The notes beneath the pieces are model-generated. The model did not search any database. It saw only the letters and a program-made list of their open reading frames with translations, and was not told the DNA's origin. From assembly GCA_947492825.1 (NCBI GenBank), contig CANLNT010000002.1, positions 1 to 64,000 on the forward strand: 64,000 nt of DNA, given 5' to 3'. Within the stretch, counting starts at the first letter, position 1; each line of letters starts with the position of its first letter. Of the stretch, positions 1 to 64,000 are shown piece by piece. Origin of the DNA: an uncultured Paracoccaceae bacterium (lineage in GTDB: Bacteria > Pseudomonadota > Alphaproteobacteria > Rhodobacterales > Rhodobacteraceae). A program made the translations under genes and the position numbers.

Positions 1-2535
1 GTGGAGTTCGCGGCCATCGGGGCCAACCGCAACATCACGGTAATCCTTGACCCCAATGAGTTCACGATCACCGGCGCAGAGTTCGCCAACGACCTGCTGA
101 TTGACGGCAACAACGTCGTCGGCTCGACCGATATCGTGCGGGTCGACCTGAACCAGAGCTTCACTGAGACCGTGCTGGACTTCTCGGGCTGGCAGTTCAC
201 CGGCTGGGGCGCGCAGAACGACTATGTCGAGATCATCGGCTCTGGCCGCGACGAGACAATCACCGGCACCTCCCAATCCGACAGCATCAACGGCGGCGCG
301 GGAAATGATACCCTGTTTGGCGGTGCAGGTGATGACAGCATGTCGGGCGGGGCGGGCAATGACACGCTGGATGCCGGTGCGGGCAACGATACGGCGGATT
401 ATTCTGGCGATACTCTGGGCGTTGTTGCGACCACAACATCCGCAACTGGCGCCGGGATCGGGACCGATACGCTGACCGGGTTTGTAAATCTGACTGGCGG
501 CAGTGGAAACGACGTTCTGACCGGCGACAGTGGTAACAACACGCTGATCGGTAACGGCGGCGACGACACTATCGAAGGATCGGTCGGTCAGGACGTTATC
601 TTTGGTGGCGATGGCAATGATCTGATCACAGACGGTGCGGGCATATCGAGCGGCACTGATACGATTAATGGCGGCGATGGCAACGACACAATTGAGAACA
701 ACGGTGGCCTAACCGGTGACGTGTTGGATGGCGGCGACGGCATAGACACGCTTGATCAGTCCGGTTCTATCGTTTTTGGGCCGATGGTCATCGATTTGCA
801 GGCCGGGACGATCAGTTTCCTCTCAGGAACGGCCATGTCGACGGCCGTGAATTTTGAAAACTATATCGGCGACAATCAGGCCGAAACGGTCGATGGCACG
901 TCTGGATCGAACACTATCTTTGGCAATACCGGCGCAGATGTCATCAGCGGACTTGGTGGCGCAGATGAGCTTTATGGCGGTGATGATGCCGACACGATCA
1001 ACGGCGACGCGGGCAATGACACCATTTTTGGCGGCCTGGGCATAGACGAGATTTTTGGCGGGATCGGGGACGATTCCATCAGCAGCGGCAATGGCGCCGA
1101 CAGTGTCTTTGGTGGCGATGGCAACGACATTCTGGACAACCGCGTATCGACAGGAGCGTTTGGCGAGCAGCTTTATGGTGGTGATGACGACGATCTTGTC
1201 TACTTTAGCTCTGCCGGGTCGGAGACCGCCTATGGTGGCGCGGGCATCGATACGATCGACACCGCAGAGTTCAGCGGTGACTACCAATTGGACATGGTGA
1301 CTGGCCTCACCAATTTTGCCGAGCGCGCGTTCGAATTTGAGAACGCCATATTGGGCGCCGGGGCTGACAGTGTCTCTGGCACCGATGGGGCCAATGTCAT
1401 CGAAGGCAATGGCGGGACTGACACCCTGTTGGGTCTGGGAGGCCATGATAGCCTTTATGGCGGCACGAACGCGGATAGCCTGCGGGGCGGAAACGGATTT
1501 GACAGTCTGTTTGGTGGTGCCGGTGACGACATCCTGCGCGGTGATGGCGGCAATGATCTGCTGAATGGCGGGGCGGGCAATGATCTGATTGAATTTGGAG
1601 GCGGCATCGACACGACGGTCATGCTGAACACTGTTCTGGCCCAGGATACCGGTCATGGCGTGGACACTTTGCTGGGAATTGAGAACGTGACCACGTCGGG
1701 TGGCAACGACGAGATCACCGGCAGCAGTGCAGCGAACGAGCTGCGAGCGGGCGCAGGGGTTGATACCCTGTTCGGGCGCGCAGGCGATGACCTGCTGTAC
1801 GGCGGCAGCGAGGATGATGTCCTTTACGGCGGTAGCGAGAATGACAGCCTGTACGGCGGGGGCGGCAATGACACGCTTCTCGGCGATACAGGTGATGACC
1901 TCTTTAACGGCGGATCGGGCATTGATCGCGCGGTCTATTCGGGCCTGACTGATGCAAATGTGCGGCTCAATACCGCGTCGGTGCAGGCCACCGGCCATGG
2001 CAATGACAAGCTTATCGGGATCGAAGAGCTGGAGACCGGGGGTGGCAATGACACCTTGGTTGGCAGCGGCGCTGACAATGTCTTTGTCACTGGCGACGGG
2101 GCGGACAGTATCTTTGGCCGCAATGGGAACGATACGATTTTTGCCGGTGCCGGCAACGACATCCTGCGCGGAGGGGTTGGTGAGGACACGCTTTATGGCG
2201 GTGACGGGAATGATAATCTGTTTGGTGCAAATGGCGCGGACTGGCTGAATGGCGGCACCGGCAATGATCTGCTGAACGCCGAGAATGGCACCGACATATT
2301 CGAGTTCGATCTGGCCTTTGGTGCTGACAGGATTGTCGGGTTTGAAGATGACGTCGACACGCTTCGGATTGACGACGCGCTTTGGGGCGGTGGCCTGACA
2401 GAGGCACAGGTGATCGCGACTTATGGCATGATCGTAAACGGTGCGACCACGCTGGACTTTGGTAATGGCAATACCATCCGCCTGATCGGCTTTACCGACA
2501 CCAACGCGCTTATTGATGATCTGGTAATTTTCTGA
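1..2535 (+). CDS. RTX (hemolysin-type calcium-binding repeat) protein, 5' end outside window
   Basis: The reading frame is open from base 1, so this is the C-terminal 844 residues of a longer protein; the GTG at base 1 is probably internal. After about 80 residues without repeats, dozens of glycine/aspartate nonapeptides of the type GGxGxDxLx run to about residue 760, in blocks separated by beta-rich inserts (around residues 260-295, 415-455, 540-570, 645-680). Such repeats bind calcium and fold as parallel beta-rolls outside the cell. The last 80 residues lack repeats, are rich in hydrophobic and acidic residues and end in LIDDLVIF, which fits an uncleaved C-terminal type I secretion signal. 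No enzymatic domain is visible in this part. A type I ATPase/adaptor pair lies at 54239-57276 and could export it. Family is clear; function is not. Confidence 0.9.
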   Translation: MEFAAIGANRNITVILDPNEFTITGAEFANDLLIDGNNVVGSTDIVRVDLNQSFTETVLDFSGWQFTGWGAQNDYVEIIGSGRDETITGTSQSDSINGGAGNDTLFGGAGDDSMSGGAGNDTLDAGAGNDTADYSGDTLGVVATTTSATGAGIGTDTLTGFVNLTGGSGNDVLTGDSGNNTLIGNGGDDTIEGSVGQDVIFGGDGNDLITDGAGISSGTDTINGGDGNDTIENNGGLTGDVLDGGDGIDTLDQSGSIVFGPMVIDLQAGTISFLSGTAMSTAVNFENYIGDNQAETVDGTSGSNTIFGNTGADVISGLGGADELYGGDDADTINGDAGNDTIFGGLGIDEIFGGIGDDSISSGNGADSVFGGDGNDILDNRVSTGAFGEQLYGGDDDDLVYFSSAGSETAYGGAGIDTIDTAEFSGDYQLDMVTGLTNFAERAFEFENAILGAGADSVSGTDGANVIEGNGGTDTLLGLGGHDSLYGGTNADSLRGGNGFDSLFGGAGDDILRGDGGNDLLNGGAGNDLIEFGGGIDTTVMLNTVLAQDTGHGVDTLLGIENVTTSGGNDEITGSSAANELRAGAGVDTLFGRAGDDLLYGGSEDDVLYGGSENDSLYGGGGNDTLLGDTGDDLFNGGSGIDRAVYSGLTDANVRLNTASVQATGHGNDKLIGIEELETGGGNDTLVGSGADNVFVTGDGADSIFGRNGNDTIFAGAGNDILRGGVGEDTLYGGDGNDNLFGANGADWLNGGTGNDLLNAENGTDIFEFDLAFGADRIVGFEDDVDTLRIDDALWGGGLTEAQVIATYGMIVNGATTLDFGNGNTIRLIGFTDTNALIDDLVIF

Positions 2536-2691
2536 TCGGGCTATGTGTCCAGGTGCTGACCCGGTTTGAAGGGACGCGCACGGGCCAAGGTTCGTTCGCG
2601 ACGTCGACATTGCAAAGATGGCGGATGGGGTACTACTAAAATCCCTCCGTCACCGCGTTCATGGCAGTGTGATCGTGTTGCTTTGCAAACA

Positions 2692-2730
2692 ATTCCGCCC
2701 CCGATCCAGCATGTGAACCGGGGGCGGAAT
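2692..2730 (-). terminator. Hairpin downstream of the BCCT gene
   Basis: A perfect 12-bp G/C-rich inverted repeat (arms 2692-2703 and 2719-2730, 15-nt loop) lies 30 bp beyond the stop of the minus-strand transporter gene. Read on the minus strand the stem is followed by a weak T-rich stretch. It could also stop transcripts from the plus-strand RTX gene. The rest of the gap 2536-2760 shows no gene. Confidence 0.6.
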
Positions 2731-2760
2731 CTGTGGTTTCAAGACCCTTTGAGAGTTGGC

Positions 2761-4329
2761 TTATTCTGCTGGCTCGGCAGCCATCACACCAACATCAGGC
2801 GTAGTCTCGCTTTGTTCGAGGTCAACGCCTTTGACCCAACCAACCATGCGCCAGATGCACAGCATGGCGCCGATCACAATGAACAAGGCTGCAATGCCGC
2901 CCAGGTTCGACATCATCTTGATGCCGTCAATGCCCGCCGTTGCGGTCATGAACCAGGCGATCCCGCCAATCAGCACACCCCAGATCACTTTCAAAGGCAG
3001 GCTGGTTGGGCGCGTGTCATCGGCTGTACGCTCTTCACAGAGGGATGCGATGGCTTCGCAATTCGAATCCGAGGCTGTCACGAAAGAGATAAAGGACAGA
3101 ACCACGAACACGATCACGAGGATTGGTGCAAAGGGCAGGAACTCGAACAGCGCGTAAACAACGCTTTCCGCTCCGTTTTCATCCAGCGAAGCCTTCAAGG
3201 CGCCGCCACTTGCCGCGTCGGAATAGATGGCCAGACCGCCGAAGATCGTCATCCACACAATCGCAAAGAGCGACGGAGCCAGCATGGTTGTCTGGATGAA
3301 CTCGCGCACTGTGTAGCCACGGCCAAGACGCCCCAGAAACAGCGCCGTAATCGGAGCCCAAGCCAGCCAGTTTGCCCAGTAGAAGTTGGACCACCACTGC
3401 GGCCACTTGTCTTCGGCCACAGCACCGGTGAAGAGGCTGCGTTCCAGGAAGCTGGAGAAGTAGACACCCAGCGCGTCGACAGCAGCTGACAAAAGCCAAA
3501 TTGTCGGTCCACACAAGAAGGCAAAGGCTGCAAGGATGAAGAAGAACTTGGTGTTCAGGTCTGACAGGACCCGAATACCATTCATCAGACCTGTTGCAGC
3601 CGAAGCGATGAAGGACCCGACGATCGCGATTGCGACAAAGGCCAGCACGACGCCCGTTGTTTCAATTCCAAGGATTGAACCCAGACCACCCGCGACGGTC
3701 AGCAACCCGGTTCCAAGCGAGGCTGCCATACCGGCGACCAGCGCCCACAAGGCAAGTGCGTCGATGATCTGACCGCCGGTGCCTTCGGCATGGCGCCCGA
3801 ACATGACCGACAACATGCCACCCAGCGAGTAGGATTTGCCCAGGTTGTAATAGGCCAGGGCAAAGGCAATCGCCGGAAGCGTGTAGATGGCATAAGGCGT
3901 GAAGGCCCAGTGCAGGTAGAGCGTGGACAGCGCAAAGAGCTTGGCCTCGGCTGAGTTCGGTTCGATCCCCGAAGACGCAGGCGGGCTGTAGACGTGGAAC
4001 ATCGGCTCGGCAGAGGCCCAGAACAGGATGCCGATGGCCACGGTTGTGCACAGCGCAATCGCGAACCAGTTCCACCGCGACAGGATCGGTTCAGCATCTG
4101 CGCCGCCGATTTTGACAGCACCCAATTTCGAGAAATAGATGAACGCAATTGTGCAGACAAAGGCAAAGGTCGCAAGGCTGTAGAGCCATGACAGTTTATC
4201 CAGCGTCCAGCTATTGATTGCGGATGTGGTCGCCAAGAAGGCGTCCGGCGCGGCGAAACTGGAAATCACCGCCGCAAGCATCAAGAGAAATGGCCCCCAG
4301 AATACGATGGGCCTCACATTGGATAGCAT
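2761..4329 (-). CDS. BCCT family transporter
   Basis: This 522-residue polytopic membrane protein belongs to the betaine/choline/carnitine transporter family, sodium- or proton-coupled importers of quaternary amines and related zwitterions such as glycine betaine, choline, carnitine, DMSP or TMAO. The family motif appears as FWASAEPMFH (residues 103-112), and the conserved loop-helix segment as YWANWLAWAPI followed by GRLGRGYTVREFI. About twelve hydrophobic segments are present and there is no long cytoplasmic C-terminal osmosensing extension, so a metabolic uptake role is more likely than osmosensing. It is the last gene of a minus-strand unit, 31 bp after the aldehyde dehydrogenase, which suggests that the substrate is oxidised by the two dehydrogenases upstream. 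The exact substrate cannot be read from the sequence. Confidence 0.92.
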   Translation of the reverse strand: MLSNVRPIVFWGPFLLMLAAVISSFAAPDAFLATTSAINSWTLDKLSWLYSLATFAFVCTIAFIYFSKLGAVKIGGADAEPILSRWNWFAIALCTTVAIGILFWASAEPMFHVYSPPASSGIEPNSAEAKLFALSTLYLHWAFTPYAIYTLPAIAFALAYYNLGKSYSLGGMLSVMFGRHAEGTGGQIIDALALWALVAGMAASLGTGLLTVAGGLGSILGIETTGVVLAFVAIAIVGSFIASAATGLMNGIRVLSDLNTKFFFILAAFAFLCGPTIWLLSAAVDALGVYFSSFLERSLFTGAVAEDKWPQWWSNFYWANWLAWAPITALFLGRLGRGYTVREFIQTTMLAPSLFAIVWMTIFGGLAIYSDAASGGALKASLDENGAESVVYALFEFLPFAPILVIVFVVLSFISFVTASDSNCEAIASLCEERTADDTRPTSLPLKVIWGVLIGGIAWFMTATAGIDGIKMMSNLGGIAALFIVIGAMLCIWRMVGWVKGVDLEQSETTPDVGVMAAEPAE

Positions 4330-4360
4330 TTTAGTCTCCTCCCTATCAGGTATTGTTTCT

Positions 4361-5854
4361 TCAACCGTCGAAGCTGTGCCAGACGGTTTTCAGGTCGGCA
4401 TATTTGTCCAGCGCGTGAACAGATCTGTCGCGGCCAAAGCCCGATTGCTTGAAGCCGCCAAAGGGCGTCGACATGTTGGCGCGGTCATAGGTGTTGATCC
4501 AGACGGTGCCCGCCCGCAGCCGGTTTGACATGCGGTTGGCGCGGCTCATGTCCTGCGTAAAGACCGCTGCCGCCAGCCCATAGGGCGTGTCATTGGCCAT
4601 CTGCAGCGCTTCGGCTTCGGTGGCAAAGGGGATCATCGCGAGGACTGGTCCAAAGACTTCCTCTTGCGCAATCTCAGAGGCATTGTTGGTCAGGAAGATG
4701 CCGGGGGACATATAAGTGCCGCCGCTGTCTTCCATAATCCGCTCTGCGCCAAAAAGCCGTTTGTCGCCTGCCGCCTCTGCCCGTTCAACGTAGCCCAAGA
4801 TGCGCTGCAACTGTTTTTCGTCGATCACGGCCCCCACTTGTGAGGCATCATCAAACGGGTGACCGGTCGGGATGTCCTGCAATACCTTTTCGATCTTGGC
4901 GGCAAGCGGCTCCACTTGGCTTTCATGGCACAACAGCCGGGTCGGCGCGTGGCAGGTCTGGCCGGCGTGATAGGCAAAGCCCCAGGCCACGGCCTCGGCC
5001 GCTTTGTCCAGATCGGCATCCTCGAAGACGACGACCGGGGACTTTCCCCCCAACTCCAGCGCAACGCGTTTGATGTTGGAGTTGGCGGCGTTTTCCATCA
5101 CCAGACGGCCCACGGGGGTCGAACCTGTGAAGGCGATCAGGTCCACATCCATATGCCGCGTCAGGGCATCACCCGCTTCGGCACCAAAGCCCGCAACCAC
5201 GTTGAGAACACCGGCAGGCAGGCCCGCCTCATGGCCCAGTTGGGCCAACCGGATGGCCGACAGGCTTGATTGCTCTGCGGGTTTGTGGACGACCGAATTG
5301 CCCATGGCCAAAGCAGGCCCCAATTTCCATGCGGTGACGATCAACGGATAGTTCCACGGCGTGATCACCCCCACCACGCCCAAGGGCATCCGTCTGATGG
5401 TGGCCAGATCATTGGGACCCGTCGGCGCGACCTCGTCGTATTGCTTATCGGCAAGCTCTGCATACCAAGCGATGGTGTTGGCGGCGGAGGCCACATCGAC
5501 TGACAGCGCCGCCTGGATCGGGCGACCCGTGTCGAGCGTTTCCAGCATCGCCAGTTCTGTTGCGTTTTCGCGGATCAGGGCGGCAAAGCGCAGCATCACG
5601 ACCTTGCGTTCTGCAGGGTCTAGATCAGACCAGCTTCCCGCTGCAAAGGCGCTGCGAGCCGCTGTGACGGCGGCGTCGATGTCCTCTGCCGAGCCACGGG
5701 CAATCAGCGGCCCGGGGAGACCATCCATTGGCCTGTTGCGCTGATAAGTGGCACCGTTGACCGCGCCGCGGTGCGCGCCGTCAATAAAATGACGGCCTTC
5801 CACGGCCATCTGGTCCAAACGTTCTTTGGTGGTGGGAATATCAAGCAACGGCAT
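4361..5854 (-). CDS. NAD(P)-dependent aldehyde dehydrogenase, PuuC/BetB-like
   Basis: A complete 497-residue aldehyde dehydrogenase that oxidises an aldehyde to the acid through a cysteine thioester. The general-base glutamate lies in LELGGKSP (E267) and the catalytic cysteine in AGQTCHAPTR (C301), 34 residues apart as usual. The cofactor-side motif TPWNYPL and GSTPVGR are also present. The C-terminus, GRDRSVHALDKYADLKTVW, resembles PuuC (gamma-glutamyl-aminobutyraldehyde dehydrogenase) and related betaine-aldehyde dehydrogenases. Its start overlaps the end of the alcohol dehydrogenase gene by 14 bp and the transporter follows, so the three are probably co-transcribed. It likely takes the aldehyde produced by the upstream enzyme. 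Substrate candidates are betaine aldehyde, malonate semialdehyde or an aminoaldehyde; the sequence does not decide. Confidence 0.9.
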   Translation of the reverse strand: MPLLDIPTTKERLDQMAVEGRHFIDGAHRGAVNGATYQRNRPMDGLPGPLIARGSAEDIDAAVTAARSAFAAGSWSDLDPAERKVVMLRFAALIRENATELAMLETLDTGRPIQAALSVDVASAANTIAWYAELADKQYDEVAPTGPNDLATIRRMPLGVVGVITPWNYPLIVTAWKLGPALAMGNSVVHKPAEQSSLSAIRLAQLGHEAGLPAGVLNVVAGFGAEAGDALTRHMDVDLIAFTGSTPVGRLVMENAANSNIKRVALELGGKSPVVVFEDADLDKAAEAVAWGFAYHAGQTCHAPTRLLCHESQVEPLAAKIEKVLQDIPTGHPFDDASQVGAVIDEKQLQRILGYVERAEAAGDKRLFGAERIMEDSGGTYMSPGIFLTNNASEIAQEEVFGPVLAMIPFATEAEALQMANDTPYGLAAAVFTQDMSRANRMSNRLRAGTVWINTYDRANMSTPFGGFKQSGFGRDRSVHALDKYADLKTVWHSFDG

Positions 5855-6983
5855 GGTCCTGCGGCGAATAGGCTAAGAGTGTCCCGGCAATGGCGTTCAG
5901 CACCTCGGGCGTGGTTTCAAACGTCGCGGCGTTGCGCATGGGCGCATTGGCCTCGGCTTGCATCTCGGCTGCGAGGGCATCCGCGCGGACACCTTTGAAG
6001 GCGTCGGGAAGCACGCGGACGATGCCAAGTGCGTCCATCAGGGCGGTGATGGCGTCTGGCAAGGCGGCGGGTGGCAGACCGAACGGTGCCGCCACACGGT
6101 CCAGTGCCTGGTTGGGTACTGCAACCACTTGCGGGAGCGTCGCTTCAAAGGCGAGGGCCGTGGCAAATCCGTGATGGATCGGCGCAAATCGGGCCATGGC
6201 ATGGCTTGCGCAATGGGCAATGGCCGTGCCCGTATTTTCAATCGCGTGCCCGGCAAAAAAAGACCCCAGCAAGAGATCTTCGTGTGCCTTTGCGTCCCCC
6301 TCAATGGCCTTGGGCAATGCGGGCAGGATCAGTTCGATCGCGCGGATCGCCAGTGCGGTATTCACCGGATTGGCCCATTTGTTCGTGCCTGCCTCGAAAG
6401 CATGGATCAGCGCGTCCATCCCGCACCAAGCCTTGAGGGTGTTGGGCAGGGATTGCAGAAGGTTTGCGTCAAGAATGGCGATTGCGGGCTTCAGTGCTGT
6501 ACCGTAGGCCCATAGCTTTCCGCCATCTGCGCCCGCAAAGATCGCGGTGCCATTTGCCTCGGACCCTGTGCCGGCGGTTGTGGGGATCTGGATCAGATCG
6601 CAGGTGGTGCGTGGCACCGGATTGGCACCAAGGGCATAATGCATGGGCCCGTGCCCCCCCGCGAGGCAGAGAGACGCCATCTTGGCGATATCAAGCGCCG
6701 AGCCGCCGCCCATGCCGATCACCAGTTCAGCCCCGGCAGCACGGCCCATTTGGACCGCTGCCTCAATATGCGCGGCCTTTGGCTCGCCTTCGAATTGGTC
6801 AAAGATCGTCGCTGGTCCAGGCAGTGCTGCGCGCATCTGCCCAAACACCGGCTGGTCCGTCCAGAATGCGTCGGCCACAACCAAAGTGGCCTGGCCATCA
6901 TTCAGCAGCCCGCATGTTGCTAGGCTGTCGAACAACTGCCCCGATCCCAAGGAGAAAGCAGGTTGTGGCGTCTGGTGAATCAT
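5841..6983 (-). CDS. Iron-containing alcohol dehydrogenase
   Basis: A 380-residue member of the group III (iron-type) alcohol dehydrogenases, which oxidise a primary or secondary alcohol with NAD(P). The dinucleotide motif is GMGGGSALDIAK and TTAGTGSEANG follows; metal-binding histidines are probably in the DALIHAFEAGTNKWANPV region and in HHGFATAL. Length is typical for the family. It is the first gene of the minus-strand unit ADH-ALDH-BCCT and is transcribed away from the LysR gene, whose start is about 90 bp off. Families with the same partners include GbsB (choline oxidation with GbsA) and DddB (3-hydroxypropionate from DMSP, with DddC and DddT). Either role would fit; no substrate-specific residue can be named with certainty. 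Confidence 0.9.
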   Translation of the reverse strand: MIHQTPQPAFSLGSGQLFDSLATCGLLNDGQATLVVADAFWTDQPVFGQMRAALPGPATIFDQFEGEPKAAHIEAAVQMGRAAGAELVIGMGGGSALDIAKMASLCLAGGHGPMHYALGANPVPRTTCDLIQIPTTAGTGSEANGTAIFAGADGGKLWAYGTALKPAIAILDANLLQSLPNTLKAWCGMDALIHAFEAGTNKWANPVNTALAIRAIELILPALPKAIEGDAKAHEDLLLGSFFAGHAIENTGTAIAHCASHAMARFAPIHHGFATALAFEATLPQVVAVPNQALDRVAAPFGLPPAALPDAITALMDALGIVRVLPDAFKGVRADALAAEMQAEANAPMRNAATFETTPEVLNAIAGTLLAYSPQDHAVA

Positions 6984-7036
6984 GGGTGCCCCTAGGTCAT
7001 TTTGAACCTGCGGCGACGCTAGACCCCATTATTTCT

Positions 7037-7073
7037 TACAACAATTGATAAATTCTTTGGCATTGTACATACT
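7037..7073. promoter_or_regulatory. Divergent control region between ADH operon and LysR gene
   Basis: The A/T-rich gap holds an inverted repeat TACAA (7037-7041) / TTGTA (7063-7067), as expected for a LysR-type site, and a promoter-like pair TTGATA (7045-7050) and CATACT (7068-7073) spaced by 17 bp and pointing to the LysR gene. With this promoter the regulator mRNA would start close to its ATG codons (7075 and 7081), so it could be almost leaderless. Assignment is by eye only. Confidence 0.35.
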
Positions 7074-7074
7074 T

Positions 7075-8013
7075 ATGGTTATGCAGGAGCCAGCTTTACG
7101 ACATATTTCTTTGGATGCCCTGCGGGTCTTTTCGGCAGCGGCACGGCATCGAAGCTTTACCCTCGCGGCCAAGGAACTGTTTGTGACGCAAGTGGCCGTC
7201 AGCAAGCGGATCAAGGGGCTTGAGCAGCAGCTGGGATTTGAATTGTTCGTGCGATCTGGCCGCCGGATTGATCTGACCGAACGTGGCGCCCGGCTTGCCG
7301 CGCGGGTGGATACGGCCCTGAATTATCTGGCAACCGAGATTAATGCATTGCAGCCGGGAAGCACGACCGGAGAGGTTGCGATTTCCGCGGCTGCCTCGGT
7401 CTCTCAGTTGTGGTTGTCGCCACGCTTGCAAAAGATTTCGCACACATTTCCGCACCTCAAAATTGTTCTGAACACCACAGACCGGATTTCAGACCTGGAA
7501 AACTCCCCCGACGCGCTGTCCATTCTTTATGCCGTTGAAGGGCATCCGGAATGGTCCACCACGCTGCTGTTTTCGGAGGAGCTGATCCCCATGGCGGCCC
7601 CGTCTTATCTGGCACAAGCAGGCATCACGGTGCCGGGCGAGGAACTGGCGGTTCAGGACCTGTCGACACTGGATTGCATTGACTACCGCCGGGCCAACGC
7701 GGCTTGGTTCACTTTGCGCATGTGGTTTCAGGCCTACTTGCCCGACCAGCCCGTCCCCGCCATCCGGATCACCGTGTCGAACTATGGCACAGCGGTTCTG
7801 GCGGCGCTGGAAGGCAACGGCGTCATCTTGGGCAGCCGACATATGCTGGCGGACTTTCTGGCGCGCGGGGATCTCGTGGAATTGACCACAACGGCGCATG
7901 TCACTGGCAACGGCTACTTTCTGGGGCGCCCCAGATCCCGTTCTATTTCCGAGGATGCGCTGACGCTTTGGAATGCGCTCTCCCCCGCGTCGGTCGCCAC
8001 AATCGGAGCGTAG
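7075..8013 (+). CDS. LysR family transcriptional regulator, GcvA-like
   Basis: A 312-residue LysR regulator. The N-terminal winged helix-turn-helix reads SLDALRVFSAAARHRSFTLA and continues through QVAVSKRIKGLEQQLG (about residues 10-55); the remaining two thirds is the periplasmic-binding-protein-like effector domain. The HTH and the effector domain resemble the GcvA/AmpR subgroup. The frame opens at a TTG at 7045, but ATG codons at 7075 and 7081 are closer to where family members begin; I chose 7075, and no good ribosome-binding site precedes either. It is divergent from the ADH-ALDH-BCCT unit and most likely controls it in response to the imported substrate or its oxidation product, as is typical for divergently placed LysR genes. 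Confidence 0.9.
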   Translation: MVMQEPALRHISLDALRVFSAAARHRSFTLAAKELFVTQVAVSKRIKGLEQQLGFELFVRSGRRIDLTERGARLAARVDTALNYLATEINALQPGSTTGEVAISAAASVSQLWLSPRLQKISHTFPHLKIVLNTTDRISDLENSPDALSILYAVEGHPEWSTTLLFSEELIPMAAPSYLAQAGITVPGEELAVQDLSTLDCIDYRRANAAWFTLRMWFQAYLPDQPVPAIRITVSNYGTAVLAALEGNGVILGSRHMLADFLARGDLVELTTTAHVTGNGYFLGRPRSRSISEDALTLWNALSPASVATIGA

Positions 8014-8423
8014 GCTGAACGGCTGCTTTGCCCGACACGAACGCAAGGACCGTGTGATCAAGGGCCGACGGGCGATGACGGGTCTTTTGGGGCATGGACA
8101 AGGCGTGCCATCATGGTCCGCAAAGTCGCGGCTGACCTCGTCCAAGGGCATGCAGGATCTCTGATCGCCAACATCTGCTTTTCGATAGTCAAAGATCGGC
8201 CCTACCGCCGCAACGGCCGTCGCAGGCCACACTTCCTTCGTGCAATGGGACCAATCCTTGGACTAACGTGAATCCGTAAGCGCGCAGTTGTCCTGCCGAT
8301 CAGGCACAAGGACGCATATATTGCTAATCAATATGAAAGCTCTTGGCCGTATGGTGATCAAGGCTGTCGCCTATACTTGAGTGTTGGTCCGGGGTTGGTT
8401 GTGCTGGAAGGAATGAACAACAA
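8014..8423. other. 410-bp intergenic stretch
   Basis: No convincing gene is seen in either direction; short frames here lack homology-like motifs and a ribosome-binding site. One short inverted repeat ATATTG/CAATAT with a 5-nt loop lies at 8318-8334, and a TATACT hexamer at 8372-8377 might be the -10 box for the c-di-GMP gene downstream, without a clear -35 at normal spacing. The part 8014-8270 could be decayed sequence, but I cannot identify a parent gene. Confidence 0.4.
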
Positions 8424-10874
8424 GTGACCTCTTCAGGTTTTGGATCATCGGACGAACGTTCGCTATCGTTGGCAAAGGGTTCTGATGACCGCGATGCAAG
8501 GGTCGTGTCGCGCGCATGGTTGTTGAGGTGGCGAAACCCGAAGCTGAGCCAATCCAAAGCCGAACTTGTTTATTCCCGTATCAAGACCTCGTCCGACACA
8601 GCAAATTCAGTGACGCTTGGGCATGCTGCGCGTGTGCTTGGATGGCACGATCGCTGGACTGGTAACTTTGCCAGGGCAAACACCTATTTTCTGGAAGCGG
8701 AACGTTTGCTCATCAGCGACGATGTCAGACTTCAACGCATTGAGGCGATGGCCGGGCGGGCGGTGCTGCTTTATAGTCAGGGGCGCCAGGACAGTGCGTC
8801 GGACTTGATCCGGCAGGCTTTGGAAATGCTTGGATTTGATGGGTCTATCTCGACCCGGGTTGATCTGTTTCTCGTTCAGGCGACAATTCTGTCCTACTCG
8901 GGCGCGTTTGACGATGCTTTGGCACTTGTTGACGACGCGATCACTTTGGCCAGTGGCGGCAACCATTTGTCCGAACTGGCCCACGCATACCATATCCGCG
9001 CGCGCATTCTGTTACGCAAGGGGGATGTCAATCCGGCTTGGGCCCCGGCCAGAAAGGCCGTGCGACTTGCCAGGAGGTCGCGCAACGCTGTGGTGTTGCC
9101 CTATACGCTGGAAGTCATGGCAACCGTTGAATTGGAGATGGGCCGATTTGGCCGCGCGCACTGGTTGGCCAGTCAGGCGGCTGATCTGGGGCAATCGCTG
9201 AACGATCGGCGGGTGACTTGTCAGGCGTTGGTGATCATCGGAAAAGCGCTGCTATCTCAGGGTGACCAAGACGGCGCTTTGGAGGTTCAGCGGCGAGGAC
9301 TGCGGATCGCAAAGGAAATCGCCTACCCGCTGTGGCAGCGTTGGTTTCAGCTTGAAATCGCGAGCATCATGGAGGCCCGCGGGGATTATCGCGCCGCCCT
9401 TCCTGCCTACAAGGCCTATGCCGAGCTTGATCAATCGCTGTTCCGCATGGAGACCGAAGCGCGCATGGCGGAGATGCGCGTGAAATTTGACGTGCAACGT
9501 GCTCAGGAATTGGCAGAGGTGGAACGCGCCCGCGGCGAAGAGCTTGAAAAAGCCCAACAGATTGCTGAAATCGCCGCGCGGTCCGATCAATTGACGGGGA
9601 TCGCGAACCGCACCGGGTTGGAGGAGTACAAGCAACGTCTTGCCCAAGCGGATGCGGGTGTTCACTACGCCTATGTCGCGATTGACCTCAACAGATTTAA
9701 GCCAATCAACGACACGTTTGGCCATGCGGCCGGAGACTACGTTTTGGCATTTGTCGCCAAACAGCTGCGTAATGTGGTGCGCGAAGGAGATATCGTCGCA
9801 CGGACCGGGGGCGATGAATTTGCGCTTATTGTTCAAGGGATTGCGACACGGGAGCAGGCGAAGAACCTTGGGCAGCGGATTTTGACTGTCTTTGAACACC
9901 CCGCACGATTTGATGGACGCGCCATTGAAATCTCAGGCAGCATCGGCATTGCGACCACGCAGGCCTTGGGCATGGATATGGACAAGCTGATGATGGCGGC
10001 TGATCAGGCGATGTTCACCGCAAAAGCCGCGCGACAATCTGCGTACCGGATCCATGACACGCTCAAGGCAGACGCGGCAACCGACCTGAACCGCATGAAA
10101 GAGATCCGTTTGGCGATCGCACATGGCGAAATTCAGCCCTGGTATCAGCCGCAGGTGGATCTGCGGTCTGGCGACTTCGTAGGCTTCGAGGCCCTCGCCC
10201 GATGGAGAAAACCAACCGGCGAGGTCATTATGCCCGGGGCGTTTCTTCCGCAACTTCAAAGCCACAGGCTGGGAAGTGAGTTTACCTATTCGATGCTGCG
10301 CCAGACCCTGCAACAGATGGCGAGGTGGAAGGCGGCGGGGCATCAGGTGCCAAAGGTTTCGGTCAATATTGTTGAAGAGGTATTGGCCTCTCGGGACGCG
10401 CGCGCAATCATTGAAGCGATCCTGGATGACTTCGCTGAATTTCGATCCATGCTGACGTTTGAGATCACCGAAGATGTTCTGTTCGACCGCGGTGCGACAG
10501 AAATCCGCGAGTCGATCCAGCGGCTGAGCCTTAGGGGCACGCGGTTCGCGATGGATGATTTCGGGACGGGCTTTGGGTCGTTCACGCACCTGCATCAGCT
10601 TCATATGGACGAGCTGAAGATTGATACGACGTTTGTCCACGGTATCGGCCACGACCGCGCCGCCGAGACCATTATCGAAGGCTTCATTTTCATCGCAAAA
10701 GGCCTGCGGCTGGAGGTGATTGCAGAAGGCATTGAGACGCCAGAGCAAGAGGCCTTCCTTCGGGCACGTGGATGCGATTTTGGACAAGGTTTCCTGTTTG
10801 GCAAAGCGATCCCACCGACAGAGGCGGTGGGATATCTGGTTTCAGAGCGCCCGACCCGAACTGGCGCGGTGTGA
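8424..10874 (+). CDS. TPR - GGDEF - EAL cyclic-di-GMP turnover protein
   Basis: An 816-residue cytoplasmic protein with no membrane segment or signal peptide. Residues about 60-345 form helical TPR-like repeats, followed by a charged coiled coil (345-385) that probably links signal input to output. The GGDEF diguanylate cyclase domain follows (385-545) with an intact GGDEF at 462-466 and an intact inhibitory RxxD site (R453-E-G-D456) five residues before it. The EAL phosphodiesterase domain (555-805) has EAL at 589-591, N648 in SVNIVEE, E680, DDFGTG at 711-716, KID at 732-734 and AEGIET, so it too looks catalytically complete. The start is GTG, with GGAAGGA upstream. Both synthesis and hydrolysis of c-di-GMP are possible, and the TPR part suggests control by a protein partner. 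Confidence 0.93.
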   Translation: MTSSGFGSSDERSLSLAKGSDDRDARVVSRAWLLRWRNPKLSQSKAELVYSRIKTSSDTANSVTLGHAARVLGWHDRWTGNFARANTYFLEAERLLISDDVRLQRIEAMAGRAVLLYSQGRQDSASDLIRQALEMLGFDGSISTRVDLFLVQATILSYSGAFDDALALVDDAITLASGGNHLSELAHAYHIRARILLRKGDVNPAWAPARKAVRLARRSRNAVVLPYTLEVMATVELEMGRFGRAHWLASQAADLGQSLNDRRVTCQALVIIGKALLSQGDQDGALEVQRRGLRIAKEIAYPLWQRWFQLEIASIMEARGDYRAALPAYKAYAELDQSLFRMETEARMAEMRVKFDVQRAQELAEVERARGEELEKAQQIAEIAARSDQLTGIANRTGLEEYKQRLAQADAGVHYAYVAIDLNRFKPINDTFGHAAGDYVLAFVAKQLRNVVREGDIVARTGGDEFALIVQGIATREQAKNLGQRILTVFEHPARFDGRAIEISGSIGIATTQALGMDMDKLMMAADQAMFTAKAARQSAYRIHDTLKADAATDLNRMKEIRLAIAHGEIQPWYQPQVDLRSGDFVGFEALARWRKPTGEVIMPGAFLPQLQSHRLGSEFTYSMLRQTLQQMARWKAAGHQVPKVSVNIVEEVLASRDARAIIEAILDDFAEFRSMLTFEITEDVLFDRGATEIRESIQRLSLRGTRFAMDDFGTGFGSFTHLHQLHMDELKIDTTFVHGIGHDRAAETIIEGFIFIAKGLRLEVIAEGIETPEQEAFLRARGCDFGQGFLFGKAIPPTEAVGYLVSERPTRTGAV

Positions 10875-10964
10875 CCCCCTCCCCCGCAAGATCATTAATG
10901 CGCGTTTTGGACTGTGTTTTGCCAGACAAGGCCCGCCTGAGGCGCGCAAGAACCGCAATGCGAT

Positions 10965-11681
10965 TTACCGCCAATCGCCCAGCGCCAGTTGCCAAAGGGT
11001 CAGGGCCGCAACGGCGGCGGTGTCTGCGCGCAGGATGCGGGGCCCGAGGCTGATGGGGTGGGTGAAGGGCAAGTTGTGGAGTTGGGCGCGTTCGGCGGGG
11101 GAAAATCCGCCTTCGGGGCCAATCAGGATCGCCCAAGGGCCTTGCGTGCTTGGCAGGGTTGGCCTCACACCCACCTCCGCCTCATCACAGAACATGAGCT
11201 GCCGGTCGGCGGGCCAGTTGGACAATAGAGCGTCGAGTTTTTGAACCTCTGTGACGGGCGGCACAAAGGTGCCGCCCGATTGCTCTGCCGCTTCGACTGC
11301 GTGGGCGCGCAGCTTGTCTACTCGGGTCTTTTCGTTGGTGAAGTCGGTTTGCGCAGGCATGATCCGCCGCGCGCCCATTTCCACCGCCTTTTCAACGATG
11401 AAATCGGTGCGGGCCTTTTTGATGGGCGCGAAGAGCAGCCAAAGATCAGGCGGCAGCAAGAGCGGTTTGGTCTGGGACTGACACAGCAGGATGCCGCCGC
11501 GCTTGTTACCCTCGACCACCTCAGCGTCCCATTCGCCGTCGCGGCTGTTGATGAGCGACAGAACACTGCCAACGGGCAGCCGCATCACGGCAAACAGGTA
11601 GTTCGCCTGTTCGCGCGACAACGGAACCGATTGCCCTGCCCCCAGCGGGTGATCTACAAAAAGCCGAACCTTGGATGCCAT
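10965..11681 (-). CDS. rsmE: 16S rRNA (uracil-1498-N3)-methyltransferase
   Basis: RsmE methylates N3 of U1498 in 16S rRNA in the decoding region, using S-adenosylmethionine in a trefoil-knot (SPOUT) fold. Motifs visible are the N-terminal RLFVDHPL and QANYLFAVMRLPVG (PUA-like part), then KARTDFIVEKAVEMGA, AAEQSGGTFVP and the knot region AILIGPEGGFSPAE with SLGPRILRADTAAVAAL. The frame extends 61 codons upstream, but the family begins at MASKVRLF; with that ATG at 11681 the protein is 238 residues, the normal size. It diverges from ubiA, whose start lies only about 12 bp away, so promoters of the two genes must overlap each other's first codons. Confidence 0.95.
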   Translation of the reverse strand: MASKVRLFVDHPLGAGQSVPLSREQANYLFAVMRLPVGSVLSLINSRDGEWDAEVVEGNKRGGILLCQSQTKPLLLPPDLWLLFAPIKKARTDFIVEKAVEMGARRIMPAQTDFTNEKTRVDKLRAHAVEAAEQSGGTFVPPVTEVQKLDALLSNWPADRQLMFCDEAEVGVRPTLPSTQGPWAILIGPEGGFSPAERAQLHNLPFTHPISLGPRILRADTAAVAALTLWQLALGDWR

Positions 11682-11692
11682 GGGCGCAACAT

Positions 11693-12649
11693 ATGACCGA
11701 GCCTTCACCAACGCCAGACGGGATTGTGGCCGATAGCGCGGGCAATTGGGTTGATACCATGGCACCCCGCGCCACACGCCCGTTTCTGCGATTAAGCCGG
11801 GCGGACAGGCCGATTGGGACCTGGCTGCTTTATGTGCCGTGCCTCTGGGGGCTTGCGCTGGCAATCTTAGCCACCGGGCGGTACGGCGTGCATGATCTGT
11901 GGACCGTAGCAGGCTGCGGGATTGGTGCCTTTTTGATGCGCGGCGCGGGCTGTACGTGGAATGACATCACCGACCGCAAAATTGACGCATCTGTCGCCCG
12001 CACACGGTCGCGGCCGATTCCGGCGGGGCAAGTCACGGTCTGGGGGGCGGTGATCTGGATGGTGGCGCAGGCCGTACTGGCGTTTTTCATCCTTCTGACA
12101 TTTTACCCCACGGCGATCTGGCTGGGCATCCTGGCCCTGGCGCCGGTTGCGATTTACCCCTTTGCCAAGCGGTTCACGTGGTGGCCGCAGGTGTTTCTGG
12201 GGCTGGCGTTCAACTGGGGCGCGCTGCTGGCCTGGGCCGCGCATACCGATAAGCTGAGCTGGGCGGCGTTTGCGCTTTATGTCTCGGGCATCGCGTGGAC
12301 GTTGTTTTATGACACGATCTATGCCCATCAGGACGCCGAAGATGACGCGCTGATCGGGGTGAAATCAACTGCGCGGCTTTTTGGTGATTCATCCAAAGTC
12401 TGGTTGCGCGGCTTTCTGGTCGCAACGTTGCTGCTGATGGGGGTCGCCGTGGTGCTGGCGTGCCAGGACCGGTCCATCCTGAGCCTTGTGATCGCGTTAG
12501 GCGGCCCTTGGGCGTTGGCCTGGCACCTGACATGGCAATTGGCACGGTTCAATCCCGATGACAGTGACGGGTTGCTCAAGATCTTCCGATCCAACCGGAA
12601 TGCGGGCCTGTTGCCCCTGCCGTTTTTTGCCATCGCCCTTTTCGTGTGA
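11693..12649 (+). CDS. ubiA: 4-hydroxybenzoate polyprenyltransferase
   Basis: An integral membrane prenyltransferase that joins the polyprenyl tail to 4-hydroxybenzoate in ubiquinone synthesis. The two aspartate-rich motifs of the UbiA superfamily are clear: NDITDRKIDASVARTRSRP and YDTIYAHQDAEDDALIGVKS, which bind the Mg-diphosphate of the prenyl donor. Seven to nine hydrophobic segments follow the usual pattern. I chose the ATG at 11693; another ATG at 11675 would overlap the first codons of the divergent rsmE. The downstream OmpA-type gene starts about 60 bp after the stop and may be separate. Confidence 0.95.
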   Translation: MTEPSPTPDGIVADSAGNWVDTMAPRATRPFLRLSRADRPIGTWLLYVPCLWGLALAILATGRYGVHDLWTVAGCGIGAFLMRGAGCTWNDITDRKIDASVARTRSRPIPAGQVTVWGAVIWMVAQAVLAFFILLTFYPTAIWLGILALAPVAIYPFAKRFTWWPQVFLGLAFNWGALLAWAAHTDKLSWAAFALYVSGIAWTLFYDTIYAHQDAEDDALIGVKSTARLFGDSSKVWLRGFLVATLLLMGVAVVLACQDRSILSLVIALGGPWALAWHLTWQLARFNPDDSDGLLKIFRSNRNAGLLPLPFFAIALFV

Positions 12650-12708
12650 TTGAACCATTGCGCGTCAGCCCCTATTGAAGGGCACGCGGTCAACCCACCT
12701 GGAGATTC

Positions 12709-14580
12709 ATGCGGCTCTCTTCACTCTTCCTGCGCATCGGCGTCTTTATCCTTGCGGCCTTCGTCTCTGTTCTGGCGGCGCGAGCGGCTGTGGGCGTGGT
12801 TGAGGACCGGTCTGTCGTGGCCGTTCAAGAGGACTTGCTGGACAAGGGGCACGAATGGGCCTCTGTCATCGGGGACGGACTGCAAGTGATCATCGAGGGC
12901 GAAGCACCAAGCGAGGCATCCCGGTTCCGGGCGATCTCTGCTGCCGGACGGATCGTGGACGCCAGCCGTGTCATTGACGTGATGAGCGTGGCGGACAGTG
13001 CGGGCATCGCCCCGCCAGAGTTCGCGATTGAAATCTTGCGCAACGACAGTGGAATTTCCTTGATCGGGTTGATCCCCGCGGACACCAACCGCGAAGAATT
13101 GACCAATCGGATTACAAGGCTGGCAGGCAATCAGCCGGTCACTGATCTGCTGGAGATGGCCGATTACGCGGTGCCTGACACATGGCGCCCTGCGTTAAAT
13201 TACGCATTGCGGGCGCTGTCAGAATTGGAGCGTAGCAAGATCTCTGTCACGGCAACGCGGGTGTCGGTGAATGCGATTGCCGACAGCGCCGAAGAAAAGA
13301 GCCGGATGGAAACCAGTCTGGCGCGCAACCGACCCGACGGCATTGCGATGGCCGTGGCAATTACCGCGCCGCGCCCTGTCATTTCGCCCTACACCACGCG
13401 GTTCGTGCTGGAAGATGGCACATCCCGTTTTGTCGCCTGCACAGTTGACAGCGCCGAGGCCGAGCGGCGCATTCTGACGGCGGCCACTGCGGCGGGGTTC
13501 ACCGGCAAGGCCAATTGCGTCAACGCCCTTGGGGTGCCGTCACGCGCCTGGGGCGACGCCGTGGCGCTGTCGATTGGTGCTGTGGCGACCTTGGGCGGCG
13601 GCACGGTGACCCTGTCGGACACGGACGTCACGCTCGAGGCTGCATTGGGCACCGATCAGGCGCTGTTTGACCGGACCGTGGGCGAGTTGGAAAACGCTTT
13701 GCCAGAGGTCTTTGCACTGGATGCGACCCTGCCCAAACCACAGGACGCCAGCGCCGAAGGGCCGCCCCAGTTCACCGCCACGCTGTCGCCGGAAGGGGCC
13801 GTGCAATTGCGCGGGCGAGTGCCTGATGATCTGGTCAACACCACGGCCGAGAACTTTGCCAAGGCCAAGTTCGGGCAGCGCAATGTCACAATGGGGACCC
13901 GCGTTGTTGACGGATTGCCCGCAGGCTGGACCGTGCGTGTGCTGGCGGGGATCGATGCCTTGTCAGAGCTGTCCAACGGGGCTGTCGTCGTAGAACCTGA
14001 TCTGGTCAGCATTACGGGCAACACCGGAAACGCCAATGCCGATACCGAGATCACCAGCCTGCTGATCGACAAACTGGGCCAGAATGCCAAGGTTGAACTT
14101 GACGTCACCTATGTCGAAACGCTGGACCCGATTGCCGCCCTGCCCACGCCAGAGGAATGTGTGGCCCGGATCGGCGTGGTGACAGAGGCGCGCAAGATTC
14201 TGTTTGATCCCGGTTCCGCCTCAATCACCGCAGACACGCAGCCGGTTGTCGATGACATTGCCGAAATCCTGCAAAAGTGTCCTGATCTAAAGATTCAGAT
14301 CGCGGGTTACACCGACAGTCAGGGCCGTGAAGAGATGAACCAGCAATTGTCCCAGCAGCGCGCAGAATCAGTGCTGGCGGCGTTGCGTGTGCGCCGTGTG
14401 CCGGTCGCTAGCTTTGAGGCCGTGGGTTTCGGAGAGGCGGACCCGATTGCAGACAATGAAACCGAAGCGGGCCGAGAGGCGAACCGGCGCATCGAATTCA
14501 GTCTGATCGTGCCAGAGCCTATCCCCGAAGAAACAACTGCATTAGAAGAGCTTGAAGCCGAAGCTGCACCGAGCGAATGA
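12709..14580 (+). CDS. OmpA family protein with BON-like repeats
   Basis: A 623-residue envelope protein. Residues 1-27 form a signal peptide or N-terminal membrane anchor (RLSSLFLRIGVFILAAFVSVLAARA). The middle (about 45-470) consists of repeated alpha/beta units resembling BON domains, of the kind found in ArfA-like proteins. The C-terminal peptidoglycan-binding OmpA domain (about 482-605) has ILFDPGSASITADTQPVVDD, IAGYTDSQGREEMNQQLSQQ and EANRRIEFSL, which include the residues that contact diaminopimelate. The tail after 607 is acidic and low-complexity. It probably tethers the envelope to the cell wall. A small membrane coiled-coil protein is encoded 16 bp downstream, suggesting a two-gene unit. 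Confidence 0.9.
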   Translation: MRLSSLFLRIGVFILAAFVSVLAARAAVGVVEDRSVVAVQEDLLDKGHEWASVIGDGLQVIIEGEAPSEASRFRAISAAGRIVDASRVIDVMSVADSAGIAPPEFAIEILRNDSGISLIGLIPADTNREELTNRITRLAGNQPVTDLLEMADYAVPDTWRPALNYALRALSELERSKISVTATRVSVNAIADSAEEKSRMETSLARNRPDGIAMAVAITAPRPVISPYTTRFVLEDGTSRFVACTVDSAEAERRILTAATAAGFTGKANCVNALGVPSRAWGDAVALSIGAVATLGGGTVTLSDTDVTLEAALGTDQALFDRTVGELENALPEVFALDATLPKPQDASAEGPPQFTATLSPEGAVQLRGRVPDDLVNTTAENFAKAKFGQRNVTMGTRVVDGLPAGWTVRVLAGIDALSELSNGAVVVEPDLVSITGNTGNANADTEITSLLIDKLGQNAKVELDVTYVETLDPIAALPTPEECVARIGVVTEARKILFDPGSASITADTQPVVDDIAEILQKCPDLKIQIAGYTDSQGREEMNQQLSQQRAESVLAALRVRRVPVASFEAVGFGEADPIADNETEAGREANRRIEFSLIVPEPIPEETTALEELEAEAAPSE

Positions 14581-14596
14581 CCAACAGGACGACGAC

Positions 14597-14923
14597 GTGA
14601 ATCGCACAGAATTTATCATCGCTACGGCCATCATCCTGTTTGTGGCTTTTATGCTGGGCTGGTTTGCAAGCTGGCTGGTCAACCGTTTCACCCGCGTCAC
14701 CAAGGCCGAGGTCGGCGAATTGGACAAGATGGCACAGGCGCTGCACGAGGCCGAAGAGACACGCGATCAGGCGATCACCTATTTGCAGCAGCGCGAGGCC
14801 GAGATCACCAACCAGTTGGCCCAGACCGAGGCGGAATTGCGCGCGGCGATGGACGGTCTGCGGGATGCCCGCCGCGAGGCGGAAGAATTGCGCGCCTATG
14901 TTGAGCGACAAAACGCCGGTTAG
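14597..14923 (+). CDS. Small single-pass membrane protein with coiled coil
   Basis: A 108-residue protein of unknown function. One transmembrane helix (about residues 6-28, FIIATAIILFVAFMLGWFAS) is followed by a heptad-rich, charged coiled coil to the end (KAEVGELDKMAQALHEAEE and similar). I chose the GTG at 14597, preceded by AGGACGACGAC, because it puts the helix near the N-terminus; upstream in-frame starts lie inside the OmpA gene. Only 16 bp separate it from the OmpA gene, so it is probably translated from the same mRNA and may act in the same envelope process. I know similar small proteins in this genomic place in other Rhodobacteraceae, but no function. Confidence 0.75.
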   Translation: MNRTEFIIATAIILFVAFMLGWFASWLVNRFTRVTKAEVGELDKMAQALHEAEETRDQAITYLQQREAEITNQLAQTEAELRAAMDGLRDARREAEELRAYVERQNAG

Positions 14924-15015
14924 CGCTGAATTCGCCAAAAAGTTGTACGGGTCCTATAGGTGTCTTAACGGTTTGCCGCCATACAGCCGTTACCAGATTG
15001 AAAACGGGGCATTTC

Positions 15016-15750
15016 ATGACGAACGATCCCTATGCGGAACACCCCGGACTTCGGGGTAAGATCATTGATCCGCTTAGCAGCTACTTTCGCGTCAATGACT
15101 TGCGAGAGGTCATGCTGGCAAACCCCGAAACCGCCCCGTTTTGGCATTTGCTACACACGCCAGAGGAGCGGCGCGCGTCTCGGAATGCCACGCTGGCTGG
15201 GCATGAGGGTGATTTGTGGGTCTTTGCCTATGGGTCGCTGATGTGGAACCCTGCATTGCGTTTTGACAAGGTGCTGCGCGCCCATGCCCCCGGTCACGCC
15301 CGCGCCTTTATTCTGCGCGACATCTATGGCGGGCGTGGGACTCAGGACGCGCCCGGACTGATGGCGGCACTGGATGTCGGACAGGGCTGCGACGGTTTGG
15401 TGTTCCGTGTGCCAGAGGCGATCATCGCCGAAGAAACGGATGTCTTGTGGGCGCGCGAATTTGTCGGCCCCGGCTATGTGCCGCAACTGATCGAGACAGA
15501 GACGACATGGGGCACGATCCCGGCGCTTACTTTTCTGGCCGACCACAGCTCTGTCATCATGGCGCCTGATATAACGCGTGCGGAACAAATCCGTTACGTT
15601 GCAACGGGTGAAGGGTTCATGGGCAGCTCTCTCGATTATCTGCGCGGCATAAAAGAGCAGTTTGATGTGCTTGGTATCGTTGACCCCAACGTCGATGACC
15701 TGCTGAGTGAGGCGCTGCAGTATTGCGAAGAACGGGTCTCTGCCGGATAA
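15016..15750 (+). CDS. Gamma-glutamylcyclotransferase, ChaC-like
   Basis: A 244-residue cytosolic enzyme of the ChaC branch, which releases 5-oxoproline from glutathione or other gamma-glutamyl compounds. The substrate loop VFAYGSLMWNPAL is the family signature (normally GYGSLMWNP), and the conserved DGLVFRVPE and FVGPGYVPQLIETE follow; the catalytic glutamate is expected in the latter region. The ATG at 15016, preceded by a G-rich ribosome-binding site, was chosen over a TTG six codons upstream. The family acts in glutathione turnover; the neighbours give no added hint. The following gap 15751-15990 contains no gene that I can see. Confidence 0.88.
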   Translation: MTNDPYAEHPGLRGKIIDPLSSYFRVNDLREVMLANPETAPFWHLLHTPEERRASRNATLAGHEGDLWVFAYGSLMWNPALRFDKVLRAHAPGHARAFILRDIYGGRGTQDAPGLMAALDVGQGCDGLVFRVPEAIIAEETDVLWAREFVGPGYVPQLIETETTWGTIPALTFLADHSSVIMAPDITRAEQIRYVATGEGFMGSSLDYLRGIKEQFDVLGIVDPNVDDLLSEALQYCEERVSAG

Positions 15751-15990
15751 GCCGCACGCTTTTTGTTTCGGTTTGTGGTGGCATGGCGATTTCAGGCGGT
15801 CTTGCAAAAAACGCCACCGGATTTGCGGCGGCGCGATTTGGCAGTGCAACCGTCAGGCAAGTCGGCGATCAGTTGCTGTGGTGGTGGACACGCATGATGA
15901 CGCTCAATGACACCAGTTTCACATGGGTCGCGACGCACCAGTGCGGGCAGTCGCTGCGACTTTCACGCGATGTCGGGTGCAAGCCGAGTG

Positions 15991-16941
15991 TTAGGCGCGG
16001 TGGTAGAGGACGCGACCAATAATGTTGAGCAGCAGTTGCGCGGCCAGGATCGCCGTACCGCCGGTGTGGTCGTAATCGGGGGCGACCTCGACCAAGTCGA
16101 TACCCACAATGCGCTGGCGTTTGGCGACGGCGGCGATCAATTCCAACACCTCGTAATACAGGAACCCGCCGTGGCTGGGGGTGCCGGTACCGGGCGCGAT
16201 AGAAGGGTCAAAGCCGTCGATGTCGATGGTCAGGTAGATGTCAGCCCCGGCGGGGATGCGGGTCAGCAGCGCGTCGGTGCCCAGCGCGCGGCACTGGCGC
16301 ACGGACAGGGTGTCGGAGCCCATCGCTCGGGCATCGGCGTAGCCTGACTTGGCCGTTGAGGACACGTTGCGGATACCGAATTGCGACAGACCAGTGACGT
16401 GGTCCTGTTCCGCGGCCCGGCGCATTGGGTTGCCGTGCCCAAAGCGCACGCCGTGGCGTTCATCAACAAAGTCCAGATGCGCGTCGATTTGCAGAATGTG
16501 GATCGGGCCGCGTTCAGCAAAGGCGCGCACGCATGGGATATTGACCGAGTGATCCCCGCCCAGCACCACCGGTAGCGCGCCGGCATCGAGGATCGCACGC
16601 ACACCGGCTTCGATATTGGCGTGACTGCGGTTGGTGTCGGTGTGCACGATGTCGGCGTCACCTATGTCCACGATCCGGGTGCCTTCGCCCAGATAGGTCA
16701 CATCGTCTTCGTGATCGTATGCGCCCGCATGGCCAAAGGCGAAAAGCGTCGATGCCTCACGGATCGCGCGCGGACCAAAGCGCGCGCCGGGTCGCCACTG
16801 GGTGCCAAAGTCGAAAGGAGCGCCAAGGACGGCCACATCGGCGTCGATTGCCGACCAATCGGCAAGGTAGTCGTATTTGCCAAAAGTCGAAATCCCAACG
16901 AATGGCAGGTTCAAACGGCCGCTGTCGTAGTCATGGGGCAT
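15991..16941 (-). CDS. speB: Agmatinase / ureohydrolase family protein
   Basis: A 316-residue binuclear-manganese ureohydrolase. Metal ligands are visible in order: H131 in LGGDHS, D153/H155/D157 in IDAHLDFVD, and the two aspartates of DIDGFDPSIAPGTGTPSHGG. The last motif and the overall length fit agmatinase (agmatine to putrescine and urea) or the closely related guanidinobutyrase and guanidinopropionase; sequence alone does not separate these. A good ribosome-binding site (AAAGGAAA) precedes the ATG. It stands alone: the gap 16942-17205 to the next gene has no recognisable coding sequence. Confidence 0.88.
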   Translation of the reverse strand: MPHDYDSGRLNLPFVGISTFGKYDYLADWSAIDADVAVLGAPFDFGTQWRPGARFGPRAIREASTLFAFGHAGAYDHEDDVTYLGEGTRIVDIGDADIVHTDTNRSHANIEAGVRAILDAGALPVVLGGDHSVNIPCVRAFAERGPIHILQIDAHLDFVDERHGVRFGHGNPMRRAAEQDHVTGLSQFGIRNVSSTAKSGYADARAMGSDTLSVRQCRALGTDALLTRIPAGADIYLTIDIDGFDPSIAPGTGTPSHGGFLYYEVLELIAAVAKRQRIVGIDLVEVAPDYDHTGGTAILAAQLLLNIIGRVLYHRA

Positions 16942-17205
16942 GGCTGTTTCCTTTAGAGATAGAGAAATCTGTGTATGCCTCGATCAGCATCGCAGAAAAG
17001 TCATTGCCGCAGCTCAGTGCGGCATTGGCCGCAGCGGGCCGCCGCGTGCAGGGATAATAAGTTGCCGCATCCGCCGGGCAGGATTGTGGTGGTGATTGAA
17101 AAAAGACATTGTGCCGCCTTTTGAAAAGTTCGGCCCCGAGGCCCCCGGTGACAGTAAGGGGCTCGAGCGCGCACGGCTCAAGCAATTTCTTATCGCGCCG
17201 GGGTT

Positions 17206-18150
17206 TCAGCTGCGCGGCGCGGCGGCGCGGCGCAGCCGGTCGTTGATCGCAGCCCCCAGCCCGTGGTCCGGGATCGGTGAGACGGCGATCAATGTGGCCT
17301 GCATCGCATCAAGCCTATGCAGCATTTCAAAAAGGTTTGCGGCCGCCTCCGTCACGTCACCGGCGGGGGACAGGTTCAGGGCGGCCTCGACCGGGCCAAA
17401 GCCCAGCAGCACCTCGTCCGGGTTCGGCGCGGTCACGTTCAGGCGGACCACCCCGCGCGGCGCGTAGTGCGAGGCGAGTTGCCCCGGAGCGGTCGGGCTG
17501 GTGGGTGTCGTGTCGACAGCAAGCGGTGCACCTAGGCAAGCGGTCAGCGCCTCTGCCGGGATACCACCAGCGCGCAAGAGCGTGGGCGGCTGGGTTGCAA
17601 GGATCGTGGATTCAAGCCCCACGCCGCAGGCCCCTCCGTCCACCACGGCGGCAATCCGGTCGCCCAGACCAGCCAGAACATGGCTGGCGCTTGTTGGGCT
17701 GACCCGGCCAGAGGGGTTGGCAGAAGGTGCTGCCACAGGTGCGCCAAAAGCCGCGAGCAGACCCTGCCCCACCGGATGGTCAGGCACACGGACTGCAAGT
17801 GTCGGCAGACCAGCCGTGACGAGTTTGGAGATCCCCGCATCCGGGCGCAGGGGCAGCACAAGTGTCAGCGCGCCGGGCCAGAAAGCCGCGGCGAGCCGTT
17901 CGGCGGCATCGTCAAACTCTACATAGCGGCGCGCGGTCTTCAGATCGGGCAGGTGCACGATGAGCGGGTTAAAGCTGGGGCGACCCTTGGCGGCATAAAT
18001 CGCGGCCACGGCGGCGTCATTGCGAGCATCCGCGCCAAGGCCATAAACCGTCTCGGTCGGGAAGGCGACGAGCTGACCGGCGGTTAGCAACTCTGCGGCT
18101 TGCGCAAGGCCTGCGGCATCCGGGGCAAGACGAAGGGCGGCGGCGGTCAT
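17206..18150 (-). CDS. tsaC: L-threonylcarbamoyladenylate synthase, Sua5 type
   Basis: This 314-residue enzyme makes threonylcarbamoyl-AMP from threonine, bicarbonate and ATP, the first step of the t6A modification of ANN-reading tRNAs. The YrdC/Sua5 domain is at residues 10-200 with VAFPTETVYGLGADARN, IYAAKGRPSFNPLIVHL and FWPGALTLVLP. A Sua5-type C-terminal domain follows, reached by a linker with PGQLASHYAPRG, so this is the long (Sua5, about 310-350 residues) form rather than the short TsaC form. It is a single gene on the minus strand. Confidence 0.95.
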   Translation of the reverse strand: MTAAALRLAPDAAGLAQAAELLTAGQLVAFPTETVYGLGADARNDAAVAAIYAAKGRPSFNPLIVHLPDLKTARRYVEFDDAAERLAAAFWPGALTLVLPLRPDAGISKLVTAGLPTLAVRVPDHPVGQGLLAAFGAPVAAPSANPSGRVSPTSASHVLAGLGDRIAAVVDGGACGVGLESTILATQPPTLLRAGGIPAEALTACLGAPLAVDTTPTSPTAPGQLASHYAPRGVVRLNVTAPNPDEVLLGFGPVEAALNLSPAGDVTEAAANLFEMLHRLDAMQATLIAVSPIPDHGLGAAINDRLRRAAAPRS

Positions 18151-18265
18151 GACGTGGCGTTTCGGTTGATGGGCGGCACCGGGCGGTTACCCTGCACCAA
18201 AGATTTCAATTGCATAGCCGCGGCCCGACGAATTGCCAAGCCGCGCATCAGACCAAGGACGATCC

Positions 18266-19966
18266 ATGCCCTATCGCGCGCCTGTAGCTGATTTCCGTTT
18301 TTTGCTGGACCATGTCACCGGCTTTCCCGCTGTCGCAGAGACCGACACATTTGCCGAAGCCACACCGGATATGGTGGATGCGATCCTGACCGAGGCGGGC
18401 AAGATGTGCGAAGAGGTACTGGCCCCGCTGAACCGCGCGGGCGATCTGCATCCGGCGGTGTTGGAAAACGGTGTCGTGCGAACGTCGCCGGGGTTTGGCG
18501 ATGGTTATCGCGCCATTGCGGACGGTGGTTGGATCGGGATGAGCGCCAGCCCCGAAGTTGGCGGCATGGGGCTGCCGATGACCCTGACCACGGCCGTGAA
18601 CGAGATGATGTCGAGCGCGTGCCTTGCACTGCAGTTGAACCCGCTGATGACCCAGGGCCAGATCGAGGCGCTGGAGCATCACGCCGACGACGCCATCAAG
18701 GCGCTCTACATCCCTAAGCTGATTTCTGGCGAATGGCACGGCACGATGAACCTGACAGAACCGCAAGCAGGGTCTGATGTAGGCGCGTTGCGGTCCAAGG
18801 CGGAACCGAACGGTGATGGGTCGTTCAAGATCAGTGGTCAGAAGATCTATATCAGCTGGGCCGACAATGATTTCACCGAAAATACATGTCATCTGGTGCT
18901 GGCGCGGCTTCCCGAAGGGGGGCCGGGGACCAAAGGCATCAGCCTGTTTATGGTGCCCAAGTTCATCCCCGATGCAGAGGGCAATCCCGGAGCGCGCAAC
19001 AGCCTGCGGGTGGTCAGTCTGGAACACAAGTTGGGCCTGCATGGATCACCCACGGCGGTGATGGAATATGACAACGCGACCGGCTGGCTGGTGGGGCCGG
19101 AACACGGCGGTATGGCAGCGATGTTCACCATGATGAACAACGCACGCCTGGGTGTTGGCGTGCAGGGCGTGGGCGCGGCAGAGGGCGCCTATCAACACGC
19201 GCTGAGCTATGCGCAAGAGCGCAAGCAGGGTCGCGCGGGCGGCAGTGGTGCGATCATCGAACATGCGGACGTGCGCCGGATGCTGGCCGAGATGAAGGCT
19301 GACATCTATGCCGCGCGCGCAATTGCGCTGATGAATGCGGTGGCCATTGATATGGCAGCAGCCACGGGCGATGAAGCCTGGACCGCGCGGGCGGCCTTGC
19401 TGACGCCGATCTGCAAGGCTTTTGGCACCGATACCGGGATCGCGGTCGCCAACGCGGGCGTGCAAGTGCATGGCGGTATGGGTTTTGTCGAGGAAACCGG
19501 TGCCGCGCAGTTCAGCCGCGATGTACGGGTGACGGCGATTTACGAGGGCACCAACGGCATTCAGGCGATGGACCTTGTCGCGCGCAAGATGATGGATGGT
19601 GGCGAAGCTGCTTTCCGTCTGATCGAAGATATCGAACAGGGCGCAGAGATCGCCAAGGCCGCCCTGCCCGATCTGGCCGAAGCGGTCTGGGGTGCGGCGG
19701 AATCACTGCGCGAGACCACCGAATGGCTCGTTGAACAGGACATGACGGACCGCTTTGCCGGTGCGGTGCCATATCTGCGCGCCTTTGCGCGGGTGCTGGG
19801 CGCGCATGTGCATCTGACCTCTGCCATTGCGGGTGATGAGGCACGAGAGCGCCTCGCGACGTTTTATATCAATCGGCAATTGCCGGAATTCGCAGGCCTT
19901 CTGGCGCAGGTGCGCGAAGGCGCGGATGATGTCATGGCCATCACTCCCGAAGATCTTGTGGCATAA
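18266..19966 (+). CDS. Acyl-CoA dehydrogenase, DmdC/large FadE type
   Basis: A 566-residue FAD enzyme that introduces a trans-2 double bond into an acyl-CoA. It is longer than ordinary acyl-CoA dehydrogenases (about 380-400) and has the C-terminal extension found in the group that includes DmdC, the 3-methylmercaptopropionyl-CoA dehydrogenase of DMSP demethylation. Visible motifs: NLTEPQAGSDVGALRSKA (substrate/FAD contacts), HGGMGFVEETGAAQFSRDVR, and IYEGTNGIQAMDL with the catalytic glutamate. The ATG at 18266 has AAGGA eight bases upstream and gives the family N-terminus MPYRAPVADF. No dmdB or dmdD is nearby, so another medium- or long-chain substrate is equally possible. Confidence 0.88.
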   Translation: MPYRAPVADFRFLLDHVTGFPAVAETDTFAEATPDMVDAILTEAGKMCEEVLAPLNRAGDLHPAVLENGVVRTSPGFGDGYRAIADGGWIGMSASPEVGGMGLPMTLTTAVNEMMSSACLALQLNPLMTQGQIEALEHHADDAIKALYIPKLISGEWHGTMNLTEPQAGSDVGALRSKAEPNGDGSFKISGQKIYISWADNDFTENTCHLVLARLPEGGPGTKGISLFMVPKFIPDAEGNPGARNSLRVVSLEHKLGLHGSPTAVMEYDNATGWLVGPEHGGMAAMFTMMNNARLGVGVQGVGAAEGAYQHALSYAQERKQGRAGGSGAIIEHADVRRMLAEMKADIYAARAIALMNAVAIDMAAATGDEAWTARAALLTPICKAFGTDTGIAVANAGVQVHGGMGFVEETGAAQFSRDVRVTAIYEGTNGIQAMDLVARKMMDGGEAAFRLIEDIEQGAEIAKAALPDLAEAVWGAAESLRETTEWLVEQDMTDRFAGAVPYLRAFARVLGAHVHLTSAIAGDEARERLATFYINRQLPEFAGLLAQVREGADDVMAITPEDLVA

Positions 19967-19969
19967 AGC

Positions 19970-20018
19970 AAATTTTCGACGAAGATTTGGGGGCGAAGAA
20001 TTTTCGTCGAAAATTCTT
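19970..20018. repeat. Palindromic intergenic element / possible terminator
   Basis: Between the acyl-CoA dehydrogenase and the hydrolase lie two overlapping hairpins. One pairs 19971-19983 with 20003-20015 (13 bp, perfect). The other pairs 19996-20005 with 20009-20018 (10 bp, perfect) around a GTC loop. The second has the same design as the palindrome at 48318-48338. It may end or attenuate transcription, or be a short dispersed repeat. Confidence 0.65.
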
Positions 20019-20041
20019 GGTGCCTGAGGCAAGGTCCGACC

Positions 20042-21070
20042 ATGATTAAAACTCCGTATCAAGACATCCCGGCAGAGGGTGCTGCAATCGAGGTGGCCCC
20101 CGGTGTGCTGTGGTTGCGCCTGCCGCTGCCGATGGCGCTCGACCATGTGAATATCTACGCCTTTGACGAGGGCGACAGCTGGACCATCATCGACACCGGG
20201 TTTTCGACCAAACGCACCAAGGCGATCTGGGACAAACTGCTGGTGGGGCCTTTGCAGGGTAAGCCCGTCAGCCGGGTAATCGTGACGCATTATCACCCTG
20301 ATCACATCGGGTTGGCAGGCTGGTTCATGGCGCAGGGCGCGGAGCTGGTGACCACGCGCACGTCTTATTTGTGGGCACGGATGCTGGTGCTGGATGAACA
20401 GGCACTGCCATCGCCCGAGGCGCTGGCCTTTTACACCCGTGCGGGTATGGACCCGGACGTGCGGGCCAAGCGCGCGACCGAGCGGCCGTTCAACTTTGCC
20501 GATTGTGTTGACCCGATCCCGCAGGGCTATACCCGCATCAAGGATGGTGATCGGATCCGTTTTGGCGGGCGGACATGGGACATACGCTGTGGCGACGGCC
20601 ATGCGCCCGAGCACGCCACATTCTGGAGCCGCGATGACAATCTGGTGGTGGGCGGCGACCAATTGCTGCTGTCGATCAGTGCCAATATCGGTGTCTATCC
20701 GACCGAGCCAGACGCTGACCCTTTGGGCGAATGGCTGGCATCCTGTGAAGCGTTCAAGGCCCATGCCACGGACGATCAACTCATCCTTGCCGGGCACAAG
20801 GCGCCCTATACCGGTTTGCCGCTGCGGTTGATCCAGATGATCGAAAACCACGAAAGCGCGTTAACCCGGCTTCTGGAGCATCTGGACACGCCCCGCAGCG
20901 CCGGAGAATGTTTTGTCCCGCTGTTCAAGCGCGAGATTGACGGTGGTGCCTATGGTCTGGCGCTGGTCGAGGCTGTGGCGCACCTGAACCACTTGCACCA
21001 GACCGGTCAGGTCACGCGCACAACAGGCGCGGACGGGGCGTATTTGTTTCAGGCTGTAGCGGGCAATTAA
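20042..21070 (+). CDS. Metallo-beta-lactamase-fold hydrolase
   Basis: A 342-residue hydrolase of the metallo-beta-lactamase superfamily. The zinc motif HxHxDH is present as THYHPDHIGLAG, with further ligand candidates in DGHAPEHATFW, VGGDQLL and LAGHKAPYTG. Length and the C-terminal helical part resemble the glyoxalase II-like/LACTB2 subgroup that acts on thioesters or other small substrates; the true substrate is unknown. It lies 75 bp after the acyl-CoA dehydrogenase, separated by a strong hairpin, so co-transcription is uncertain. The next gene (HD-GYP) starts 23 bp downstream. Confidence 0.88.
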   Translation: MIKTPYQDIPAEGAAIEVAPGVLWLRLPLPMALDHVNIYAFDEGDSWTIIDTGFSTKRTKAIWDKLLVGPLQGKPVSRVIVTHYHPDHIGLAGWFMAQGAELVTTRTSYLWARMLVLDEQALPSPEALAFYTRAGMDPDVRAKRATERPFNFADCVDPIPQGYTRIKDGDRIRFGGRTWDIRCGDGHAPEHATFWSRDDNLVVGGDQLLLSISANIGVYPTEPDADPLGEWLASCEAFKAHATDDQLILAGHKAPYTGLPLRLIQMIENHESALTRLLEHLDTPRSAGECFVPLFKREIDGGAYGLALVEAVAHLNHLHQTGQVTRTTGADGAYLFQAVAGN

Positions 21071-21093
21071 CCCTTTTGGGCTAGACCGCCCGC

Positions 21094-22479
21094 ATGACAT
21101 TTCAACTCTATCTGGGTGATGGCCGCCACCGACCGTCAACGACCCTGCGGATGAGCCAGATTCTGGCCCCGCTCAGCCATGCACTGGATATGACAGAAGG
21201 CCAGCCACCCGGCCATTGTGTGCGCTGCTGCTATATTGGCACCCGTCTGGGCCAACAGCTGGGTATGGCGGGTGAGGCGCTTTCGGACCTCTATTACACC
21301 CTGCTGCTGAAGGATCTGGGGTGTTCGTCCAACGCGGCGCGGATTTGTGCGCTGTATCTTACCGACGACATCAGTTTCAAACGCGATTTCAAGACGATTG
21401 ACGGGTCGCTGTCGTCCGCACTGCGGTTCGTCTTTTCCAAGACCGGGTTGGAATCGGGCCTGTCAGAGCGATTTCGCGCCATCGTCAACATCATGCAAAA
21501 CGGCGGCGACATCAGCCGCGAACTGATCGACACACGCTGCCAGCGCGGGGCCGAGATTGCCGCAAAGATGCGGTTTTCCAGGGCAGTACAGGCGGGGATC
21601 ATGGCGCTTGATGAACATTGGGACGGTGGCGGCAAGCCAGAGGGTTTGGCGGGAACTGCGATCCCTCGGGCGGGTAACATCGCGTTGCTGGCGCAGGTGC
21701 TGGACGTCTTTCACCGCGGCGACGGGCGCGATGCGGCGATGACAGAGGTGCGGCGGCGGTCGGGCACCTGGTTTGATCCCGACCTGGTCAGCGCGATGGA
21801 AAGGCTGGCGCGGGATGCCGGGTTCTGGGCCGATCTGAACGATCCACATATCGCCGACATCGTATTTCAGCTGCCACCAGCCGAAAACGAAACGCCCGTG
21901 ACAGAGGGGTTTCTGGATGACGTCGCCACCGCGTTTTCAGACGTTGTTGACGCCAAGAGCCCTTATACGGCGGACCATTCGGGGCGCGTGACGCTTTATA
22001 CCGATATGATCGCGGAAGAAATGGGGCTTAGCACGCGGCACCGCCGGTGGCTGCGGCGGGGGGCCCTGTTGCATGATCTGGGCAAGCTTGGGGTCAGCAA
22101 TCAGGTTTTGGACAAACCTGCCAAGCTGGACGATGCCGAGTGGATGATGATCCGGCATCACCCGACCAATGGCGCGCGGGTGCTGAGCCAGATTGACGCG
22201 TATGCCGACATCGCCCCGATTGCCCATGGTCACCACGAAAAGCTGGGCGGGGGTGGTTATCCGCTGGGTCTGGGTGGCGAAGAGATCAGCCTGGAGGTGC
22301 GGATGGTCACGATCGCAGATGTGTTTGATGCGCTGTCAGCTGAACGCCCCTACCGCGGGCCAATCCCGATTGCGGACGTTTTTGAAATGATGCGCAAGGA
22401 GGTGGGCAGCGCCTTTGACGGCGCATGTCTGGACGCGTTGGAATGCGGCATGGCGCGGTTCAGCCAGACCCGGCATTAG
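21094..22479 (+). CDS. Tandem HD-domain protein with C-terminal HD-GYP phosphodiesterase
   Basis: A 461-residue cytosolic protein. The C-terminal half (about 275-455) is an HD-GYP domain, the c-di-GMP phosphodiesterase type that yields pGpG/GMP: H295, HDLGK at 327-331, the H355/H356 pair in RHHPTNGARVL, and HGHHEKLGGGGYP at 378-390 with intact GYP. The N-terminal half looks like a degenerate copy of the same fold: H41, then KDLG (73-76) in place of HDxG, and DEHWDGGGKPEGL (173-185) in place of HHExxDGxGYP. The first domain is therefore probably regulatory or structural. It follows the hydrolase by 23 bp and its end overlaps by 4 bp the end of the opposite-strand amidotransferase gene. Confidence 0.9.
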   Translation: MTFQLYLGDGRHRPSTTLRMSQILAPLSHALDMTEGQPPGHCVRCCYIGTRLGQQLGMAGEALSDLYYTLLLKDLGCSSNAARICALYLTDDISFKRDFKTIDGSLSSALRFVFSKTGLESGLSERFRAIVNIMQNGGDISRELIDTRCQRGAEIAAKMRFSRAVQAGIMALDEHWDGGGKPEGLAGTAIPRAGNIALLAQVLDVFHRGDGRDAAMTEVRRRSGTWFDPDLVSAMERLARDAGFWADLNDPHIADIVFQLPPAENETPVTEGFLDDVATAFSDVVDAKSPYTADHSGRVTLYTDMIAEEMGLSTRHRRWLRRGALLHDLGKLGVSNQVLDKPAKLDDAEWMMIRHHPTNGARVLSQIDAYADIAPIAHGHHEKLGGGGYPLGLGGEEISLEVRMVTIADVFDALSAERPYRGPIPIADVFEMMRKEVGSAFDGACLDALECGMARFSQTRH

Positions 22480-23234
22480 GCCGCGAGTGGCACCATCTGG
22501 CAGGCCGCACGGTCCAGCCGGCACAGAGTGTCGGTTGGGATCATTGTCCAGCGATCTGCCGTGGAACACAGCGGTTCAGAGGCCATTGCGCGGCCTCCGT
22601 TATCAAGAGCGCCGGACAGATACAATGTAGGTGCCGCCCCGGACGAGGCATGGCGAAAGCCAAAGAGTTGGTCGCCATCCGTCATGCAGCATGTCAGCTT
22701 GATCGGCGCACCGACCTGCGGTCCGATCTGGGCCAATGTCGCGGCAAGTGCGGCCTGAGGGTCATCATCCAGCCCGTTGGCAAGCAGGGTCAGAAAGATC
22801 ACCTCGCTGTCCGTGGTGCCTTGGCGCGCGGCATAGAGGTCATCAGGAAGGGCCTGTTCCATGCGACGGCGAATCTGTGCGAAATGCGGGATTTGGCCGT
22901 TGTGGCAGAACGACCAGCGCCCGTGGGTGAAAGGGTGGCAGTTCACACGGCTGGTTTCGCCGACGGTTGAGGCGCGGACATGCGCCAGAAACAGCGGGCT
23001 TTGCACCATGCGGCAGAGGTGCGCCAGGTTGCTATCGGCCCACGCAGGCAGCACATCGCGAAAGAGACCAGGTGCGGTCCCGTCGCCGTACCACGCAAGC
23101 CCAAAGCCATCACCGTTCACTGCGATCTTGGCCTCGGTCGCGTGTTGGCTTTGTTCCAGCAGCGAATGCTGCGGTGCGGTGACGATGTTTTCCAGCGGGA
23201 TTGCCGGGCCGATATAACCTGCAATGCGACACAT
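22476..23234 (-). CDS. Class II glutamine amidotransferase, YafJ/EgtC-like
   Basis: A 252-residue stand-alone N-terminal-nucleophile glutaminase domain. Cys2 follows the initiator methionine (MCRIAGYIG), which becomes the nucleophile after processing. Other family motifs are VNGDGFGLAWYG, LAHVRAS, NCHPFTHGRWSFCHNG and GTTDSEVIF. The frame runs upstream, but the family start is this ATG at 23234, just 1 nt after the stop of the DUF6356 gene, which indicates translational coupling. The acceptor of the ammonia or the hydrolysed gamma-glutamyl compound is not known; EgtC-like members cleave gamma-glutamyl groups. Confidence 0.88.
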   Translation of the reverse strand: MCRIAGYIGPAIPLENIVTAPQHSLLEQSQHATEAKIAVNGDGFGLAWYGDGTAPGLFRDVLPAWADSNLAHLCRMVQSPLFLAHVRASTVGETSRVNCHPFTHGRWSFCHNGQIPHFAQIRRRMEQALPDDLYAARQGTTDSEVIFLTLLANGLDDDPQAALAATLAQIGPQVGAPIKLTCCMTDGDQLFGFRHASSGAAPTLYLSGALDNGGRAMASEPLCSTADRWTMIPTDTLCRLDRAACQMVPLAA

Positions 23235-23235
23235 C

Positions 23236-23478
23236 CTAGTGCCGGTTGCTGATACGTGCGTGCAACCGCTGCAGGATGCGGCTTGCGGTTGTTTCACAAA
23301 GCGCCGGGATGAAGGCGTGGACCAATGCTGCCCCTGCCGCGACAGCCAGCCAGAAGCTGAACCCAAAGGCAAACCGCATGTGACCAAAATAGGTCTCGTT
23401 TACCGAAGCGGGGTGATCCATGAATACACGCGCAAAAAGGCCCCTGTTAGTGGTGGTGTGAGTGGTGGCTTCGGACAT
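23236..23478 (-). CDS. DUF6356-like small membrane protein
   Basis: An 80-residue protein with one or two hydrophobic segments (FGFSFWLAVAAGAALVHAFIPAL). The phrase FMDHPASVNETYFGHMRFA matches a small family (DUF6356) that I remember from alphaproteobacteria; no function is known to me. The chosen ATG at 23478 gives the usual start before this motif; an upstream extension to 23556 would overlap the promoter of the divergent Lrp gene. It precedes the amidotransferase by 1 nt. Confidence 0.65.
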   Translation of the reverse strand: MSEATTHTTTNRGLFARVFMDHPASVNETYFGHMRFAFGFSFWLAVAAGAALVHAFIPALCETTASRILQRLHARISNRH

Positions 23479-23585
23479 CTGAACGCTCCTTGTTCCGGCA
23501 TTGATGAGAAAGTAGCCCATGCCGGGTGTCGGCGGGTCCCAAAGAACGTTGTGCATTCGCTAACTTTTGGGATACCATCCCAAGT

Positions 23586-24047
23586 ATGACCGATAAGATC
23601 GACGAAATTGATCGCCGTATTTTGAAATTGCTTCAGATCGACACCACATTAAGTGTGGATGAGATCAGTGAAAGGGTAGCACTTTCGCGCAATGCCTGCT
23701 GGCGGCGGATCAAGCAGATGGAAAAGGCGGGCGTTATTCGCGCGCGGGTGGCATTGGTTGATCCCGGTGCCGCCGGATGTCCCCTTACAGCGATGGTGTT
23801 GATTCGCACGAATGCCCATGAAACCGGCTGGATCGAGACGTTTCAGAACGTGTTGCGCCAAATGCCAGAAGTTGTTGGCGCGTACCGGATGACCGGTGAT
23901 CTGGACTATGTGCTGCGGGTCAGGGTTGCGGATGTGCCGGCCTATGATGCGTTTTACAAACGGCTGACCTCACGGATTTCTGTATCGGATATCTCGGCCA
24001 GTTTCGTTATGGAAGAGATCAAGGAAACAACAGCGGTACCTCTATGA
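23586..24047 (+). CDS. Lrp/AsnC family transcriptional regulator
   Basis: A 153-residue feast/famine regulator. The N-terminal HTH is LSVDEISERVALSRNACWRR (about residues 18-37) after KIDEIDRRILKLLQ; the C-terminal RAM ligand and oligomerisation domain spans about 65-145, including VGAYRMTGDLDYVLRVRV. Length is typical. The ATG at 23586 was preferred to an in-frame start 20 codons upstream. It diverges from the DUF6356/amidotransferase pair and overlaps the DUF6173 gene by 4 bp (ATGA), so it is co-transcribed with that gene and may regulate the divergent pair, probably in response to an amino acid. Confidence 0.93.
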   Translation: MTDKIDEIDRRILKLLQIDTTLSVDEISERVALSRNACWRRIKQMEKAGVIRARVALVDPGAAGCPLTAMVLIRTNAHETGWIETFQNVLRQMPEVVGAYRMTGDLDYVLRVRVADVPAYDAFYKRLTSRISVSDISASFVMEEIKETTAVPL

Positions 24048-24517
24048 CCAACCCGATGAACACAATCGACACCAGCGCAGAGATTGTCGAAAACGCAGCG
24101 ATACCTGCCACGCAAGAGGTACATTGCGGTGGGCCGGTGCAGACACCGCTGTCGCTGCCGCCAGCGTTGAAGGAATCACCCAGCGGCAAGAGCCCCGCGC
24201 AATGGGCCTATGAGCGGCTGATCAACTATATCCGCAACTTCGAAGAGGGGCTGGATGCCGATCACGAGGTGGGCATGGGCCTTGTCGGAGGTGAAGGCGG
24301 GATGATTACCATTCAGGGCTTGGGCTATTTTGACCCAGATCTGATTACCTTTTACGGGCGCACCGATCGCGGTGCGCGCACGCAATTGGTGCAGCATGTC
24401 AGCCAGTTAAACGTCATGCTGGTGGCCGCCCCCAAGCCTGCCGATCATGCAGAGCCGAACCGGATCGGTTTCCAGTTGGCCAAAGCGCTTGAACGCGGCG
24501 GCGATGCGACCGCCTGA
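24044..24517 (+). CDS. DUF6173 family protein
   Basis: A 157-residue soluble protein. Residues 1-45 are low-complexity; residues 48-140 form a conserved domain with SPAQWAYERLINYIRNFEEG, DADHEVGMGLVGGEGG and GLGYFDPDLITFYG. I recall this as DUF6173, found mainly in Rhodobacteraceae, with no known activity. It overlaps the Lrp-type regulator by 4 bp. Confidence 0.7.
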   Translation: MTNPMNTIDTSAEIVENAAIPATQEVHCGGPVQTPLSLPPALKESPSGKSPAQWAYERLINYIRNFEEGLDADHEVGMGLVGGEGGMITIQGLGYFDPDLITFYGRTDRGARTQLVQHVSQLNVMLVAAPKPADHAEPNRIGFQLAKALERGGDATA

Positions 24518-24538
24518 CCCCGTGACAGGCCGCGCGTT

Positions 24539-24552
24539 ATCGTCTAGACGAT
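24539..24552. promoter_or_regulatory. Perfect 14-bp palindrome, possible operator
   Basis: ATCGTCTAGACGAT is an exact palindrome, flanked by GCG (24534-24536) and CGC (24554-24556), which almost extend it. It lies 29 bp upstream of the oxidase subunit IV start, in the place expected for an operator or promoter-proximal site. No known regulator is assigned. Confidence 0.45.
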
Positions 24553-24580
24553 GCGCAACATCTGATTTGAGGACATGACC

Positions 24581-24715
24581 ATGGCAGATCACAAACACGG
24601 CGAAATGGATATCAGCGTTCAGGAAAAGACCTTTGACGGGTTCATCAAGATGACCCAGCGCGCGGTTATCCTGATCATTGCTGTCCTGATCTTTATGGCG
24701 CTCGTCAACGCTTGA
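24581..24715 (+). CDS. aa3-type cytochrome c oxidase subunit IV
   Basis: A 44-residue protein too short for usual gene finding. It has the family architecture: a polar N-terminus (MADHKHGEMDISVQEKTFDG) and a single C-terminal membrane helix (AVILIIAVLIFMALVNA). This matches the small fourth subunit of Paracoccus/Rhodobacter-type aa3 oxidase, which packs against subunits I and III and is not essential for catalysis in studied relatives. GAGGA upstream gives proper spacing to ATG 24581 rather than to the ATG two codons earlier. The stop (TGA) overlaps the ATG of the following lipoprotein gene by 1 base. Confidence 0.85.
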   Translation: MADHKHGEMDISVQEKTFDGFIKMTQRAVILIIAVLIFMALVNA

Positions 24716-25341
24716 TGCAGCGCCGGGCGTTTCTGGCCGGCGTCGCCTGCACCGGGCTGGCGGCCTGCGGTAGTGGAGAGTCCGTCTGGGCCCCTGACGA
24801 TGTCGTCCGGGCCAAGGCGTTTCGCGGCACAGGCCCGAAATCGCTGACCCTCTACACGATGAAAAGCGCCGATTCCGGCAGCGGTGCGCATACCGCGTTG
24901 CTGGTGGACGCCAGCCAGCGCGTGATGTTCGACCCTGCAGGCACATTCGGCCACCCCACGATCCCAGAGCGCAACGATGTGCTGTTTGGGTTCAACCCAA
25001 GGGTTGAGCAATACTACGCGTCTTATCACGCGCGCGAGACCTTCTATATCATCAGCCAAAAGGTGGTTGTGTCACCGCAGGTCGCAGAACAGGCGTTGCA
25101 ACTGGTGATGAGCAATGGCCCCGTGGCCAAGGCCAATTGCACACGTGCGACCAGCGCAATTCTGCGCCGTTTGCCGGGCTTTGGCGGCTTGCCGCAGACC
25201 TGGTTCCCCAACACCTTGTCCGAGGGGTTTGCGCAATTGCCGGGCGTCGAAACCGCCGAGTACCGCGAAAGCGACAGCGACGACAAAGCCCTTGCCGCGC
25301 AGCAGATCGACATGCAGATCAGAGCTGCCCAGTCGCAATAA
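24715..25341 (+). CDS. Tat-type lipoprotein, possible permuted papain-like fold
   Basis: A 208-residue protein. The N-terminus MQRRAFLAG carries a twin-arginine-like motif and LAAC ends at Cys18 as a lipobox, so it is probably exported and lipidated. The mature part has SGAHTALLVD with H59, and later AKANCTRATSAIL with C142. A histidine in a beta hairpin preceding a cysteine at the start of a helix is the order seen in circularly permuted NlpC/P60 (YiiX/LRAT-like) enzymes, so a hydrolase acting on envelope peptides or acyl groups is possible; this is inference. It overlaps the oxidase subunit IV gene by 1 base, and its last 23 bp overlap the opposite-strand azlD gene. Confidence 0.75.
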   Translation: MQRRAFLAGVACTGLAACGSGESVWAPDDVVRAKAFRGTGPKSLTLYTMKSADSGSGAHTALLVDASQRVMFDPAGTFGHPTIPERNDVLFGFNPRVEQYYASYHARETFYIISQKVVVSPQVAEQALQLVMSNGPVAKANCTRATSAILRRLPGFGGLPQTWFPNTLSEGFAQLPGVETAEYRESDSDDKALAAQQIDMQIRAAQSQ

Positions 25342-25654
25342 GGCCCGCGTAGAACGCCACCGCCCCTGCCACGATCCCCCAAAGCGCATTCTTGCGCCAC
25401 CAACTGACCACCAGCACGATGATGATTGCCACAAGGCGCACCGGCTCTGTCTGGCCGCCGGTTGCGTCGGGGAACAGCGCCAGCGGGGCGACCATGCCGG
25501 GCAGGACCGCCACCGGGGTAAACCGCAGCAGCTTCAACACCAGCGGCGGCATTGGGCGGTCGCCGATCAGGCCCAGAAATGAGAACCGGATCAGATAAGT
25601 ACCAAGCGCCATCAGGGCGATGATAAGCCAAATCTCTGCCTGAGAATAGTTCAT
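25319..25654 (-). CDS. azlD: AzlD-like small subunit of branched-chain amino acid exporter
   Basis: A 111-residue protein with four hydrophobic segments (for example IWLIIALMALGTYLIRFSFL and VRLVAIIIVLVVSWW). The phrase TYLIRFSFLGLIGDRPMPP followed by LRFTPVAVLPGM is the AzlD signature. AzlC and AzlD together export branched-chain amino acids or analogues. The ATG at 25654 overlaps the azlC stop as ATGA, which supports coupled translation and this start. Its 3' end runs 23 bp into the convergent lipoprotein gene. Confidence 0.9.
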   Translation of the reverse strand: MNYSQAEIWLIIALMALGTYLIRFSFLGLIGDRPMPPLVLKLLRFTPVAVLPGMVAPLALFPDATGGQTEPVRLVAIIIVLVVSWWRKNALWGIVAGAVAFYAGLIATGQL

Positions 25655-26355
25655 TGGCGCTCCATCCATGTTTCGACCGCCGCACCGACGCCCATCGCAC
25701 AGAACGCCGCAACGATCAGCCCCATGCCAGACGGCAGCCCCAGCAGCGCCAGCGCCACCGCGCAAGAGGTCAGCGCCGCCGCCACATGGGCCAATGACTT
25801 GAGCATTGGGCCGACCATCGCCATGAACATGATCGGCACAACAAAATCGAGCGCCCATTCCGGCGGGATCGCCTTGCCGATCAAGGCGCCGACCACCGTT
25901 GCGATCACCCAGGCCGGCGAGATCAGAGAGGCAACGCCCAGAAAGTACCACGCCTTCAATGACGGCGAGAGGTCGGGGCGTTTTTCATATTCCATCATGC
26001 TTTGCATGTAGCTTTGATCGAAGTTGATGTAAGCGACCAGCGCCCGCTGCCAAAGTGGTGCTGCCCCAAGGTGCGGCACGAGGGCGGCAGAATACATCGC
26101 CATACGCAGATTGACGGCCAGTGCGGCCAGCAGCACCAGTGCGATGGCCGCATTGTCGATCATCATTTGCAGCGCCGCGAACTGCGACGCACCGGCGATC
26201 ACCAACAGCGAAAAGGCGAAGATCTGCGCCAGTTGCAATCCGGCCTCTGCCGCCGCAACACCAAAGAAGGTGGCAAAGGGCAAAGCCATCAGCAGGAACG
26301 GCGCGCCGTCGCGCAGGCCCTTTTTGTAGACGGATTTGACGGTAGCAGCGGTCAC
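25651..26355 (-). CDS. azlC: AzlC family permease
   Basis: A 234-residue integral membrane protein, the large subunit of the AzlCD (LIV-E) exporter. Family motifs include GAPFLLMALPFATFFGVAA, the segment IAGASQFAALQMM, and FDQSYMQSM. Six to seven hydrophobic segments are present. The gene pairs with azlD by a 4-bp overlap. An Lrp-type regulator is encoded about 2 kb away, but it is not adjacent and no direct link is implied. Confidence 0.92.
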   Translation of the reverse strand: MTAATVKSVYKKGLRDGAPFLLMALPFATFFGVAAAEAGLQLAQIFAFSLLVIAGASQFAALQMMIDNAAIALVLLAALAVNLRMAMYSAALVPHLGAAPLWQRALVAYINFDQSYMQSMMEYEKRPDLSPSLKAWYFLGVASLISPAWVIATVVGALIGKAIPPEWALDFVVPIMFMAMVGPMLKSLAHVAAALTSCAVALALLGLPSGMGLIVAAFCAMGVGAAVETWMERQ

Positions 26356-26417
26356 GAGATTAGCCTAGCTTGGAAGTGCTGGCACAAGCGTTACCGCGAT
26401 GGGCACAGAGGTTCAAT

Positions 26418-27299
26418 TTGGCACGTCTTGAAAACGCATCAGATTATGTGATCGCCCCTGCCCCGGGTGCTGATGGGCTGACGCGCGCGGTGCATGGTTT
26501 TGACCAGACCGGCGCGCCGGTTGATCTGCATGTGATCGAGGAACGGCCACTGACGATCTACCTCAACCGGCGCGAAATCGTTACTGCGATGACGATCGGG
26601 GATTACCCGGAATATCTTGCGCTGGGGTTTCTGCGTAATCAGGGGATGCTGCTGGACAGTGACGAAGTGACGGGCGTCGATTTTGATGCCGAGGTTGAAA
26701 CGGTCGTGGTGCGCACCGCACGCGAGACGGATCACGAGGAAAAGCTGGCCAAGAAGACCCGCACAAGCGGGTGTGCGGTTGGCACGGTTTTTGGCGACAT
26801 GATGGCAGGGCTGACGGGTGTCACCCTGCCTGCAACATCTGTGCGGACCTCTGATCTTTATGCGCTGGCGGCCAAGATCAACCGCACGCCAAGCCTTTAT
26901 CTTGAGGCCGGTGCCATTCACGGTACGGTGCTGTGTCAGGGCGCGCAGCCGCTGGTCTATATGGAGGACGTGGGCCGCCACAACGCGGTCGACAAGATCG
27001 CGGGCTGGATGCACGCCGAAAGGGTCAGCGCGGGCGACAAGCTGCTTTACACCACCGGGCGGCTGACGTCCGAGATGGTGATCAAGACCGCATTGATGGG
27101 CATCCCGGTACTTGCCTCGCGTTCAGGCTTTACGGCTTGGGGGGTCGAGATCGCGCGACAGGTCGGGCTGACGCTGATTGGCCGGATGAAGGGGCAACGG
27201 TTTGTGTGTCTGGCGGGCGAAGACCGGTTGATCCGCGACATCGACCCGGCAGATGTGCCCGACGAACCCCGCAAATCCGCGCGAAAGGCGGCGGAATGA
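26418..27299 (+). CDS. fdhD: Formate dehydrogenase accessory sulfurtransferase
   Basis: FdhD passes sulfur from a cysteine desulfurase to the molybdenum cofactor of formate dehydrogenase. Conserved parts are VIEERPLTIYLNRREIVTAM, TIGDYPEYLALGFLRNQG, MEDVGRHNAVDKIAGW and LLYTTGRLTSEMVIKTA. In the catalytic loop the usual CxxC reads SGCAVGT, with the first cysteine kept and glycine at the second position. The start is uncertain: TTG at 26418 has AGAGG six bases upstream and is used here; TTG 26370 and GTG 26376 are alternatives. It is the first gene of the molybdenum-cofactor run that continues with mobA, mobB and moeA. No formate dehydrogenase structural gene lies in the window. Confidence 0.93.
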   Translation: MARLENASDYVIAPAPGADGLTRAVHGFDQTGAPVDLHVIEERPLTIYLNRREIVTAMTIGDYPEYLALGFLRNQGMLLDSDEVTGVDFDAEVETVVVRTARETDHEEKLAKKTRTSGCAVGTVFGDMMAGLTGVTLPATSVRTSDLYALAAKINRTPSLYLEAGAIHGTVLCQGAQPLVYMEDVGRHNAVDKIAGWMHAERVSAGDKLLYTTGRLTSEMVIKTALMGIPVLASRSGFTAWGVEIARQVGLTLIGRMKGQRFVCLAGEDRLIRDIDPADVPDEPRKSARKAAE

Positions 27300-27302
27300 T
27301 CG

Positions 27303-27351
27303 TCCTTCTTCTGGCCAAAATAATCTCGGGGGTCCGGGGGCTGGCCCCCGG
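27303..27351. repeat. Rhodobacterales-type mosaic intergenic element
   Basis: The fdhD-mobA gap consists of CCTTCTTCTGGCCAAAATAA, a G-run, and the hairpin CCGGGGG/CCCCCGG (27334-27351, 4-nt loop). The same layout, a TTCTTxTG head, an A/T-rich AAATAT-like core and a G/C hairpin, recurs at 35690-35767 and, in part, at 48281-48310. It could be a terminator or attenuator, but mobA lies only 13 bp beyond it. Confidence 0.6.
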
Positions 27352-27363
27352 TCGGTTGCCAAG

Positions 27364-27945
27364 ATGAAACAACCCTTGGGTGTCATTCTGGCCGGTGGAC
27401 AGGCCACGCGGATGGGCGGCGGCGACAAGGGGCTGTTGCCACTGGGGCCGCAGCCGATCATCACCCATGTGATCGACCGGCTGGATCCACAGGTGGCGCG
27501 GCTAGCGCTGAATGCCAATGGCGATCCCGCGCGGTTTGCACATCTGGGATTGCCTGTTGTGGCCGATAGCATCGCCGGTTTTGCCGGACCCCTGTCTGGC
27601 GTGCTGGCGGGGCTTGATTGGGCCGCGACGCAGGGCGCGGATCACATCGTCACGGCTGCGGCAGATACGCCGTTTTTGCCTGCCGATCTGGTGCCAAGGC
27701 TGTTGCTGGCGGGGGGCGACAAAGGGCTGGCGCTGGCGGCCTCGCCCTCGGGGCGGCAGCCGACCTTCGGGTTGTGGCCCGTGGCACTGCGCGATGATCT
27801 GCGCGCAGCGCTGGAGGGCGGGCTGCGCAAGGTGGTGCAATGGACCGCAGAGCACGGGGCTGGCACGGCGGAATTTCCCGACGACATCCAGTTCTTCAAC
27901 GTCAACACGCCTGATGATCTAAGCAAAGCGCAGGCAATGCTATGA
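27364..27945 (+). CDS. mobA: Molybdenum cofactor guanylyltransferase
   Basis: MobA attaches GMP from GTP to molybdopterin to form the bis-MGD cofactor used by DMSO-reductase family enzymes such as formate dehydrogenase. The nucleotide loop LAGGQATRMGGGDKGLLPL and the conserved FAGPLSGVLAGLD and AAADTPFLPADLV are present; length 193 residues is normal. The ATG at 27364 gives the family start MKQPLGVILAGG; the upstream in-frame extension would run through the repeat and the fdhD end. It overlaps mobB by 4 bp (ATGA). Confidence 0.95.
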   Translation: MKQPLGVILAGGQATRMGGGDKGLLPLGPQPIITHVIDRLDPQVARLALNANGDPARFAHLGLPVVADSIAGFAGPLSGVLAGLDWAATQGADHIVTAAADTPFLPADLVPRLLLAGGDKGLALAASPSGRQPTFGLWPVALRDDLRAALEGGLRKVVQWTAEHGAGTAEFPDDIQFFNVNTPDDLSKAQAML

Positions 27946-28433
27946 ACGTCTTTGGCATCGTCGGGTTCAAGAATGCGGGCAAAACCGGGCTGATGGAACG
28001 CCTCGTGACAGAGATTGCCGGGCGCGGGTTCAGTGTGTCGACGTTGAAACACGCGCATCACAGCTTTGACGTCGATCAGCCGGGCAAGGACAGTCATCGG
28101 CACCGCGTGGCGGGGGCCAATCAGGTGCTCTTGGCCTCTGGCACCCGCTGGGCGCTGATGAGCGAGCTGCGTTACGCAGCTGAACCGACCTTGGCCGATC
28201 TGCTGACCCGGCTTGATCCGGTCGATCTGGTGCTGGTCGAGGGCTACAAGCGCGATGCCCATCCCAAGATCGAGGCGTATCGACACGCGACCGGGCATCC
28301 GCTGCTTGCGCCCGGTGACCCCACCGTGCGCGGCGTGGCAAGTGACGCCGCTGTCAATGTCCCCTGCCCACGATTTGATCTGGATGATACGGTGGCAATT
28401 GCGGATTTCATCCTGCAAGAGGTCGGATTGTGA
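27942..28433 (+). CDS. mobB: Molybdopterin-guanine dinucleotide biosynthesis adaptor
   Basis: A 163-residue P-loop GTPase that assists MobA. The Walker A loop is GFKNAGKTGLMERL near the N-terminus, followed by STLKHAHHSFDVDQPGKDS and LVLVEGYKRDAHPKIE, all conserved in MobB. It overlaps mobA and the following moeA-like gene by 4 bp each, so the three are one translational unit. Confidence 0.95.
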   Translation: MNVFGIVGFKNAGKTGLMERLVTEIAGRGFSVSTLKHAHHSFDVDQPGKDSHRHRVAGANQVLLASGTRWALMSELRYAAEPTLADLLTRLDPVDLVLVEGYKRDAHPKIEAYRHATGHPLLAPGDPTVRGVASDAAVNVPCPRFDLDDTVAIADFILQEVGL

Positions 28434-30508
28434 GCTTTGACACCGTGATCATGGTGGATTGGTCGGCCGCTAACGGCTTTGGTCCGAAACCACGCAGCGA
28501 TGCAATCTGGGCAAGTATCGCGCGAGATGGGAGCGCAGACGATCCCGTTTATCTGCGCAACAGACAGGTTGCGGAAACATGGATCAAGGATGCCATTCGT
28601 ACTGAACGTGCGCAGGGACGTCGCATCCTTGTTGGTTTTGATTTGTGCTTTGCCTACCCGAGCGGTTTTGCCACGCAGATTGTCGGCTCTGAGGATGTTT
28701 TTGACCTTTGGGATTGGTTCGAGCGCGAAGTCGAAGACACTCCAAAGGCAAACAATCGGTTTGATGTCGCCGCAAAGCTGAACCGTTTCTTTGTGGGTGA
28801 AGGCCCGTTCTGGTTCAATGGGCTGAAGCGAGACATCCCTGATCTTCCAAGGAACAAGGACAACTATCAATCTCAGCCGTTCTCGGAGTTTCGGCAGGCC
28901 GACAAGGCCGCGTCTGGCGCACAGTCACCCTTCAAGCTTGGCGGGGTTGGTGCGGTTGGCGGACAGGTGATCATGGGGCTGCCGATGCTGTCGCGGTTGC
29001 GGCAGACGTTCGGCAAGGACCTGAAGGTTTGGCCGTTTGAGGCGGCGGATACACCTGTTGTACTGGCCGAAACCTATTTCTCACTGCTGGACGATCGGCT
29101 GGACGGCCATCCGATCAAGGATGCAGCACAGGTCGCGCTATATGCCGCGCGCTTTTCGGCCCTGTCGGCAGATGATTGGGCAAAAATGCTGGACCGACCC
29201 CCAGATCCAGAGGGTTGGGTCTTGGGGCTTGGGCAAGAGGCCCTGTTGGCCGGGCGTTTGACACCGCCGCCGTTGCGCAACGATTGTTTTGCGATGCCGC
29301 AGGGGGCCTATTGGACGCCGGTCGATGATGCCATGGCGCATCTGCGCAACCACCTGACACCTGTCGTTGGCACCGAAGACATTGCCGTGACGGACGCGGC
29401 TGGCCGCATTCTGGCCGCCCCTGCCAAGGCGCAGCGCAGCCATCCACCTGCGGCAAATGCAGCCGTGGATGGGTATGCCTTTGCCGGACCCGCCGCAGAG
29501 GGGCCGCAACACATGCCACTGGTCGCTGGACGGGCGGCAGCAGGCGCGCCCTATGACGGCGTGGTGCCTGCGGGGCAGGCTGTACGCATCCTGACCGGGG
29601 CAATCCTGCCCGCAGGCGTGGACAGCATCGTGCTGCAGGAAGACGTCAGCGCGACTGCACACCACATCGCCTTTCACGGGCCGCTGAAGCGCGGGGCCAA
29701 CGCGCGCAAGGCGGGTGAGGATATGGCGGCTGGCGATGTGGTTTTGCCCATCGGCCGGGTGCTGACGCCTGCCGATCTGGGGACGCTGACAGCGGTGGGC
29801 ATCGGCACGGTCCGCGCGCATAAGCGGCTGCGGGTCGGGGTGCTGTCAACCGGGGATGAGTTGCTGGCACCGGGCGCGCCCGCCACCGACGCGCAGGTCT
29901 ACGACGCCAATGGCCCAATGCTACGCGCGACGCTTGCGCGCTGGGGGTTCGCGGTTGTTGATCTGGGTCGTGCGCCTGATACGCGCGATGGGCTTGCCGC
30001 CCTGCTAGATGATGCAGCACAGCGCTGCGATGCGGTGCTGACCTCTGGCGGGGCGTCAGGGGGTGACGAAGACCACGTATCAGCCCTGTTGCAGGACAGC
30101 GGGTCCTTTGCGCTGTGGCGCGTCGCGGTCAAGCCGGGCCGCCCGCTGGCCATGGGGCAATGGCGGGGGATGCCGGTGCTGGGCCTGCCGGGGAACCCGG
30201 TTGCGGCACAGGTCTGCACGTTGATATTTGCGCGCCCGGCCTTGCATCAACTTGCGGGCGCGGGATGGGTAGAGCCGGTCGCCTTTGACCTGCCTGCAGG
30301 CTTTGCAAAATCCAAGAAAGCGGGCCGCCGGGAATACCTGCGCGCGCGGATCACCGAAGGCCGGGTCGAGGTTTTCCCGTCCGAAGGGTCGGGGCGAATT
30401 TCGGGGTTGAGCTGGGCCGCCGGGCTGGTTGAGCTGCCTGACGCCGCCTGCACGATCTCGCCTGGCGATCCGGTGCGTTTTCTGCCGTTCTCTGGGTTTG
30501 GCCTGTGA
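28430..30508 (+). CDS. moeA: Fusion: DUF429-like domain + molybdopterin molybdenumtransferase
   Basis: A 692-residue protein made of two parts. Residues about 297-692 are MoeA, which inserts molybdate into adenylylated molybdopterin: NAAVDGYAF (343-351), GAILPAGVDSIVLQED (390-405), STGDEL (473-478), TSGGASGGDEDHV (538-550), KPGRPLA (568-574) and GLPGNPVA (585-592). Residues 1-285 are a separate RNase H-like domain resembling DUF429: VDWSAANG with D10, VGFDLCFAYPSGF with D71, and IKDAAQVALYAARF with D231, spaced like the acidic triad of that fold. In Rhodobacteraceae I recall this domain as a separate protein labelled molybdopterin-guanine dinucleotide synthesis protein; its role is not proven. 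Start GTG overlaps the mobB stop, and the end overlaps the GNAT gene. One continuous frame, with no sign of frameshift. Confidence 0.92.
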   Translation: MSFDTVIMVDWSAANGFGPKPRSDAIWASIARDGSADDPVYLRNRQVAETWIKDAIRTERAQGRRILVGFDLCFAYPSGFATQIVGSEDVFDLWDWFEREVEDTPKANNRFDVAAKLNRFFVGEGPFWFNGLKRDIPDLPRNKDNYQSQPFSEFRQADKAASGAQSPFKLGGVGAVGGQVIMGLPMLSRLRQTFGKDLKVWPFEAADTPVVLAETYFSLLDDRLDGHPIKDAAQVALYAARFSALSADDWAKMLDRPPDPEGWVLGLGQEALLAGRLTPPPLRNDCFAMPQGAYWTPVDDAMAHLRNHLTPVVGTEDIAVTDAAGRILAAPAKAQRSHPPAANAAVDGYAFAGPAAEGPQHMPLVAGRAAAGAPYDGVVPAGQAVRILTGAILPAGVDSIVLQEDVSATAHHIAFHGPLKRGANARKAGEDMAAGDVVLPIGRVLTPADLGTLTAVGIGTVRAHKRLRVGVLSTGDELLAPGAPATDAQVYDANGPMLRATLARWGFAVVDLGRAPDTRDGLAALLDDAAQRCDAVLTSGGASGGDEDHVSALLQDSGSFALWRVAVKPGRPLAMGQWRGMPVLGLPGNPVAAQVCTLIFARPALHQLAGAGWVEPVAFDLPAGFAKSKKAGRREYLRARITEGRVEVFPSEGSGRISGLSWAAGLVELPDAACTISPGDPVRFLPFSGFGL

Positions 30509-31083
30509 TCCTGCAAAGCCCGGTTCCAGACGCGGATATCCCAGAGGCCGCAGCGCTTTACTGGCAGGCCTTTGCAGCCAAGCTGCATATCGCCCTTGGG
30601 CCTGCGGACAAGGGACAGGCCTTTGTCACCCGCGTATTTGACCCGACCCACGGGATCAGCATCCATGCGGACGATGGCACCTTGCTGGGCGTTGCAGGGT
30701 TCAAAACTGCCAAAAGCGCGCTTGTTGGCGGTGAATTTTCCGACCTGAAGGCAATTTATGGGTTGTGGGGGGCGACGTGGCGCGCGGCGCTGTTGCACAT
30801 GTTGGAACGCGACACGGAAAACAGCCGCTTTTTGATGGACGGCGTCTTTGTCGCCGAACGCGCGCGGGGCCAAGGCGTTGGCACGGCACTGCTGCGGGCG
30901 ATTTGCGATGAAGGTGCGCGGCGCGGCTATGCCGAGGTACGGCTGGACGTGATTGACAGCAACCCACGGGCGCAGGCGCTTTATGCACGCGAGGGATTTG
31001 TGGCGACCAAAACCACCGCCTTGGGCCCACTGCGCCACATCTTCGGTTTCAATGCCAGCACGACGATGGTCAAAACTCTTTAG
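30505..31083 (+). CDS. GNAT family N-acetyltransferase
   Basis: A 192-residue acetyltransferase. The acetyl-CoA loop is FVAERARGQGVGTALLRAIC (about residues 114-133), followed by VRLDVIDSNPRAQALYAREG, the typical motif B. The GTG start at 30505 overlaps the end of the moeA fusion by 4 bp, so it is expressed with the molybdenum-cofactor genes, but nothing in the sequence ties its activity to them. Substrate unknown. Confidence 0.88.
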   Translation: MILQSPVPDADIPEAAALYWQAFAAKLHIALGPADKGQAFVTRVFDPTHGISIHADDGTLLGVAGFKTAKSALVGGEFSDLKAIYGLWGATWRAALLHMLERDTENSRFLMDGVFVAERARGQGVGTALLRAICDEGARRGYAEVRLDVIDSNPRAQALYAREGFVATKTTALGPLRHIFGFNASTTMVKTL

Positions 31084-31116
31084 GCGCGGCACAGCGATCC
31101 TGACAGGCCCTGACGC

Positions 31117-31146
31117 TTGCGAAAACTAAACTGATCGGTTTATATA
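31117..31146 (+). promoter_or_regulatory. Promoter with embedded operator for the TetR gene
   Basis: TTGCGA (31117-31122) and TATATA (31141-31146) are separated by 18 bp. The spacer and first -10 base contain AAACTGATCGGTTT (31128-31141), a 14-bp near-palindrome with a single mismatched pair. A TetR-family repressor binding here would block its own promoter, a common arrangement. Confidence 0.5.
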
Positions 31147-31171
31147 GAGGCTTTCTTGGGCAGAGGTGCAA

Positions 31172-31789
31172 ATGCCGGACGGTGGCAGCGAAATTAAGCA
31201 GGGACGCAAGTTCGATCAGGTGCTTTCAGGCGCGCGGGAGGTGTTCATGCGCGACGGGTTCGAAGGCGCATCCGTGGACGATATCGCCCGCGCGGCAGGC
31301 GTGTCCAAGGCCACGCTGTACAGCTATTTCGCCGACAAGCGCCTGTTGTTTATGGAAATTGCCCGGCGCGAGTGCAACCGACAGGCCGAACAGGCGATTG
31401 GTGCGATCGACATGGACGCGCCCTTGGCGGAAATTCTGCGCGCGGTGGGCTGGGAGTTTGTAAACATCATCACTTCTGACTTTGGACAGCGCATTTTTCG
31501 GATCTGCGTGGCAGAGGCTGACCGATTCCCCGAGTTGGGCCGCGCGTTCTATGAAAGCGGGCCCAACATCATGCGCACCCGGATGATCGAGCTGCTGGAA
31601 TGCGGCGTGGCGCGCGGCGAACTGGCGATCGACGATATGGAACTGGCTGCTGATCAATTCCCGGAGCTGTGCAAGGCCGATCTGTTCCCGCGCATGGTGT
31701 TCAAAGGTGTGGACAGCTTCACGGACGCGGAAAAACAGCGCGTGATCGAAGGGGCCGTTGCCACCTTCATGGCGCGGTACGGGGTCTAG
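31172..31789 (+). CDS. TetR/AcrR family transcriptional regulator
   Basis: A 205-residue repressor-type regulator. The N-terminal HTH is DDIARAAGVSKATLYSYF, followed by DKRLLFMEIARREC; the C-terminal ligand and dimer domain resembles the AefR-like group. The ATG at 31172 has AGAGG five bases upstream; a GTG two codons earlier is less likely. A probable self-operator lies in its promoter (31128-31141). It is convergent with the NYN gene and their stop codons share the bases CTAG (4-bp overlap). Its targets are not evident, since neither neighbour is a transporter. Confidence 0.92.
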   Translation: MPDGGSEIKQGRKFDQVLSGAREVFMRDGFEGASVDDIARAAGVSKATLYSYFADKRLLFMEIARRECNRQAEQAIGAIDMDAPLAEILRAVGWEFVNIITSDFGQRIFRICVAEADRFPELGRAFYESGPNIMRTRMIELLECGVARGELAIDDMELAADQFPELCKADLFPRMVFKGVDSFTDAEKQRVIEGAVATFMARYGV

Positions 31790-32517
31790 TCGAGCCGTTG
31801 CACCGTCAGATGGTTGCCATTTGGGTCCTTGGTCACGGTGAAGCGCTTTGTTTCGATCAACAAGCTACTGAGTTTGGCAGACCCAAAGGTGCGTGGGTCA
31901 AAATCCGGGTTGGAACGGGTGATGTATTGGCCGAGTTGTCCCAGCGAATAGCTGACTGCGTCAGCGTCTATGTTGTTCATCGCCTTCAGCACCAGAGGAA
32001 TCACATCTTTGGCTGGTTTCTTGCCTGACATCTTGGCCGAGGCCTTGGGAGCGGATTTGTCGACGTCTTTGCCTGCCTCAATCAGGTTTTCGATCAGGAT
32101 GAACCGGTTGCAGACGTTGCGCAGGCTGACAGGAGCCTTGCTTTCGCCAATGCCGATCACATCGACCCCGTCTTCGCGCAAACGGTTGGCAAGGGCCGTG
32201 AAATCGCTGTCGGAGGAGACCAGCACGAAACCGTCGAACCGGCCCTTGTGCAGGATATCCATCGCATCAATCACAAGGCCGATGTCGCTGGCGTTCTTGC
32301 CCACAGTATTCGCAGTTTCCTGATTGGCAACCAGCCCCAGTTCCAGCACAACTTTGCGCCAACCGTTCAGGTTGCTGGACGACCAATCGCCATAGACCCG
32401 CCGCAGCGCGGGTTCGCCATATCGGGTGATTTCCTTGAGGATCGCACTTGCGTGTTTGGCAGGAATATTGTCCGCGTCGATCAGCACTGCCAGTAGCATC
32501 CGCTCGTTCTGGGCCAT
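31786..32517 (-). CDS. NYN-domain protein with C-terminal OST-HTH/LOTUS domain
   Basis: A 243-residue soluble protein. The NYN (PIN-like) ribonuclease domain spans about residues 8-150: AVLIDADNIPA with D14 and D16, KNASDIGLVIDAMDIL, and VLVSSDSDFTALANRLREDG. These supply the acidic residues expected for metal-dependent RNA cleavage. After a basic linker (about 155-170) comes a small helix-turn-helix-like OST/LOTUS domain (DVIPLVLKAMNNIDADAV to the end), which in other proteins binds RNA or protein partners. This LabA/DUF88-type layout suggests an RNA-processing function; no substrate is known. Confidence 0.9.
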   Translation of the reverse strand: MAQNERMLLAVLIDADNIPAKHASAILKEITRYGEPALRRVYGDWSSSNLNGWRKVVLELGLVANQETANTVGKNASDIGLVIDAMDILHKGRFDGFVLVSSDSDFTALANRLREDGVDVIGIGESKAPVSLRNVCNRFILIENLIEAGKDVDKSAPKASAKMSGKKPAKDVIPLVLKAMNNIDADAVSYSLGQLGQYITRSNPDFDPRTFGSAKLSSLLIETKRFTVTKDPNGNHLTVQRLD

Positions 32518-32522
32518 GTCAT

Positions 32523-33607
32523 TTATCCTTTCAGCGCCGCGATTGCGGTCAAGATTTGTTTCTCGGCCGGACCGAGCGCGTCGCTTTCATCGTCCATCGC
32601 CACACCGTTCAGGGCATAGGCAAAGGCCAGGTCAGCCTCTGCATCGTACCAGACGCCGCCTTTGAAGCCGTATGCGCTGCCGAAGTGGCCGACAAGGGCG
32701 CGCGGATAGAAAGCCGGGGTGCGCAGCATTTGGACACCGGGGCCGTAGCGGTCAAACAGGTGATGCGGGTCGTCCATCTGCCCCATCTCGGGCGACCAGA
32801 GCACGGGCAGGTCTGCGGTCTTGAGCGCGCGCGCCAGCCGCAGCATCCCCCTCAGGGACATCCGCAAGCCCCCCTGAGGCGAGAAAAGCGCGGGGTTGCT
32901 GCCCAGCGCGTAGCCGCCCAGATGATGGGGCTGGCCTTCGGCATCCAGTACGCCCGACGCTGCCACATGGCCGTCGATCATCGGGGCAAAGCCGTCTGCG
33001 CCGCGCCGGTAGGTCGGGATGGCCCGGATCCGATGCGCCGAAGACACGCCCGACCAGTTGAACCCGCCCAGGATCGACAAAGGGGCCAATACATAGGCAC
33101 GCGCGCGCAGATCAAACCGCGCCTGCCCCAGCTTTTCCACGCAGGCGGCCAGAAGGATGTACCCCAGATTGGAGTAGTCGAACCGGCTGCCGGGGCGCGC
33201 GGCATCAAAGATATCCGCGTCATGCGACGCGACCCATGTGCGCAAGTCGGTTTTGGCCGAAATTGCATAACCGGCCTTGTCCGACAGGCTGCTGGCATGG
33301 CTGGCCAGCATCGCAAGCGTGATTGGCAGGTCAGGGTGATGGGGGTTGCGCAGAGGCCAGCCCAGCACGTCAGAGGCATCTGTGTCCATGCCATGCGGCA
33401 GGTCGGCGCGGCGCAGTGTTTCGACAAATGCAAGCCCCGTCACGATCTTGGTGACCGAGGCCACGCGCATCAAAGAAGTGTCTTTGCCGGGGATATTGGG
33501 GGCGGTCGCGACGTGAAAGCTGTCGTCGCCCCCCTGCGAGACGGCGATCCCGCAGAATGCAAAAGGCCCGGCAAGCGACCGGGCCAATTGATCAAGTTCG
33601 GGACGCA

Positions 33608-33608
<1 letters not shown>
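32523..33608 (-). CDS. Serine hydrolase, beta-lactamase/class C PBP-like
   Basis: A 361-residue hydrolase of the class C beta-lactamase/D-alanyl carboxypeptidase superfamily. The nucleophile motif SxxK is SVTK (S51-K54) and the YxN motif is DYSNLGYILLA; the third motif (HxG-like) may be LVGHFGSAYG. No signal peptide is visible, so it is probably an intracellular esterase or peptidase rather than a wall enzyme. Its ATG overlaps the stop of the formaldehyde dehydrogenase gene (TAATG), which implies coupled expression with glutathione-dependent formaldehyde oxidation. A functional link, for example hydrolysis of a glutathione ester, is only a guess. Confidence 0.88.
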
Positions 33609-34720
<1,112 letters not shown>

Positions 34721-34833
34721 GTCTTGGACCTTTCAAATTGTATTGCACAAAGCGTCTGCGAAATGCGCTGCAATTACAAGTATTCCGATTTGGTTGCTTG
34801 CAATGACAGCCCGACGCGCGGCAATGTGCGGGC

Positions 34834-35136
34834 ATGAAGTATGCCTTGATGATTGCCTGTGTTGCCCTTGCGGGCTGTGCCACCGCCCCCACCACACCGA
34901 CACCCGGCGGCCCACCGCCCGGCGGATCATTTCCCACTGGACTGGACAATACCTGCGACGGCGAGCGTTATGGAACGCTCGTCGGGCAAGATGCCACGGT
35001 GCTGGAACGTGTCATGATCCTGGGTCAGGTGCGGGTCGTGCGCCCCGGTTCGGTCGTCACACAGGATTACCGGCCAGAGCGGATGAATTTCAACATTGGC
35101 AACGACGGACGGATTGCGTCGATTACCTGCGGTTAA
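34834..35136 (+). CDS. I78-family peptidase inhibitor-like lipoprotein
   Basis: A 100-residue secreted protein. The signal peptide ends in a lipobox VALAGC (Cys15), followed by a proline/glycine/threonine-rich linker. The C-terminal 60 residues match the I78 (Elastase inhibitor AFLEI-like) fold: CDGERYGTLVGQDA, VRVVRPGSVVTQDYRPERM and GRIASITCG, where the two cysteines probably form the conserved disulfide. Such proteins inhibit serine peptidases in the envelope or outside. It is divergent from frmA and stands alone. Confidence 0.85.
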   Translation: MKYALMIACVALAGCATAPTTPTPGGPPPGGSFPTGLDNTCDGERYGTLVGQDATVLERVMILGQVRVVRPGSVVTQDYRPERMNFNIGNDGRIASITCG

Positions 35137-35338
35137 ATCTGTGTGGAAAAGTCCCCCGGCGCTGCACACTGGGTGGGGGCAATAAACATGCAACGCCGGG
35201 GTAGCACTTTTGCTATGGGCCCAATCTGGGCGACCACTGTGTCCAAGTCGCGGATGATAAGCGGCAGTGCAGAGGTCATTTTGAGGCAAATCAAAGGCGG
35301 CGCTTGATTTGGCAGGCGAATGGGGCAAATCTGGGGTT

Positions 35339-35680
35339 ATGAACATGCTGAATGGCCCCGACATGCTGACCCCCGCGCAGGGGCAGGTGTCTTTTCACCG
35401 CACAGAGCTGGCCCCGATCCTGACGCTGTACGGACGTATGGTGGCGGCAGGCGAATGGCGCGATTACGGGATATCGTCATTGCGCGATCTGGCGGTCTTT
35501 TCGGTGTTTCGGCGCACCGCAGAACATCCGCTTTATCGGATCGAAAAGCGCCCCAAACTACGGTTGCGGCAGGGGCAATATGCGGTTGTGGGCATGGACG
35601 GGCAAATCCTGAAGCGCGGCAATGACCTGCGCGTGGTATTGCGCGTGTTGGAACGCAAGCTGATCCGGGCGGTCGATTGA
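35339..35680 (+). CDS. DUF2794 family protein
   Basis: A 113-residue soluble protein, conserved across alphaproteobacteria. The domain runs nearly the whole length: VSFHRTELAPILTLYGRMV, AAGEWRDYGIS, FSVFRRTAEHPLYRIEKRP and GQILKRGNDLRVVLRVLERK. No function is known to me. ATG 35339 is preceded by a G-rich ribosome-binding site. The preceding gap (35137-35338) shows no gene. Confidence 0.88.
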   Translation: MNMLNGPDMLTPAQGQVSFHRTELAPILTLYGRMVAAGEWRDYGISSLRDLAVFSVFRRTAEHPLYRIEKRPKLRLRQGQYAVVGMDGQILKRGNDLRVVLRVLERKLIRAVD

Positions 35681-35689
35681 TCTGGGGCG

Positions 35690-35767
35690 CAATTTTTTTG
35701 AAAAAATTGGGGGGCCAGCCCCCGTCAGCAAGCTGACTCCCCCGGCATATTTTCATTCAAAAGAAAG
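35690..35767. repeat. Mosaic intergenic element with three hairpins
   Basis: Three perfect stems lie head to tail: CAATTTTTT/AAAAAATTG (35690-35709), GGGGGC/GCCCCC (35710-35723) and GTCAGC/GCTGAC (35724-35737). They are followed by CCCCCGGCATATTTTCATTC and AAAAGAAAG. Read on the minus strand, the last part begins CTTTCTTTTGAA, as at 48285, and supplies the last codons and stop of the NlpC gene. The first hairpin could terminate the DUF2794 transcript. Confidence 0.7.
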
Positions 35768-36559
35768 AGGCAGGCGCTTATGGGCCAGCAGGGGGCCATC
35801 GCCCTGTGCAGCAATCCGGGTCGTTGCTGCCTGGATGGGTTCATAGGCCACGGCCATGTGGTGAGCATTGGCGTGGATCATCACGTCAGGGTCGACCATC
35901 ATGCCCACGTGGCCTTTCCAGAAAAGCAAATCACCTCGCTTGTATGGGCCGGATGCATCTGCGCCCAAACTTTCACGCTGCAGATCGCTGTCGCCCGGGC
36001 AGCTTTGACCGCAGGCCAGAAGGGCCGCCTGAATCAGGCCAGAGCAGTCAATTCCGCGCGTTGAATTGCCGCCCCAGAGGTAGGGCGCCTGAAAGTGTAG
36101 CTGCGCGATGGTCACCGGATCGGCAAAGGGTCGATCCAGCGGGCGCAGGTGTTTCTTGGGTACAAAGCCAAGTGGCGTTTCAAAGAATGTGCGGCGTTCA
36201 TCTGTCACGGTGAGTTGCGCGCCAAAGGGCAGTGCTGTGGCCTCGGGCGATTTGAAGTCCTCAGCCACATAGGCGTGTGTCGCAAAGCTGGCGACGCGGT
36301 GGGTGGGTGCTGGATCATCGGCGAGCGGATCAATCCCGGCGTCAACATAGCCGCAGTAGCCATCGGCCTGCGCCTGGACAAAGTGCCAGCCTGCGTGGGT
36401 TTCGAAAACGGTAACACCGGCGCCCAGTAGCAATTGCCTGTCGCGCGGACCATCGGGTGTGTGGCAAAGATCGACAACGGCCTGACTGACGCGCCCGACC
36501 CGCCCGATGGCCCCGGGCCCCACACGGTCATTGACCGGTGTCAGCCGCCGGTCGGTCAA
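35753..36559 (-). CDS. NlpC/P60 family cysteine peptidase
   Basis: A 268-residue protein. The C-terminal NlpC/P60 domain (about 150-265) has the catalytic cysteine in RGIDCSGLIQAALLACG and the histidine in RGDLLFWKGHVGMMV, with HANAHHMAV after it. These enzymes cleave gamma-D-glutamyl-diaminopimelate-type bonds of wall peptides. The N-terminal half contains SH3b-like segments. No signal peptide is visible. I place the start at TTG 36559, which overlaps the aminopeptidase stop as TTGA and begins at DRRLTPVNDRV, the place where relatives begin; an upstream start at 36652 lies inside the aminopeptidase gene. The pair suggests recycling of wall peptides: the aminopeptidase and NlpC acting on the same products. 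Its last codons belong to a dispersed repeat. Confidence 0.88.
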   Translation of the reverse strand: MTDRRLTPVNDRVGPGAIGRVGRVSQAVVDLCHTPDGPRDRQLLLGAGVTVFETHAGWHFVQAQADGYCGYVDAGIDPLADDPAPTHRVASFATHAYVAEDFKSPEATALPFGAQLTVTDERRTFFETPLGFVPKKHLRPLDRPFADPVTIAQLHFQAPYLWGGNSTRGIDCSGLIQAALLACGQSCPGDSDLQRESLGADASGPYKRGDLLFWKGHVGMMVDPDVMIHANAHHMAVAYEPIQAATTRIAAQGDGPLLAHKRLPLSFE

Positions 36560-37923
36560 AGGTTCAACATCTGCGGCAGCGCATCCAGAATTGCGCGCGC
36601 GCCCATCCCCACGCCGCCTTTGGGACGGGCGGGTTTGGCACTGGGACACCAACCGTAGATGTCAAAATGCATGTAGGGGCTTTCAACAAAGCGGCGCAGG
36701 AAAAGGGCCGCGGTAATACTGCCCGCCATGCCACCCGCAGGCGCATTGTCCAGATCCGCGATACCCGGTTCGATCACCGCCTCGTAGGGCGCGTGGAACG
36801 GCATCCGCCAGACCGGGTCAGCGACCCGGGCCGCACTGGCGGTCAACGCCGCGGCGTGGGTGTCGTTGTCAGTATAAAAGGGTGCCAGGTCGGGGCCAAC
36901 AGCCACGCGAGCCGCACCGGTCAACGTCGCCATCGAGATCACGAGGTCCGGGTCGTCCTCGTCCGCCAACGTGAGAGCATCGGCCAGCACCAGACGCCCT
37001 TCTGCATCGGTATTGTTGATCTCGACGGTCAGACCCTTGCGGCTGGTCAGGATGTCTTGCGGGCGAAAGGCGTTGCCGTCGATGCTGTTCTCCACCGCCG
37101 GGATCAGCAGACGCAGGCGGAGCGGCAAGTTCAGCGCCATGATCATCTGCGCAAGTCCCAGCGTTGTCGCGGCCCCGCCCATGTCCTTTTTCATCAGGCC
37201 CATCGACCCGCCAGGTTTGATATTCAGCCCGCCCGTGTCAAAGCAGACCCCTTTGCCCACTAGCGTCAATTGCGGCCCTGCCTTACCCCAGCGCAGGTCC
37301 AAAAGCCGCGGTTGCCGGGTCGAAGCGCGGCCTACCGTGTGGATCATCGGAAAGTTTGACGTGATCAGATCGTCACCGGTGATCACGTTGATGTCTGCGT
37401 CAAACTGGCGGGCAAGGGCGCGTGTCTCTTCTTCCAGCTCGAGCGGACCCATGTCAGAGGCCGGCGTGTTGATCAGATCACGTGTCAGCGCCTCGCCGGC
37501 GGCGATGGCGGCAATCCGGTCCGCGTCGATGCCAGCGGGCGCCACCAGGCGCGCCGGATCGCGTTTGGGTTTGCGGTAGCGGTCAAAGTCGTAGGATTCC
37601 AAGAGCCAGCCCAGTGCCGCCTCTTCCAGTTCGATCTGATCCAGATCGGTAGCGATGGCATAGGTGCCGGCAGGCAGTTTGCGTGCGGCAGGTGCTGTCA
37701 GGAAACGCCCGCGCGCGCGGCTGGATGCCCCGCCCCGCCCGACGAGAGCCATCGCAATGGTGCCGTCAGCACCTGGCACCGTCAGGACAGTACCAGCGGT
37801 CCCTTTGAACCCATTTTGTTCAGCCCAGTCACGGGCGTTGTGAGGGATCGTCGCAAGGTCATCGGCATTAATAATATGAAGCGGGGTCGCATCACCGTCA
37901 GCGGAAGCAAATGTCAGTGTCAT
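36556..37923 (-). CDS. Leucyl aminopeptidase family protein (M17)
   Basis: A 455-residue cytosolic dizinc aminopeptidase. Signature motifs are GKGVCFDTGGLNIKPGGSMG with LMKKDMGGAA after it and the M17 pattern NNTDAEGRLVLADAL, which supplies metal and bicarbonate ligands. It is somewhat shorter than PepA (about 500), as in the PepB-like group. I chose ATG 37923, preceded by AAAGG; the frame also opens seven codons upstream at TTG. It is translationally coupled to the NlpC/P60 gene by a 4-bp overlap. Confidence 0.93.
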   Translation of the reverse strand: MTLTFASADGDATPLHIINADDLATIPHNARDWAEQNGFKGTAGTVLTVPGADGTIAMALVGRGGASSRARGRFLTAPAARKLPAGTYAIATDLDQIELEEAALGWLLESYDFDRYRKPKRDPARLVAPAGIDADRIAAIAAGEALTRDLINTPASDMGPLELEEETRALARQFDADINVITGDDLITSNFPMIHTVGRASTRQPRLLDLRWGKAGPQLTLVGKGVCFDTGGLNIKPGGSMGLMKKDMGGAATTLGLAQMIMALNLPLRLRLLIPAVENSIDGNAFRPQDILTSRKGLTVEINNTDAEGRLVLADALTLADEDDPDLVISMATLTGAARVAVGPDLAPFYTDNDTHAAALTASAARVADPVWRMPFHAPYEAVIEPGIADLDNAPAGGMAGSITAALFLRRFVESPYMHFDIYGWCPSAKPARPKGGVGMGARAILDALPQMLNL

Positions 37924-37992
37924 CGGGGGCCTTTGGTCAATCAATTTGACCTTACCCTAGTCCCGCGGCCTCAAACAACAAGGCCACGCAGG

Positions 37993-38412
37993 TTATGACA
38001 CGTGGTCAACATCCCAGATCTGGCAGATGGCAGCATCAAAGCCCCGTTCTAACCGCCGGATCGTCGCTTCAAGTGCGATCGGGTCGGATTGACCGGCGGC
38101 TGTCGCCACATGATCTGCCGCTTGGGACACCTCTGTCAGGCCGATCTGGCGGGCCACGGCCCCGATACGCATGGCGGGGCGCACCAGCTCCTTGAATTGG
38201 CAGGCGCGGCGTTGGTCCTGCAACCCATTCATCCGGCGCGCAATATCTTCGAGTACCCGGCAGATCGTATCTTCGGCCACCTCTGCCCCCATCTCTGCGT
38301 AGATGGTGCTAAGGGGGGCCGGATCGATCCGAGGCGGTGACCCGCATTCCAGCACGGTAACCTGTGATGGCGTCACGGGAGTGGACGGGGGTAATGGCAT
38401 GACATGTTTCAT
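37993..38412 (-). CDS. Small helical protein, Hpt-like, conserved in Rhodobacteraceae
   Basis: A 139-residue protein of unknown function. After a proline-rich N-terminus, residues 35-135 appear all-helical: YAEMGAEVAEDTICRVLEDI, RACQFKELVRPAMRIGAVAR, IGLTEVSQAADHVATAA and ALEATIRRLERGFDAAICQI. The pattern of four amphipathic helices resembles a histidine phosphotransfer domain, but the usual HxxKG phospho-site is absent, so it may be a degenerate Hpt. No operon partner: the gene upstream (carbonic anhydrase) is divergent. Confidence 0.65.
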   Translation of the reverse strand: MKHVMPLPPSTPVTPSQVTVLECGSPPRIDPAPLSTIYAEMGAEVAEDTICRVLEDIARRMNGLQDQRRACQFKELVRPAMRIGAVARQIGLTEVSQAADHVATAAGQSDPIALEATIRRLERGFDAAICQIWDVDHVS

Positions 38413-38525
38413 GCCGGTGGTCTACGCGACCGATGGTTCCCAGAAGGTTAGGACCGAGGGCAGAAATCTCTCGAAATTCGTGCAAATGCGACCTATTGAG
38501 CGATGCAAAGACCAAAAGGAACACC

Positions 38526-39173
38526 ATGAAACACGCTCGTCCTTTGCCCGCATACCTTGTCACCCGCTATCAAGGTTGGAAAGCCACCACATTTGCCGAA
38601 AATGCGACATGGTTTCACAAACTGGCCAGCGAAGGGCAGCACCCGCGCGCGATGATCATTTCGTGCTGCGACAGCCGTGTGCACGTCACGTCGCTGTTCG
38701 GTGCGGATCAGGGGGAATTCTTTATTCACCGCAATATCGCAAACCTGGTGCCGGTCTATGGTCCCGATGGGGGCAATCACGGCACCTCGGCGGCGGTGGA
38801 ATACGCGGTTACTGCGCTGAAGGTGCCGCACTTGGTTGTCATGGGGCACTCAAGTTGCGGTGGGGTGAAGGGGTGTTACGACATGTGCAGCGGGCAAGCG
38901 CCCGAACTGGAAGAGGACAGCAGCTTTGTCGGGCGGTGGATGGATATTCTGCGCCCGGGCTATGAACGCCTGCCAGAAGGTGATGAGGCAACGCGCCGCG
39001 CGGCCCTGGAAAAAGAGGCGGTGCTTGTGTCGCTGGAAAACCTGATGACCTTCCCCTTTGTCAAAGCTGCCGTCGAAGAAGGCGCTCTGTCGTTGCATGG
39101 TGTCTGGAATGATATCGGGTGTGGCGCGCTAGAGGTTTACGATTCCGACAGTGGCACGTTCAACGCGCTGTGA
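38526..39173 (+). CDS. Beta-class carbonic anhydrase
   Basis: A 215-residue zinc enzyme interconverting CO2 and bicarbonate. The zinc ligands and catalytic dyad are C48-D49-S-R51 in IISCCDSRVHV and H108/C111 in VVMGHSSCGGVKG, all intact; FFIHRNIANLVP is also typical. ATG 38526 begins MKHARPLPAYLV. It is followed within 5 bp by a DapA-family gene and then by SbtA- and SbtB-like genes on the same strand, so it probably supplies or consumes bicarbonate in concert with the permease. Confidence 0.95.
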   Translation: MKHARPLPAYLVTRYQGWKATTFAENATWFHKLASEGQHPRAMIISCCDSRVHVTSLFGADQGEFFIHRNIANLVPVYGPDGGNHGTSAAVEYAVTALKVPHLVVMGHSSCGGVKGCYDMCSGQAPELEEDSSFVGRWMDILRPGYERLPEGDEATRRAALEKEAVLVSLENLMTFPFVKAAVEEGALSLHGVWNDIGCGALEVYDSDSGTFNAL

Positions 39174-39178
39174 CAGGA

Positions 39179-40078
39179 ATGACGTCGATCTTTCGCGGGC
39201 TGTCTGCTTTTCCAATCACCCCAACCGACCCCGCCGGTCGGGTGGATGTCGCCGCATTGACGGCGCTGGTGAAACGGTTGCGGGTTTCCGGAGTGTCATC
39301 GGTTGGGTTGTTAGGCAGCACAGGTGGTTACGCCTATCTAACGCGGTCAGAGCGGCAGCGCGCTGTCGTCGCTGCCCGCGACGCCATAACGGATGATCGC
39401 GCGTTGATCGTCAGCGTGGGCGCATTGCGCACCGATGATGCCATTGCCCTTGCACAGGACGCTGCAGAGGCCGGGGCTGATGGGCTGTTGCTGGCACCGA
39501 TGTCTTATACGCCACTAACAGGAGATGAGGTTTTTGCCCATTTCGCAGCGGTCAGTGCGGCCACATCGCTGCCTCTGTGCATCTACAACAACCCTGGCAC
39601 CACACATTTCAATTTTGACGCAGCTCTGCTGGAGCGGGTCGCGGCACTGCCGACGGTCGCTGCGGTCAAGATGCCATTACCTGCGAAAAGCGATGCCGCC
39701 GCAGAGATGGCTGACTTGCGGCCCCGTCTGCCCCCTGACTTTGTCATTGGGTATAGCGGTGATTGGGGCTGTGGCGTGGCCTTGCAGCAGGGTGCGGATG
39801 CCTGGTTCAGCGTGTTGGGAGGGATCTTGCCAGCGGAGGCTGTGACCTTGTTGAACGCCGCGCGGGATAGCGATGGAACCGAGTTTGCGCAAGCGCAAGC
39901 GCGGCTTGCGCCGCTGTGGGAGATGTTTCAGGCATTTGGCAGCATTCGTGTGGTCTATGCGATTGCGCAGGCTCTTGGACTGACCAGCGCGGTGCCTCCC
40001 TTGCCTATCAAGTCTTTGGATGATGCTGCGAAGACGCGCGTTGCGGCGATTTTGTCGGCATTGGGTGCGGATAATTGA
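39179..40078 (+). CDS. DapA/NanA family class I aldolase (not canonical DapA)
   Basis: A 299-residue TIM-barrel lyase of the dihydrodipicolinate synthase/N-acetylneuraminate lyase family. The Schiff-base lysine is K164 in VAAVKMPLPAK and the catalytic tyrosine Y136 in LCIYNNPGTTH. In true DapA the motif is YNxPxR, whose arginine holds the carboxylate of aspartate semialdehyde; here that place is T141. The GTTGE loop is also changed to GSTGGY. A keto-acid aldolase or hydrolyase is therefore more likely than lysine synthesis. The ATG at 39179 lies 5 bp after the carbonic anhydrase stop and has a close AGGA. The sbtA-like gene follows 80 bp later. Confidence 0.88.
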   Translation: MTSIFRGLSAFPITPTDPAGRVDVAALTALVKRLRVSGVSSVGLLGSTGGYAYLTRSERQRAVVAARDAITDDRALIVSVGALRTDDAIALAQDAAEAGADGLLLAPMSYTPLTGDEVFAHFAAVSAATSLPLCIYNNPGTTHFNFDAALLERVAALPTVAAVKMPLPAKSDAAAEMADLRPRLPPDFVIGYSGDWGCGVALQQGADAWFSVLGGILPAEAVTLLNAARDSDGTEFAQAQARLAPLWEMFQAFGSIRVVYAIAQALGLTSAVPPLPIKSLDDAAKTRVAAILSALGADN

Positions 40079-40158
40079 ACGTTTGTTCATTTATTTCCCC
40101 AAATTCCCTTGCAGCCGCCAGCGGTGACGCTAAGTAAGCGCCAAGCAGAGGGGCAATC

Positions 40159-41136
40159 ATGACCGAAATCTTTGATCTTGCGGCCAGTAACCTTGTGTCA
40201 CCGATCATCCTGAGCTTTGCGCTGGGGTTGGTTGCTGCATTGGCCCGATCCGACCTGACAATCCCGGAAGCCGTGGCAAAGGGGATGTCGATCTATCTTT
40301 TGTTCGCAATCGGCTTCAAAGGCGGGGCGGCTGTGGCCGCAAATGGTATAGATTCGACCCTTTTGATGGCGGTGGCCGCGGGGTTGGTGCTGTCGTTTGG
40401 TCTGCCGTTCATCGCTTTTGCGCTGCTCAAAATCATGACCGGCATGGACCGTGTGGATGCAGCAGCCGTAGCCGCACATTACGGGTCGATCAGCATTGTG
40501 ACCTTCGTCGCAGCCACATCCGTGCTGGAAGGCAGCATGATCAGTTCCGAAGGCTATATGGTCGCCGTCGCCGCCGCGATGGAAGCGCCTGCAATCCTGT
40601 CGGCCCTGTGGCTGGTTGCGCGTGGTGGTACGGGAACCAAGATGGACGGTGATCTAATGCGCGAGATCCTGTTGAACGGTTCTATCGTTTTGCTGGTGGG
40701 TGCCTTTATCATTGGTGCGGTCACCGGGCAAAAGGGGCTGGATGAAATCGCGCCCTTTATCGTGACCCCATTCAAGGGTGTGCTGTGCCTGTTCCTGCTG
40801 GATATGGGCCTGATCGCGGGGCGTGGTTTGCGCAATGTGCGAGGCACGCTGGGCATTGGCGCCATCGGCTTTGCCATTCTGATGCCGCTGATCAGCAGTG
40901 TCGCAGGGCTGATGCTGGGGATGTTGATCGGGCTTTCACTGGGCGGTGTTGTGCTGATGATGGTGCTCAGCGCCTCGGCCAGCTATATCGCGGTGCCTGC
41001 TGCGATGCGTGTGGCCCTGCCGCAGGCGAACCCGTCAATCTACCTGACCTTGTCGCTGGGCGTGACCTTCCCGTTTAACCTGACCCTTGGCATCCCGCTA
41101 TATCTGGCGGTGGCCCAAATGATGAGTGGAGGCTGA
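40159..41136 (+). CDS. sbtA: SbtA-type sodium-dependent bicarbonate permease
   Basis: A 325-residue membrane protein of the SbtA (DUF897) family, which includes the high-affinity Na+/HCO3- symporter of cyanobacteria. Ten hydrophobic segments are visible, with the family phrases PIILSFALGLVAALARSDL, FAIGFKGGAAVA, HYGSISIVTFVAA and ASASYIAVPAAMRVALPQAN. It follows carbonic anhydrase and the aldolase and is 1 bp before the PII-like gene. This suggests bicarbonate uptake for carboxylation reactions in a heterotroph, as no Rubisco is present in the window. Whether it transports bicarbonate or another anion must be tested. Confidence 0.9.
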   Translation: MTEIFDLAASNLVSPIILSFALGLVAALARSDLTIPEAVAKGMSIYLLFAIGFKGGAAVAANGIDSTLLMAVAAGLVLSFGLPFIAFALLKIMTGMDRVDAAAVAAHYGSISIVTFVAATSVLEGSMISSEGYMVAVAAAMEAPAILSALWLVARGGTGTKMDGDLMREILLNGSIVLLVGAFIIGAVTGQKGLDEIAPFIVTPFKGVLCLFLLDMGLIAGRGLRNVRGTLGIGAIGFAILMPLISSVAGLMLGMLIGLSLGGVVLMMVLSASASYIAVPAAMRVALPQANPSIYLTLSLGVTFPFNLTLGIPLYLAVAQMMSGG

Positions 41137-41137
41137 T

Positions 41138-41446
41138 ATGGAAATGCATGACGCAAAGCGCGTATCCATCGTGATCGAGGCACCGTTAGAGAGCCGGCTG
41201 AGTGACGCCCTGCTTGAGGCCGGGGTGACCGGGTTTACCATCATGCCAGTCCTTGGCGGGTCTGGCCGGTCCGGACGGTGGAGCCGCGAAGGACAATTGG
41301 GTCGGTCGGGCATGGTCAATTTCATCTGTCTTATCCGCCCCGAACGGCTTGATGGCCTGCTTGAGGCCGCCTTTGCCGTGGTCGAACCGCAGATCGGTGT
41401 GGTCAGCGTGACCGACGCCAAAGTGCTGCGGGCGGAGCGGTTCTAA
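41138..41446 (+). CDS. sbtB: PII-like regulatory protein, SbtB-type
   Basis: A 102-residue ferredoxin-like-fold protein of the PII superfamily. It starts RVSIVIEAPLESRLSDALLE, has a glycine/arginine-rich T-loop (GGSGRSGRWSREGQLG) and ends SVTDAKVLRAERF. GGAGG is placed five bases before ATG 41138, and the gene begins 1 bp after sbtA, the arrangement known for SbtA-SbtB, in which SbtB binds adenine nucleotides and inhibits SbtA. The C-terminal CGPxGC redox loop of many cyanobacterial SbtB proteins is absent, so regulation would not be thiol-based. Confidence 0.85.
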   Translation: MEMHDAKRVSIVIEAPLESRLSDALLEAGVTGFTIMPVLGGSGRSGRWSREGQLGRSGMVNFICLIRPERLDGLLEAAFAVVEPQIGVVSVTDAKVLRAERF

Positions 41447-41476
41447 GACAAAGAGGAAAGCGCGAGCAGCAACAGA

Positions 41477-41506
41477 AAAGGCCCGCCGCAAACGCGACGG
41501 GCCTTT
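41477..41506. terminator. Bidirectional terminator between sbtB and the VPLPA gene
   Basis: AAAGGCCCGCCG (41477-41488) pairs with CGACGGGCCTTT (41495-41506), 12 bp with one mismatch and a 6-nt loop. A/T tracts on both sides let it act on both convergent transcripts. Confidence 0.8.
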
Positions 41507-41534
41507 GGTATTCTTCAGACCTCAGAGGGTGCGT

Positions 41535-42278
41535 TCAGGCTTTCTTCCGGCGACGCTTTGCCGCTGCCAGACCACCCAGACCCGCAATCAGCATCCAGCC
41601 TGCAGCGGGCAGAGGGACATCTGTCAAATTGCCGCCATTGGGCACCAGGTTCACGTTCACATCGCCCTGTTTGTTGTTGAACGCACTGGTGAAGTCATAC
41701 TGCGCGTTCGAGCACACATCACATATTGTGTAGAACCAGTTCGACATACCGAAGTTGCCATTCTTGTCGTTCGCACCCGTGCCGATCTGAGCCGCCATGA
41801 TGCCGTTTGAAGGCTTGCGAGTCACATCAAGCTTGATGCCGCCAAGTTTGTCACCAAACCCGGTCAGTGTCCCACCTGTCATGTTCAAGAAGAAAATGTC
41901 CGGGTTCAACGTCCCGCCCCAGACACCGTTGGTGCCGGGAACCGGGGAACCACCGGTCATGCCGCCTCCGCCATTCTTGAACGCGCCAAGGCCGGTTGTG
42001 TCGCCATCATAGTTGAAGGACACCTGAAAGCCATTCGTGCTGTCATTGGCCGAAGTCACCGTGCCAAGAAGTTGGCCCCAGCTTGTCATATCGGTGTTGA
42101 ACAGACCGCTTGGATCGAAGTGGAAGTGCTTTCCCAGTGGAGCGCCCAAGCCGCTGAACCAAAGCGAGTGACCGCCCGGTGCATAGGACGTCGCATCATA
42201 CGAAACGTTACCGGCTGAAGCGGTAGTTGCGGCGATTGCCAACGCCACAGCAGATGCAATTGTCTTGAGATTTTTCAT
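41535..42278 (-). CDS. VPLPA-CTERM sorting-domain surface protein
   Basis: A 247-residue exported protein. The signal peptide (residues 1-22) ends in ATTASAGN. The mature part is glycine/asparagine-rich and beta-strand-like, with two close cysteines (CDVCS) that may form a disulfide. The C-terminus has the complete sorting tag: VPLPAAGWMLIAGLGGLAAA followed by KRRRKKA, i.e. motif, membrane helix and basic end, as recognised by exosortase-type enzymes in Rhodobacteraceae. No exosortase is in the window. GAGGA precedes the ATG. The gene has its own flanking terminators and is probably monocistronic. The biological role is unknown. Confidence 0.9.
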   Translation of the reverse strand: MKNLKTIASAVALAIAATTASAGNVSYDATSYAPGGHSLWFSGLGAPLGKHFHFDPSGLFNTDMTSWGQLLGTVTSANDSTNGFQVSFNYDGDTTGLGAFKNGGGGMTGGSPVPGTNGVWGGTLNPDIFFLNMTGGTLTGFGDKLGGIKLDVTRKPSNGIMAAQIGTGANDKNGNFGMSNWFYTICDVCSNAQYDFTSAFNNKQGDVNVNLVPNGGNLTDVPLPAAGWMLIAGLGGLAAAKRRRKKA

Positions 42279-42376
42279 AACATTATCCTCGTAAACACAA
42301 AACTTAACCGTTCTTTTACCTTAAATCGGCCGAAAACGGAACACTTTTGTGCCGCATTCAAATTGGCCACAAAAAA

Positions 42377-42398
42377 GGGGCATGCCGCAGCACGCCCC
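42377..42398 (-). terminator. Terminator downstream of asd
   Basis: GGGGCATGC (42377-42385) pairs with GCACGCCCC (42390-42398), 9 bp with one mismatch. On the minus strand it is followed by six T residues, a classic intrinsic terminator for the asd transcript. Confidence 0.8.
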
Positions 42399-42425
42399 AT
42401 TTTGAAATCAATGGCTTAGGTCGGG

Positions 42426-43448
42426 TCAGCCCTTTTTCAGGCACTCGCGTCCCAGCACTTCTGCGATTTGCACGGCGTTCAGGGCCGCACCCTTGCGCAG
42501 GTTGTCCGAGACGCACCACAGGTTCAGGCCATTTTCGATAGTGCTGTCCTGACGGATTCGGCTGATGAAGGTGGCATAGTCGCCAACGCATTCGACCGGT
42601 GTGACGTAACCGCCGTCTTCGCGCTTGTCGATAACCATGATGCCGGGTGCCGTGCGTAGGATGTCGCGGGCTTCGTCTTCGTCAAGAAACTCTTCGAATT
42701 CGATGTTCACGGATTCAGAGTGACCGACCATCACCGGCACGCGCACGCAGGTGGCAGTCACCTTGATTGCCTTGTCGACGATCTTTTTAGTCTCGGCCAC
42801 CATCTTCCATTCTTCCTTGGTCGAACCATCGTCCAGGAAGACGTCGATATGCGGGATCACGTTAAAGGCGATCTGCTTGGTAAATGTCTCTGGGTCTTTT
42901 TCCTGACCAGGGACATACATGCCCTTGGTCTGGTCCCACAGCTCGTCCATGCCCGCTTTGCCGGATCCCGACACAGATTGATAAGTGCTGACCACAACGC
43001 GCTTGATCGTGGCGCGGTCGTGCAGGGGCTTGAGTGCCACAACCATCTGCGCGGTCGAGCAGTTGGGATTGGCGATGATGTTCTTCTTGGCATAGCCGTG
43101 AATCGCGTCGGCGTTCACCTCTGGCACGATCAGCGGCACATCAGGGTCATAGCGATAAAGCGAAGAGTTATCGATGACCACGCAGCCCGCCTTGGCCGCA
43201 ACCGGCGCGTATTTCTTTGTGGCTTCCGAGCCCACGGCAAACAGCGCCATGTCCCAGCCGGTAAAGTCAAAGGTATCAAGGTCTTTGGTTTTCAGGGTTT
43301 TGTCACCAAATGTCACCTCGGTCCCCAGCGAACGGCGGCTGGCGAGCACGGCAATTTCATCCACCGGGAACGAACGTTCCGCGAGGATATTCAGCATTTC
43401 GTGGCCCACGTTGCCCGTGGCGCCGACGACGACGACTTTATAACCCAT
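42426..43448 (-). CDS. asd: Aspartate-semialdehyde dehydrogenase
   Basis: A 340-residue NADP enzyme making aspartate semialdehyde from aspartyl phosphate, for lysine, threonine, methionine and diaminopimelate. Visible are the N-terminal dinucleotide loop VVVVGATGNVGHEML, the substrate segment LASRRSLG, the catalytic cysteine C130 in ANPNCSTAQ, and SVSGSGKAGMDEL; the active-site histidine is expected further on, in the VPVMVGHSESV segment. The frame continues upstream past ATG 43448, but the family begins at MGYKVVVVGA. It ends at a clear terminator and is transcribed away from the iron-sulfur protein gene. Confidence 0.96.
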   Translation of the reverse strand: MGYKVVVVGATGNVGHEMLNILAERSFPVDEIAVLASRRSLGTEVTFGDKTLKTKDLDTFDFTGWDMALFAVGSEATKKYAPVAAKAGCVVIDNSSLYRYDPDVPLIVPEVNADAIHGYAKKNIIANPNCSTAQMVVALKPLHDRATIKRVVVSTYQSVSGSGKAGMDELWDQTKGMYVPGQEKDPETFTKQIAFNVIPHIDVFLDDGSTKEEWKMVAETKKIVDKAIKVTATCVRVPVMVGHSESVNIEFEEFLDEDEARDILRTAPGIMVIDKREDGGYVTPVECVGDYATFISRIRQDSTIENGLNLWCVSDNLRKGAALNAVQIAEVLGRECLKKG

Positions 43449-43608
43449 TTTGATACTCCTTGGTGAGTCCGCGCCTCTTACAATGCAGGTGCGGCATTGG
43501 GAAGGGCAGCGGGCCGTAATCCTTGTGATATGCGGCTTTGCGGTTGGTGATGGGTGCGCGGGTGCGGGTGGCCTTACGTTGTGGCGGCCATTCTGCCACA
43601 GTGTGCGG

Positions 43609-44814
43609 ATGACAGTGACGATCCCCGAGGTCCGCAACGCGGTCCCCCGCAAGTTGTGCACCGATTGTGGCGTGTCGCGCATGGCAGACCCAAGCGCCTG
43701 CGGCACAGCCTGCCAATTCATCAAACCCGACTACCCTGCGCTGGAAAAGCAGGTGCATGGCCGCGCGGCGGCAGATGGGGTCGAGGCGTTTTTCGGTGTA
43801 AATTTGGTGATGCACCGTGCCGCGATGCGCAGACCAGCCGAAGGGGCACAGTGGACCGGGATCACCACCGCGTTGGCCGCTGATCTGCTGACGCGGGGCA
43901 AGGTGGACGCCGTGCTGTGCATGGTGCCTGACACAGCTGACCGCTGGGCACCGCGCCCGGCAATCATCACGCAGGCCAGCGACATGGCACAGGCACGCGG
44001 GATGCGCATGGGTTATGCCCCGCTGCTGGCCCTACTGGAACCGGCGGTGGCAGCGGGCCATCGGCGCATCGCATTGATCGGCATCCCCTGTCAGGTCTAT
44101 GCCCTGCGCGCGCTTGAGGCCAAGCTGGGACTGGACCGGCTTTACGTGATTGGCACGCCCTGTTCGGACAACACCACGACCGAGAATTTCCACGGCTTTC
44201 TTACGCGGTTGACCGACACACCCGATGACGTGACCTATCTGGAGTTTCGCGCGGATTACCGTGTGGAACTGCGGTTCAAGGACGGACGCAAACGGTTCAT
44301 TCCATTTTTGAAGCTGCCGCTGTCGGACTTGCCGCGCGATTTCTTTCCGCTGACCTGCCGCACCTGTGTCGATTACACCAACCGGCTGGCTGACATCACG
44401 GTGGGCTATATGGCGGGCGAAGGGGATCAATGGTTGATCGTGCGCAATGCGCGCGGGGCCGAGATGTTGGACGGACTGGGGGATCAGGTGCACCTGTCCG
44501 CGCCGGGCAGCGCAGGCAATCGCACCAATGCCGTGAAAGGTTTTATCGAAAACACCCGGCTGGCGGCGGGCGGTCTGCCGCTGCGGCGGATGCCGAACTG
44601 GTTGCGCCCGCTCATGGCATGGCTTCAGCCACGGATCGGGCCGCGCGGCACCGAATTCGCCAAGGCCCGGCTTGAGATGAAGGCCGCTGAAACCGTCCTG
44701 CATCTGCGGCGCGAAGAGCCGGCCAAGATCAAGAATATGGTTCCTGCCCATGTCTGGGCGTTAACCAAACGCTATGGGTTGGCACCGGCACCGGACGAGA
44801 CAAACGACGGCTGA
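43609..44814 (+). CDS. Coenzyme F420 hydrogenase/dehydrogenase beta-subunit-like iron-sulfur protein
   Basis: A 401-residue protein of the FrhB/BciB family: a flavin- and iron-sulfur-containing reductase subunit. Cysteines for clusters are in KLCTDCGVSRMADPSACGTA and PLTCRTCVDYTNRLADITVG, and IALIGIPCQVYALRAL with IGTPCSDNTT are family motifs. Relatives act on F420 or, as BciB, reduce the 8-vinyl group of divinyl chlorophyllide with ferredoxin. Neither F420 nor photosynthesis genes are in the window, so the substrate is open. The ATG at 43609 yields MTVTIPEVRNAVPRKLC; the frame extends 53 codons further upstream without family sequence. Confidence 0.82.
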   Translation: MTVTIPEVRNAVPRKLCTDCGVSRMADPSACGTACQFIKPDYPALEKQVHGRAAADGVEAFFGVNLVMHRAAMRRPAEGAQWTGITTALAADLLTRGKVDAVLCMVPDTADRWAPRPAIITQASDMAQARGMRMGYAPLLALLEPAVAAGHRRIALIGIPCQVYALRALEAKLGLDRLYVIGTPCSDNTTTENFHGFLTRLTDTPDDVTYLEFRADYRVELRFKDGRKRFIPFLKLPLSDLPRDFFPLTCRTCVDYTNRLADITVGYMAGEGDQWLIVRNARGAEMLDGLGDQVHLSAPGSAGNRTNAVKGFIENTRLAAGGLPLRRMPNWLRPLMAWLQPRIGPRGTEFAKARLEMKAAETVLHLRREEPAKIKNMVPAHVWALTKRYGLAPAPDETNDG

Positions 44815-44891
44815 TCGTCTCTCAACGCGCGACAATGGGCGCCAAAGGGGCTATTGTAGGAATAATTTCGGTTAATGCGAAAACGCAGCCG

Positions 44892-44922
44892 TTGACAACA
44901 CCTTGTGCCAACCCGCTATCTT
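44892..44922 (+). promoter_or_regulatory. Candidate promoter of the second RTX gene
   Basis: TTGACA at 44892-44897 is a perfect -35 hexamer; TATCTT at 44917-44922 is the best -10 match, with a long 19-bp spacer. The ATG of the RTX gene is 38 bp further on. No other promoter-like pair stands out in the gap 44815-44959. Confidence 0.45.
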
Positions 44923-44959
44923 TTGACGACCGGTGGGGCTGAGAAGGTTATTTTAGACG

Positions 44960-46459
44960 ATGGAATTTTTTGCAGTACCCCTTTTGATTATGGCAGCAAT
45001 CGGGCTGCTGTTTGTAGACGATGGCAGCGCACAGGATGGCGATGACGCGGGCGGTGATGATCCAGCGCCTGATCCGCAGGAACGGCAGGGACCGCTGAAG
45101 ATGCAGGTCTTTGGTGTCGGCAGCGATAACGTCATCGGCACTGACGGGCGCGACCAGCTGGAACTGGGTGATGGTGACGACATCGCAGACGGCGGCGCTG
45201 CCGACGACCGGTTGTTCGGCGAAGAGGGCAATGATCAAATCTGGGGTGGCACCGGTGATGACCGCATTTTCCTAGGCGAAGGCAACGACTTTAACTATTC
45301 GGTCGAGAACCCCCAAGCCGAACAGGTTGCGGGCAACGATTTTATTCGTGGTGGCGATGGCGAGGATTGGATCGTCGATTTTCTAGGGTCCAACACGATC
45401 TATGGCGATCTGGGCGCGGACATCGTTGACGGCGTTGATGGCAATGGCGAAGCGGAAAGCCCCGATGCGCTGTATGGCGGGTTCGGCAAGGACATTATCG
45501 CCGGTGACAACGGTGATCTGATGTCTGGCGGTGCCGATATGGACGCCTTTTTTGTGGTTTTGAATGCGGGCCCCGTCGAGCCTGCCGTGATCACTGATTA
45601 TGAAAAGGGCGAAGGTCTGTTTGTGACCGTCCCGCTGGCGTTTCAGAATCAGGACGCCGAACTGGTGCAAAGTGGTGGCGGTCTTGATCTGATACTGGGG
45701 GGTGAGGTGATCCTGCGGGTCGAAGGCGTCAGCGACCCCGACGATGTAGACCTGTTCTTCAGCGCGATGGATGTCGCGGATCAGACCATAACGCCGGGCC
45801 AGCTGGTGCTTGGCACGCAAGGCGATGACCAGGTGAGCACCGGCAATGGTGATGATGCTGTTTTTGCCGGGCGTGGCGACGACGACATCAGTACCGGCAA
45901 CGGCGAGGATTACATTTCTTTGCGAACATCCTTTCCTTTTGCACCAGAAGGCGCGTTGGGCTGGGGTGACAACACGGTCAATGCGGGCAGCGGCGATGAC
46001 CGCGTGCTGGGTGGTCTGGGCGATGACCATGTGCAGGGTGGCAAAGGGAACGACCTGATTGAAGGCGGCGGCGGTGCCGACGTACTGGCGGGCGGCGACG
46101 GCAATGACTTTATCGATGCATTTGACGTCGACAACCCGGCTGCCGACCGGCTGTTTGGTGGTCAGGGCGATGATCGGATGTTCGTGAACGACGGTGATGT
46201 AGTGACGGGCGGGTCAGGGCGCGACGTGATCGACATCGAGGAATTCCAGCGCGGCGATGCAGCCGTGCGCGTGACCGACTTCAACCCTGCGCAAGACACG
46301 CTGCGCATCGCCGTTGATGGCGGCGATATGGCCGTCAGCGCAGAGGCATCCGGCCAAGACACCCGCATCTTTGTCGGCAGCCGAGAGGTTGCCATTCTTG
46401 AAGGATTGCGCCCCGGCCAGATTCCGGCCCGGGCGATACAAGTCAGCCGCTACGCTTAA
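44960..46459 (+). CDS. RTX calcium-binding repeat protein with N-terminal hydrophobic segment
   Basis: A 499-residue acidic protein. Residues 2-18 are hydrophobic (EFFAVPLLIMAAIGLLF) and are followed by a very acidic stretch, so the N-terminus is a membrane anchor or signal. RTX nonapeptides occur in two blocks: about 52-190 (GDGDDIADGGAADDRLFG and similar) and 275-415 (GNGDDAVFAGRGDDD, GGKGNDLIEGGGGADVLAGG). The two blocks are separated by a non-repeat domain (190-275), and a C-terminal domain (415-499) follows. Calcium-dependent folding outside the cytoplasm is likely. Its stop overlaps the convergent dat gene by 4 bp. No enzymatic motif is seen. Confidence 0.88.
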   Translation: MEFFAVPLLIMAAIGLLFVDDGSAQDGDDAGGDDPAPDPQERQGPLKMQVFGVGSDNVIGTDGRDQLELGDGDDIADGGAADDRLFGEEGNDQIWGGTGDDRIFLGEGNDFNYSVENPQAEQVAGNDFIRGGDGEDWIVDFLGSNTIYGDLGADIVDGVDGNGEAESPDALYGGFGKDIIAGDNGDLMSGGADMDAFFVVLNAGPVEPAVITDYEKGEGLFVTVPLAFQNQDAELVQSGGGLDLILGGEVILRVEGVSDPDDVDLFFSAMDVADQTITPGQLVLGTQGDDQVSTGNGDDAVFAGRGDDDISTGNGEDYISLRTSFPFAPEGALGWGDNTVNAGSGDDRVLGGLGDDHVQGGKGNDLIEGGGGADVLAGGDGNDFIDAFDVDNPAADRLFGGQGDDRMFVNDGDVVTGGSGRDVIDIEEFQRGDAAVRVTDFNPAQDTLRIAVDGGDMAVSAEASGQDTRIFVGSREVAILEGLRPGQIPARAIQVSRYA

Positions 46460-47313
46460 ACTGCGGCTTTGCGGCTTTCGTCCAGATAGATCTCGCGCAG
46501 GCGCGCCGCAACCGGTCCGGGTGTGCCGTTGCCAATTTCTGCGCCGTCGATTTCGACGACGGGCATCACAAAGGTGCTGGCCGAGGTAATGAATGCCTCG
46601 TCCGCCTCTTGCGCCTCTGCGATGGTGAAGGGCCGTTCTTCAACCTTCATCTGCGCCTCTTGTGCGAACCGCAGCACCGCGGCACGGGTAATGCCGTGCA
46701 GGATGTCGTGCGACAATTGCCGGGTGATGATGGAATTGCCTTTCACGATATAGGCGTTGTTAGAGGTGCCCTCGGTCACGGCGCCGTCCTCGACCATCCA
46801 GGCATCATCACAGCCTGCCGCCTTGGCCATCATCTTGCCCATCGACGGGTAAAGCAGTTGCACGGTCTTGATGTCGCGGCGGCCCCAGCGTTGATCGGCG
46901 ATGCTTATCACTTTCATGCCTTTTTGCGCCGCAGGGCTGTTGGCCAGCCCCGGCTTGTTCTGGGTGAACAGCACGATGGTTGGTTCTGTGTCTTCAGGCG
47001 GGTAGGCAAAGTCGCGGTCACCCGGCGCGCCGCGGGTGATCTGGAGGTAGACCATGCCTTCGTCAATCTCATTCACGCGCACCAATTCGCGGTGCACCTC
47101 CAGCAGGTCGTCCTTGTTGATCGGGCTGCGCATGTCCAGTTCGTCCAGCGACCGTTGCAGGCGCACGGCGTGACCGTCAAAGTCAATCAGCTTACCGCCC
47201 AGCACACTTGTGACCTCATAGACGCCATCGGCCATCAGAAAGCCGCGATCAAAGATCGACACTTTGGCTTCGGTTTCGGGCAGGTAGTCGCCATTCAGAT
47301 AAACGGTGCGCAT
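46456..47313 (-). CDS. dat: D-amino-acid transaminase
   Basis: A 285-residue fold-type IV PLP aminotransferase of the D-alanine aminotransferase/branched-chain family. It starts RTVYLNGDYLPETEAKVSIF and continues DRGFLMADGVYEV. The PLP lysine is K149 in RRDIKTVQLLYP, and the phosphate loop is VTEGTSNNAYIV. The pattern matches Dat more than IlvE. Three ATGs are possible (47325, 47319, 47313); 47313 has GGGG six bases upstream, while 47319 overlaps the dgcA stop as ATGA. It is the last gene of dgcN-dgcA-dat, consistent with D-amino-acid catabolism: a D-amino acid plus 2-oxoglutarate would give D-glutamate, the substrate of the upstream pathway. Confidence 0.92.
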   Translation of the reverse strand: MRTVYLNGDYLPETEAKVSIFDRGFLMADGVYEVTSVLGGKLIDFDGHAVRLQRSLDELDMRSPINKDDLLEVHRELVRVNEIDEGMVYLQITRGAPGDRDFAYPPEDTEPTIVLFTQNKPGLANSPAAQKGMKVISIADQRWGRRDIKTVQLLYPSMGKMMAKAAGCDDAWMVEDGAVTEGTSNNAYIVKGNSIITRQLSHDILHGITRAAVLRFAQEAQMKVEERPFTIAEAQEADEAFITSASTFVMPVVEIDGAEIGNGTPGPVAARLREIYLDESRKAAV

Positions 47314-47315
47314 GG

Positions 47316-48275
47316 TCATCCCCATAGTGCGGCGGACGGGGCGTGCACCCCGGCGGCGTCAAAGATCAAAGGTTCTGCGCGGTCTTCGGCCAACAAGAGC
47401 GGGCCGTCAAGGTCTGTAAAGGCCGCGCCTTGCGCAAGGATGGTCGCGGGCGCCATCGCAAGCGATGATCCCACCATGCAACCGACCATCACGTCAAAGC
47501 CTGCAGCACGCGCTTCGGTCTTGAGCGCGAGCGCCTCTGTCAGGCCGCCGGCCTTGTCCAGCTTGATGTTGATCATGTCGTACTTGCCACGCAGCGCCGG
47601 CAGGCTGGCGCGGTCATGGCATGCCTCGTCCGCGCAAACCGGCAATGGGCGCGCAATCTCGCCCAACATGTCGTCGGCATCGGCTGGTAAGGGCTGTTCA
47701 ACCATCTTGACACCAAGGCCAATCAGATGTGGCGCCAATTCGGCATAGACGTCTGCGGTCCAGCCTTCGTTGGCATCAATGATGATCGGTGTGTCGGGCG
47801 CGCCGCGCCGCACGGCTTCCAGACGGGGCATATCGTCCGGCGTGCCAAGCTTGATCTTGAGCAGGGGCCGAAGTGCATTCTGGGCCGCCTGCTGCTGCAT
47901 CGCCTCGGGGGAACCCAGCGACAAGGTATAGGCCGTGATTTCAGGCAGCGGTGTGGGCAGATCGAGCAAGTCCCAGACGCGCTTGCCCGCCATCTTGGCC
48001 GCGTGATCCCACAGCGCACAGTCCAGTGCATTGCGCGCAGCACCTGCGGGCAGCTCGTCTTGCAAGTCGCACCACCGGCCCGAAAAACCGTTGATCTGCG
48101 CCGTCACACTGTCCAGCGTTTCGCCATAGCGCGCATAAGGCACACATTCGCCCTGCCCTAGATGCCCGTTGTGCTGCGCCGTCACGGTCAGCACCTCGGC
48201 CTGTGTGCGCGACCCTCGGCTGATCGTGAAAACCTGCGCCAGCTGGAACACATCGCGGGTCACATCAATTTTCAT
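47316..48275 (-). CDS. dgcA: N-acetyl-D-glutamate racemase / dipeptide epimerase (enolase superfamily)
   Basis: A 319-residue member of the muconate-lactonizing subgroup. Catalytic residues: K140 and K142 in LLKIKLG, metal ligands D167 in IIIDANEG, E193 in MVEQPLP and D216 in VCADEACH, and the second lysine pair K238/K241 in NIKLDKAGG. By sequence alone it would be called an L-Ala-D/L-Glu epimerase. Its place after dgcN fits DgcA, which in marine Proteobacteria converts N-acetyl-D-glutamate to N-acetyl-L-glutamate. I chose ATG 48275 (MKIDVTRDVF) with AAAGG upstream. It probably overlaps dat and is 93 bp from dgcN, with a palindrome between. Confidence 0.88.
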   Translation of the reverse strand: MKIDVTRDVFQLAQVFTISRGSRTQAEVLTVTAQHNGHLGQGECVPYARYGETLDSVTAQINGFSGRWCDLQDELPAGAARNALDCALWDHAAKMAGKRVWDLLDLPTPLPEITAYTLSLGSPEAMQQQAAQNALRPLLKIKLGTPDDMPRLEAVRRGAPDTPIIIDANEGWTADVYAELAPHLIGLGVKMVEQPLPADADDMLGEIARPLPVCADEACHDRASLPALRGKYDMINIKLDKAGGLTEALALKTEARAAGFDVMVGCMVGSSLAMAPATILAQGAAFTDLDGPLLLAEDRAEPLIFDAAGVHAPSAALWG

Positions 48276-48280
48276 GCCCG

Positions 48281-48338
48281 GCCTTTCTTTTGAACTCAAA
48301 TATGCCCGCCGGAGGCACGATTATTCGTCGAATAATCG
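48281..48338. repeat. Intergenic element with tight GTC-loop palindrome
   Basis: Between dgcN and dgcA lie CCTTTCTTTTGAACTCAAAT and ATGCCCGCCGG (48284-48312, the same type as the end of the element at 35690-35767). They are followed by CGATTATTC-GTC-GAATAATCG (48318-48338), a perfect 9-bp stem with a 3-nt loop, of the same design as 19996-20018. It may modulate read-through from dgcN to dgcA. Confidence 0.65.
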
Positions 48339-48368
48339 CCACCCCGCTCAAGACGCGCGCAAACGTCC

Positions 48369-49370
48369 CTAGATCGCGTCCAGCGCATCCACCAGACGTG
48401 CCGCACCTTGACGATAAGGATCAACGGCTGGCAATCCCATACGATCTTCCACCTCTTTGAGGTAGCCCTCAAACGTCGCGTCATCCAGATGCTGCGTGTT
48501 CACGGAAATGCCCGCAACAACGCAATCGGGGTTGGCAATCTTTGCAATCGGCAAGGCCGTGTCGCGCAAAGCCTCAAGCGACGGCAACCCATAGCCTGGC
48601 AGACCGCGCATATGCGTCCGCGTCGGTTCATGTGCCAGAATCAGCGCATCCGGCTGACCGCCGTGGATAAGCGCCATCGTCACCCCGGAATAGCTGACAT
48701 GGAACAGGCTGCCCTGCCCTTCGATATGATCCCAGTGATCGACGTCATTGTCGGGCGTCAGATACTCGACTGCGCCAGCCATAAAGTCCGCAATCACGGC
48801 ATCCAATGGCACGCCGCCACCCGTGATCAGAATGCCGGTCTGCCCGGTCGGGCGGAACGTCGATTTCATCCCGCGTTTCTTCATCTCGGCGTCCATTGCC
48901 AGCCCGGTATACATCTTGCCCACCGAGCAATCGGTGCCGACGGCCAGACAACGCTTGCCCGTGCGCTTGATGCCGTTGGCAATTGGGTATGCGACGGATG
49001 GGATGCGCACGTCAAAAAGGCTCATCCCGTTGACACGCGCGGCAGCGACCAGAGCATCTTCATCCCGCAACAGGTTGTGCAGGCCGCTGGCGATGTCAAA
49101 GCCCATGTTGAGCGCCTGAACCAGCACCTCTTTCCAGGCGGCAGAGATCATGCCGCCACGGTTGGCGACACCAATCACCAACGTCTTGGCACCCGCGTTC
49201 TTGGCCTCTTCCAATGTCAGATCCGTCAGACCTACATCCGCCCCGCAGCCGGGCATCCGGAATTGGCCTACGGCCGCCTCGGGGTTCCAGTCCTTGATCC
49301 CCTGCGCCACTTTTGCGGCCAGTTGGTCAGGCGCATCGCCAAGGAAAAGAAGATAAGGTTTCTGGATCAT
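48369..49370 (-). CDS. dgcN: D-glutamate N-acetyltransferase (DUF1611 family)
   Basis: A 333-residue protein of the DUF1611 family, in which DgcN was shown in marine bacteria to acetylate D-glutamate. The P-loop is VGTDCSVGKMYTGLAM (GTDCSVGK at 145-152); FRMPGCGADVGLTDL, GVANRGGMIS, ASGLHNLL and RPTGQTGILITGGGVPLDAV are family phrases. The next genes, dgcA and dat, form the matching catabolic pathway: D-Glu to N-acetyl-D-Glu to N-acetyl-L-Glu, then deacetylation by an enzyme not present here. The assignment rests on family plus context; residues that set D-glutamate specificity are not known to me. Confidence 0.88.
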   Translation of the reverse strand: MIQKPYLLFLGDAPDQLAAKVAQGIKDWNPEAAVGQFRMPGCGADVGLTDLTLEEAKNAGAKTLVIGVANRGGMISAAWKEVLVQALNMGFDIASGLHNLLRDEDALVAAARVNGMSLFDVRIPSVAYPIANGIKRTGKRCLAVGTDCSVGKMYTGLAMDAEMKKRGMKSTFRPTGQTGILITGGGVPLDAVIADFMAGAVEYLTPDNDVDHWDHIEGQGSLFHVSYSGVTMALIHGGQPDALILAHEPTRTHMRGLPGYGLPSLEALRDTALPIAKIANPDCVVAGISVNTQHLDDATFEGYLKEVEDRMGLPAVDPYRQGAARLVDALDAI

Positions 49371-49531
49371 GTCGCGGCCTCCGGCAAAGAATCAGGTGTC
49401 GCGCCATATTCCATCGCCGTGCTGCGAATGTCCTCGCATTTCATTCGGATTGACCCGCTCAATGCGCACGAAACGTGCGTCATATTAGCAAAAATCGGGA
49501 TGTTTCGCGCGCCTCTTGCCCCAAACAAAAA

Positions 49532-49556
49532 ACCCGGGCGCGTGATGCGCCCGGGT
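49532..49556 (-). terminator. Terminator downstream of amtB
   Basis: ACCCGGGCGC (49532-49541) pairs perfectly with GCGCCCGGGT (49547-49556) around a 5-nt loop, and on the minus strand a T-rich tract follows. It sits 25 bp beyond the amtB stop. No gene is visible in the gap 49371-49581. Confidence 0.88.
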
Positions 49557-49581
49557 CTGGGAGTTGGCTAAGGGGAGGAGC

Positions 49582-50925
49582 TTAGCCTTTTGTGAACTCC
49601 GGATAGGCTTCCATGCCCAGCTCTGCGTTATCGAGGCCGGAGATTTCAGCCTCTTCGCTGACGCGGATGCCCATCGTCGCCTTGAGGATGAACCAGACCA
49701 CGGCACTGGTGACCACCACAAAGACACCCACGATGATGATCGGCAGAAGCTGACCCATAAAGGTCGCATCAGGGTTCGTCAGCAGAACGGCCATCGTGCC
49801 CCAGATACCCGCAAAGAGGTGAACCGGGATCGCACCAACCACGTCGTCGATCTTGAGCTTGTCAAGGAACGGCACGGCGAAGACAACGATCACACCACCC
49901 ACGGCACCGATCAGCGTAGCAGCGCCAAGCGACGGTGTCAGCGGTTCGGCGGTGATCGACACCAGACCGGCAAGCGCGCCGTTCAGGATCATCGTCAGGT
50001 CGGGCTTCTTGTAGAGGATCTGCGTCAGGATCAGTGCGGCAATCGCACCACCGGCTGCAGCAGCATTGGTGTTCGAGAAGATGCGGCTGATGTCAGCAAC
50101 GTCGCCCACGGACCCCATAGCAAGCTGAGAGCCGCCGTTGAAGCCGAACCAGCCCATCCACAGGATGAATGTACCCAATGTCGCCATTTGCAAGTTGGAA
50201 CCCATGATCGGGATCGTGCGGCCGTCCTTGTACTTGCCGATACGCGGCCCAAGGATGATGGCACCCACGAGAGCGGCCCAGCCACCGACAGAGTGGACAA
50301 CAGTCGACCCGGCGAAATCAAGGAAACCGTACTGGCTGTCAAGGAAACCGCCGCCCCACTTCCAGGAGGCCTGGATCGGGTAGATGATGCCGGTCAGAAC
50401 GATTGTGAAGATCAGGAACGGCCACAGCTTGATCCGTTCGGCCAGCGCACCTGATACAATGGATGCGGTCGCCGCACAGAACATCAACTGAAAGAAGAAG
50501 TCCGACCCGGTCGAGGCATAGCTGTAATCATCAGCGCCCTCGGCAGTCACGCCTACGGCCTCTAGAACACCGGGGCCCCAAAGTGCCGACAGATACCCGC
50601 CAGTTTCGTCCGACCCGATCATCCAGTCGCCCAACGGGTACATCAGGTTGTAACCGATCAGGTAGTAGAAGATCGCGGCCAGCGAAAAGAGGCCCATGTT
50701 CTTGGTCATCTGCATGGTCACGTTCTTGGAGCGGACCAAACCCCCTTCGAGCATGGCAAAGCCTGCTGCCATCCAGAAGACCAGGAAGCCGCCGATCAGG
50801 AACAGCAGCGAGTTGAGAATAAAGACCGAGTCGGTCGGTACAGCCACAGGCGCATCCTGCGCCACGGCCAGCGTCGGTAGCAGCGCAAGCGTGGCCCCGA
50901 ACATGATTGATTTTGTAAGTTTCAT
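49582..50925 (-). CDS. amtB: Ammonium transporter
   Basis: A 447-residue membrane channel protein with a cleavable signal peptide (LTKSIMFGATLALLPTLAVA, about residues 3-22) and eleven transmembrane helices. The two pore histidines are in GSTVVHSVGGW and AIPVHLFAGIWG. WMGWFGFNGGS and LEGGLVRSKNV are further Amt signatures. It conducts ammonium at low external concentrations. It lies 26 bp after glnK, the usual glnK-amtB pair, whose PII product blocks the channel when nitrogen is ample. Confidence 0.95.
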   Translation of the reverse strand: MKLTKSIMFGATLALLPTLAVAQDAPVAVPTDSVFILNSLLFLIGGFLVFWMAAGFAMLEGGLVRSKNVTMQMTKNMGLFSLAAIFYYLIGYNLMYPLGDWMIGSDETGGYLSALWGPGVLEAVGVTAEGADDYSYASTGSDFFFQLMFCAATASIVSGALAERIKLWPFLIFTIVLTGIIYPIQASWKWGGGFLDSQYGFLDFAGSTVVHSVGGWAALVGAIILGPRIGKYKDGRTIPIMGSNLQMATLGTFILWMGWFGFNGGSQLAMGSVGDVADISRIFSNTNAAAAGGAIAALILTQILYKKPDLTMILNGALAGLVSITAEPLTPSLGAATLIGAVGGVIVVFAVPFLDKLKIDDVVGAIPVHLFAGIWGTMAVLLTNPDATFMGQLLPIIIVGVFVVVTSAVVWFILKATMGIRVSEEAEISGLDNAELGMEAYPEFTKG

Positions 50926-50951
50926 CGTTTTTCCCTTGTCCCGGTCACTGG

Positions 50952-51290
50952 TTACAGTGCGTCGTCGTTCAGCTCGCCGGTGCGAACCCGCAGGGCGCTT
51001 TCAACGTCGAGCACAAAGATTTTGCCGTCGCCGATCTTGTCGGTCTTGGCCGTCGTCGCGATTGTCGTGACAACCTGTTCGGCCACGGCATCGGGCACCA
51101 CGATCTCAAGCTTGACCTTCGGCACAAAATTCACGGCGTATTCGGCACCGCGATAGATTTCGGTATGTCCCGACTGAGAGCCAAAGCCCTTGATCTCGGA
51201 CACCATCATCCCGCGCACACCTGCGGCGGTCAGCGCCTCGCGAACCTCCTCCAGCTTGAACGGTTTGATTGTTGCAATGATGAGTTTCAC
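50952..51290 (-). CDS. glnK: PII nitrogen regulatory protein
   Basis: A complete 112-residue PII protein. It begins MKLIIATIKPFKLEEVREAL; the T-loop has the uridylylation tyrosine Y51 in TEIYRGAEYAVNF, and the nucleotide-binding B-loop is TAKTDKIGDGKIFV. It senses ATP/ADP and 2-oxoglutarate, and through the T-loop inhibits AmtB and adjusts GlnE/NtrB partners. Its position before amtB marks it as GlnK rather than GlnB. A repeated TTGCAC motif with a weak sigma-54-like site lies about 140 bp upstream. Confidence 0.96.
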   Translation of the reverse strand: MKLIIATIKPFKLEEVREALTAAGVRGMMVSEIKGFGSQSGHTEIYRGAEYAVNFVPKVKLEIVVPDAVAEQVVTTIATTAKTDKIGDGKIFVLDVESALRVRTGELNDDAL

Positions 51291-51419
51291 GTGCTGTTCC
51301 CTCGTCTTTCTTCACTTGCGACCCGCAGCCCGTTGCCGCGCGGTTGAACAGAGAAAGCGCAGCGCAGGCGCGGGTCACAAGCAATGAGAGGTGGAAAACA
51401 GGGTGTGAATCCTGATGAA

Positions 51420-51446
51420 TTGCACAATTTTTGCACAAATTGCACC
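51420..51446. promoter_or_regulatory. Three TTGCAC direct repeats and weak -24/-12-like site upstream of glnK
   Basis: TTGCAC occurs at 51420-51425, 51431-51436 and 51440-51445, in the gap between glnK and the divergent PBP gene. On the minus strand GG (51446-51445) and GC (51434-51433) are spaced as in a sigma-54 promoter, but the flanking bases fit poorly. It could serve NtrC/sigma-54 control of glnK or an unknown regulator of either gene. Confidence 0.35.
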
Positions 51447-51561
51447 GTCTGCTTAATTTTTCATCAGATCAAAAAGGGTGGCAGATGCGCATCTCGACAC
51501 GGGACAAGCTGTGCGACAGCGGCTAGTATGCGACAAAACGACAAGAACGATTGAGAAGCAG

Positions 51562-53718
51562 ATGACCGGACAAGGCGGGAAACGCGGGCCACTTGTGGCC
51601 GACAAACGTTATTCCAAAAGCACGTCTAAACCCACGCGCAAGGCGGCGCCCGCACGCAAAGCCAAGCGCCGCGCAGCGCCGCGCAAGAAGACGGCCAAGC
51701 GGGGCTTGATCGGCTGGTTGCTGTTTCCGTTTGTCTGGCTGTTGCGCCTGATCTGGCGGTTGACCTGGCGGCTTGGGCTGGTTGTCAGCGTGCTCGCTGG
51801 TCTTGGCGTCTTCTATTACACCACGCAGTTACCCCCCATCGAAGAACTCGTGGACGCTCGGACGCGCGGATCAGTGATTTTGCAAGACCGTGAAGGCGCG
51901 CGCTTTGCGTCGCGGGGTGAGTTGTTTGGCGGGATGATCACGGCAAGCACAGTCAGCCCGCATTTGCGCAACGCCGTCGTCGCGACCGAGGACAAGCGGT
52001 TCTACCAGTTTTGGCACATAGGTGTGGACCCTTACGCAACGGCGGCGGCGATGTACCGCAACTACAGCCAGGGACGGAACCCGCTGTCAGGCGCAGGTGG
52101 TTCTTCGATTTCCCAACAGACCGCGAAGCTTTTGTGCAATGGTGTCCCGTTTGATCCAGACAGATGGGAAACCGAGCGCGCTTATGAAACAGATTGTCGC
52201 CGCACGACCCTGTGGCGGAAGATCAAGGAAGCGGCCTTTGCGATGGCGCTGGAAGCCAAATTCTCAAAGGACGAGGTGCTGACGATCTACCTTAACCGCG
52301 TCTACATGGGCGGCGGTGCACGCGGCGCCGAAGCAGCAGCGCAGCGGTTTTTTGGTGTCTCGGCGCGCGAAGTGAACCCGGCGCAGGGCGCGATGCTGGC
52401 GGGTGTGATCCGGTCGCCGTCAACGACGTCGCCGACTGCCAACCTAGAACGCGCCCAAAGGCGTGCCTCAACGGTGGTCGGCCTGATGCGCGATCAAGGT
52501 TATCTGTCCAACAGTGCCGCTGATGAGGCGCTGGCGAACCCCGCCGTACTGGGCCGCGCAGCTGCGGCCAACGCTGGTGGCTATTTTGCCGATTGGGCCT
52601 TGGGCGGCGTTCCGGATTTTCTGACCGATGGCACGACCGAAGACATCATCGTCAAGACAACATTGGATCAGGACATCCAGACCGCCGCAGAAGAAGCCTT
52701 GCTGTGGGTCTTTGAAAACAAGGTCAAGGAAGGGTCAGAGGCACAAGCGGCGATTGTCGTGATGTCGCCCGACGGCGCGGTGCGCGCGATGGTCGGCGGG
52801 CGCGATGTGCGTGCCTCTGGCGCGTTCAACCGCGCGACGCAAGCCAACCGGCAAACCGGGTCGGCGTTCAAGCCCTTCATCTATGCCACGGCGCTGGAGC
52901 TTGGGTTTTCACCCAACGACACGATCAACGATGAACCGCTGACTATCACAGTGCCGGGGTCTGGCCCGTGGGAGCCGCAGAATTATGACCGCCAGTTCAA
53001 GGGGCCTGTAGCCCTGACCCAGGCACTGGCCGAAAGCCGCAATATCCCGGCTGTTGTTCTGTCCGAAGAGGTGGGCCGAGAGCTTGTGCGGCAGGTCGCG
53101 CAGGGCTTTGGCATCGACAGCGACCTTGCGGCGGGCCCGGCGCTGGCGCTGGGTGTCTCGGAAAGCACGCTGATCGAGATGACGGGCGCTTATGCGGGGT
53201 TCCTCAATGGCGGATCTTCGGTGACGCCTTATGGGCTGACTGATCTGCGGCTTTTGGGTGATGCAGAGCCGCTGATGACCAATGCGAGTGCTGGGATCGG
53301 CGAGCGGGTGATCAACGAAAGTGCGGCGCGGCAGTTGAACTGGATGCTGACCCAGGTGGTCGAATACGGCACCGGCACACGGGCGCAGATAGAGGGCTGG
53401 CAAATCGCAGGCAAGTCCGGCACCACCAATTCGCAACGCGACGCTTGGTTCATTGGCTATACCGGCGACTACGTGACCGGTGTCTGGATGGGTTACGACG
53501 ACAACCGCCCGATGTCAGGCGTCACAGGCGGCGGTCTACCCGCTGACATCTGGCGCGAGGCAATGACCCGGATCACAGCGGGCTGGCAGCCCACGGGCCT
53601 TCCGATTGAAGCGCCCGCCAGACAATCCGGCGCGGGCATTATCTCGGGCGGGGAAATCGTGGCCGATCAGGAGATCCTGAACGTGCTGGACAATATTCTG
53701 GGCGGACTGGGGGAATAG
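51562..53718 (+). CDS. Class A penicillin-binding protein (transglycosylase/transpeptidase)
   Basis: A 718-residue bifunctional peptidoglycan synthase of the PBP1A/1C-like family. A basic cytoplasmic tail (KPTRKAAPARKAKRRAAPRK) precedes one membrane helix (about 58-85). The GT51 domain has the catalytic glutamate E143 in VVATEDKRFYQFW and GGSSISQQTAK. The transpeptidase domain has S434-x-x-K in GSAFKPF, S492-R-N in AESRNIP and K618-S-G-T in AGKSGTTN, all intact. I chose ATG 51562 (MTGQGGKRGPLV) over an in-frame start 28 codons upstream that lies in the regulatory gap. It is divergent from glnK and 3 bp from the convergent small gene after it. Confidence 0.93.
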   Translation: MTGQGGKRGPLVADKRYSKSTSKPTRKAAPARKAKRRAAPRKKTAKRGLIGWLLFPFVWLLRLIWRLTWRLGLVVSVLAGLGVFYYTTQLPPIEELVDARTRGSVILQDREGARFASRGELFGGMITASTVSPHLRNAVVATEDKRFYQFWHIGVDPYATAAAMYRNYSQGRNPLSGAGGSSISQQTAKLLCNGVPFDPDRWETERAYETDCRRTTLWRKIKEAAFAMALEAKFSKDEVLTIYLNRVYMGGGARGAEAAAQRFFGVSAREVNPAQGAMLAGVIRSPSTTSPTANLERAQRRASTVVGLMRDQGYLSNSAADEALANPAVLGRAAAANAGGYFADWALGGVPDFLTDGTTEDIIVKTTLDQDIQTAAEEALLWVFENKVKEGSEAQAAIVVMSPDGAVRAMVGGRDVRASGAFNRATQANRQTGSAFKPFIYATALELGFSPNDTINDEPLTITVPGSGPWEPQNYDRQFKGPVALTQALAESRNIPAVVLSEEVGRELVRQVAQGFGIDSDLAAGPALALGVSESTLIEMTGAYAGFLNGGSSVTPYGLTDLRLLGDAEPLMTNASAGIGERVINESAARQLNWMLTQVVEYGTGTRAQIEGWQIAGKSGTTNSQRDAWFIGYTGDYVTGVWMGYDDNRPMSGVTGGGLPADIWREAMTRITAGWQPTGLPIEAPARQSGAGIISGGEIVADQEILNVLDNILGGLGE

Positions 53719-53721
53719 GCG

Positions 53722-54087
53722 CTATTCGGGCGCTGAACAGGCCTCGTAGGCAAAGGCATATCCGTCCCACAGCATGATAATGCCGTCACCCTCTGCCGGT
53801 TTCATCATCATGGCGCGTTCGGTCCATGCCTGATCCTCGCCCGAGCATTGCATGGTATAAAGGGTAGCATCCATGTCGATCACGTTCACCGGTCGGGTCA
53901 TGCGGCACTCGACCTCGACCCCGTAAAAGATGCCTTCACGAATCTCGAGTGCGCCACCATCAACGCCCACCAGACTGCATTCGGCATTGGCCGTTTGTTT
54001 GTAAATACCATCGTAAGGTCCAGCGGCGAGAGCACCGGGAACACACGTGGCAATGAAAATGGCCCGGACGGCAGGCAGGAACGACAT
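53722..54087 (-). CDS. Small secreted protein of unknown function
   Basis: A 121-residue protein with a signal peptide (MSFLPAVRAIFIATCVPGALA, cleavage probably after ALA). The mature part has four cysteines, in NAECSLVG, VECRMT, MQCSGE and YEACSAPE, likely forming two disulfides in the periplasm. Similar short proteins beginning GPYDGIYKQ after the signal are found in other Rhodobacteraceae, but I know no function. ATG 54087 has GGGG upstream. It is convergent with the PBP gene with only 3 bp between the stops. Confidence 0.75.
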   Translation of the reverse strand: MSFLPAVRAIFIATCVPGALAAGPYDGIYKQTANAECSLVGVDGGALEIREGIFYGVEVECRMTRPVNVIDMDATLYTMQCSGEDQAWTERAMMMKPAEGDGIIMLWDGYAFAYEACSAPE

Positions 54088-54238
54088 AACAAACCCCAAT
54101 CAACTTGCGTTAATCATGTGACCCTACAGGTTAGATTCTCAAATAACATGGATTTGCGCGTGATTGATCCCGCGATTGTCGCTAAACCGAGCACAATAAC
54201 AGTCAGATAGACCCATCAGGGCAAACGGACGAACAAAG

Positions 54239-55978
54239 ATGGCAGACCACCAGACCAACGAGGGCCGCGCAGAGCTGGCCGCCGCACGCCGCGAAAGCCG
54301 CCACCTGTATTGGATGGTCGCCGTTTTCAGCCTTGTGGTGAACCTGCTGATGCTGACCGGGCCGCTTTATATGCTCAACGTCTATGACCGGGTGTTGGGC
54401 AGCGGCAGCCTTGAGACGTTGATCGCGCTCTCGGTGCTGGTGGCGTTTCTATATGCAATGATGGGCATTCTGGATTTCGTGCGCAGCCGGGTGATGGCGC
54501 GTGTCGGCGCGCGGTTTCAGGCGCGGCTTGATCGGCGGGTCTTTTCGGCGGTTCTGAAGGCCACAACTCTCAACCGCGCCCCGCAAGAAGCCGCGACTGG
54601 CCTGCGCGATCTTGAGGCGGTGCAGCGGCTGATTACCTCGCCCGCGCTGATGGCGGTGTTTGACCTGCCCTTTGCGCCCTTGTTCTTTCTGGGCATTTTC
54701 ATTTTCCACCCCCTGATGGGCATTCTGGGATTGGTGGGCGGTGTGATCCTGATCATCATCGCCGTGGCCAACCAGTTGACCACGCGCAAACCGCTGGAGC
54801 GGGCAAATGCCGCATCGTTCCAATCGGAATCGCTGGGTGCGCAAATCCGCAACGAAAGCGAGATGGTGCATTCTCTGGGGATGCGCACGGCCGCCTTTGA
54901 TCGCTGGCAGGTTGCGCGCGGGTCGTCACTGGACGCGACAATCGGGGCGGCGGATTCCGCTGGCACGTTCACGTCTCTGACCAAGGCGTTCCGGCTGTTT
55001 TTGCAATCTGCGATGCTGGGCCTGGGTGCCTATCTGGTGTTGCAGGGCGAACTGACGCCGGGTGCGATGATCGCGGGTTCGATCCTGCTGGGCCGCGCGC
55101 TGGCCCCGATTGAACTGATCGTGGGCCAATGGGCGAATTTTCAGAAGGGCCGCGAAGGCTGGTCCCGGTTGTCCGTGCTGCTGGGCGCCGTCCCAGAGGA
55201 TACGCCACGCACGGCCTTGCCTCAGCCTGCCGCTCGGCTGGTTGCTGATCAGGTGACGGTTATCCCACCCGGTGAACAGCAGGCCGCACTGCGCATGATC
55301 TCATTCGAGGTTCTGCCCGGTCAGGCCGTGGGTGTGATTGGCACATCGGGCGCGGGCAAATCCACACTGGCACGGGCGCTGACGGGGGTGTGGAAGCCTG
55401 CTGGCGGCAAGATCAGGTTGGATGGCGCGGCGCTGGATCAATACGACCCCGATGTGCTGGGCCAGCACATCGGCTATTTGCCGCAGCGGGTGCAGTTGTT
55501 TGACGGCACGATCAAGGACAACATCGCGCGGATGTCCAAGACCCCCGATGATGCTGCCGTGGTTGAAGCCGCCAAAAAGGCTGCAGCACACGAGATGATC
55601 CTGAAGCTGCCGGAAGGCTACGACACCCGTGTCTCGGCCACCGGCGGGCGGTTGTCGGGCGGGCAGATCCAGCGTGTCGGGCTGGCGCGGGCCATGTATG
55701 GCAATCCGGTCATTCTGGTGTTGGATGAACCCAATTCGAACCTTGATAACGATGGCTCTGTCGCGCTGAACAATGCCATCAGGATCGCCAAGTCCGAGGG
55801 CAAGGCCGTCTTTATCATGGCGCACCGGCCCGCGGCCATTCAGGAATGCGACATGCTGCTGGTTATCGAAAACGGCGCAAAGCGCGCGTTTGGTCCCAAG
55901 GACGAGGTGATGCGCGAGGTCGTCAAGAATGCACAGGCCATCACCGAAAGCGCAGGCAAGGCCGGAGGTGTGTCATGA
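54239..55978 (+). CDS. Type I secretion permease/ATPase, PrsD-like
   Basis: A 579-residue ABC exporter half-transporter. The membrane domain (about 25-310, six helices) starts with YWMVAVFSLVVNLLMLTGPL and YMLNVYDRVLGSGS. The nucleotide-binding domain follows, with Walker A GTSGAGKS (368-375), signature LSGGQ (472-476) and Walker B ILVLDEPNSNLD. No N-terminal peptidase C39 domain is present, which fits export of RTX proteins with uncleaved C-terminal signals. It overlaps the HlyD-type adaptor gene by 4 bp. A TolC-type outer-membrane partner is not in the window. The RTX proteins at 1-2535 and 44960-46459 are candidate clients. Confidence 0.94.
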   Translation: MADHQTNEGRAELAAARRESRHLYWMVAVFSLVVNLLMLTGPLYMLNVYDRVLGSGSLETLIALSVLVAFLYAMMGILDFVRSRVMARVGARFQARLDRRVFSAVLKATTLNRAPQEAATGLRDLEAVQRLITSPALMAVFDLPFAPLFFLGIFIFHPLMGILGLVGGVILIIIAVANQLTTRKPLERANAASFQSESLGAQIRNESEMVHSLGMRTAAFDRWQVARGSSLDATIGAADSAGTFTSLTKAFRLFLQSAMLGLGAYLVLQGELTPGAMIAGSILLGRALAPIELIVGQWANFQKGREGWSRLSVLLGAVPEDTPRTALPQPAARLVADQVTVIPPGEQQAALRMISFEVLPGQAVGVIGTSGAGKSTLARALTGVWKPAGGKIRLDGAALDQYDPDVLGQHIGYLPQRVQLFDGTIKDNIARMSKTPDDAAVVEAAKKAAAHEMILKLPEGYDTRVSATGGRLSGGQIQRVGLARAMYGNPVILVLDEPNSNLDNDGSVALNNAIRIAKSEGKAVFIMAHRPAAIQECDMLLVIENGAKRAFGPKDEVMREVVKNAQAITESAGKAGGVS

Positions 55979-57276
55979 CCGAAGATCACAAGAAACGCTG
56001 GTCGGCGACGCGGCCGATGACGCTGGGGCTTATTGCGCTGTTGATTCTTGTGGGCGGCTTTGGCACGTGGTCGGTGATGGCCCAGATCACCGGCGCGGTC
56101 ATCACATCCGGCCAGATCGAGGTGGACCGCAATAGACAGGTGGTGCAGCACCCGGACGGTGGAGTGGTGTCCGAAATTCTAGTCGATGAAGGCGACACCG
56201 TGGCCGAAGGGGCCATGATGATCCGGCTCGATAGTTCGATCCTGACGTCGGAACTGGCGGTGATCGAGGGGCAATTGTACGAAATTCTGGCCCGCACTGC
56301 GCGGCTAAAGGCCGAACGCGACGGCGAAGGCACGCTTGATTTCGATGCCATCCTGCAAGAAGGCGGTGAAGACGCGGCGGAATTGATGGATGGGCAGTCG
56401 CGGCTGTTTGAGGCGCGCAAGGATTCCATCGCACGCGCCACTGAACAACTGACGCAACAACGCGCCCAGATCGCCAGCCAACTGTCGGGCATTGAGGCGC
56501 AGCAGGTCGCCCTGCGGACCCAACGTGACCTGATTGCCGAGGAATTGGCCGATCAGCAGTCCTTGCTGGATCGCGGTCTCGCGCAGGCCAGCCGCGTGCT
56601 GGCGTTGCAACGCGAAGAGGCAAGCCTGCTAGGCCGTGTAGGTGAATTGACCGCTGCTGCGGCACAAGCCAGCGAGCGCATGACAGAGATCGAAATTCAG
56701 GTTCTTGGCCTGACCACCACACGCCGGGAAGAAGCGATTACCGAATTGCGCGACCTGCAGTACACGCAGTTGGAATTGTCGGAACGCCGCCGCACCCTGC
56801 GGACACAGCTTGAGCGGCTGGACATTCGCGCGCCGGTGGCGGGCATCGTCTATGGCATGACCGTCTTTGCCCCCAGGTCAGTGATCCGGCCTGCCGATCC
56901 AGTGCTTTATATTGTCCCTCAGGATCGCCCGCTGGTGATCGCGACGCAGGTGCAACCCAATGACATCGACCAGATCAATGTAGGTCAGGACGTGACCCTG
57001 CGGTTTTCCGCGCTCGATCAGCGCCGCACACCGGAACTGAAAGGCACGGTCACGCTGGTGTCGGCAGACGCCTTTCAAGATCAGAACGCGGGCCTGTCCT
57101 ATTACCGGGCAGAGGTGCAGATGAACGAAGGTGAGATCGAGAAGCTGCCAGAGGGAGCCACGCTGATCCCCGGCATGCCGGTTGAGGCCTTCGTGCGGAC
57201 CGCAGATCGCAGTCCGATGAATTATCTGCTGAAACCCCTGTCAGACTATTTTGCCAAGGCGTTCCGCGAGTCCTGA
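55975..57276 (+). CDS. HlyD family type I secretion periplasmic adaptor, PrsE-like
   Basis: A 433-residue adaptor. A short cytoplasmic tail and one membrane helix (TLGLIALLILVGGFGTWSVM, about 17-36) lead to a lipoyl-like half motif (VVQHPDGGVVSEILVDEGD), a long alpha-helical hairpin (about 110-290, coiled-coil heptads), the second lipoyl half (LDIRAPVAGIVYGMTVFAPR) and a beta-barrel/membrane-proximal domain. This links the ATPase to a TolC-like channel. The start ATG 55975 overlaps the ATPase stop as ATGA; the upstream in-frame extension is inside the ATPase gene. Confidence 0.94.
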   Translation: MTEDHKKRWSATRPMTLGLIALLILVGGFGTWSVMAQITGAVITSGQIEVDRNRQVVQHPDGGVVSEILVDEGDTVAEGAMMIRLDSSILTSELAVIEGQLYEILARTARLKAERDGEGTLDFDAILQEGGEDAAELMDGQSRLFEARKDSIARATEQLTQQRAQIASQLSGIEAQQVALRTQRDLIAEELADQQSLLDRGLAQASRVLALQREEASLLGRVGELTAAAAQASERMTEIEIQVLGLTTTRREEAITELRDLQYTQLELSERRRTLRTQLERLDIRAPVAGIVYGMTVFAPRSVIRPADPVLYIVPQDRPLVIATQVQPNDIDQINVGQDVTLRFSALDQRRTPELKGTVTLVSADAFQDQNAGLSYYRAEVQMNEGEIEKLPEGATLIPGMPVEAFVRTADRSPMNYLLKPLSDYFAKAFRES

Positions 57277-57331
57277 TTGCACCGCCAGCTCGGGCGGTCT
57301 AGCGTCTGCGCACCACAGCAAGGAGAGCGCC

Positions 57332-57793
57332 ATGTCCGCCATCGAATCCCGCCTTTCGGAACTGGGTGTCACCCTGCCGGACGCACCTGCCCCCGCCGCA
57401 AACTACGTGCCCTTTGTCGTGACCGGTAACACGGTCTATGTCTCGGGCCAAATCTCGGCCAATGCCGATGGACTGCTAACCGGTAAGCTGGGCGACGGTG
57501 TCAGCGTGGAAGACGGGTCAGCGGCGGCCAAGACCTGTGCGATCAGCCTGTTGGCGCAGCTCAAGGCGGCCTGCGGGGGAGATATCGACCGGCTGGTGCG
57601 GGTCGTCAAATTGGTGGGCTTTGTCAATTCGACAGCCGACTTCACCGAACAACCCAAGGTCATCAACGGCGCGTCTGATTTTCTGGTCGCAGCCTTGGGC
57701 GACAAGGGGCGCCACGCGCGGTCAGCCGTCAGCGCCGCGTCGCTGCCGCTGGGCGTGACGGTCGAAATCGAAGGCATCTTTGAAATCGCATGA
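57332..57793 (+). CDS. RidA family protein
   Basis: A 153-residue protein of the YjgF/YER057c/UK114 superfamily, in the longer subgroup. RidA hydrolyses reactive enamine/imine intermediates released by PLP enzymes. Family phrases: NYVPFVVTGNTVYVSGQIS, the core LAQLKAACGGDIDRLVRVVK and, near the end, GRHARSAVSAASLPLGVTVE with the substrate-binding arginine. AAGGAGA precedes ATG 57332. It overlaps the glycerophosphodiesterase gene by 4 bp. Confidence 0.92.
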   Translation: MSAIESRLSELGVTLPDAPAPAANYVPFVVTGNTVYVSGQISANADGLLTGKLGDGVSVEDGSAAAKTCAISLLAQLKAACGGDIDRLVRVVKLVGFVNSTADFTEQPKVINGASDFLVAALGDKGRHARSAVSAASLPLGVTVEIEGIFEIA

Positions 57794-58542
57794 CCCTTCC
57801 CCCTGCCTTTCTGGAACGCCCGATCGCCCATCGCGGCCTGCACGACCGCGCCGCGGGGCGCGTCGAAAACAGTCTGGCCTCGATCAAGGCTGCGGTCGAC
57901 GCGGGCTATGGCATCGAAATTGATATTCAGGCGTCCCGCGACCTGGTGCCGATGGTGTTTCATGACTACGACCTGTCCCGCCTGACGGCTTTCAAAGGAG
58001 CCATCGCACAGCACAAAGCTGAAGAGCTGTGCAAGATTGGCCTGACCGACGATGCCGGGACAATCCCGACACTGAAAGAGGTCTTGGAACTTGTTGCCGG
58101 GGCCGTACCGCTGCTGATCGAGGTCAAGGACCAGGATGGCAGCCTTGGCCCACAAATCGGCGGGTTAAAGCGCGCGATTGCCAAACTGTTGAAAGGCTAT
58201 GAGGGCGATGTCGCTGTGATGTCGTTCAACCCGCATCACATCGCAGAAATGGCCGGGCTGTTGCCCGATGTACCTCGCGGTCTAGTGACCGATCCCTTCA
58301 ATGCGCGCGATTGGCCGACCATCCCCGAAGGCACCCGCCGTCGGCTGGCCAGTATTCCCGATTATGACGCCGTGGATGCCTGCTTTGTCAGCCACAATGT
58401 GAATGATCTTGCGTCGCCCCGGATTGCCGAACTCAAGGCGCAGGGCGCGCAGGTGTTGTGCTGGACGGTCCGCTCAGCCGAAGTTGAGGCCGCAGCCCGA
58501 AAAGTGGCCGACAATATCACGTTTGAGGGATATGCGGCTTGA
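57790..58542 (+). CDS. Glycerophosphodiester phosphodiesterase
   Basis: A 250-residue cytosolic GDPD. The catalytic motif is IAHRGLHDRAAGRVENSLA with the metal-site EIDIQASRD and the second histidine in MVFHDYDLSRLT; LIEVKDQDG and CWTVRS mark later barrel strands. It splits glycerophosphodiesters into glycerol 3-phosphate and an alcohol. No signal peptide is visible. It overlaps ridA by 4 bp and is followed after 30 bp by the DUF482 GNAT, so the run from ridA to mscS may be a single operon. Confidence 0.94.
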   Translation: MTLPPAFLERPIAHRGLHDRAAGRVENSLASIKAAVDAGYGIEIDIQASRDLVPMVFHDYDLSRLTAFKGAIAQHKAEELCKIGLTDDAGTIPTLKEVLELVAGAVPLLIEVKDQDGSLGPQIGGLKRAIAKLLKGYEGDVAVMSFNPHHIAEMAGLLPDVPRGLVTDPFNARDWPTIPEGTRRRLASIPDYDAVDACFVSHNVNDLASPRIAELKAQGAQVLCWTVRSAEVEAAARKVADNITFEGYAA

Positions 58543-58572
58543 CCGCCGGCGCATCGCGCACAGGTTAGGCGC

Positions 58573-59757
58573 ATGACGGACGCACCCATCGAAGTGTCAG
58601 CCCATCCCACGCTGGACGGCATAGCTGCCCGCGACTGGGATGCCTGCGCCTGTCCCGAGGCAGGTGAGGGTCGCGCTATTGATCCGTTCACAACGTATCG
58701 CTTTCTCAAGGCGCTTGAGGACAGCGGATCGGTTGGCCCCGGCAGCGGCTGGCAGCCGCGCTATCTGGAAGCAAAGGTTGACGGGCAGGTCATCGCCGTG
58801 GCCCCGCTTTATGCCAAGGGGCACAGTCAGGGCGAATATATCTTTGATCACAACTGGGCCCATGCCTATGAAAACGCAGGCGGGCGCTATTACCCGAAAT
58901 TGCAGATCGCAGTGCCGTTCACGCCCGCCACAGGCCGCAGGTTTCTGACACGTCCGGGGTTCGAAGCAGTGGGCATGGGCGCGCTGGTGCAAGGAGCAGT
59001 GCAGATCGCCAGCGACAATGAACTGTCGTCGGTCCACGCGACATTCTGCACCGAGGCAGAGGCGCTGGCGGCGTCAGAGATGGGTCTGTTGCACCGCACA
59101 GGGCAGCAGTTTCATTGGGAAAACAACGGCTATGCCGATTTCGAGGGCTTTCTGGCCGATCTGTCCAGCCGCAAGCGCAAGAACCTCCGCAAAGAACGCA
59201 GCCAGGCGCAGGGGTTTGGGGGCGAGATCGTGCAACTGACTGGCGACGCCATCCAACCGCAGCACTGGGATGACTTTTGGCAATTTTATCAGGACACCGG
59301 CAATCGGAAGTGGGGCACGCCCTATCTGACCCGCGCGTTCTTTGAAGAAGCGCATGCCCATTTGCGCGAAGACATCCTGCTGGTTCTGGCACTGGAAGAC
59401 GGCGTGCCCGTCGCAGGGGCGCTGAACATGATCGGGCGCGACACGCTTTACGGGCGCTATTGGGGCTGCACCGCGCATCACCCGGCGCTGCATTTTGAGC
59501 TGTGTTATTATCAAGCCATCGACTTTGCCATCGCGCAGGGCATGCAGCGGGTCGAGGCGGGCGCGCAAGGCGAACACAAGCTGGCGCGCGGCTATTTGCC
59601 CGTGACCACGCATTCGGTGCATTGGTTCGCCGACCCCGGTTTCCGCGATGCCGTCACGCGCTATCTTGAAGCCGAGCGCGACGCGATTGACCACGAAATC
59701 GAGGTGCTCACCAGCTACGGCCCATTTCGCAAGGACAACAGAGAGGAACAACAATGA
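58573..59757 (+). CDS. GNAT/FemAB-like protein, DUF482 family
   Basis: A 394-residue protein of the DUF482 (peptidogalycan biosynthesis/BioF2-like) family, two-domain GNAT-fold proteins that may transfer amino-acyl or acyl groups. Typical phrases are [38 protein letters not shown] and [23 protein letters not shown] 58573 lies 30 bp after the diesterase gene. It overlaps phhB by 4 bp (ATGA). The true substrate is unknown. Confidence 0.88.
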
Positions 59758-60038
59758 CCGACGCATTGGATGACGCGGGCCGCACGGCCCTGATGGATGC
59801 TGGCTGGACCATGGTCGAGGGGCGCGATGCGATCCAAAAAACATTTGTTTTCAAGAACTTCGTCGAGGCGTTCGGCTTTATGACCCAATCCGCGATCTGG
59901 GCGGAAAAGCTGAACCATCACCCCGAATGGTCAAATGTTTACAAGACGGTTGAGGTGGTCTTGACCACACACGACACCGGTGGTTTGAGCGCGCTGGACG
60001 CCAAATTGGCAACGAAAATGGACGCGCTGGCCGGATAG
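59754..60038 (+). CDS. phhB: Pterin-4a-carbinolamine dehydratase
   Basis: A 94-residue protein. It dehydrates 4a-hydroxytetrahydrobiopterin, recycling the pterin used by phenylalanine hydroxylase. The signature is [20 protein letters not shown] followed by [11 protein letters not shown], containing the histidine pair and tryptophan of the active site. No phenylalanine hydroxylase is in the window. The gene overlaps the GNAT by 4 bp and abuts mscS directly. Confidence 0.95.
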
Positions 60039-60887
60039 ATGAACACGTTACTGAATACACAGATCATCGACGGCAAGTCGATCATGGACCTGCTGACGCT
60101 CGAATTTCTGGTATCGTTGCTGGGCAATGTGCTGGCCGCGATTGCGATCCTGTTCGTGGGCTTTGTCATTGGTGGATGGCTGAGCCGCAGGGTGCGGGGT
60201 TTGGGTGAAAAGCACGATCACCTTGATCCGACGCTCTTTAACTTTCTGGGCAATATCATCCGCTATGTGGTGATCGGCTTTGCATTTTTGTTTGTGCTGA
60301 ACACCTTTGGCATTCAGACGACATCCATCGTTGCAGTCATCGGTGCGGCAGGTCTTGCGATTGGTCTGGCCTTGCAAGGAACGCTGTCGAATGTGGCAGC
60401 GGGTGTGATGATCATCTTCTTCCGCCCGATCAAGCTGGGCGACTTTGTTGCCGTGAGCGGTGAGATGGGCACCGTCAAGGATATCACCCTGAACTTCACA
60501 GAGCTTGCCAGCATTGACAACGTACAGATCATCATTCCCAACGCGCAGGTCTGGGGCAATACGATCACGAACTATTCGGTCTATGACACGCGCCGCGCGG
60601 AATGGACATTTGGTGTCGGATACGGCGCAAACCTAGCCACTGCCGAACAGGTTATCCGCGATACGATTATGGCCGATCCGCGCAGTAAAACCGACCCAGA
60701 GCCGTTCATTCAGGTCAACAACCTCAATGCCAGCTCGGTCGATTTTCTGGTGCGGGTCTGGTGTGCGCGCAGCGACTATTTTGCCTATCAAGCGGATATG
60801 AAACGGCAGGTGAAAGAGGCGCTGGATCAGGCCGGGGTCGACATTCCGTTCCCGACGCGCACCATCGTCAACGTGAACGCCGAATGA
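60039..60887 (+). CDS. mscS: Small-conductance mechanosensitive channel
   Basis: A 282-residue MscS channel that opens under membrane tension to relieve hypo-osmotic shock. Three membrane helices: about 22-48, 72-92 and the pore helix TM3 with IVAVIGAAGLAIGLALQGTL followed by SNVAAGVMIIFFRPIKLGD. The cytoplasmic beta domain begins GDFVAVSGEMGTVKDITLN, and the C-terminal part contains IPNAQVWGNTITNYS. Its ATG follows the phhB stop with no gap. A second in-frame ATG at residue 16 is possible. Confidence 0.94.
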   Translation: MNTLLNTQIIDGKSIMDLLTLEFLVSLLGNVLAAIAILFVGFVIGGWLSRRVRGLGEKHDHLDPTLFNFLGNIIRYVVIGFAFLFVLNTFGIQTTSIVAVIGAAGLAIGLALQGTLSNVAAGVMIIFFRPIKLGDFVAVSGEMGTVKDITLNFTELASIDNVQIIIPNAQVWGNTITNYSVYDTRRAEWTFGVGYGANLATAEQVIRDTIMADPRSKTDPEPFIQVNNLNASSVDFLVRVWCARSDYFAYQADMKRQVKEALDQAGVDIPFPTRTIVNVNAE

Positions 60888-60893
60888 TCAAAA

Positions 60894-60917
60894 GGCCGGG
60901 ATTTACCCCGGCCTTGT
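60894..60917. terminator. Bidirectional terminator between mscS and peroxiredoxin
   Basis: AAGGCCGGG (60894-60902) pairs perfectly with CCCGGCCTT (60909-60917) with a 6-nt loop; flanking A and T tracts allow use from both sides. It ends the ridA-to-mscS run and the convergent peroxiredoxin transcript. Confidence 0.85.
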
Positions 60918-60922
60918 CAGTT

Positions 60923-61411
60923 TCAGATTTGGGCCAGCAGGGTTTCGCCTGCAGAGATCTCGCATTCGCCGGGGTTGCTTTCAGCGTTCAGCACCTTGAC
61001 CACCCCGTCTTCGGCATAAAGCGCAAAGCGCTTGGACCGATCCACAAAACCTACGGGTCCGGCTGAAAAGTTCATGCCGATGGCTTTGGTGAAGGCGCTT
61101 TCAGCGTCCCCTAGCATGGTGATACCCGCCGCCGCTGCACCCGTGGCATCGGCCCAGGCTTTCATCACGAAGGGGTCGTTGACGGCGATGCAGATCACCT
61201 CGTCCACGCCTTTGGCGGCAAATTGGTCGCGCGTGCGCATGAAGCTGGGGACATGCGCGGTTGTGCAGGTGCCGGTAAAGGCACCGGGCAAGCCAAAGAT
61301 CACAACTTTGCGGCCCTTGAGTTTCTCGGCCATTTGCACGGCTTCTGGCCCGTCTGCACCCATGTGCAAGACGGTGGCATCGGGCAGTGTGTCGCCAGTG
61401 GTGATTGTCAT
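60923..61411 (-). CDS. Peroxiredoxin, Prx5 family
   Basis: A 162-residue thiol peroxidase reducing hydrogen peroxide and organic peroxides, probably with glutathione/glutaredoxin. The peroxidatic cysteine is C49 in PGAFTGTCTTAHVPSF, the Prx5 signature PGAFTPxC. NDPFVMKAWA and AGPVGFVDRSKRFAL are also typical. The frame extends far upstream, but the family start is ATG 61411 with AAGGAAC upstream; the extension is antisense to the flavoprotein gene. It is divergent from that flavoprotein, 75 bp away. Confidence 0.94.
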   Translation of the reverse strand: MTITTGDTLPDATVLHMGADGPEAVQMAEKLKGRKVVIFGLPGAFTGTCTTAHVPSFMRTRDQFAAKGVDEVICIAVNDPFVMKAWADATGAAAAGITMLGDAESAFTKAIGMNFSAGPVGFVDRSKRFALYAEDGVVKVLNAESNPGECEISAGETLLAQI

Positions 61412-61486
61412 GTCGTGGTTCCTTTTAGACATTTGCATCCATTCCCCGCGAGAATATAGGGTCCGCCAAGACAAGGGAAAGACACC

Positions 61487-62701
61487 ATGCAACATGTCGT
61501 CGTCATTGGGGCCGGTCAGGCCGGTGCATCGCTGACAGCCAAGCTGCGCAGCGAAGGGTTTGCGGGCAAGATTACGCTGATTGGTGGCGAGGCTGTACCA
61601 CCCTACCAGCGCCCGCCACTGTCCAAGGCCTATCTGCTGGGCGAGATGGCCGAAGAGCGCCTGTATCTGCGGCCTGAAAGTTTTTATACCGAGCATGACA
61701 TTGATCTGCGGCTGGCGACGCGCGCAGTGGCCATTGATACCGCCAACCGGAAAATCACGCTGAGCGACGACAGCGTTGTGGCTTATGATGCGCTGGCCCT
61801 GGCCACAGGCGCCCATCCACGCACACTGCCCGCCAGCATTGGTGGGATGCTGGACAATGTGTTCACTGTGCGTGATTTGAAAGATGCCGACGCGATGGCC
61901 CCGGCGTTCCGCGATGGCGCGCGGGCGCTGATCATCGGCGGAGGCTATATCGGGCTTGAGGCCGCCGCCGTGGCCGCCAAGCGTGGCGTTCAAGTGACGC
62001 TGGTCGAAATGGCGGAGCGCATTCTGCAACGTGTCGCAGCGCCTCAAACCTCCGCGTATTTCCGCGCCTTGCATCAAGCGCATGGCGTGGACATCCGCGA
62101 AGGCGTTGGCCTGACCCGCCTGATTGGGACTGATGCACTGACCGGGGCAGAACTGTCAGACGGCACGATACTGGACCTCGACTTTGCCATCGTCGGCGTC
62201 GGCATTAACCCTGCGGTCACACTGGCAGAGGCGGCTGGTCTGACCATTGACAACGGTATTGCTTGCGATGCGCATAGCCGCACCAGCGATCCGCATATCT
62301 GGGCTGCGGGCGATTGTGCGTCCTGCTTGTTTGACGGCACGCGCGTGCGCGTTGAAAGCGTCGGCAACGCGATTGATCAGGCCGAGAATGCTGCGCTGAA
62401 TATCCTTGGGCGCGCTGTCCCCTATCAGCCCAAACCGTGGTTCTGGTCGGATCAATACGACTGCAAGTTGCAGATTGCGGGGTTGAACGTCGGCTATTCG
62501 GATGTCGTGGTGCGCAAGGGTGAGGCGGCGGGCAGTCAGAGCCATTGGTATTACAAGGGGGATCAGCTGATCGCCGTGGATGCCATGAACGATCCGCGCA
62601 ACTACATGGTCGGCAAGCGCCTGATCGAAGGCGGTAGGTCGCCCGCGGCGTCGGTCATTGCCGACCCCGCCACTGATATGAAGGCGCTGTTGCGCGCGTG
62701 A
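61487..62701 (+). CDS. Ferredoxin reductase-type FAD/NAD oxidoreductase
   Basis: A 404-residue flavoprotein of the CamA/BphA4/ThcD type, passing electrons from NAD(P)H through FAD to a ferredoxin or rubredoxin. FAD site: VVVIGAGQAGASLTAKLRSE; NAD site: ALIIGGGYIGLEAAAVAAKR; then the second FAD motif IWAAGDCAS. The insert YQRPPLSKAYL is typical for this group. No ferredoxin or oxygenase gene is adjacent, so its partner lies elsewhere. It overlaps rsmD by 4 bp (GTGA). Confidence 0.92.
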   Translation: MQHVVVIGAGQAGASLTAKLRSEGFAGKITLIGGEAVPPYQRPPLSKAYLLGEMAEERLYLRPESFYTEHDIDLRLATRAVAIDTANRKITLSDDSVVAYDALALATGAHPRTLPASIGGMLDNVFTVRDLKDADAMAPAFRDGARALIIGGGYIGLEAAAVAAKRGVQVTLVEMAERILQRVAAPQTSAYFRALHQAHGVDIREGVGLTRLIGTDALTGAELSDGTILDLDFAIVGVGINPAVTLAEAAGLTIDNGIACDAHSRTSDPHIWAAGDCASCLFDGTRVRVESVGNAIDQAENAALNILGRAVPYQPKPWFWSDQYDCKLQIAGLNVGYSDVVVRKGEAAGSQSHWYYKGDQLIAVDAMNDPRNYMVGKRLIEGGRSPAASVIADPATDMKALLRA

Positions 62702-63252
62702 GGATCATCGCAGGCACACATCGCGGCACGGGGCTGACGCCTGTGGGCAAGGGCGACGCGGCGGCCCATTTGCGGCCCACAACGGATCGCGTCCGCGAGA
62801 GCCTGTTCAACGTTTTGCAGGGTGGACGGTTTGGCGACCCGATCAGCGGCGCGCGTGTGCTTGATCTGTTTGCAGGCACTGGCGCGCTGGGTCTTGAGGC
62901 GCTGTCGCGCGGGGCGGGGCATGTGACATTTGTGGATAACGGGCGCGCGGCGCAAAAGCTGATCCACGCCAATATCGCCAAGCTGCGCCGGGCGGATGCG
63001 TGCACGGTGTTAAGCGTCAGCGCCGATGGCCTGCCGCCCGCAGATGCGCCTTGTGATCTGATCTTTCTTGATCCGCCATATGGGCAAGACCTGGGGGCTA
63101 AGGCGCTGCTGACCGCGCGTGGTTGGATCGCCTCGGGCGCGTTGATTGTCTGGGAAGAGGCTTCGCCGCAGTTGGCCCCGAGAGGGTTCGAGATGCTGGA
63201 TCAGCGCCGCTATGGCGATACCCATATGACTTTCTTAAGGGCAGAAACATGA
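62698..63252 (+). CDS. rsmD: 16S rRNA (guanine-966-N2)-methyltransferase
   Basis: A 184-residue SAM-dependent methyltransferase modifying G966 in 16S rRNA. MRIIAGTHRGTGL and LRPTTDRVRESLFNVLQGG form the N-terminal signature, VLDLFAGTGALGLEALSRGA is the SAM motif I, and IFLDPPYGQ is the N6/N2-amino catalytic motif (DPPY). Start GTG 62698 overlaps the flavoprotein stop. It overlaps the HAD gene by 4 bp. Confidence 0.95.
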   Translation: MRIIAGTHRGTGLTPVGKGDAAAHLRPTTDRVRESLFNVLQGGRFGDPISGARVLDLFAGTGALGLEALSRGAGHVTFVDNGRAAQKLIHANIAKLRRADACTVLSVSADGLPPADAPCDLIFLDPPYGQDLGAKALLTARGWIASGALIVWEEASPQLAPRGFEMLDQRRYGDTHMTFLRAET

Positions 63253-63890
63253 CCCCGAAACTGGTGATTTTTGACTGCGACGGTGTGCTTGTGGACACAG
63301 AGCCGGTAACAGATCGCATCTTGTCGGATGAGTTGCAGCAACGCGGATTGGATGTGGCCGCATCGGATGTTCACAAGCTGTTTGCGGGCGGCACGATGCA
63401 GGGTGTCATGGACACCGCCATTCAGATGGGTGCCGATTTACCGGGCGACTGGCTGGATCACGTCTATGACCGGGTCTTTGCTGCGCTGCGGGAAGGCGTG
63501 CCGGTGATCCCCGGTGTGATCGACCTGCTGGACCTGCTAGAGGCGCGCGGGATCGCTGTCGCTGTCGCCTCGAACGGACCAATGGCCAAGATGGAGATCT
63601 CTTTGGGGCCGTCAGGCCTGTGGGACCGGCTGCATGGCCGCATCTACAGCCGCGAACAGCACGAGGCGAAGCCAAAGCCGGGCATGCTGCTGCATGCAAT
63701 GCGGGTTGTCGGCGCGGACCCGGCGCAGACCGTGATGATCGACGACATGCCCGCCGGGTGGCTGGCAGCGCAGGCCGCAAAGGTCCGCGCGCTGGCCTAT
63801 GTGGCGGATGGCGGGCTGGCGCGGGCCAAGGGCGAAGTCACCGGGTTCACGGACATGGCACAGGTGCCGGGGTTGATCGGGTTGGACTGA
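63249..63890 (+). CDS. HAD family hydrolase, beta-phosphoglucomutase/Gph-like
   Basis: A 213-residue phosphatase of HAD subfamily I. The nucleophile motif FDCDGVLVDTEPV holds D9 and D11; motif II is AVASNGP; motif III K and motif IV acids are in EAKPKPGMLLHAM and VMIDDMPAGWLAA. A helical cap at about 15-85 suggests a small phosphosugar or phosphoglycolate substrate. Start ATG 63249 overlaps the rsmD stop (ATGA). Confidence 0.92.
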   Translation: MTPKLVIFDCDGVLVDTEPVTDRILSDELQQRGLDVAASDVHKLFAGGTMQGVMDTAIQMGADLPGDWLDHVYDRVFAALREGVPVIPGVIDLLDLLEARGIAVAVASNGPMAKMEISLGPSGLWDRLHGRIYSREQHEAKPKPGMLLHAMRVVGADPAQTVMIDDMPAGWLAAQAAKVRALAYVADGGLARAKGEVTGFTDMAQVPGLIGLD

Positions 63891-63908
63891 CAGCGCTAGG
63901 CTGATCCC

Positions 63909-64000
63909 ATGACCGATGCCAGCCTGCAGGGCCCCTGGGCCAAACCCAAAGCAGAAACAGAAACGGTGCATCTGCCCGCGCCGGTTGCCTTTGATGCGCC
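63909..64000 (+). CDS. Start of an unidentified gene, cut by the window end
   Basis: An ATG 18 bp after the HAD stop opens a frame that stays open to base 64000 (30 residues: MTDASLQGPWAKP and on). It is polar and proline-rich without a signal peptide. Too short to name; position suggests it continues the rsmD-HAD run. Confidence 0.45.
   Translation, partial: MTDASLQGPWAKPKAETETVHLPAPVAFDA

What the first reader, a model, noticed from the sequence alone, without database searches (positions are those of the whole stretch)
28430..30508. MoeA fused to an N-terminal DUF429-like RNase H-fold domain
One uninterrupted frame encodes about 285 residues of a DUF429-like domain with three well-placed aspartates (D10, D71, D231) and then complete MoeA. 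RNase H-like domains usually act on nucleic acid; their link to molybdenum-cofactor synthesis is seen in Rhodobacteraceae only as neighbouring genes, as far as I recall. A covalent fusion is a strong sign of a direct functional link, for example acting on the nucleotide part of the cofactor.
Basis: partly seen in the sequence, partly recalled or inferred. Interest (0 to 1): 0.75.

Follow-up and report, generated by a model that had tools for sequence, protein, structure and literature searches.

The report
RNase H-like domain fused to MoeA
In many marine Rhodobacteraceae the enzyme that inserts molybdenum into its cofactor carries an extra, uncharacterised domain that looks like an RNase H-type hydrolase; relatives of that domain are fused instead to a vitamin B12 enzyme, so one unknown activity may serve two cofactor pathways.

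Summary
The fusion is real. One 692-codon frame (28430-30508) encodes a ~275-residue N-terminal domain (NDOM) and a complete MoeA, in the order fdhD-mobA-mobB-NDOM::moeA-GNAT. It recurs in 45 of 90 same-family loci (window included; one has a broken moeA frame) and 65 of 80 named loci. NDOM has no Pfam family and is not DUF429 (PF04250) by sequence. A confident AlphaFold model has RNase H-like order of elements and mostly RNase H-like Foldseek neighbours, but all are below significance with low TM-scores. D10, D71, E214 and D231 are nearly invariant. NCBI already knows the domain as the 'unknown domain' of PRK14495. New here is the distribution: relatives are fused to CbiC or MobB, or lie beside B12 genes. 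Each of 92 family genomes with a match has one copy; 83 of 90 loci lie with Moco (75) or B12 (8) genes. A sister family lies beside rarA. Best reading: a metal-dependent RNase H-fold phosphoester hydrolase recruited repeatedly to cofactor assembly. Its substrate is unknown; the CbiC fusions weaken, not exclude, the 'nucleotide part of Moco' idea.

The parts
26370..27299 (+). fdhD (formate dehydrogenase accessory sulfurtransferase)
   Evidence: PF02634, E 1.1e-71
27355..27945 (+). mobA (molybdenum cofactor guanylyltransferase); the start is my choice, the longest ORF begins at 27253
   Evidence: TIGR02665 205.6 bits, over its cut-off; ORF
27942..28433 (+). mobB; overlaps the fusion gene by 4 bases
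   Evidence: PF03205 E 9.8e-47; coordinates
28430..30508 (+). fusion gene NDOM::moeA, 692 aa
28430..29257 (+). NDOM, residues 1-276: uncharacterised RNase H-like domain (limits from the model's low-confidence linker)
   Evidence: no Pfam; matches the 'unknown domain' of NF011066/PRK14495, residues 2-271, E 5.3e-51; AlphaFold2 pLDDT 94.9, pTM 0.92
28457..28459 (+). codon of D10, end of strand 5-10
   Evidence: 92-100% in the context groups tabulated, shortfalls being gaps; strand
28640..28642 (+). codon of D71, directly after strand 66-70
   Evidence: 100% in all eight groups tabulated
29069..29071 (+). codon of E214, end of strand 210-214
   Evidence: 100% in all eight groups tabulated
29120..29122 (+). 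codon of D231, start of helix 230-243
   Evidence: 100% in the seven NDOM groups tabulated, 55% in the sister family A3
29258..29269 (+). linker, residues 277-280, the only listed segment with pLDDT under 50
29270..30505 (+). MoeA part, residues 281-692
   Evidence: PF03453, PF00994, PF03454; PRK14491 match from residue 281
30505..31083 (+). GNAT acetyltransferase, overlaps the fusion gene by 4 bases; a related gene is often near NDOM in relatives
   Evidence: PF00583 E 5.4e-14; neighbours

Best explanation
The first ~275 residues belong to an uncharacterised subfamily of RNase H-like fold proteins (NDOM) that keeps a full set of acidic metal-ligand candidates (D10, D71, E214, D231). Shown by comparison: it is a frequent partner of molybdenum-cofactor genes in Rhodobacteraceae and of cobalamin genes in part of the class, as a fusion to MoeA, MobB or CbiC or as a neighbour. 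Inferred: it is an active divalent-metal-dependent phosphoester hydrolase recruited to cofactor assembly, where it trims or clears a phosphorylated or nucleotide-bearing molecule near the metal-insertion and guanylyl-transfer steps. In the window it is tethered by a short, probably flexible linker to the mobAB-linked MoeA of the cell, while the other MoeA (moaC neighbourhood) has no such domain.
For: Fold: AlphaFold2 pLDDT 94.9 and pTM 0.92; order b1-b2-b3-aA-b4-helices-b5-helix with D10 at the end of b1, D71 just after b4 and D231 at the start of the late helix. Foldseek against PDB: by my reading of the names 18 of the first 20 rows are RNase H-like (terminase nucleases, RNase H, YqgF, Argonaute, RuvC-bearing Cas), best E 0.059; BFVD has RNases H, terminases and polymerases high up, best E 0.016. 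Conservation. Context: 83 of 90 family loci lie with Moco genes (75) or B12 genes (8); in other families 16 of 42 do, with CbiC, CbiX, CobU, a CobQ-type protein and CobD confirmed by Pfam. Tree of 161: a clade of 97, mostly Moco (support 98*), holds three B12 rows (L075, L076, L080) in a starred subclade of 7, so the domain appears to have moved between pathways. The sister family A3 (hhalign E 3e-39) has rarA nearby in 14 of 20 loci against 0 of 164 NDOM loci, so the cofactor link is particular to NDOM. Own genome: cbiX-cbiC without NDOM, and a second MoeA beside MoaC.
Against: No Foldseek hit reaches E 0.001, and the listed TM-scores normalised to the query are only about 0.10-0.25. No biochemical data. 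7 of 90 family loci and 26 of 42 loci in other families show no Moco or B12 neighbour, many seen only with 1.5 kb flanks; one copy is fused to a hydantoinase A protein (L167). NDOM was not found in 57 of 149 family genomes (single-sequence search), 27 of which have both CbiC and MobB, so it is not required for either pathway. MoeA-fused copies are acidic (median pI 5.3). The full-length model gives no confident arrangement of the two domains (pTM 0.64).
Confidence: 0.4

Rival explanations
1. NDOM is a true nuclease on RNA, RNA/DNA hybrids or branched DNA, linked to cofactor operons for regulation (for example cutting its own mRNA) or only for co-expression.
For: RNase H-like order of elements and structural neighbours; the sister family has rarA, a replication-fork gene (role recalled), nearby in 14 of 20 loci (one representative confirmed as MgsA_C/AAA); the introduction of PMC4429107 (passages) cites RNase HII activity for a DUF429 protein and an RNase HI::CobC fusion in mycobacteria.
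Against: MoeA- and CbiC-fused copies are acidic (median pI 5.3 and 5.95), though separate copies are mostly neutral to basic; several residues nearly fixed in NDOM are not kept in the rarA-linked sister family (N118, Q179, Q234), which suggests a new substrate; no Rfam match, hence no known riboswitch, in the window or 8 B12 loci.
Confidence: 0.25
2. NDOM is a non-catalytic scaffold or chaperone that holds cofactor enzymes together.
For: It fuses to different partners (MoeA, MobB, CbiC) and many genomes do without it (57 of 149).
Against: Near-invariant carboxylates in every context group are not expected of a scaffold; no confident docking onto MoeA is predicted.
Confidence: 0.2

Closest known systems
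NCBIfam NF011066 / PRK14495, MobB/unknown domain fusion protein
   Same: Its second half is this domain: match to residues 2-271 of the window protein, E 5.3e-51, and to residues 2-280 of the CbiC-fused L071 copy, E 2.5e-51.
   Different: There the domain follows MobB; here it precedes MoeA. The window protein scores 174 against a cut-off of 596, and the model names no function.
NCBIfam NF011060 / PRK14491, MobB::MoeA bifunctional protein
   Same: Same operon position and the same kind of MoeA half (match from residue 281).
   Different: No NDOM between the halves. An mobB-moeA frame without NDOM occurs in 4 of 5 examined family genomes whose Moco operon lacks NDOM.
DUF429 (PF04250), RNase H-like clade D of Majorek et al. 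2014 (PMC3985635, passages read)
   Same: By eye: D at strand 1, DxP[IF]G after strand 4, E-x-x-P, D in a late helix (consensus lines).
   Different: No Pfam match, hhalign probability 4.9%. The passages name rare fusions to NUDIX and RelA/SpoT domains; the main text has no occurrence of molybd-, MoeA, MobB, cobalamin or precorrin.
RNase HI::CobC of mycobacteria (Rv2228c, MSMEG_4305; PMC7466739 abstract, PMC4429107 passages)
   Same: An RNase H-fold domain fused N-terminally to a cofactor biosynthesis enzyme.
   Different: True RNase HI with reported activity, another cofactor enzyme, homologues only in Actinomycetales according to the abstract.

Membership tests
MoeA | MoeA_N, MoCF_biosynth and MoeA_C in order | tested here: met
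   NCBIfam MoeA models also match but stay below their whole-protein cut-offs
DUF429 (PF04250) | match to the Pfam model | tested here: not met
   no match at E<=10; no match in the window's genome
DUF429 (PF04250) | profile-profile similarity to genuine members | tested here: not met
   hhalign probability 4.9%, E 0.0081
RNase H-like superfamily | b1-b2-b3-aA-b4-a-b5 order of elements (recalled) | tested here: met
   secondary structure of the model, pLDDT 94.9
RNase H-like superfamily | acidic residues on strands 1 and 4 | tested here: met
   D10 and D71 conserved; strands
RNase H-like superfamily | significant structural match | tested here: inconclusive
   best PDB E 0.059, best BFVD E 0.016, low TM-scores; hits mainly of this superfamily
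RNase H-like superfamily | carboxylates meet in one metal site | not testable with these tools
   no coordinates are returned
RNase H-like superfamily | nuclease activity | not testable with these tools
   needs an assay
PRK14495 MobB/unknown domain fusion | score over the model's cut-off (both domains) | tested here: not met
   174 of 596 bits, second domain only

The most novel reading that the evidence does not exclude
NDOM catalyses an undescribed metal-dependent step or repair reaction shared by molybdenum-cofactor and cobalamin assembly, for example hydrolysis of a dead-end phosphorylated or nucleotidylated intermediate, and is tethered to whichever pathway needs it most in a given lineage.
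Probability: 0.22. Interest if true: 0.8.

Novelty: new variant of a known kind. Interest (0 to 1): 0.55.

Why it matters
Both pathways are commonly regarded as essentially complete (my own judgement). A conserved, apparently active domain attached to MoeA in one set of genomes and to CbiC in another points to an activity common to both that nobody has assigned. The domain is easily overlooked: in the 3 of 10 matching plasmid records where the fused gene is annotated, it is called 'gephyrin-like molybdotransferase Glp' (of the other 7, 4 say 'hypothetical protein' and 3 carry no annotation). The question can be tested in culturable relatives (titles include Ruegeria, Sulfitobacter, Roseovarius and Loktanella).

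Tried and rejected
DUF429 membership: rejected by Pfam and hhalign. A solved homologue by sequence: nothing credible for the domain (best E 0.21 and 0.63) nor for the 14 DUF429 proteins (best E 0.39). Riboswitch-linked regulation: no Rfam match at gathering threshold in the window and 8 B12 loci. Net charge as a sign of nucleic acid binding: mixed, not decisive. Phage carriage: no relative among viral contigs for the single-sequence query, whose six peptide patterns matched 6 stretches. Fixed docking of NDOM on MoeA: not predicted. An alignment of the fused MoeA with the second MoeA used a wrong-strand ORF and was discarded; the second MoeA was then confirmed by Pfam on the right strand. The query called COBI in q2.fa was translated in a wrong frame and held stops; no B12 label rests on it (checked).

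Papers. Searches: DUF429+MoeA (one listing, not read for this), PRK14495 (11, none), DUF429+cobalamin (38), DUF429 (39), RNase H+alpha-ribazole phosphatase (77), precorrin-8X methylmutase with molybdopterin, domain of unknown function and fusion (78, none), Rv2228c+RNase H+CobC (83), RNase H-like with molybdenum cofactor, fusion and cobalamin biosynthesis (84, 9 listed, none holding the term RNase H-like). Passages seen of PMC3985635, PMC3597751 (41, no cofactor link for DUF429) and PMC4429107; abstract and outline of PMC7466739. In these searches I saw no report of this fusion; most subscription papers are not held.

Full report
Observation. The window holds fdhD (26370-27299), mobA (27355-27945), mobB (27942-28433), the fusion gene (28430-30508) and a GNAT gene (30505-31083); the last four are joined by three 4-base overlaps. 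The fusion gene is one open frame of 692 codons. Pfam covers residues 297-687 with the three MoeA domains and finds nothing in the first 286 residues even at E<=10. NCBIfam identifies the first part as the second half of PRK14495, 'MobB/unknown domain fusion protein' (residues 2-271, E 5.3e-51). The domain is thus not new to NCBI curators, but it is unnamed and without a function.

How general. In 149 genomes of the same family, each from another genus, 92 have a match to the domain and each of these has exactly one (single-sequence query). I fetched 90 of these 92 loci, the window's own included (two short fragments, G102 and G028, were left out). 45 have NDOM and MoeA hits in one frame, 3 have MobB and NDOM in one frame, 42 neither. 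In one of the 45 (L021) the frame ends inside moeA. With B12 queries added, the 90 fall into NDOM::MoeA 45, separate but with mobB, moeA or fdhD nearby 13, MobB::NDOM 3, with mobA only 14, NDOM::CbiC 7, separate with CbiX and CbiC 1, other 7. Three of the mobA-only neighbours were tested and are MobA over the TIGR02665 cut-off. Of 80 named loci, the best of at least 558 relatives found with one peptide pattern, 65 are NDOM::MoeA, 12 have both genes separately and 3 lie with mobA or mobB; this set is biased towards close relatives. Most titles are Rhodobacteraceae genera.

B12 contexts. The C-terminal part of the L071 fusion is CbiC (PF02570, E 1.4e-68), between CbiX and a tetrapyrrole methylase. 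The seven CbiC fusions in the family have NDOM and CbiC hits in one frame. In other families I examined 42 NDOM loci: 6 NDOM::CbiC, 5 with CbiX and CbiC as separate genes, 4 beside CobU (two, one with a histidine phosphatase as well), a CobQ-type protein or CobD (Pfam), 1 beside fdhD and a solute-binding protein, and 26 with none of these (many with 1.5 kb flanks only). A census of 65 neighbour proteins, from loci with and without a label, was led by MatE (7), ADH_N_2 (6) and Exo_endo_phos (4), with CobU in 2 and CobD, a CobQ-type domain and DBI_PRT (CobT type) in 1 each. So a good part of the family outside Rhodobacteraceae is not in cofactor loci; 15 of the 26 form one starred clade from family codes f63, f146 and f180. 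One copy is fused in frame to a hydantoinase A protein (L167; frame, Pfam).

Of the 8 family genomes whose NDOM is in the B12 locus, 6 keep a mobB (G001, G007, G035, G057, G126, G146), and the two whose Moco operon I looked at (G035, G057) have mobA-mobB-moeA without NDOM. The window's own genome has cbiX-cbiC without NDOM and a second MoeA beside MoaC and an indole-3-glycerol phosphate synthase. Over 149 genomes: NDOM with CbiC and MobB 55, with CbiC only 11, with MobB only 18, with neither 8; without NDOM 27, 10, 9 and 11 in the same order (MobB counted over its cut-off). NDOM therefore depends neither on B12 synthesis nor on mobB, and neither pathway depends on it.

Tree. A FastTree of 161 domains rooted on 18 of the 20 sister-family (A3) loci gives a clade of 97 rows (support 98*) with 67 Moco, 18 mobA-only, 9 other and 3 B12 rows. 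The B12 rows L075, L076 and L080 sit in a starred subclade of 7 inside it, together with 4 'other' rows; the remaining 20 B12 rows lie outside, with 25 other rows and one Moco row, L178. The simplest reading is a B12-linked or mixed ancestry, one main recruitment to the Moco operon, and a return to B12 loci. FastTree supports are local, 54 of 158 inner branches are open, and the tool warns of a long outgroup branch (L159).

Sister family. Twenty more distant relatives (E about 1e-28 to 3e-11) were fetched, chosen by me from the weaker matches; a profile of 8 of them aligns with NDOM at E 3e-39. None of these 8 has a convincing Pfam match. rarA is within the fetched stretch in 14 of 20, degP in 10, crcB in 10 and rluC in 12; rarA and rluC are in 0 of 164 NDOM loci, which include some duplicates and many with shorter flanks. 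One representative of each gene agrees with its name in Pfam (MgsA_C, Trypsin_2 with PDZ, CRCB, PseudoU_synth_2).

Fold and site. AlphaFold2 on 89 sequences gives pLDDT 94.9 and pTM 0.92, with the strand and helix order of the RNase H-like fold. Foldseek finds no match at E<=0.001; by my reading of the names 18 of the first 20 PDB rows are RNase H-like, one other is a chain of a transcription complex and one a glycosidase, and query-normalised TM-scores in the list are about 0.13-0.20. In BFVD the first rows are a DNA maturase, a DNA polymerase and RNases H, with terminases further down and several unnamed or unrelated proteins between. The fold assignment thus rests on the order of elements, the place of the acidic residues and the kind of weak hits, not on one significant match. 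D10, D71 and E214 are kept in every group and in A3; D231 in the NDOM groups, 55% in A3. N118, Q179 and Q234 are near-fixed in NDOM but not in A3. The catalytic reading of these residues follows from general knowledge of RNase H-like enzymes and was not measured.

Not DUF429. An alignment of 14 genuine PF04250 proteins compared with the NDOM profile gives probability 4.9% and E 0.008, and A3 against DUF429 gives 2.0%. A remote common origin within the superfamily remains possible; I do not file NDOM under DUF429.

MoeA half. In 81 full-length fusions, of 113 found, many columns of the MoeA half are invariant, among them D347, T389, E430 and T474; I take it to be a working MoeA, but its catalytic residues were assigned from memory only. 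The whole protein is modelled with pLDDT 91.1 but pTM 0.64, and the one listed segment under 50 is residues 277-280, which fits two domains on a short flexible linker.

Verdict. A real, conserved and overlooked architecture. That the domain is an RNase H-like hydrolase is likely; that it acts in cofactor assembly is well supported by context in this family and less so outside it; its substrate is open. Precedent warns that such fusions can be neutral: for RNase HI::CobC the authors conclude fixation by drift (PMC7466739, abstract). Repeated attachment of the same domain to Moco and B12 enzymes argues against that here.

Noticed in passing
L147-L166 (sister family A3): An unnamed RNase H-like family without convincing Pfam match (8 tested), with rarA nearby in 14 of 20 loci and often degP, crcB and rluC; a candidate partner of the RarA/MgsA ATPase.
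   Followed up: partly
L210, L212-L215: In 4 of 5 examined family genomes whose Moco operon lacks NDOM, mobB and moeA share one frame (MobB::MoeA), so NDOM sits at a junction that is otherwise often fused.
   Followed up: partly
L167:2572-6006: NDOM fused in frame to a hydantoinase A/oxoprolinase protein; by eye L179 has a similar neighbour and L083 lies near an amidase and an amidohydrolase: a possible third context.
   Followed up: partly
L211:5161-5652: A DUF5946 protein (164 aa, PF19371) between cbiC and cobL in the window genome's cobalamin operon.
   Followed up: partly
L021: The moeA part of the fusion is split between two frames in genome G009, either a broken gene or a sequencing error.
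   Followed up: no
window 31786-32517: A NYN domain followed by an OST-HTH/LOTUS domain, a putative RNA-related protein a few genes downstream on the other strand.
   Followed up: no
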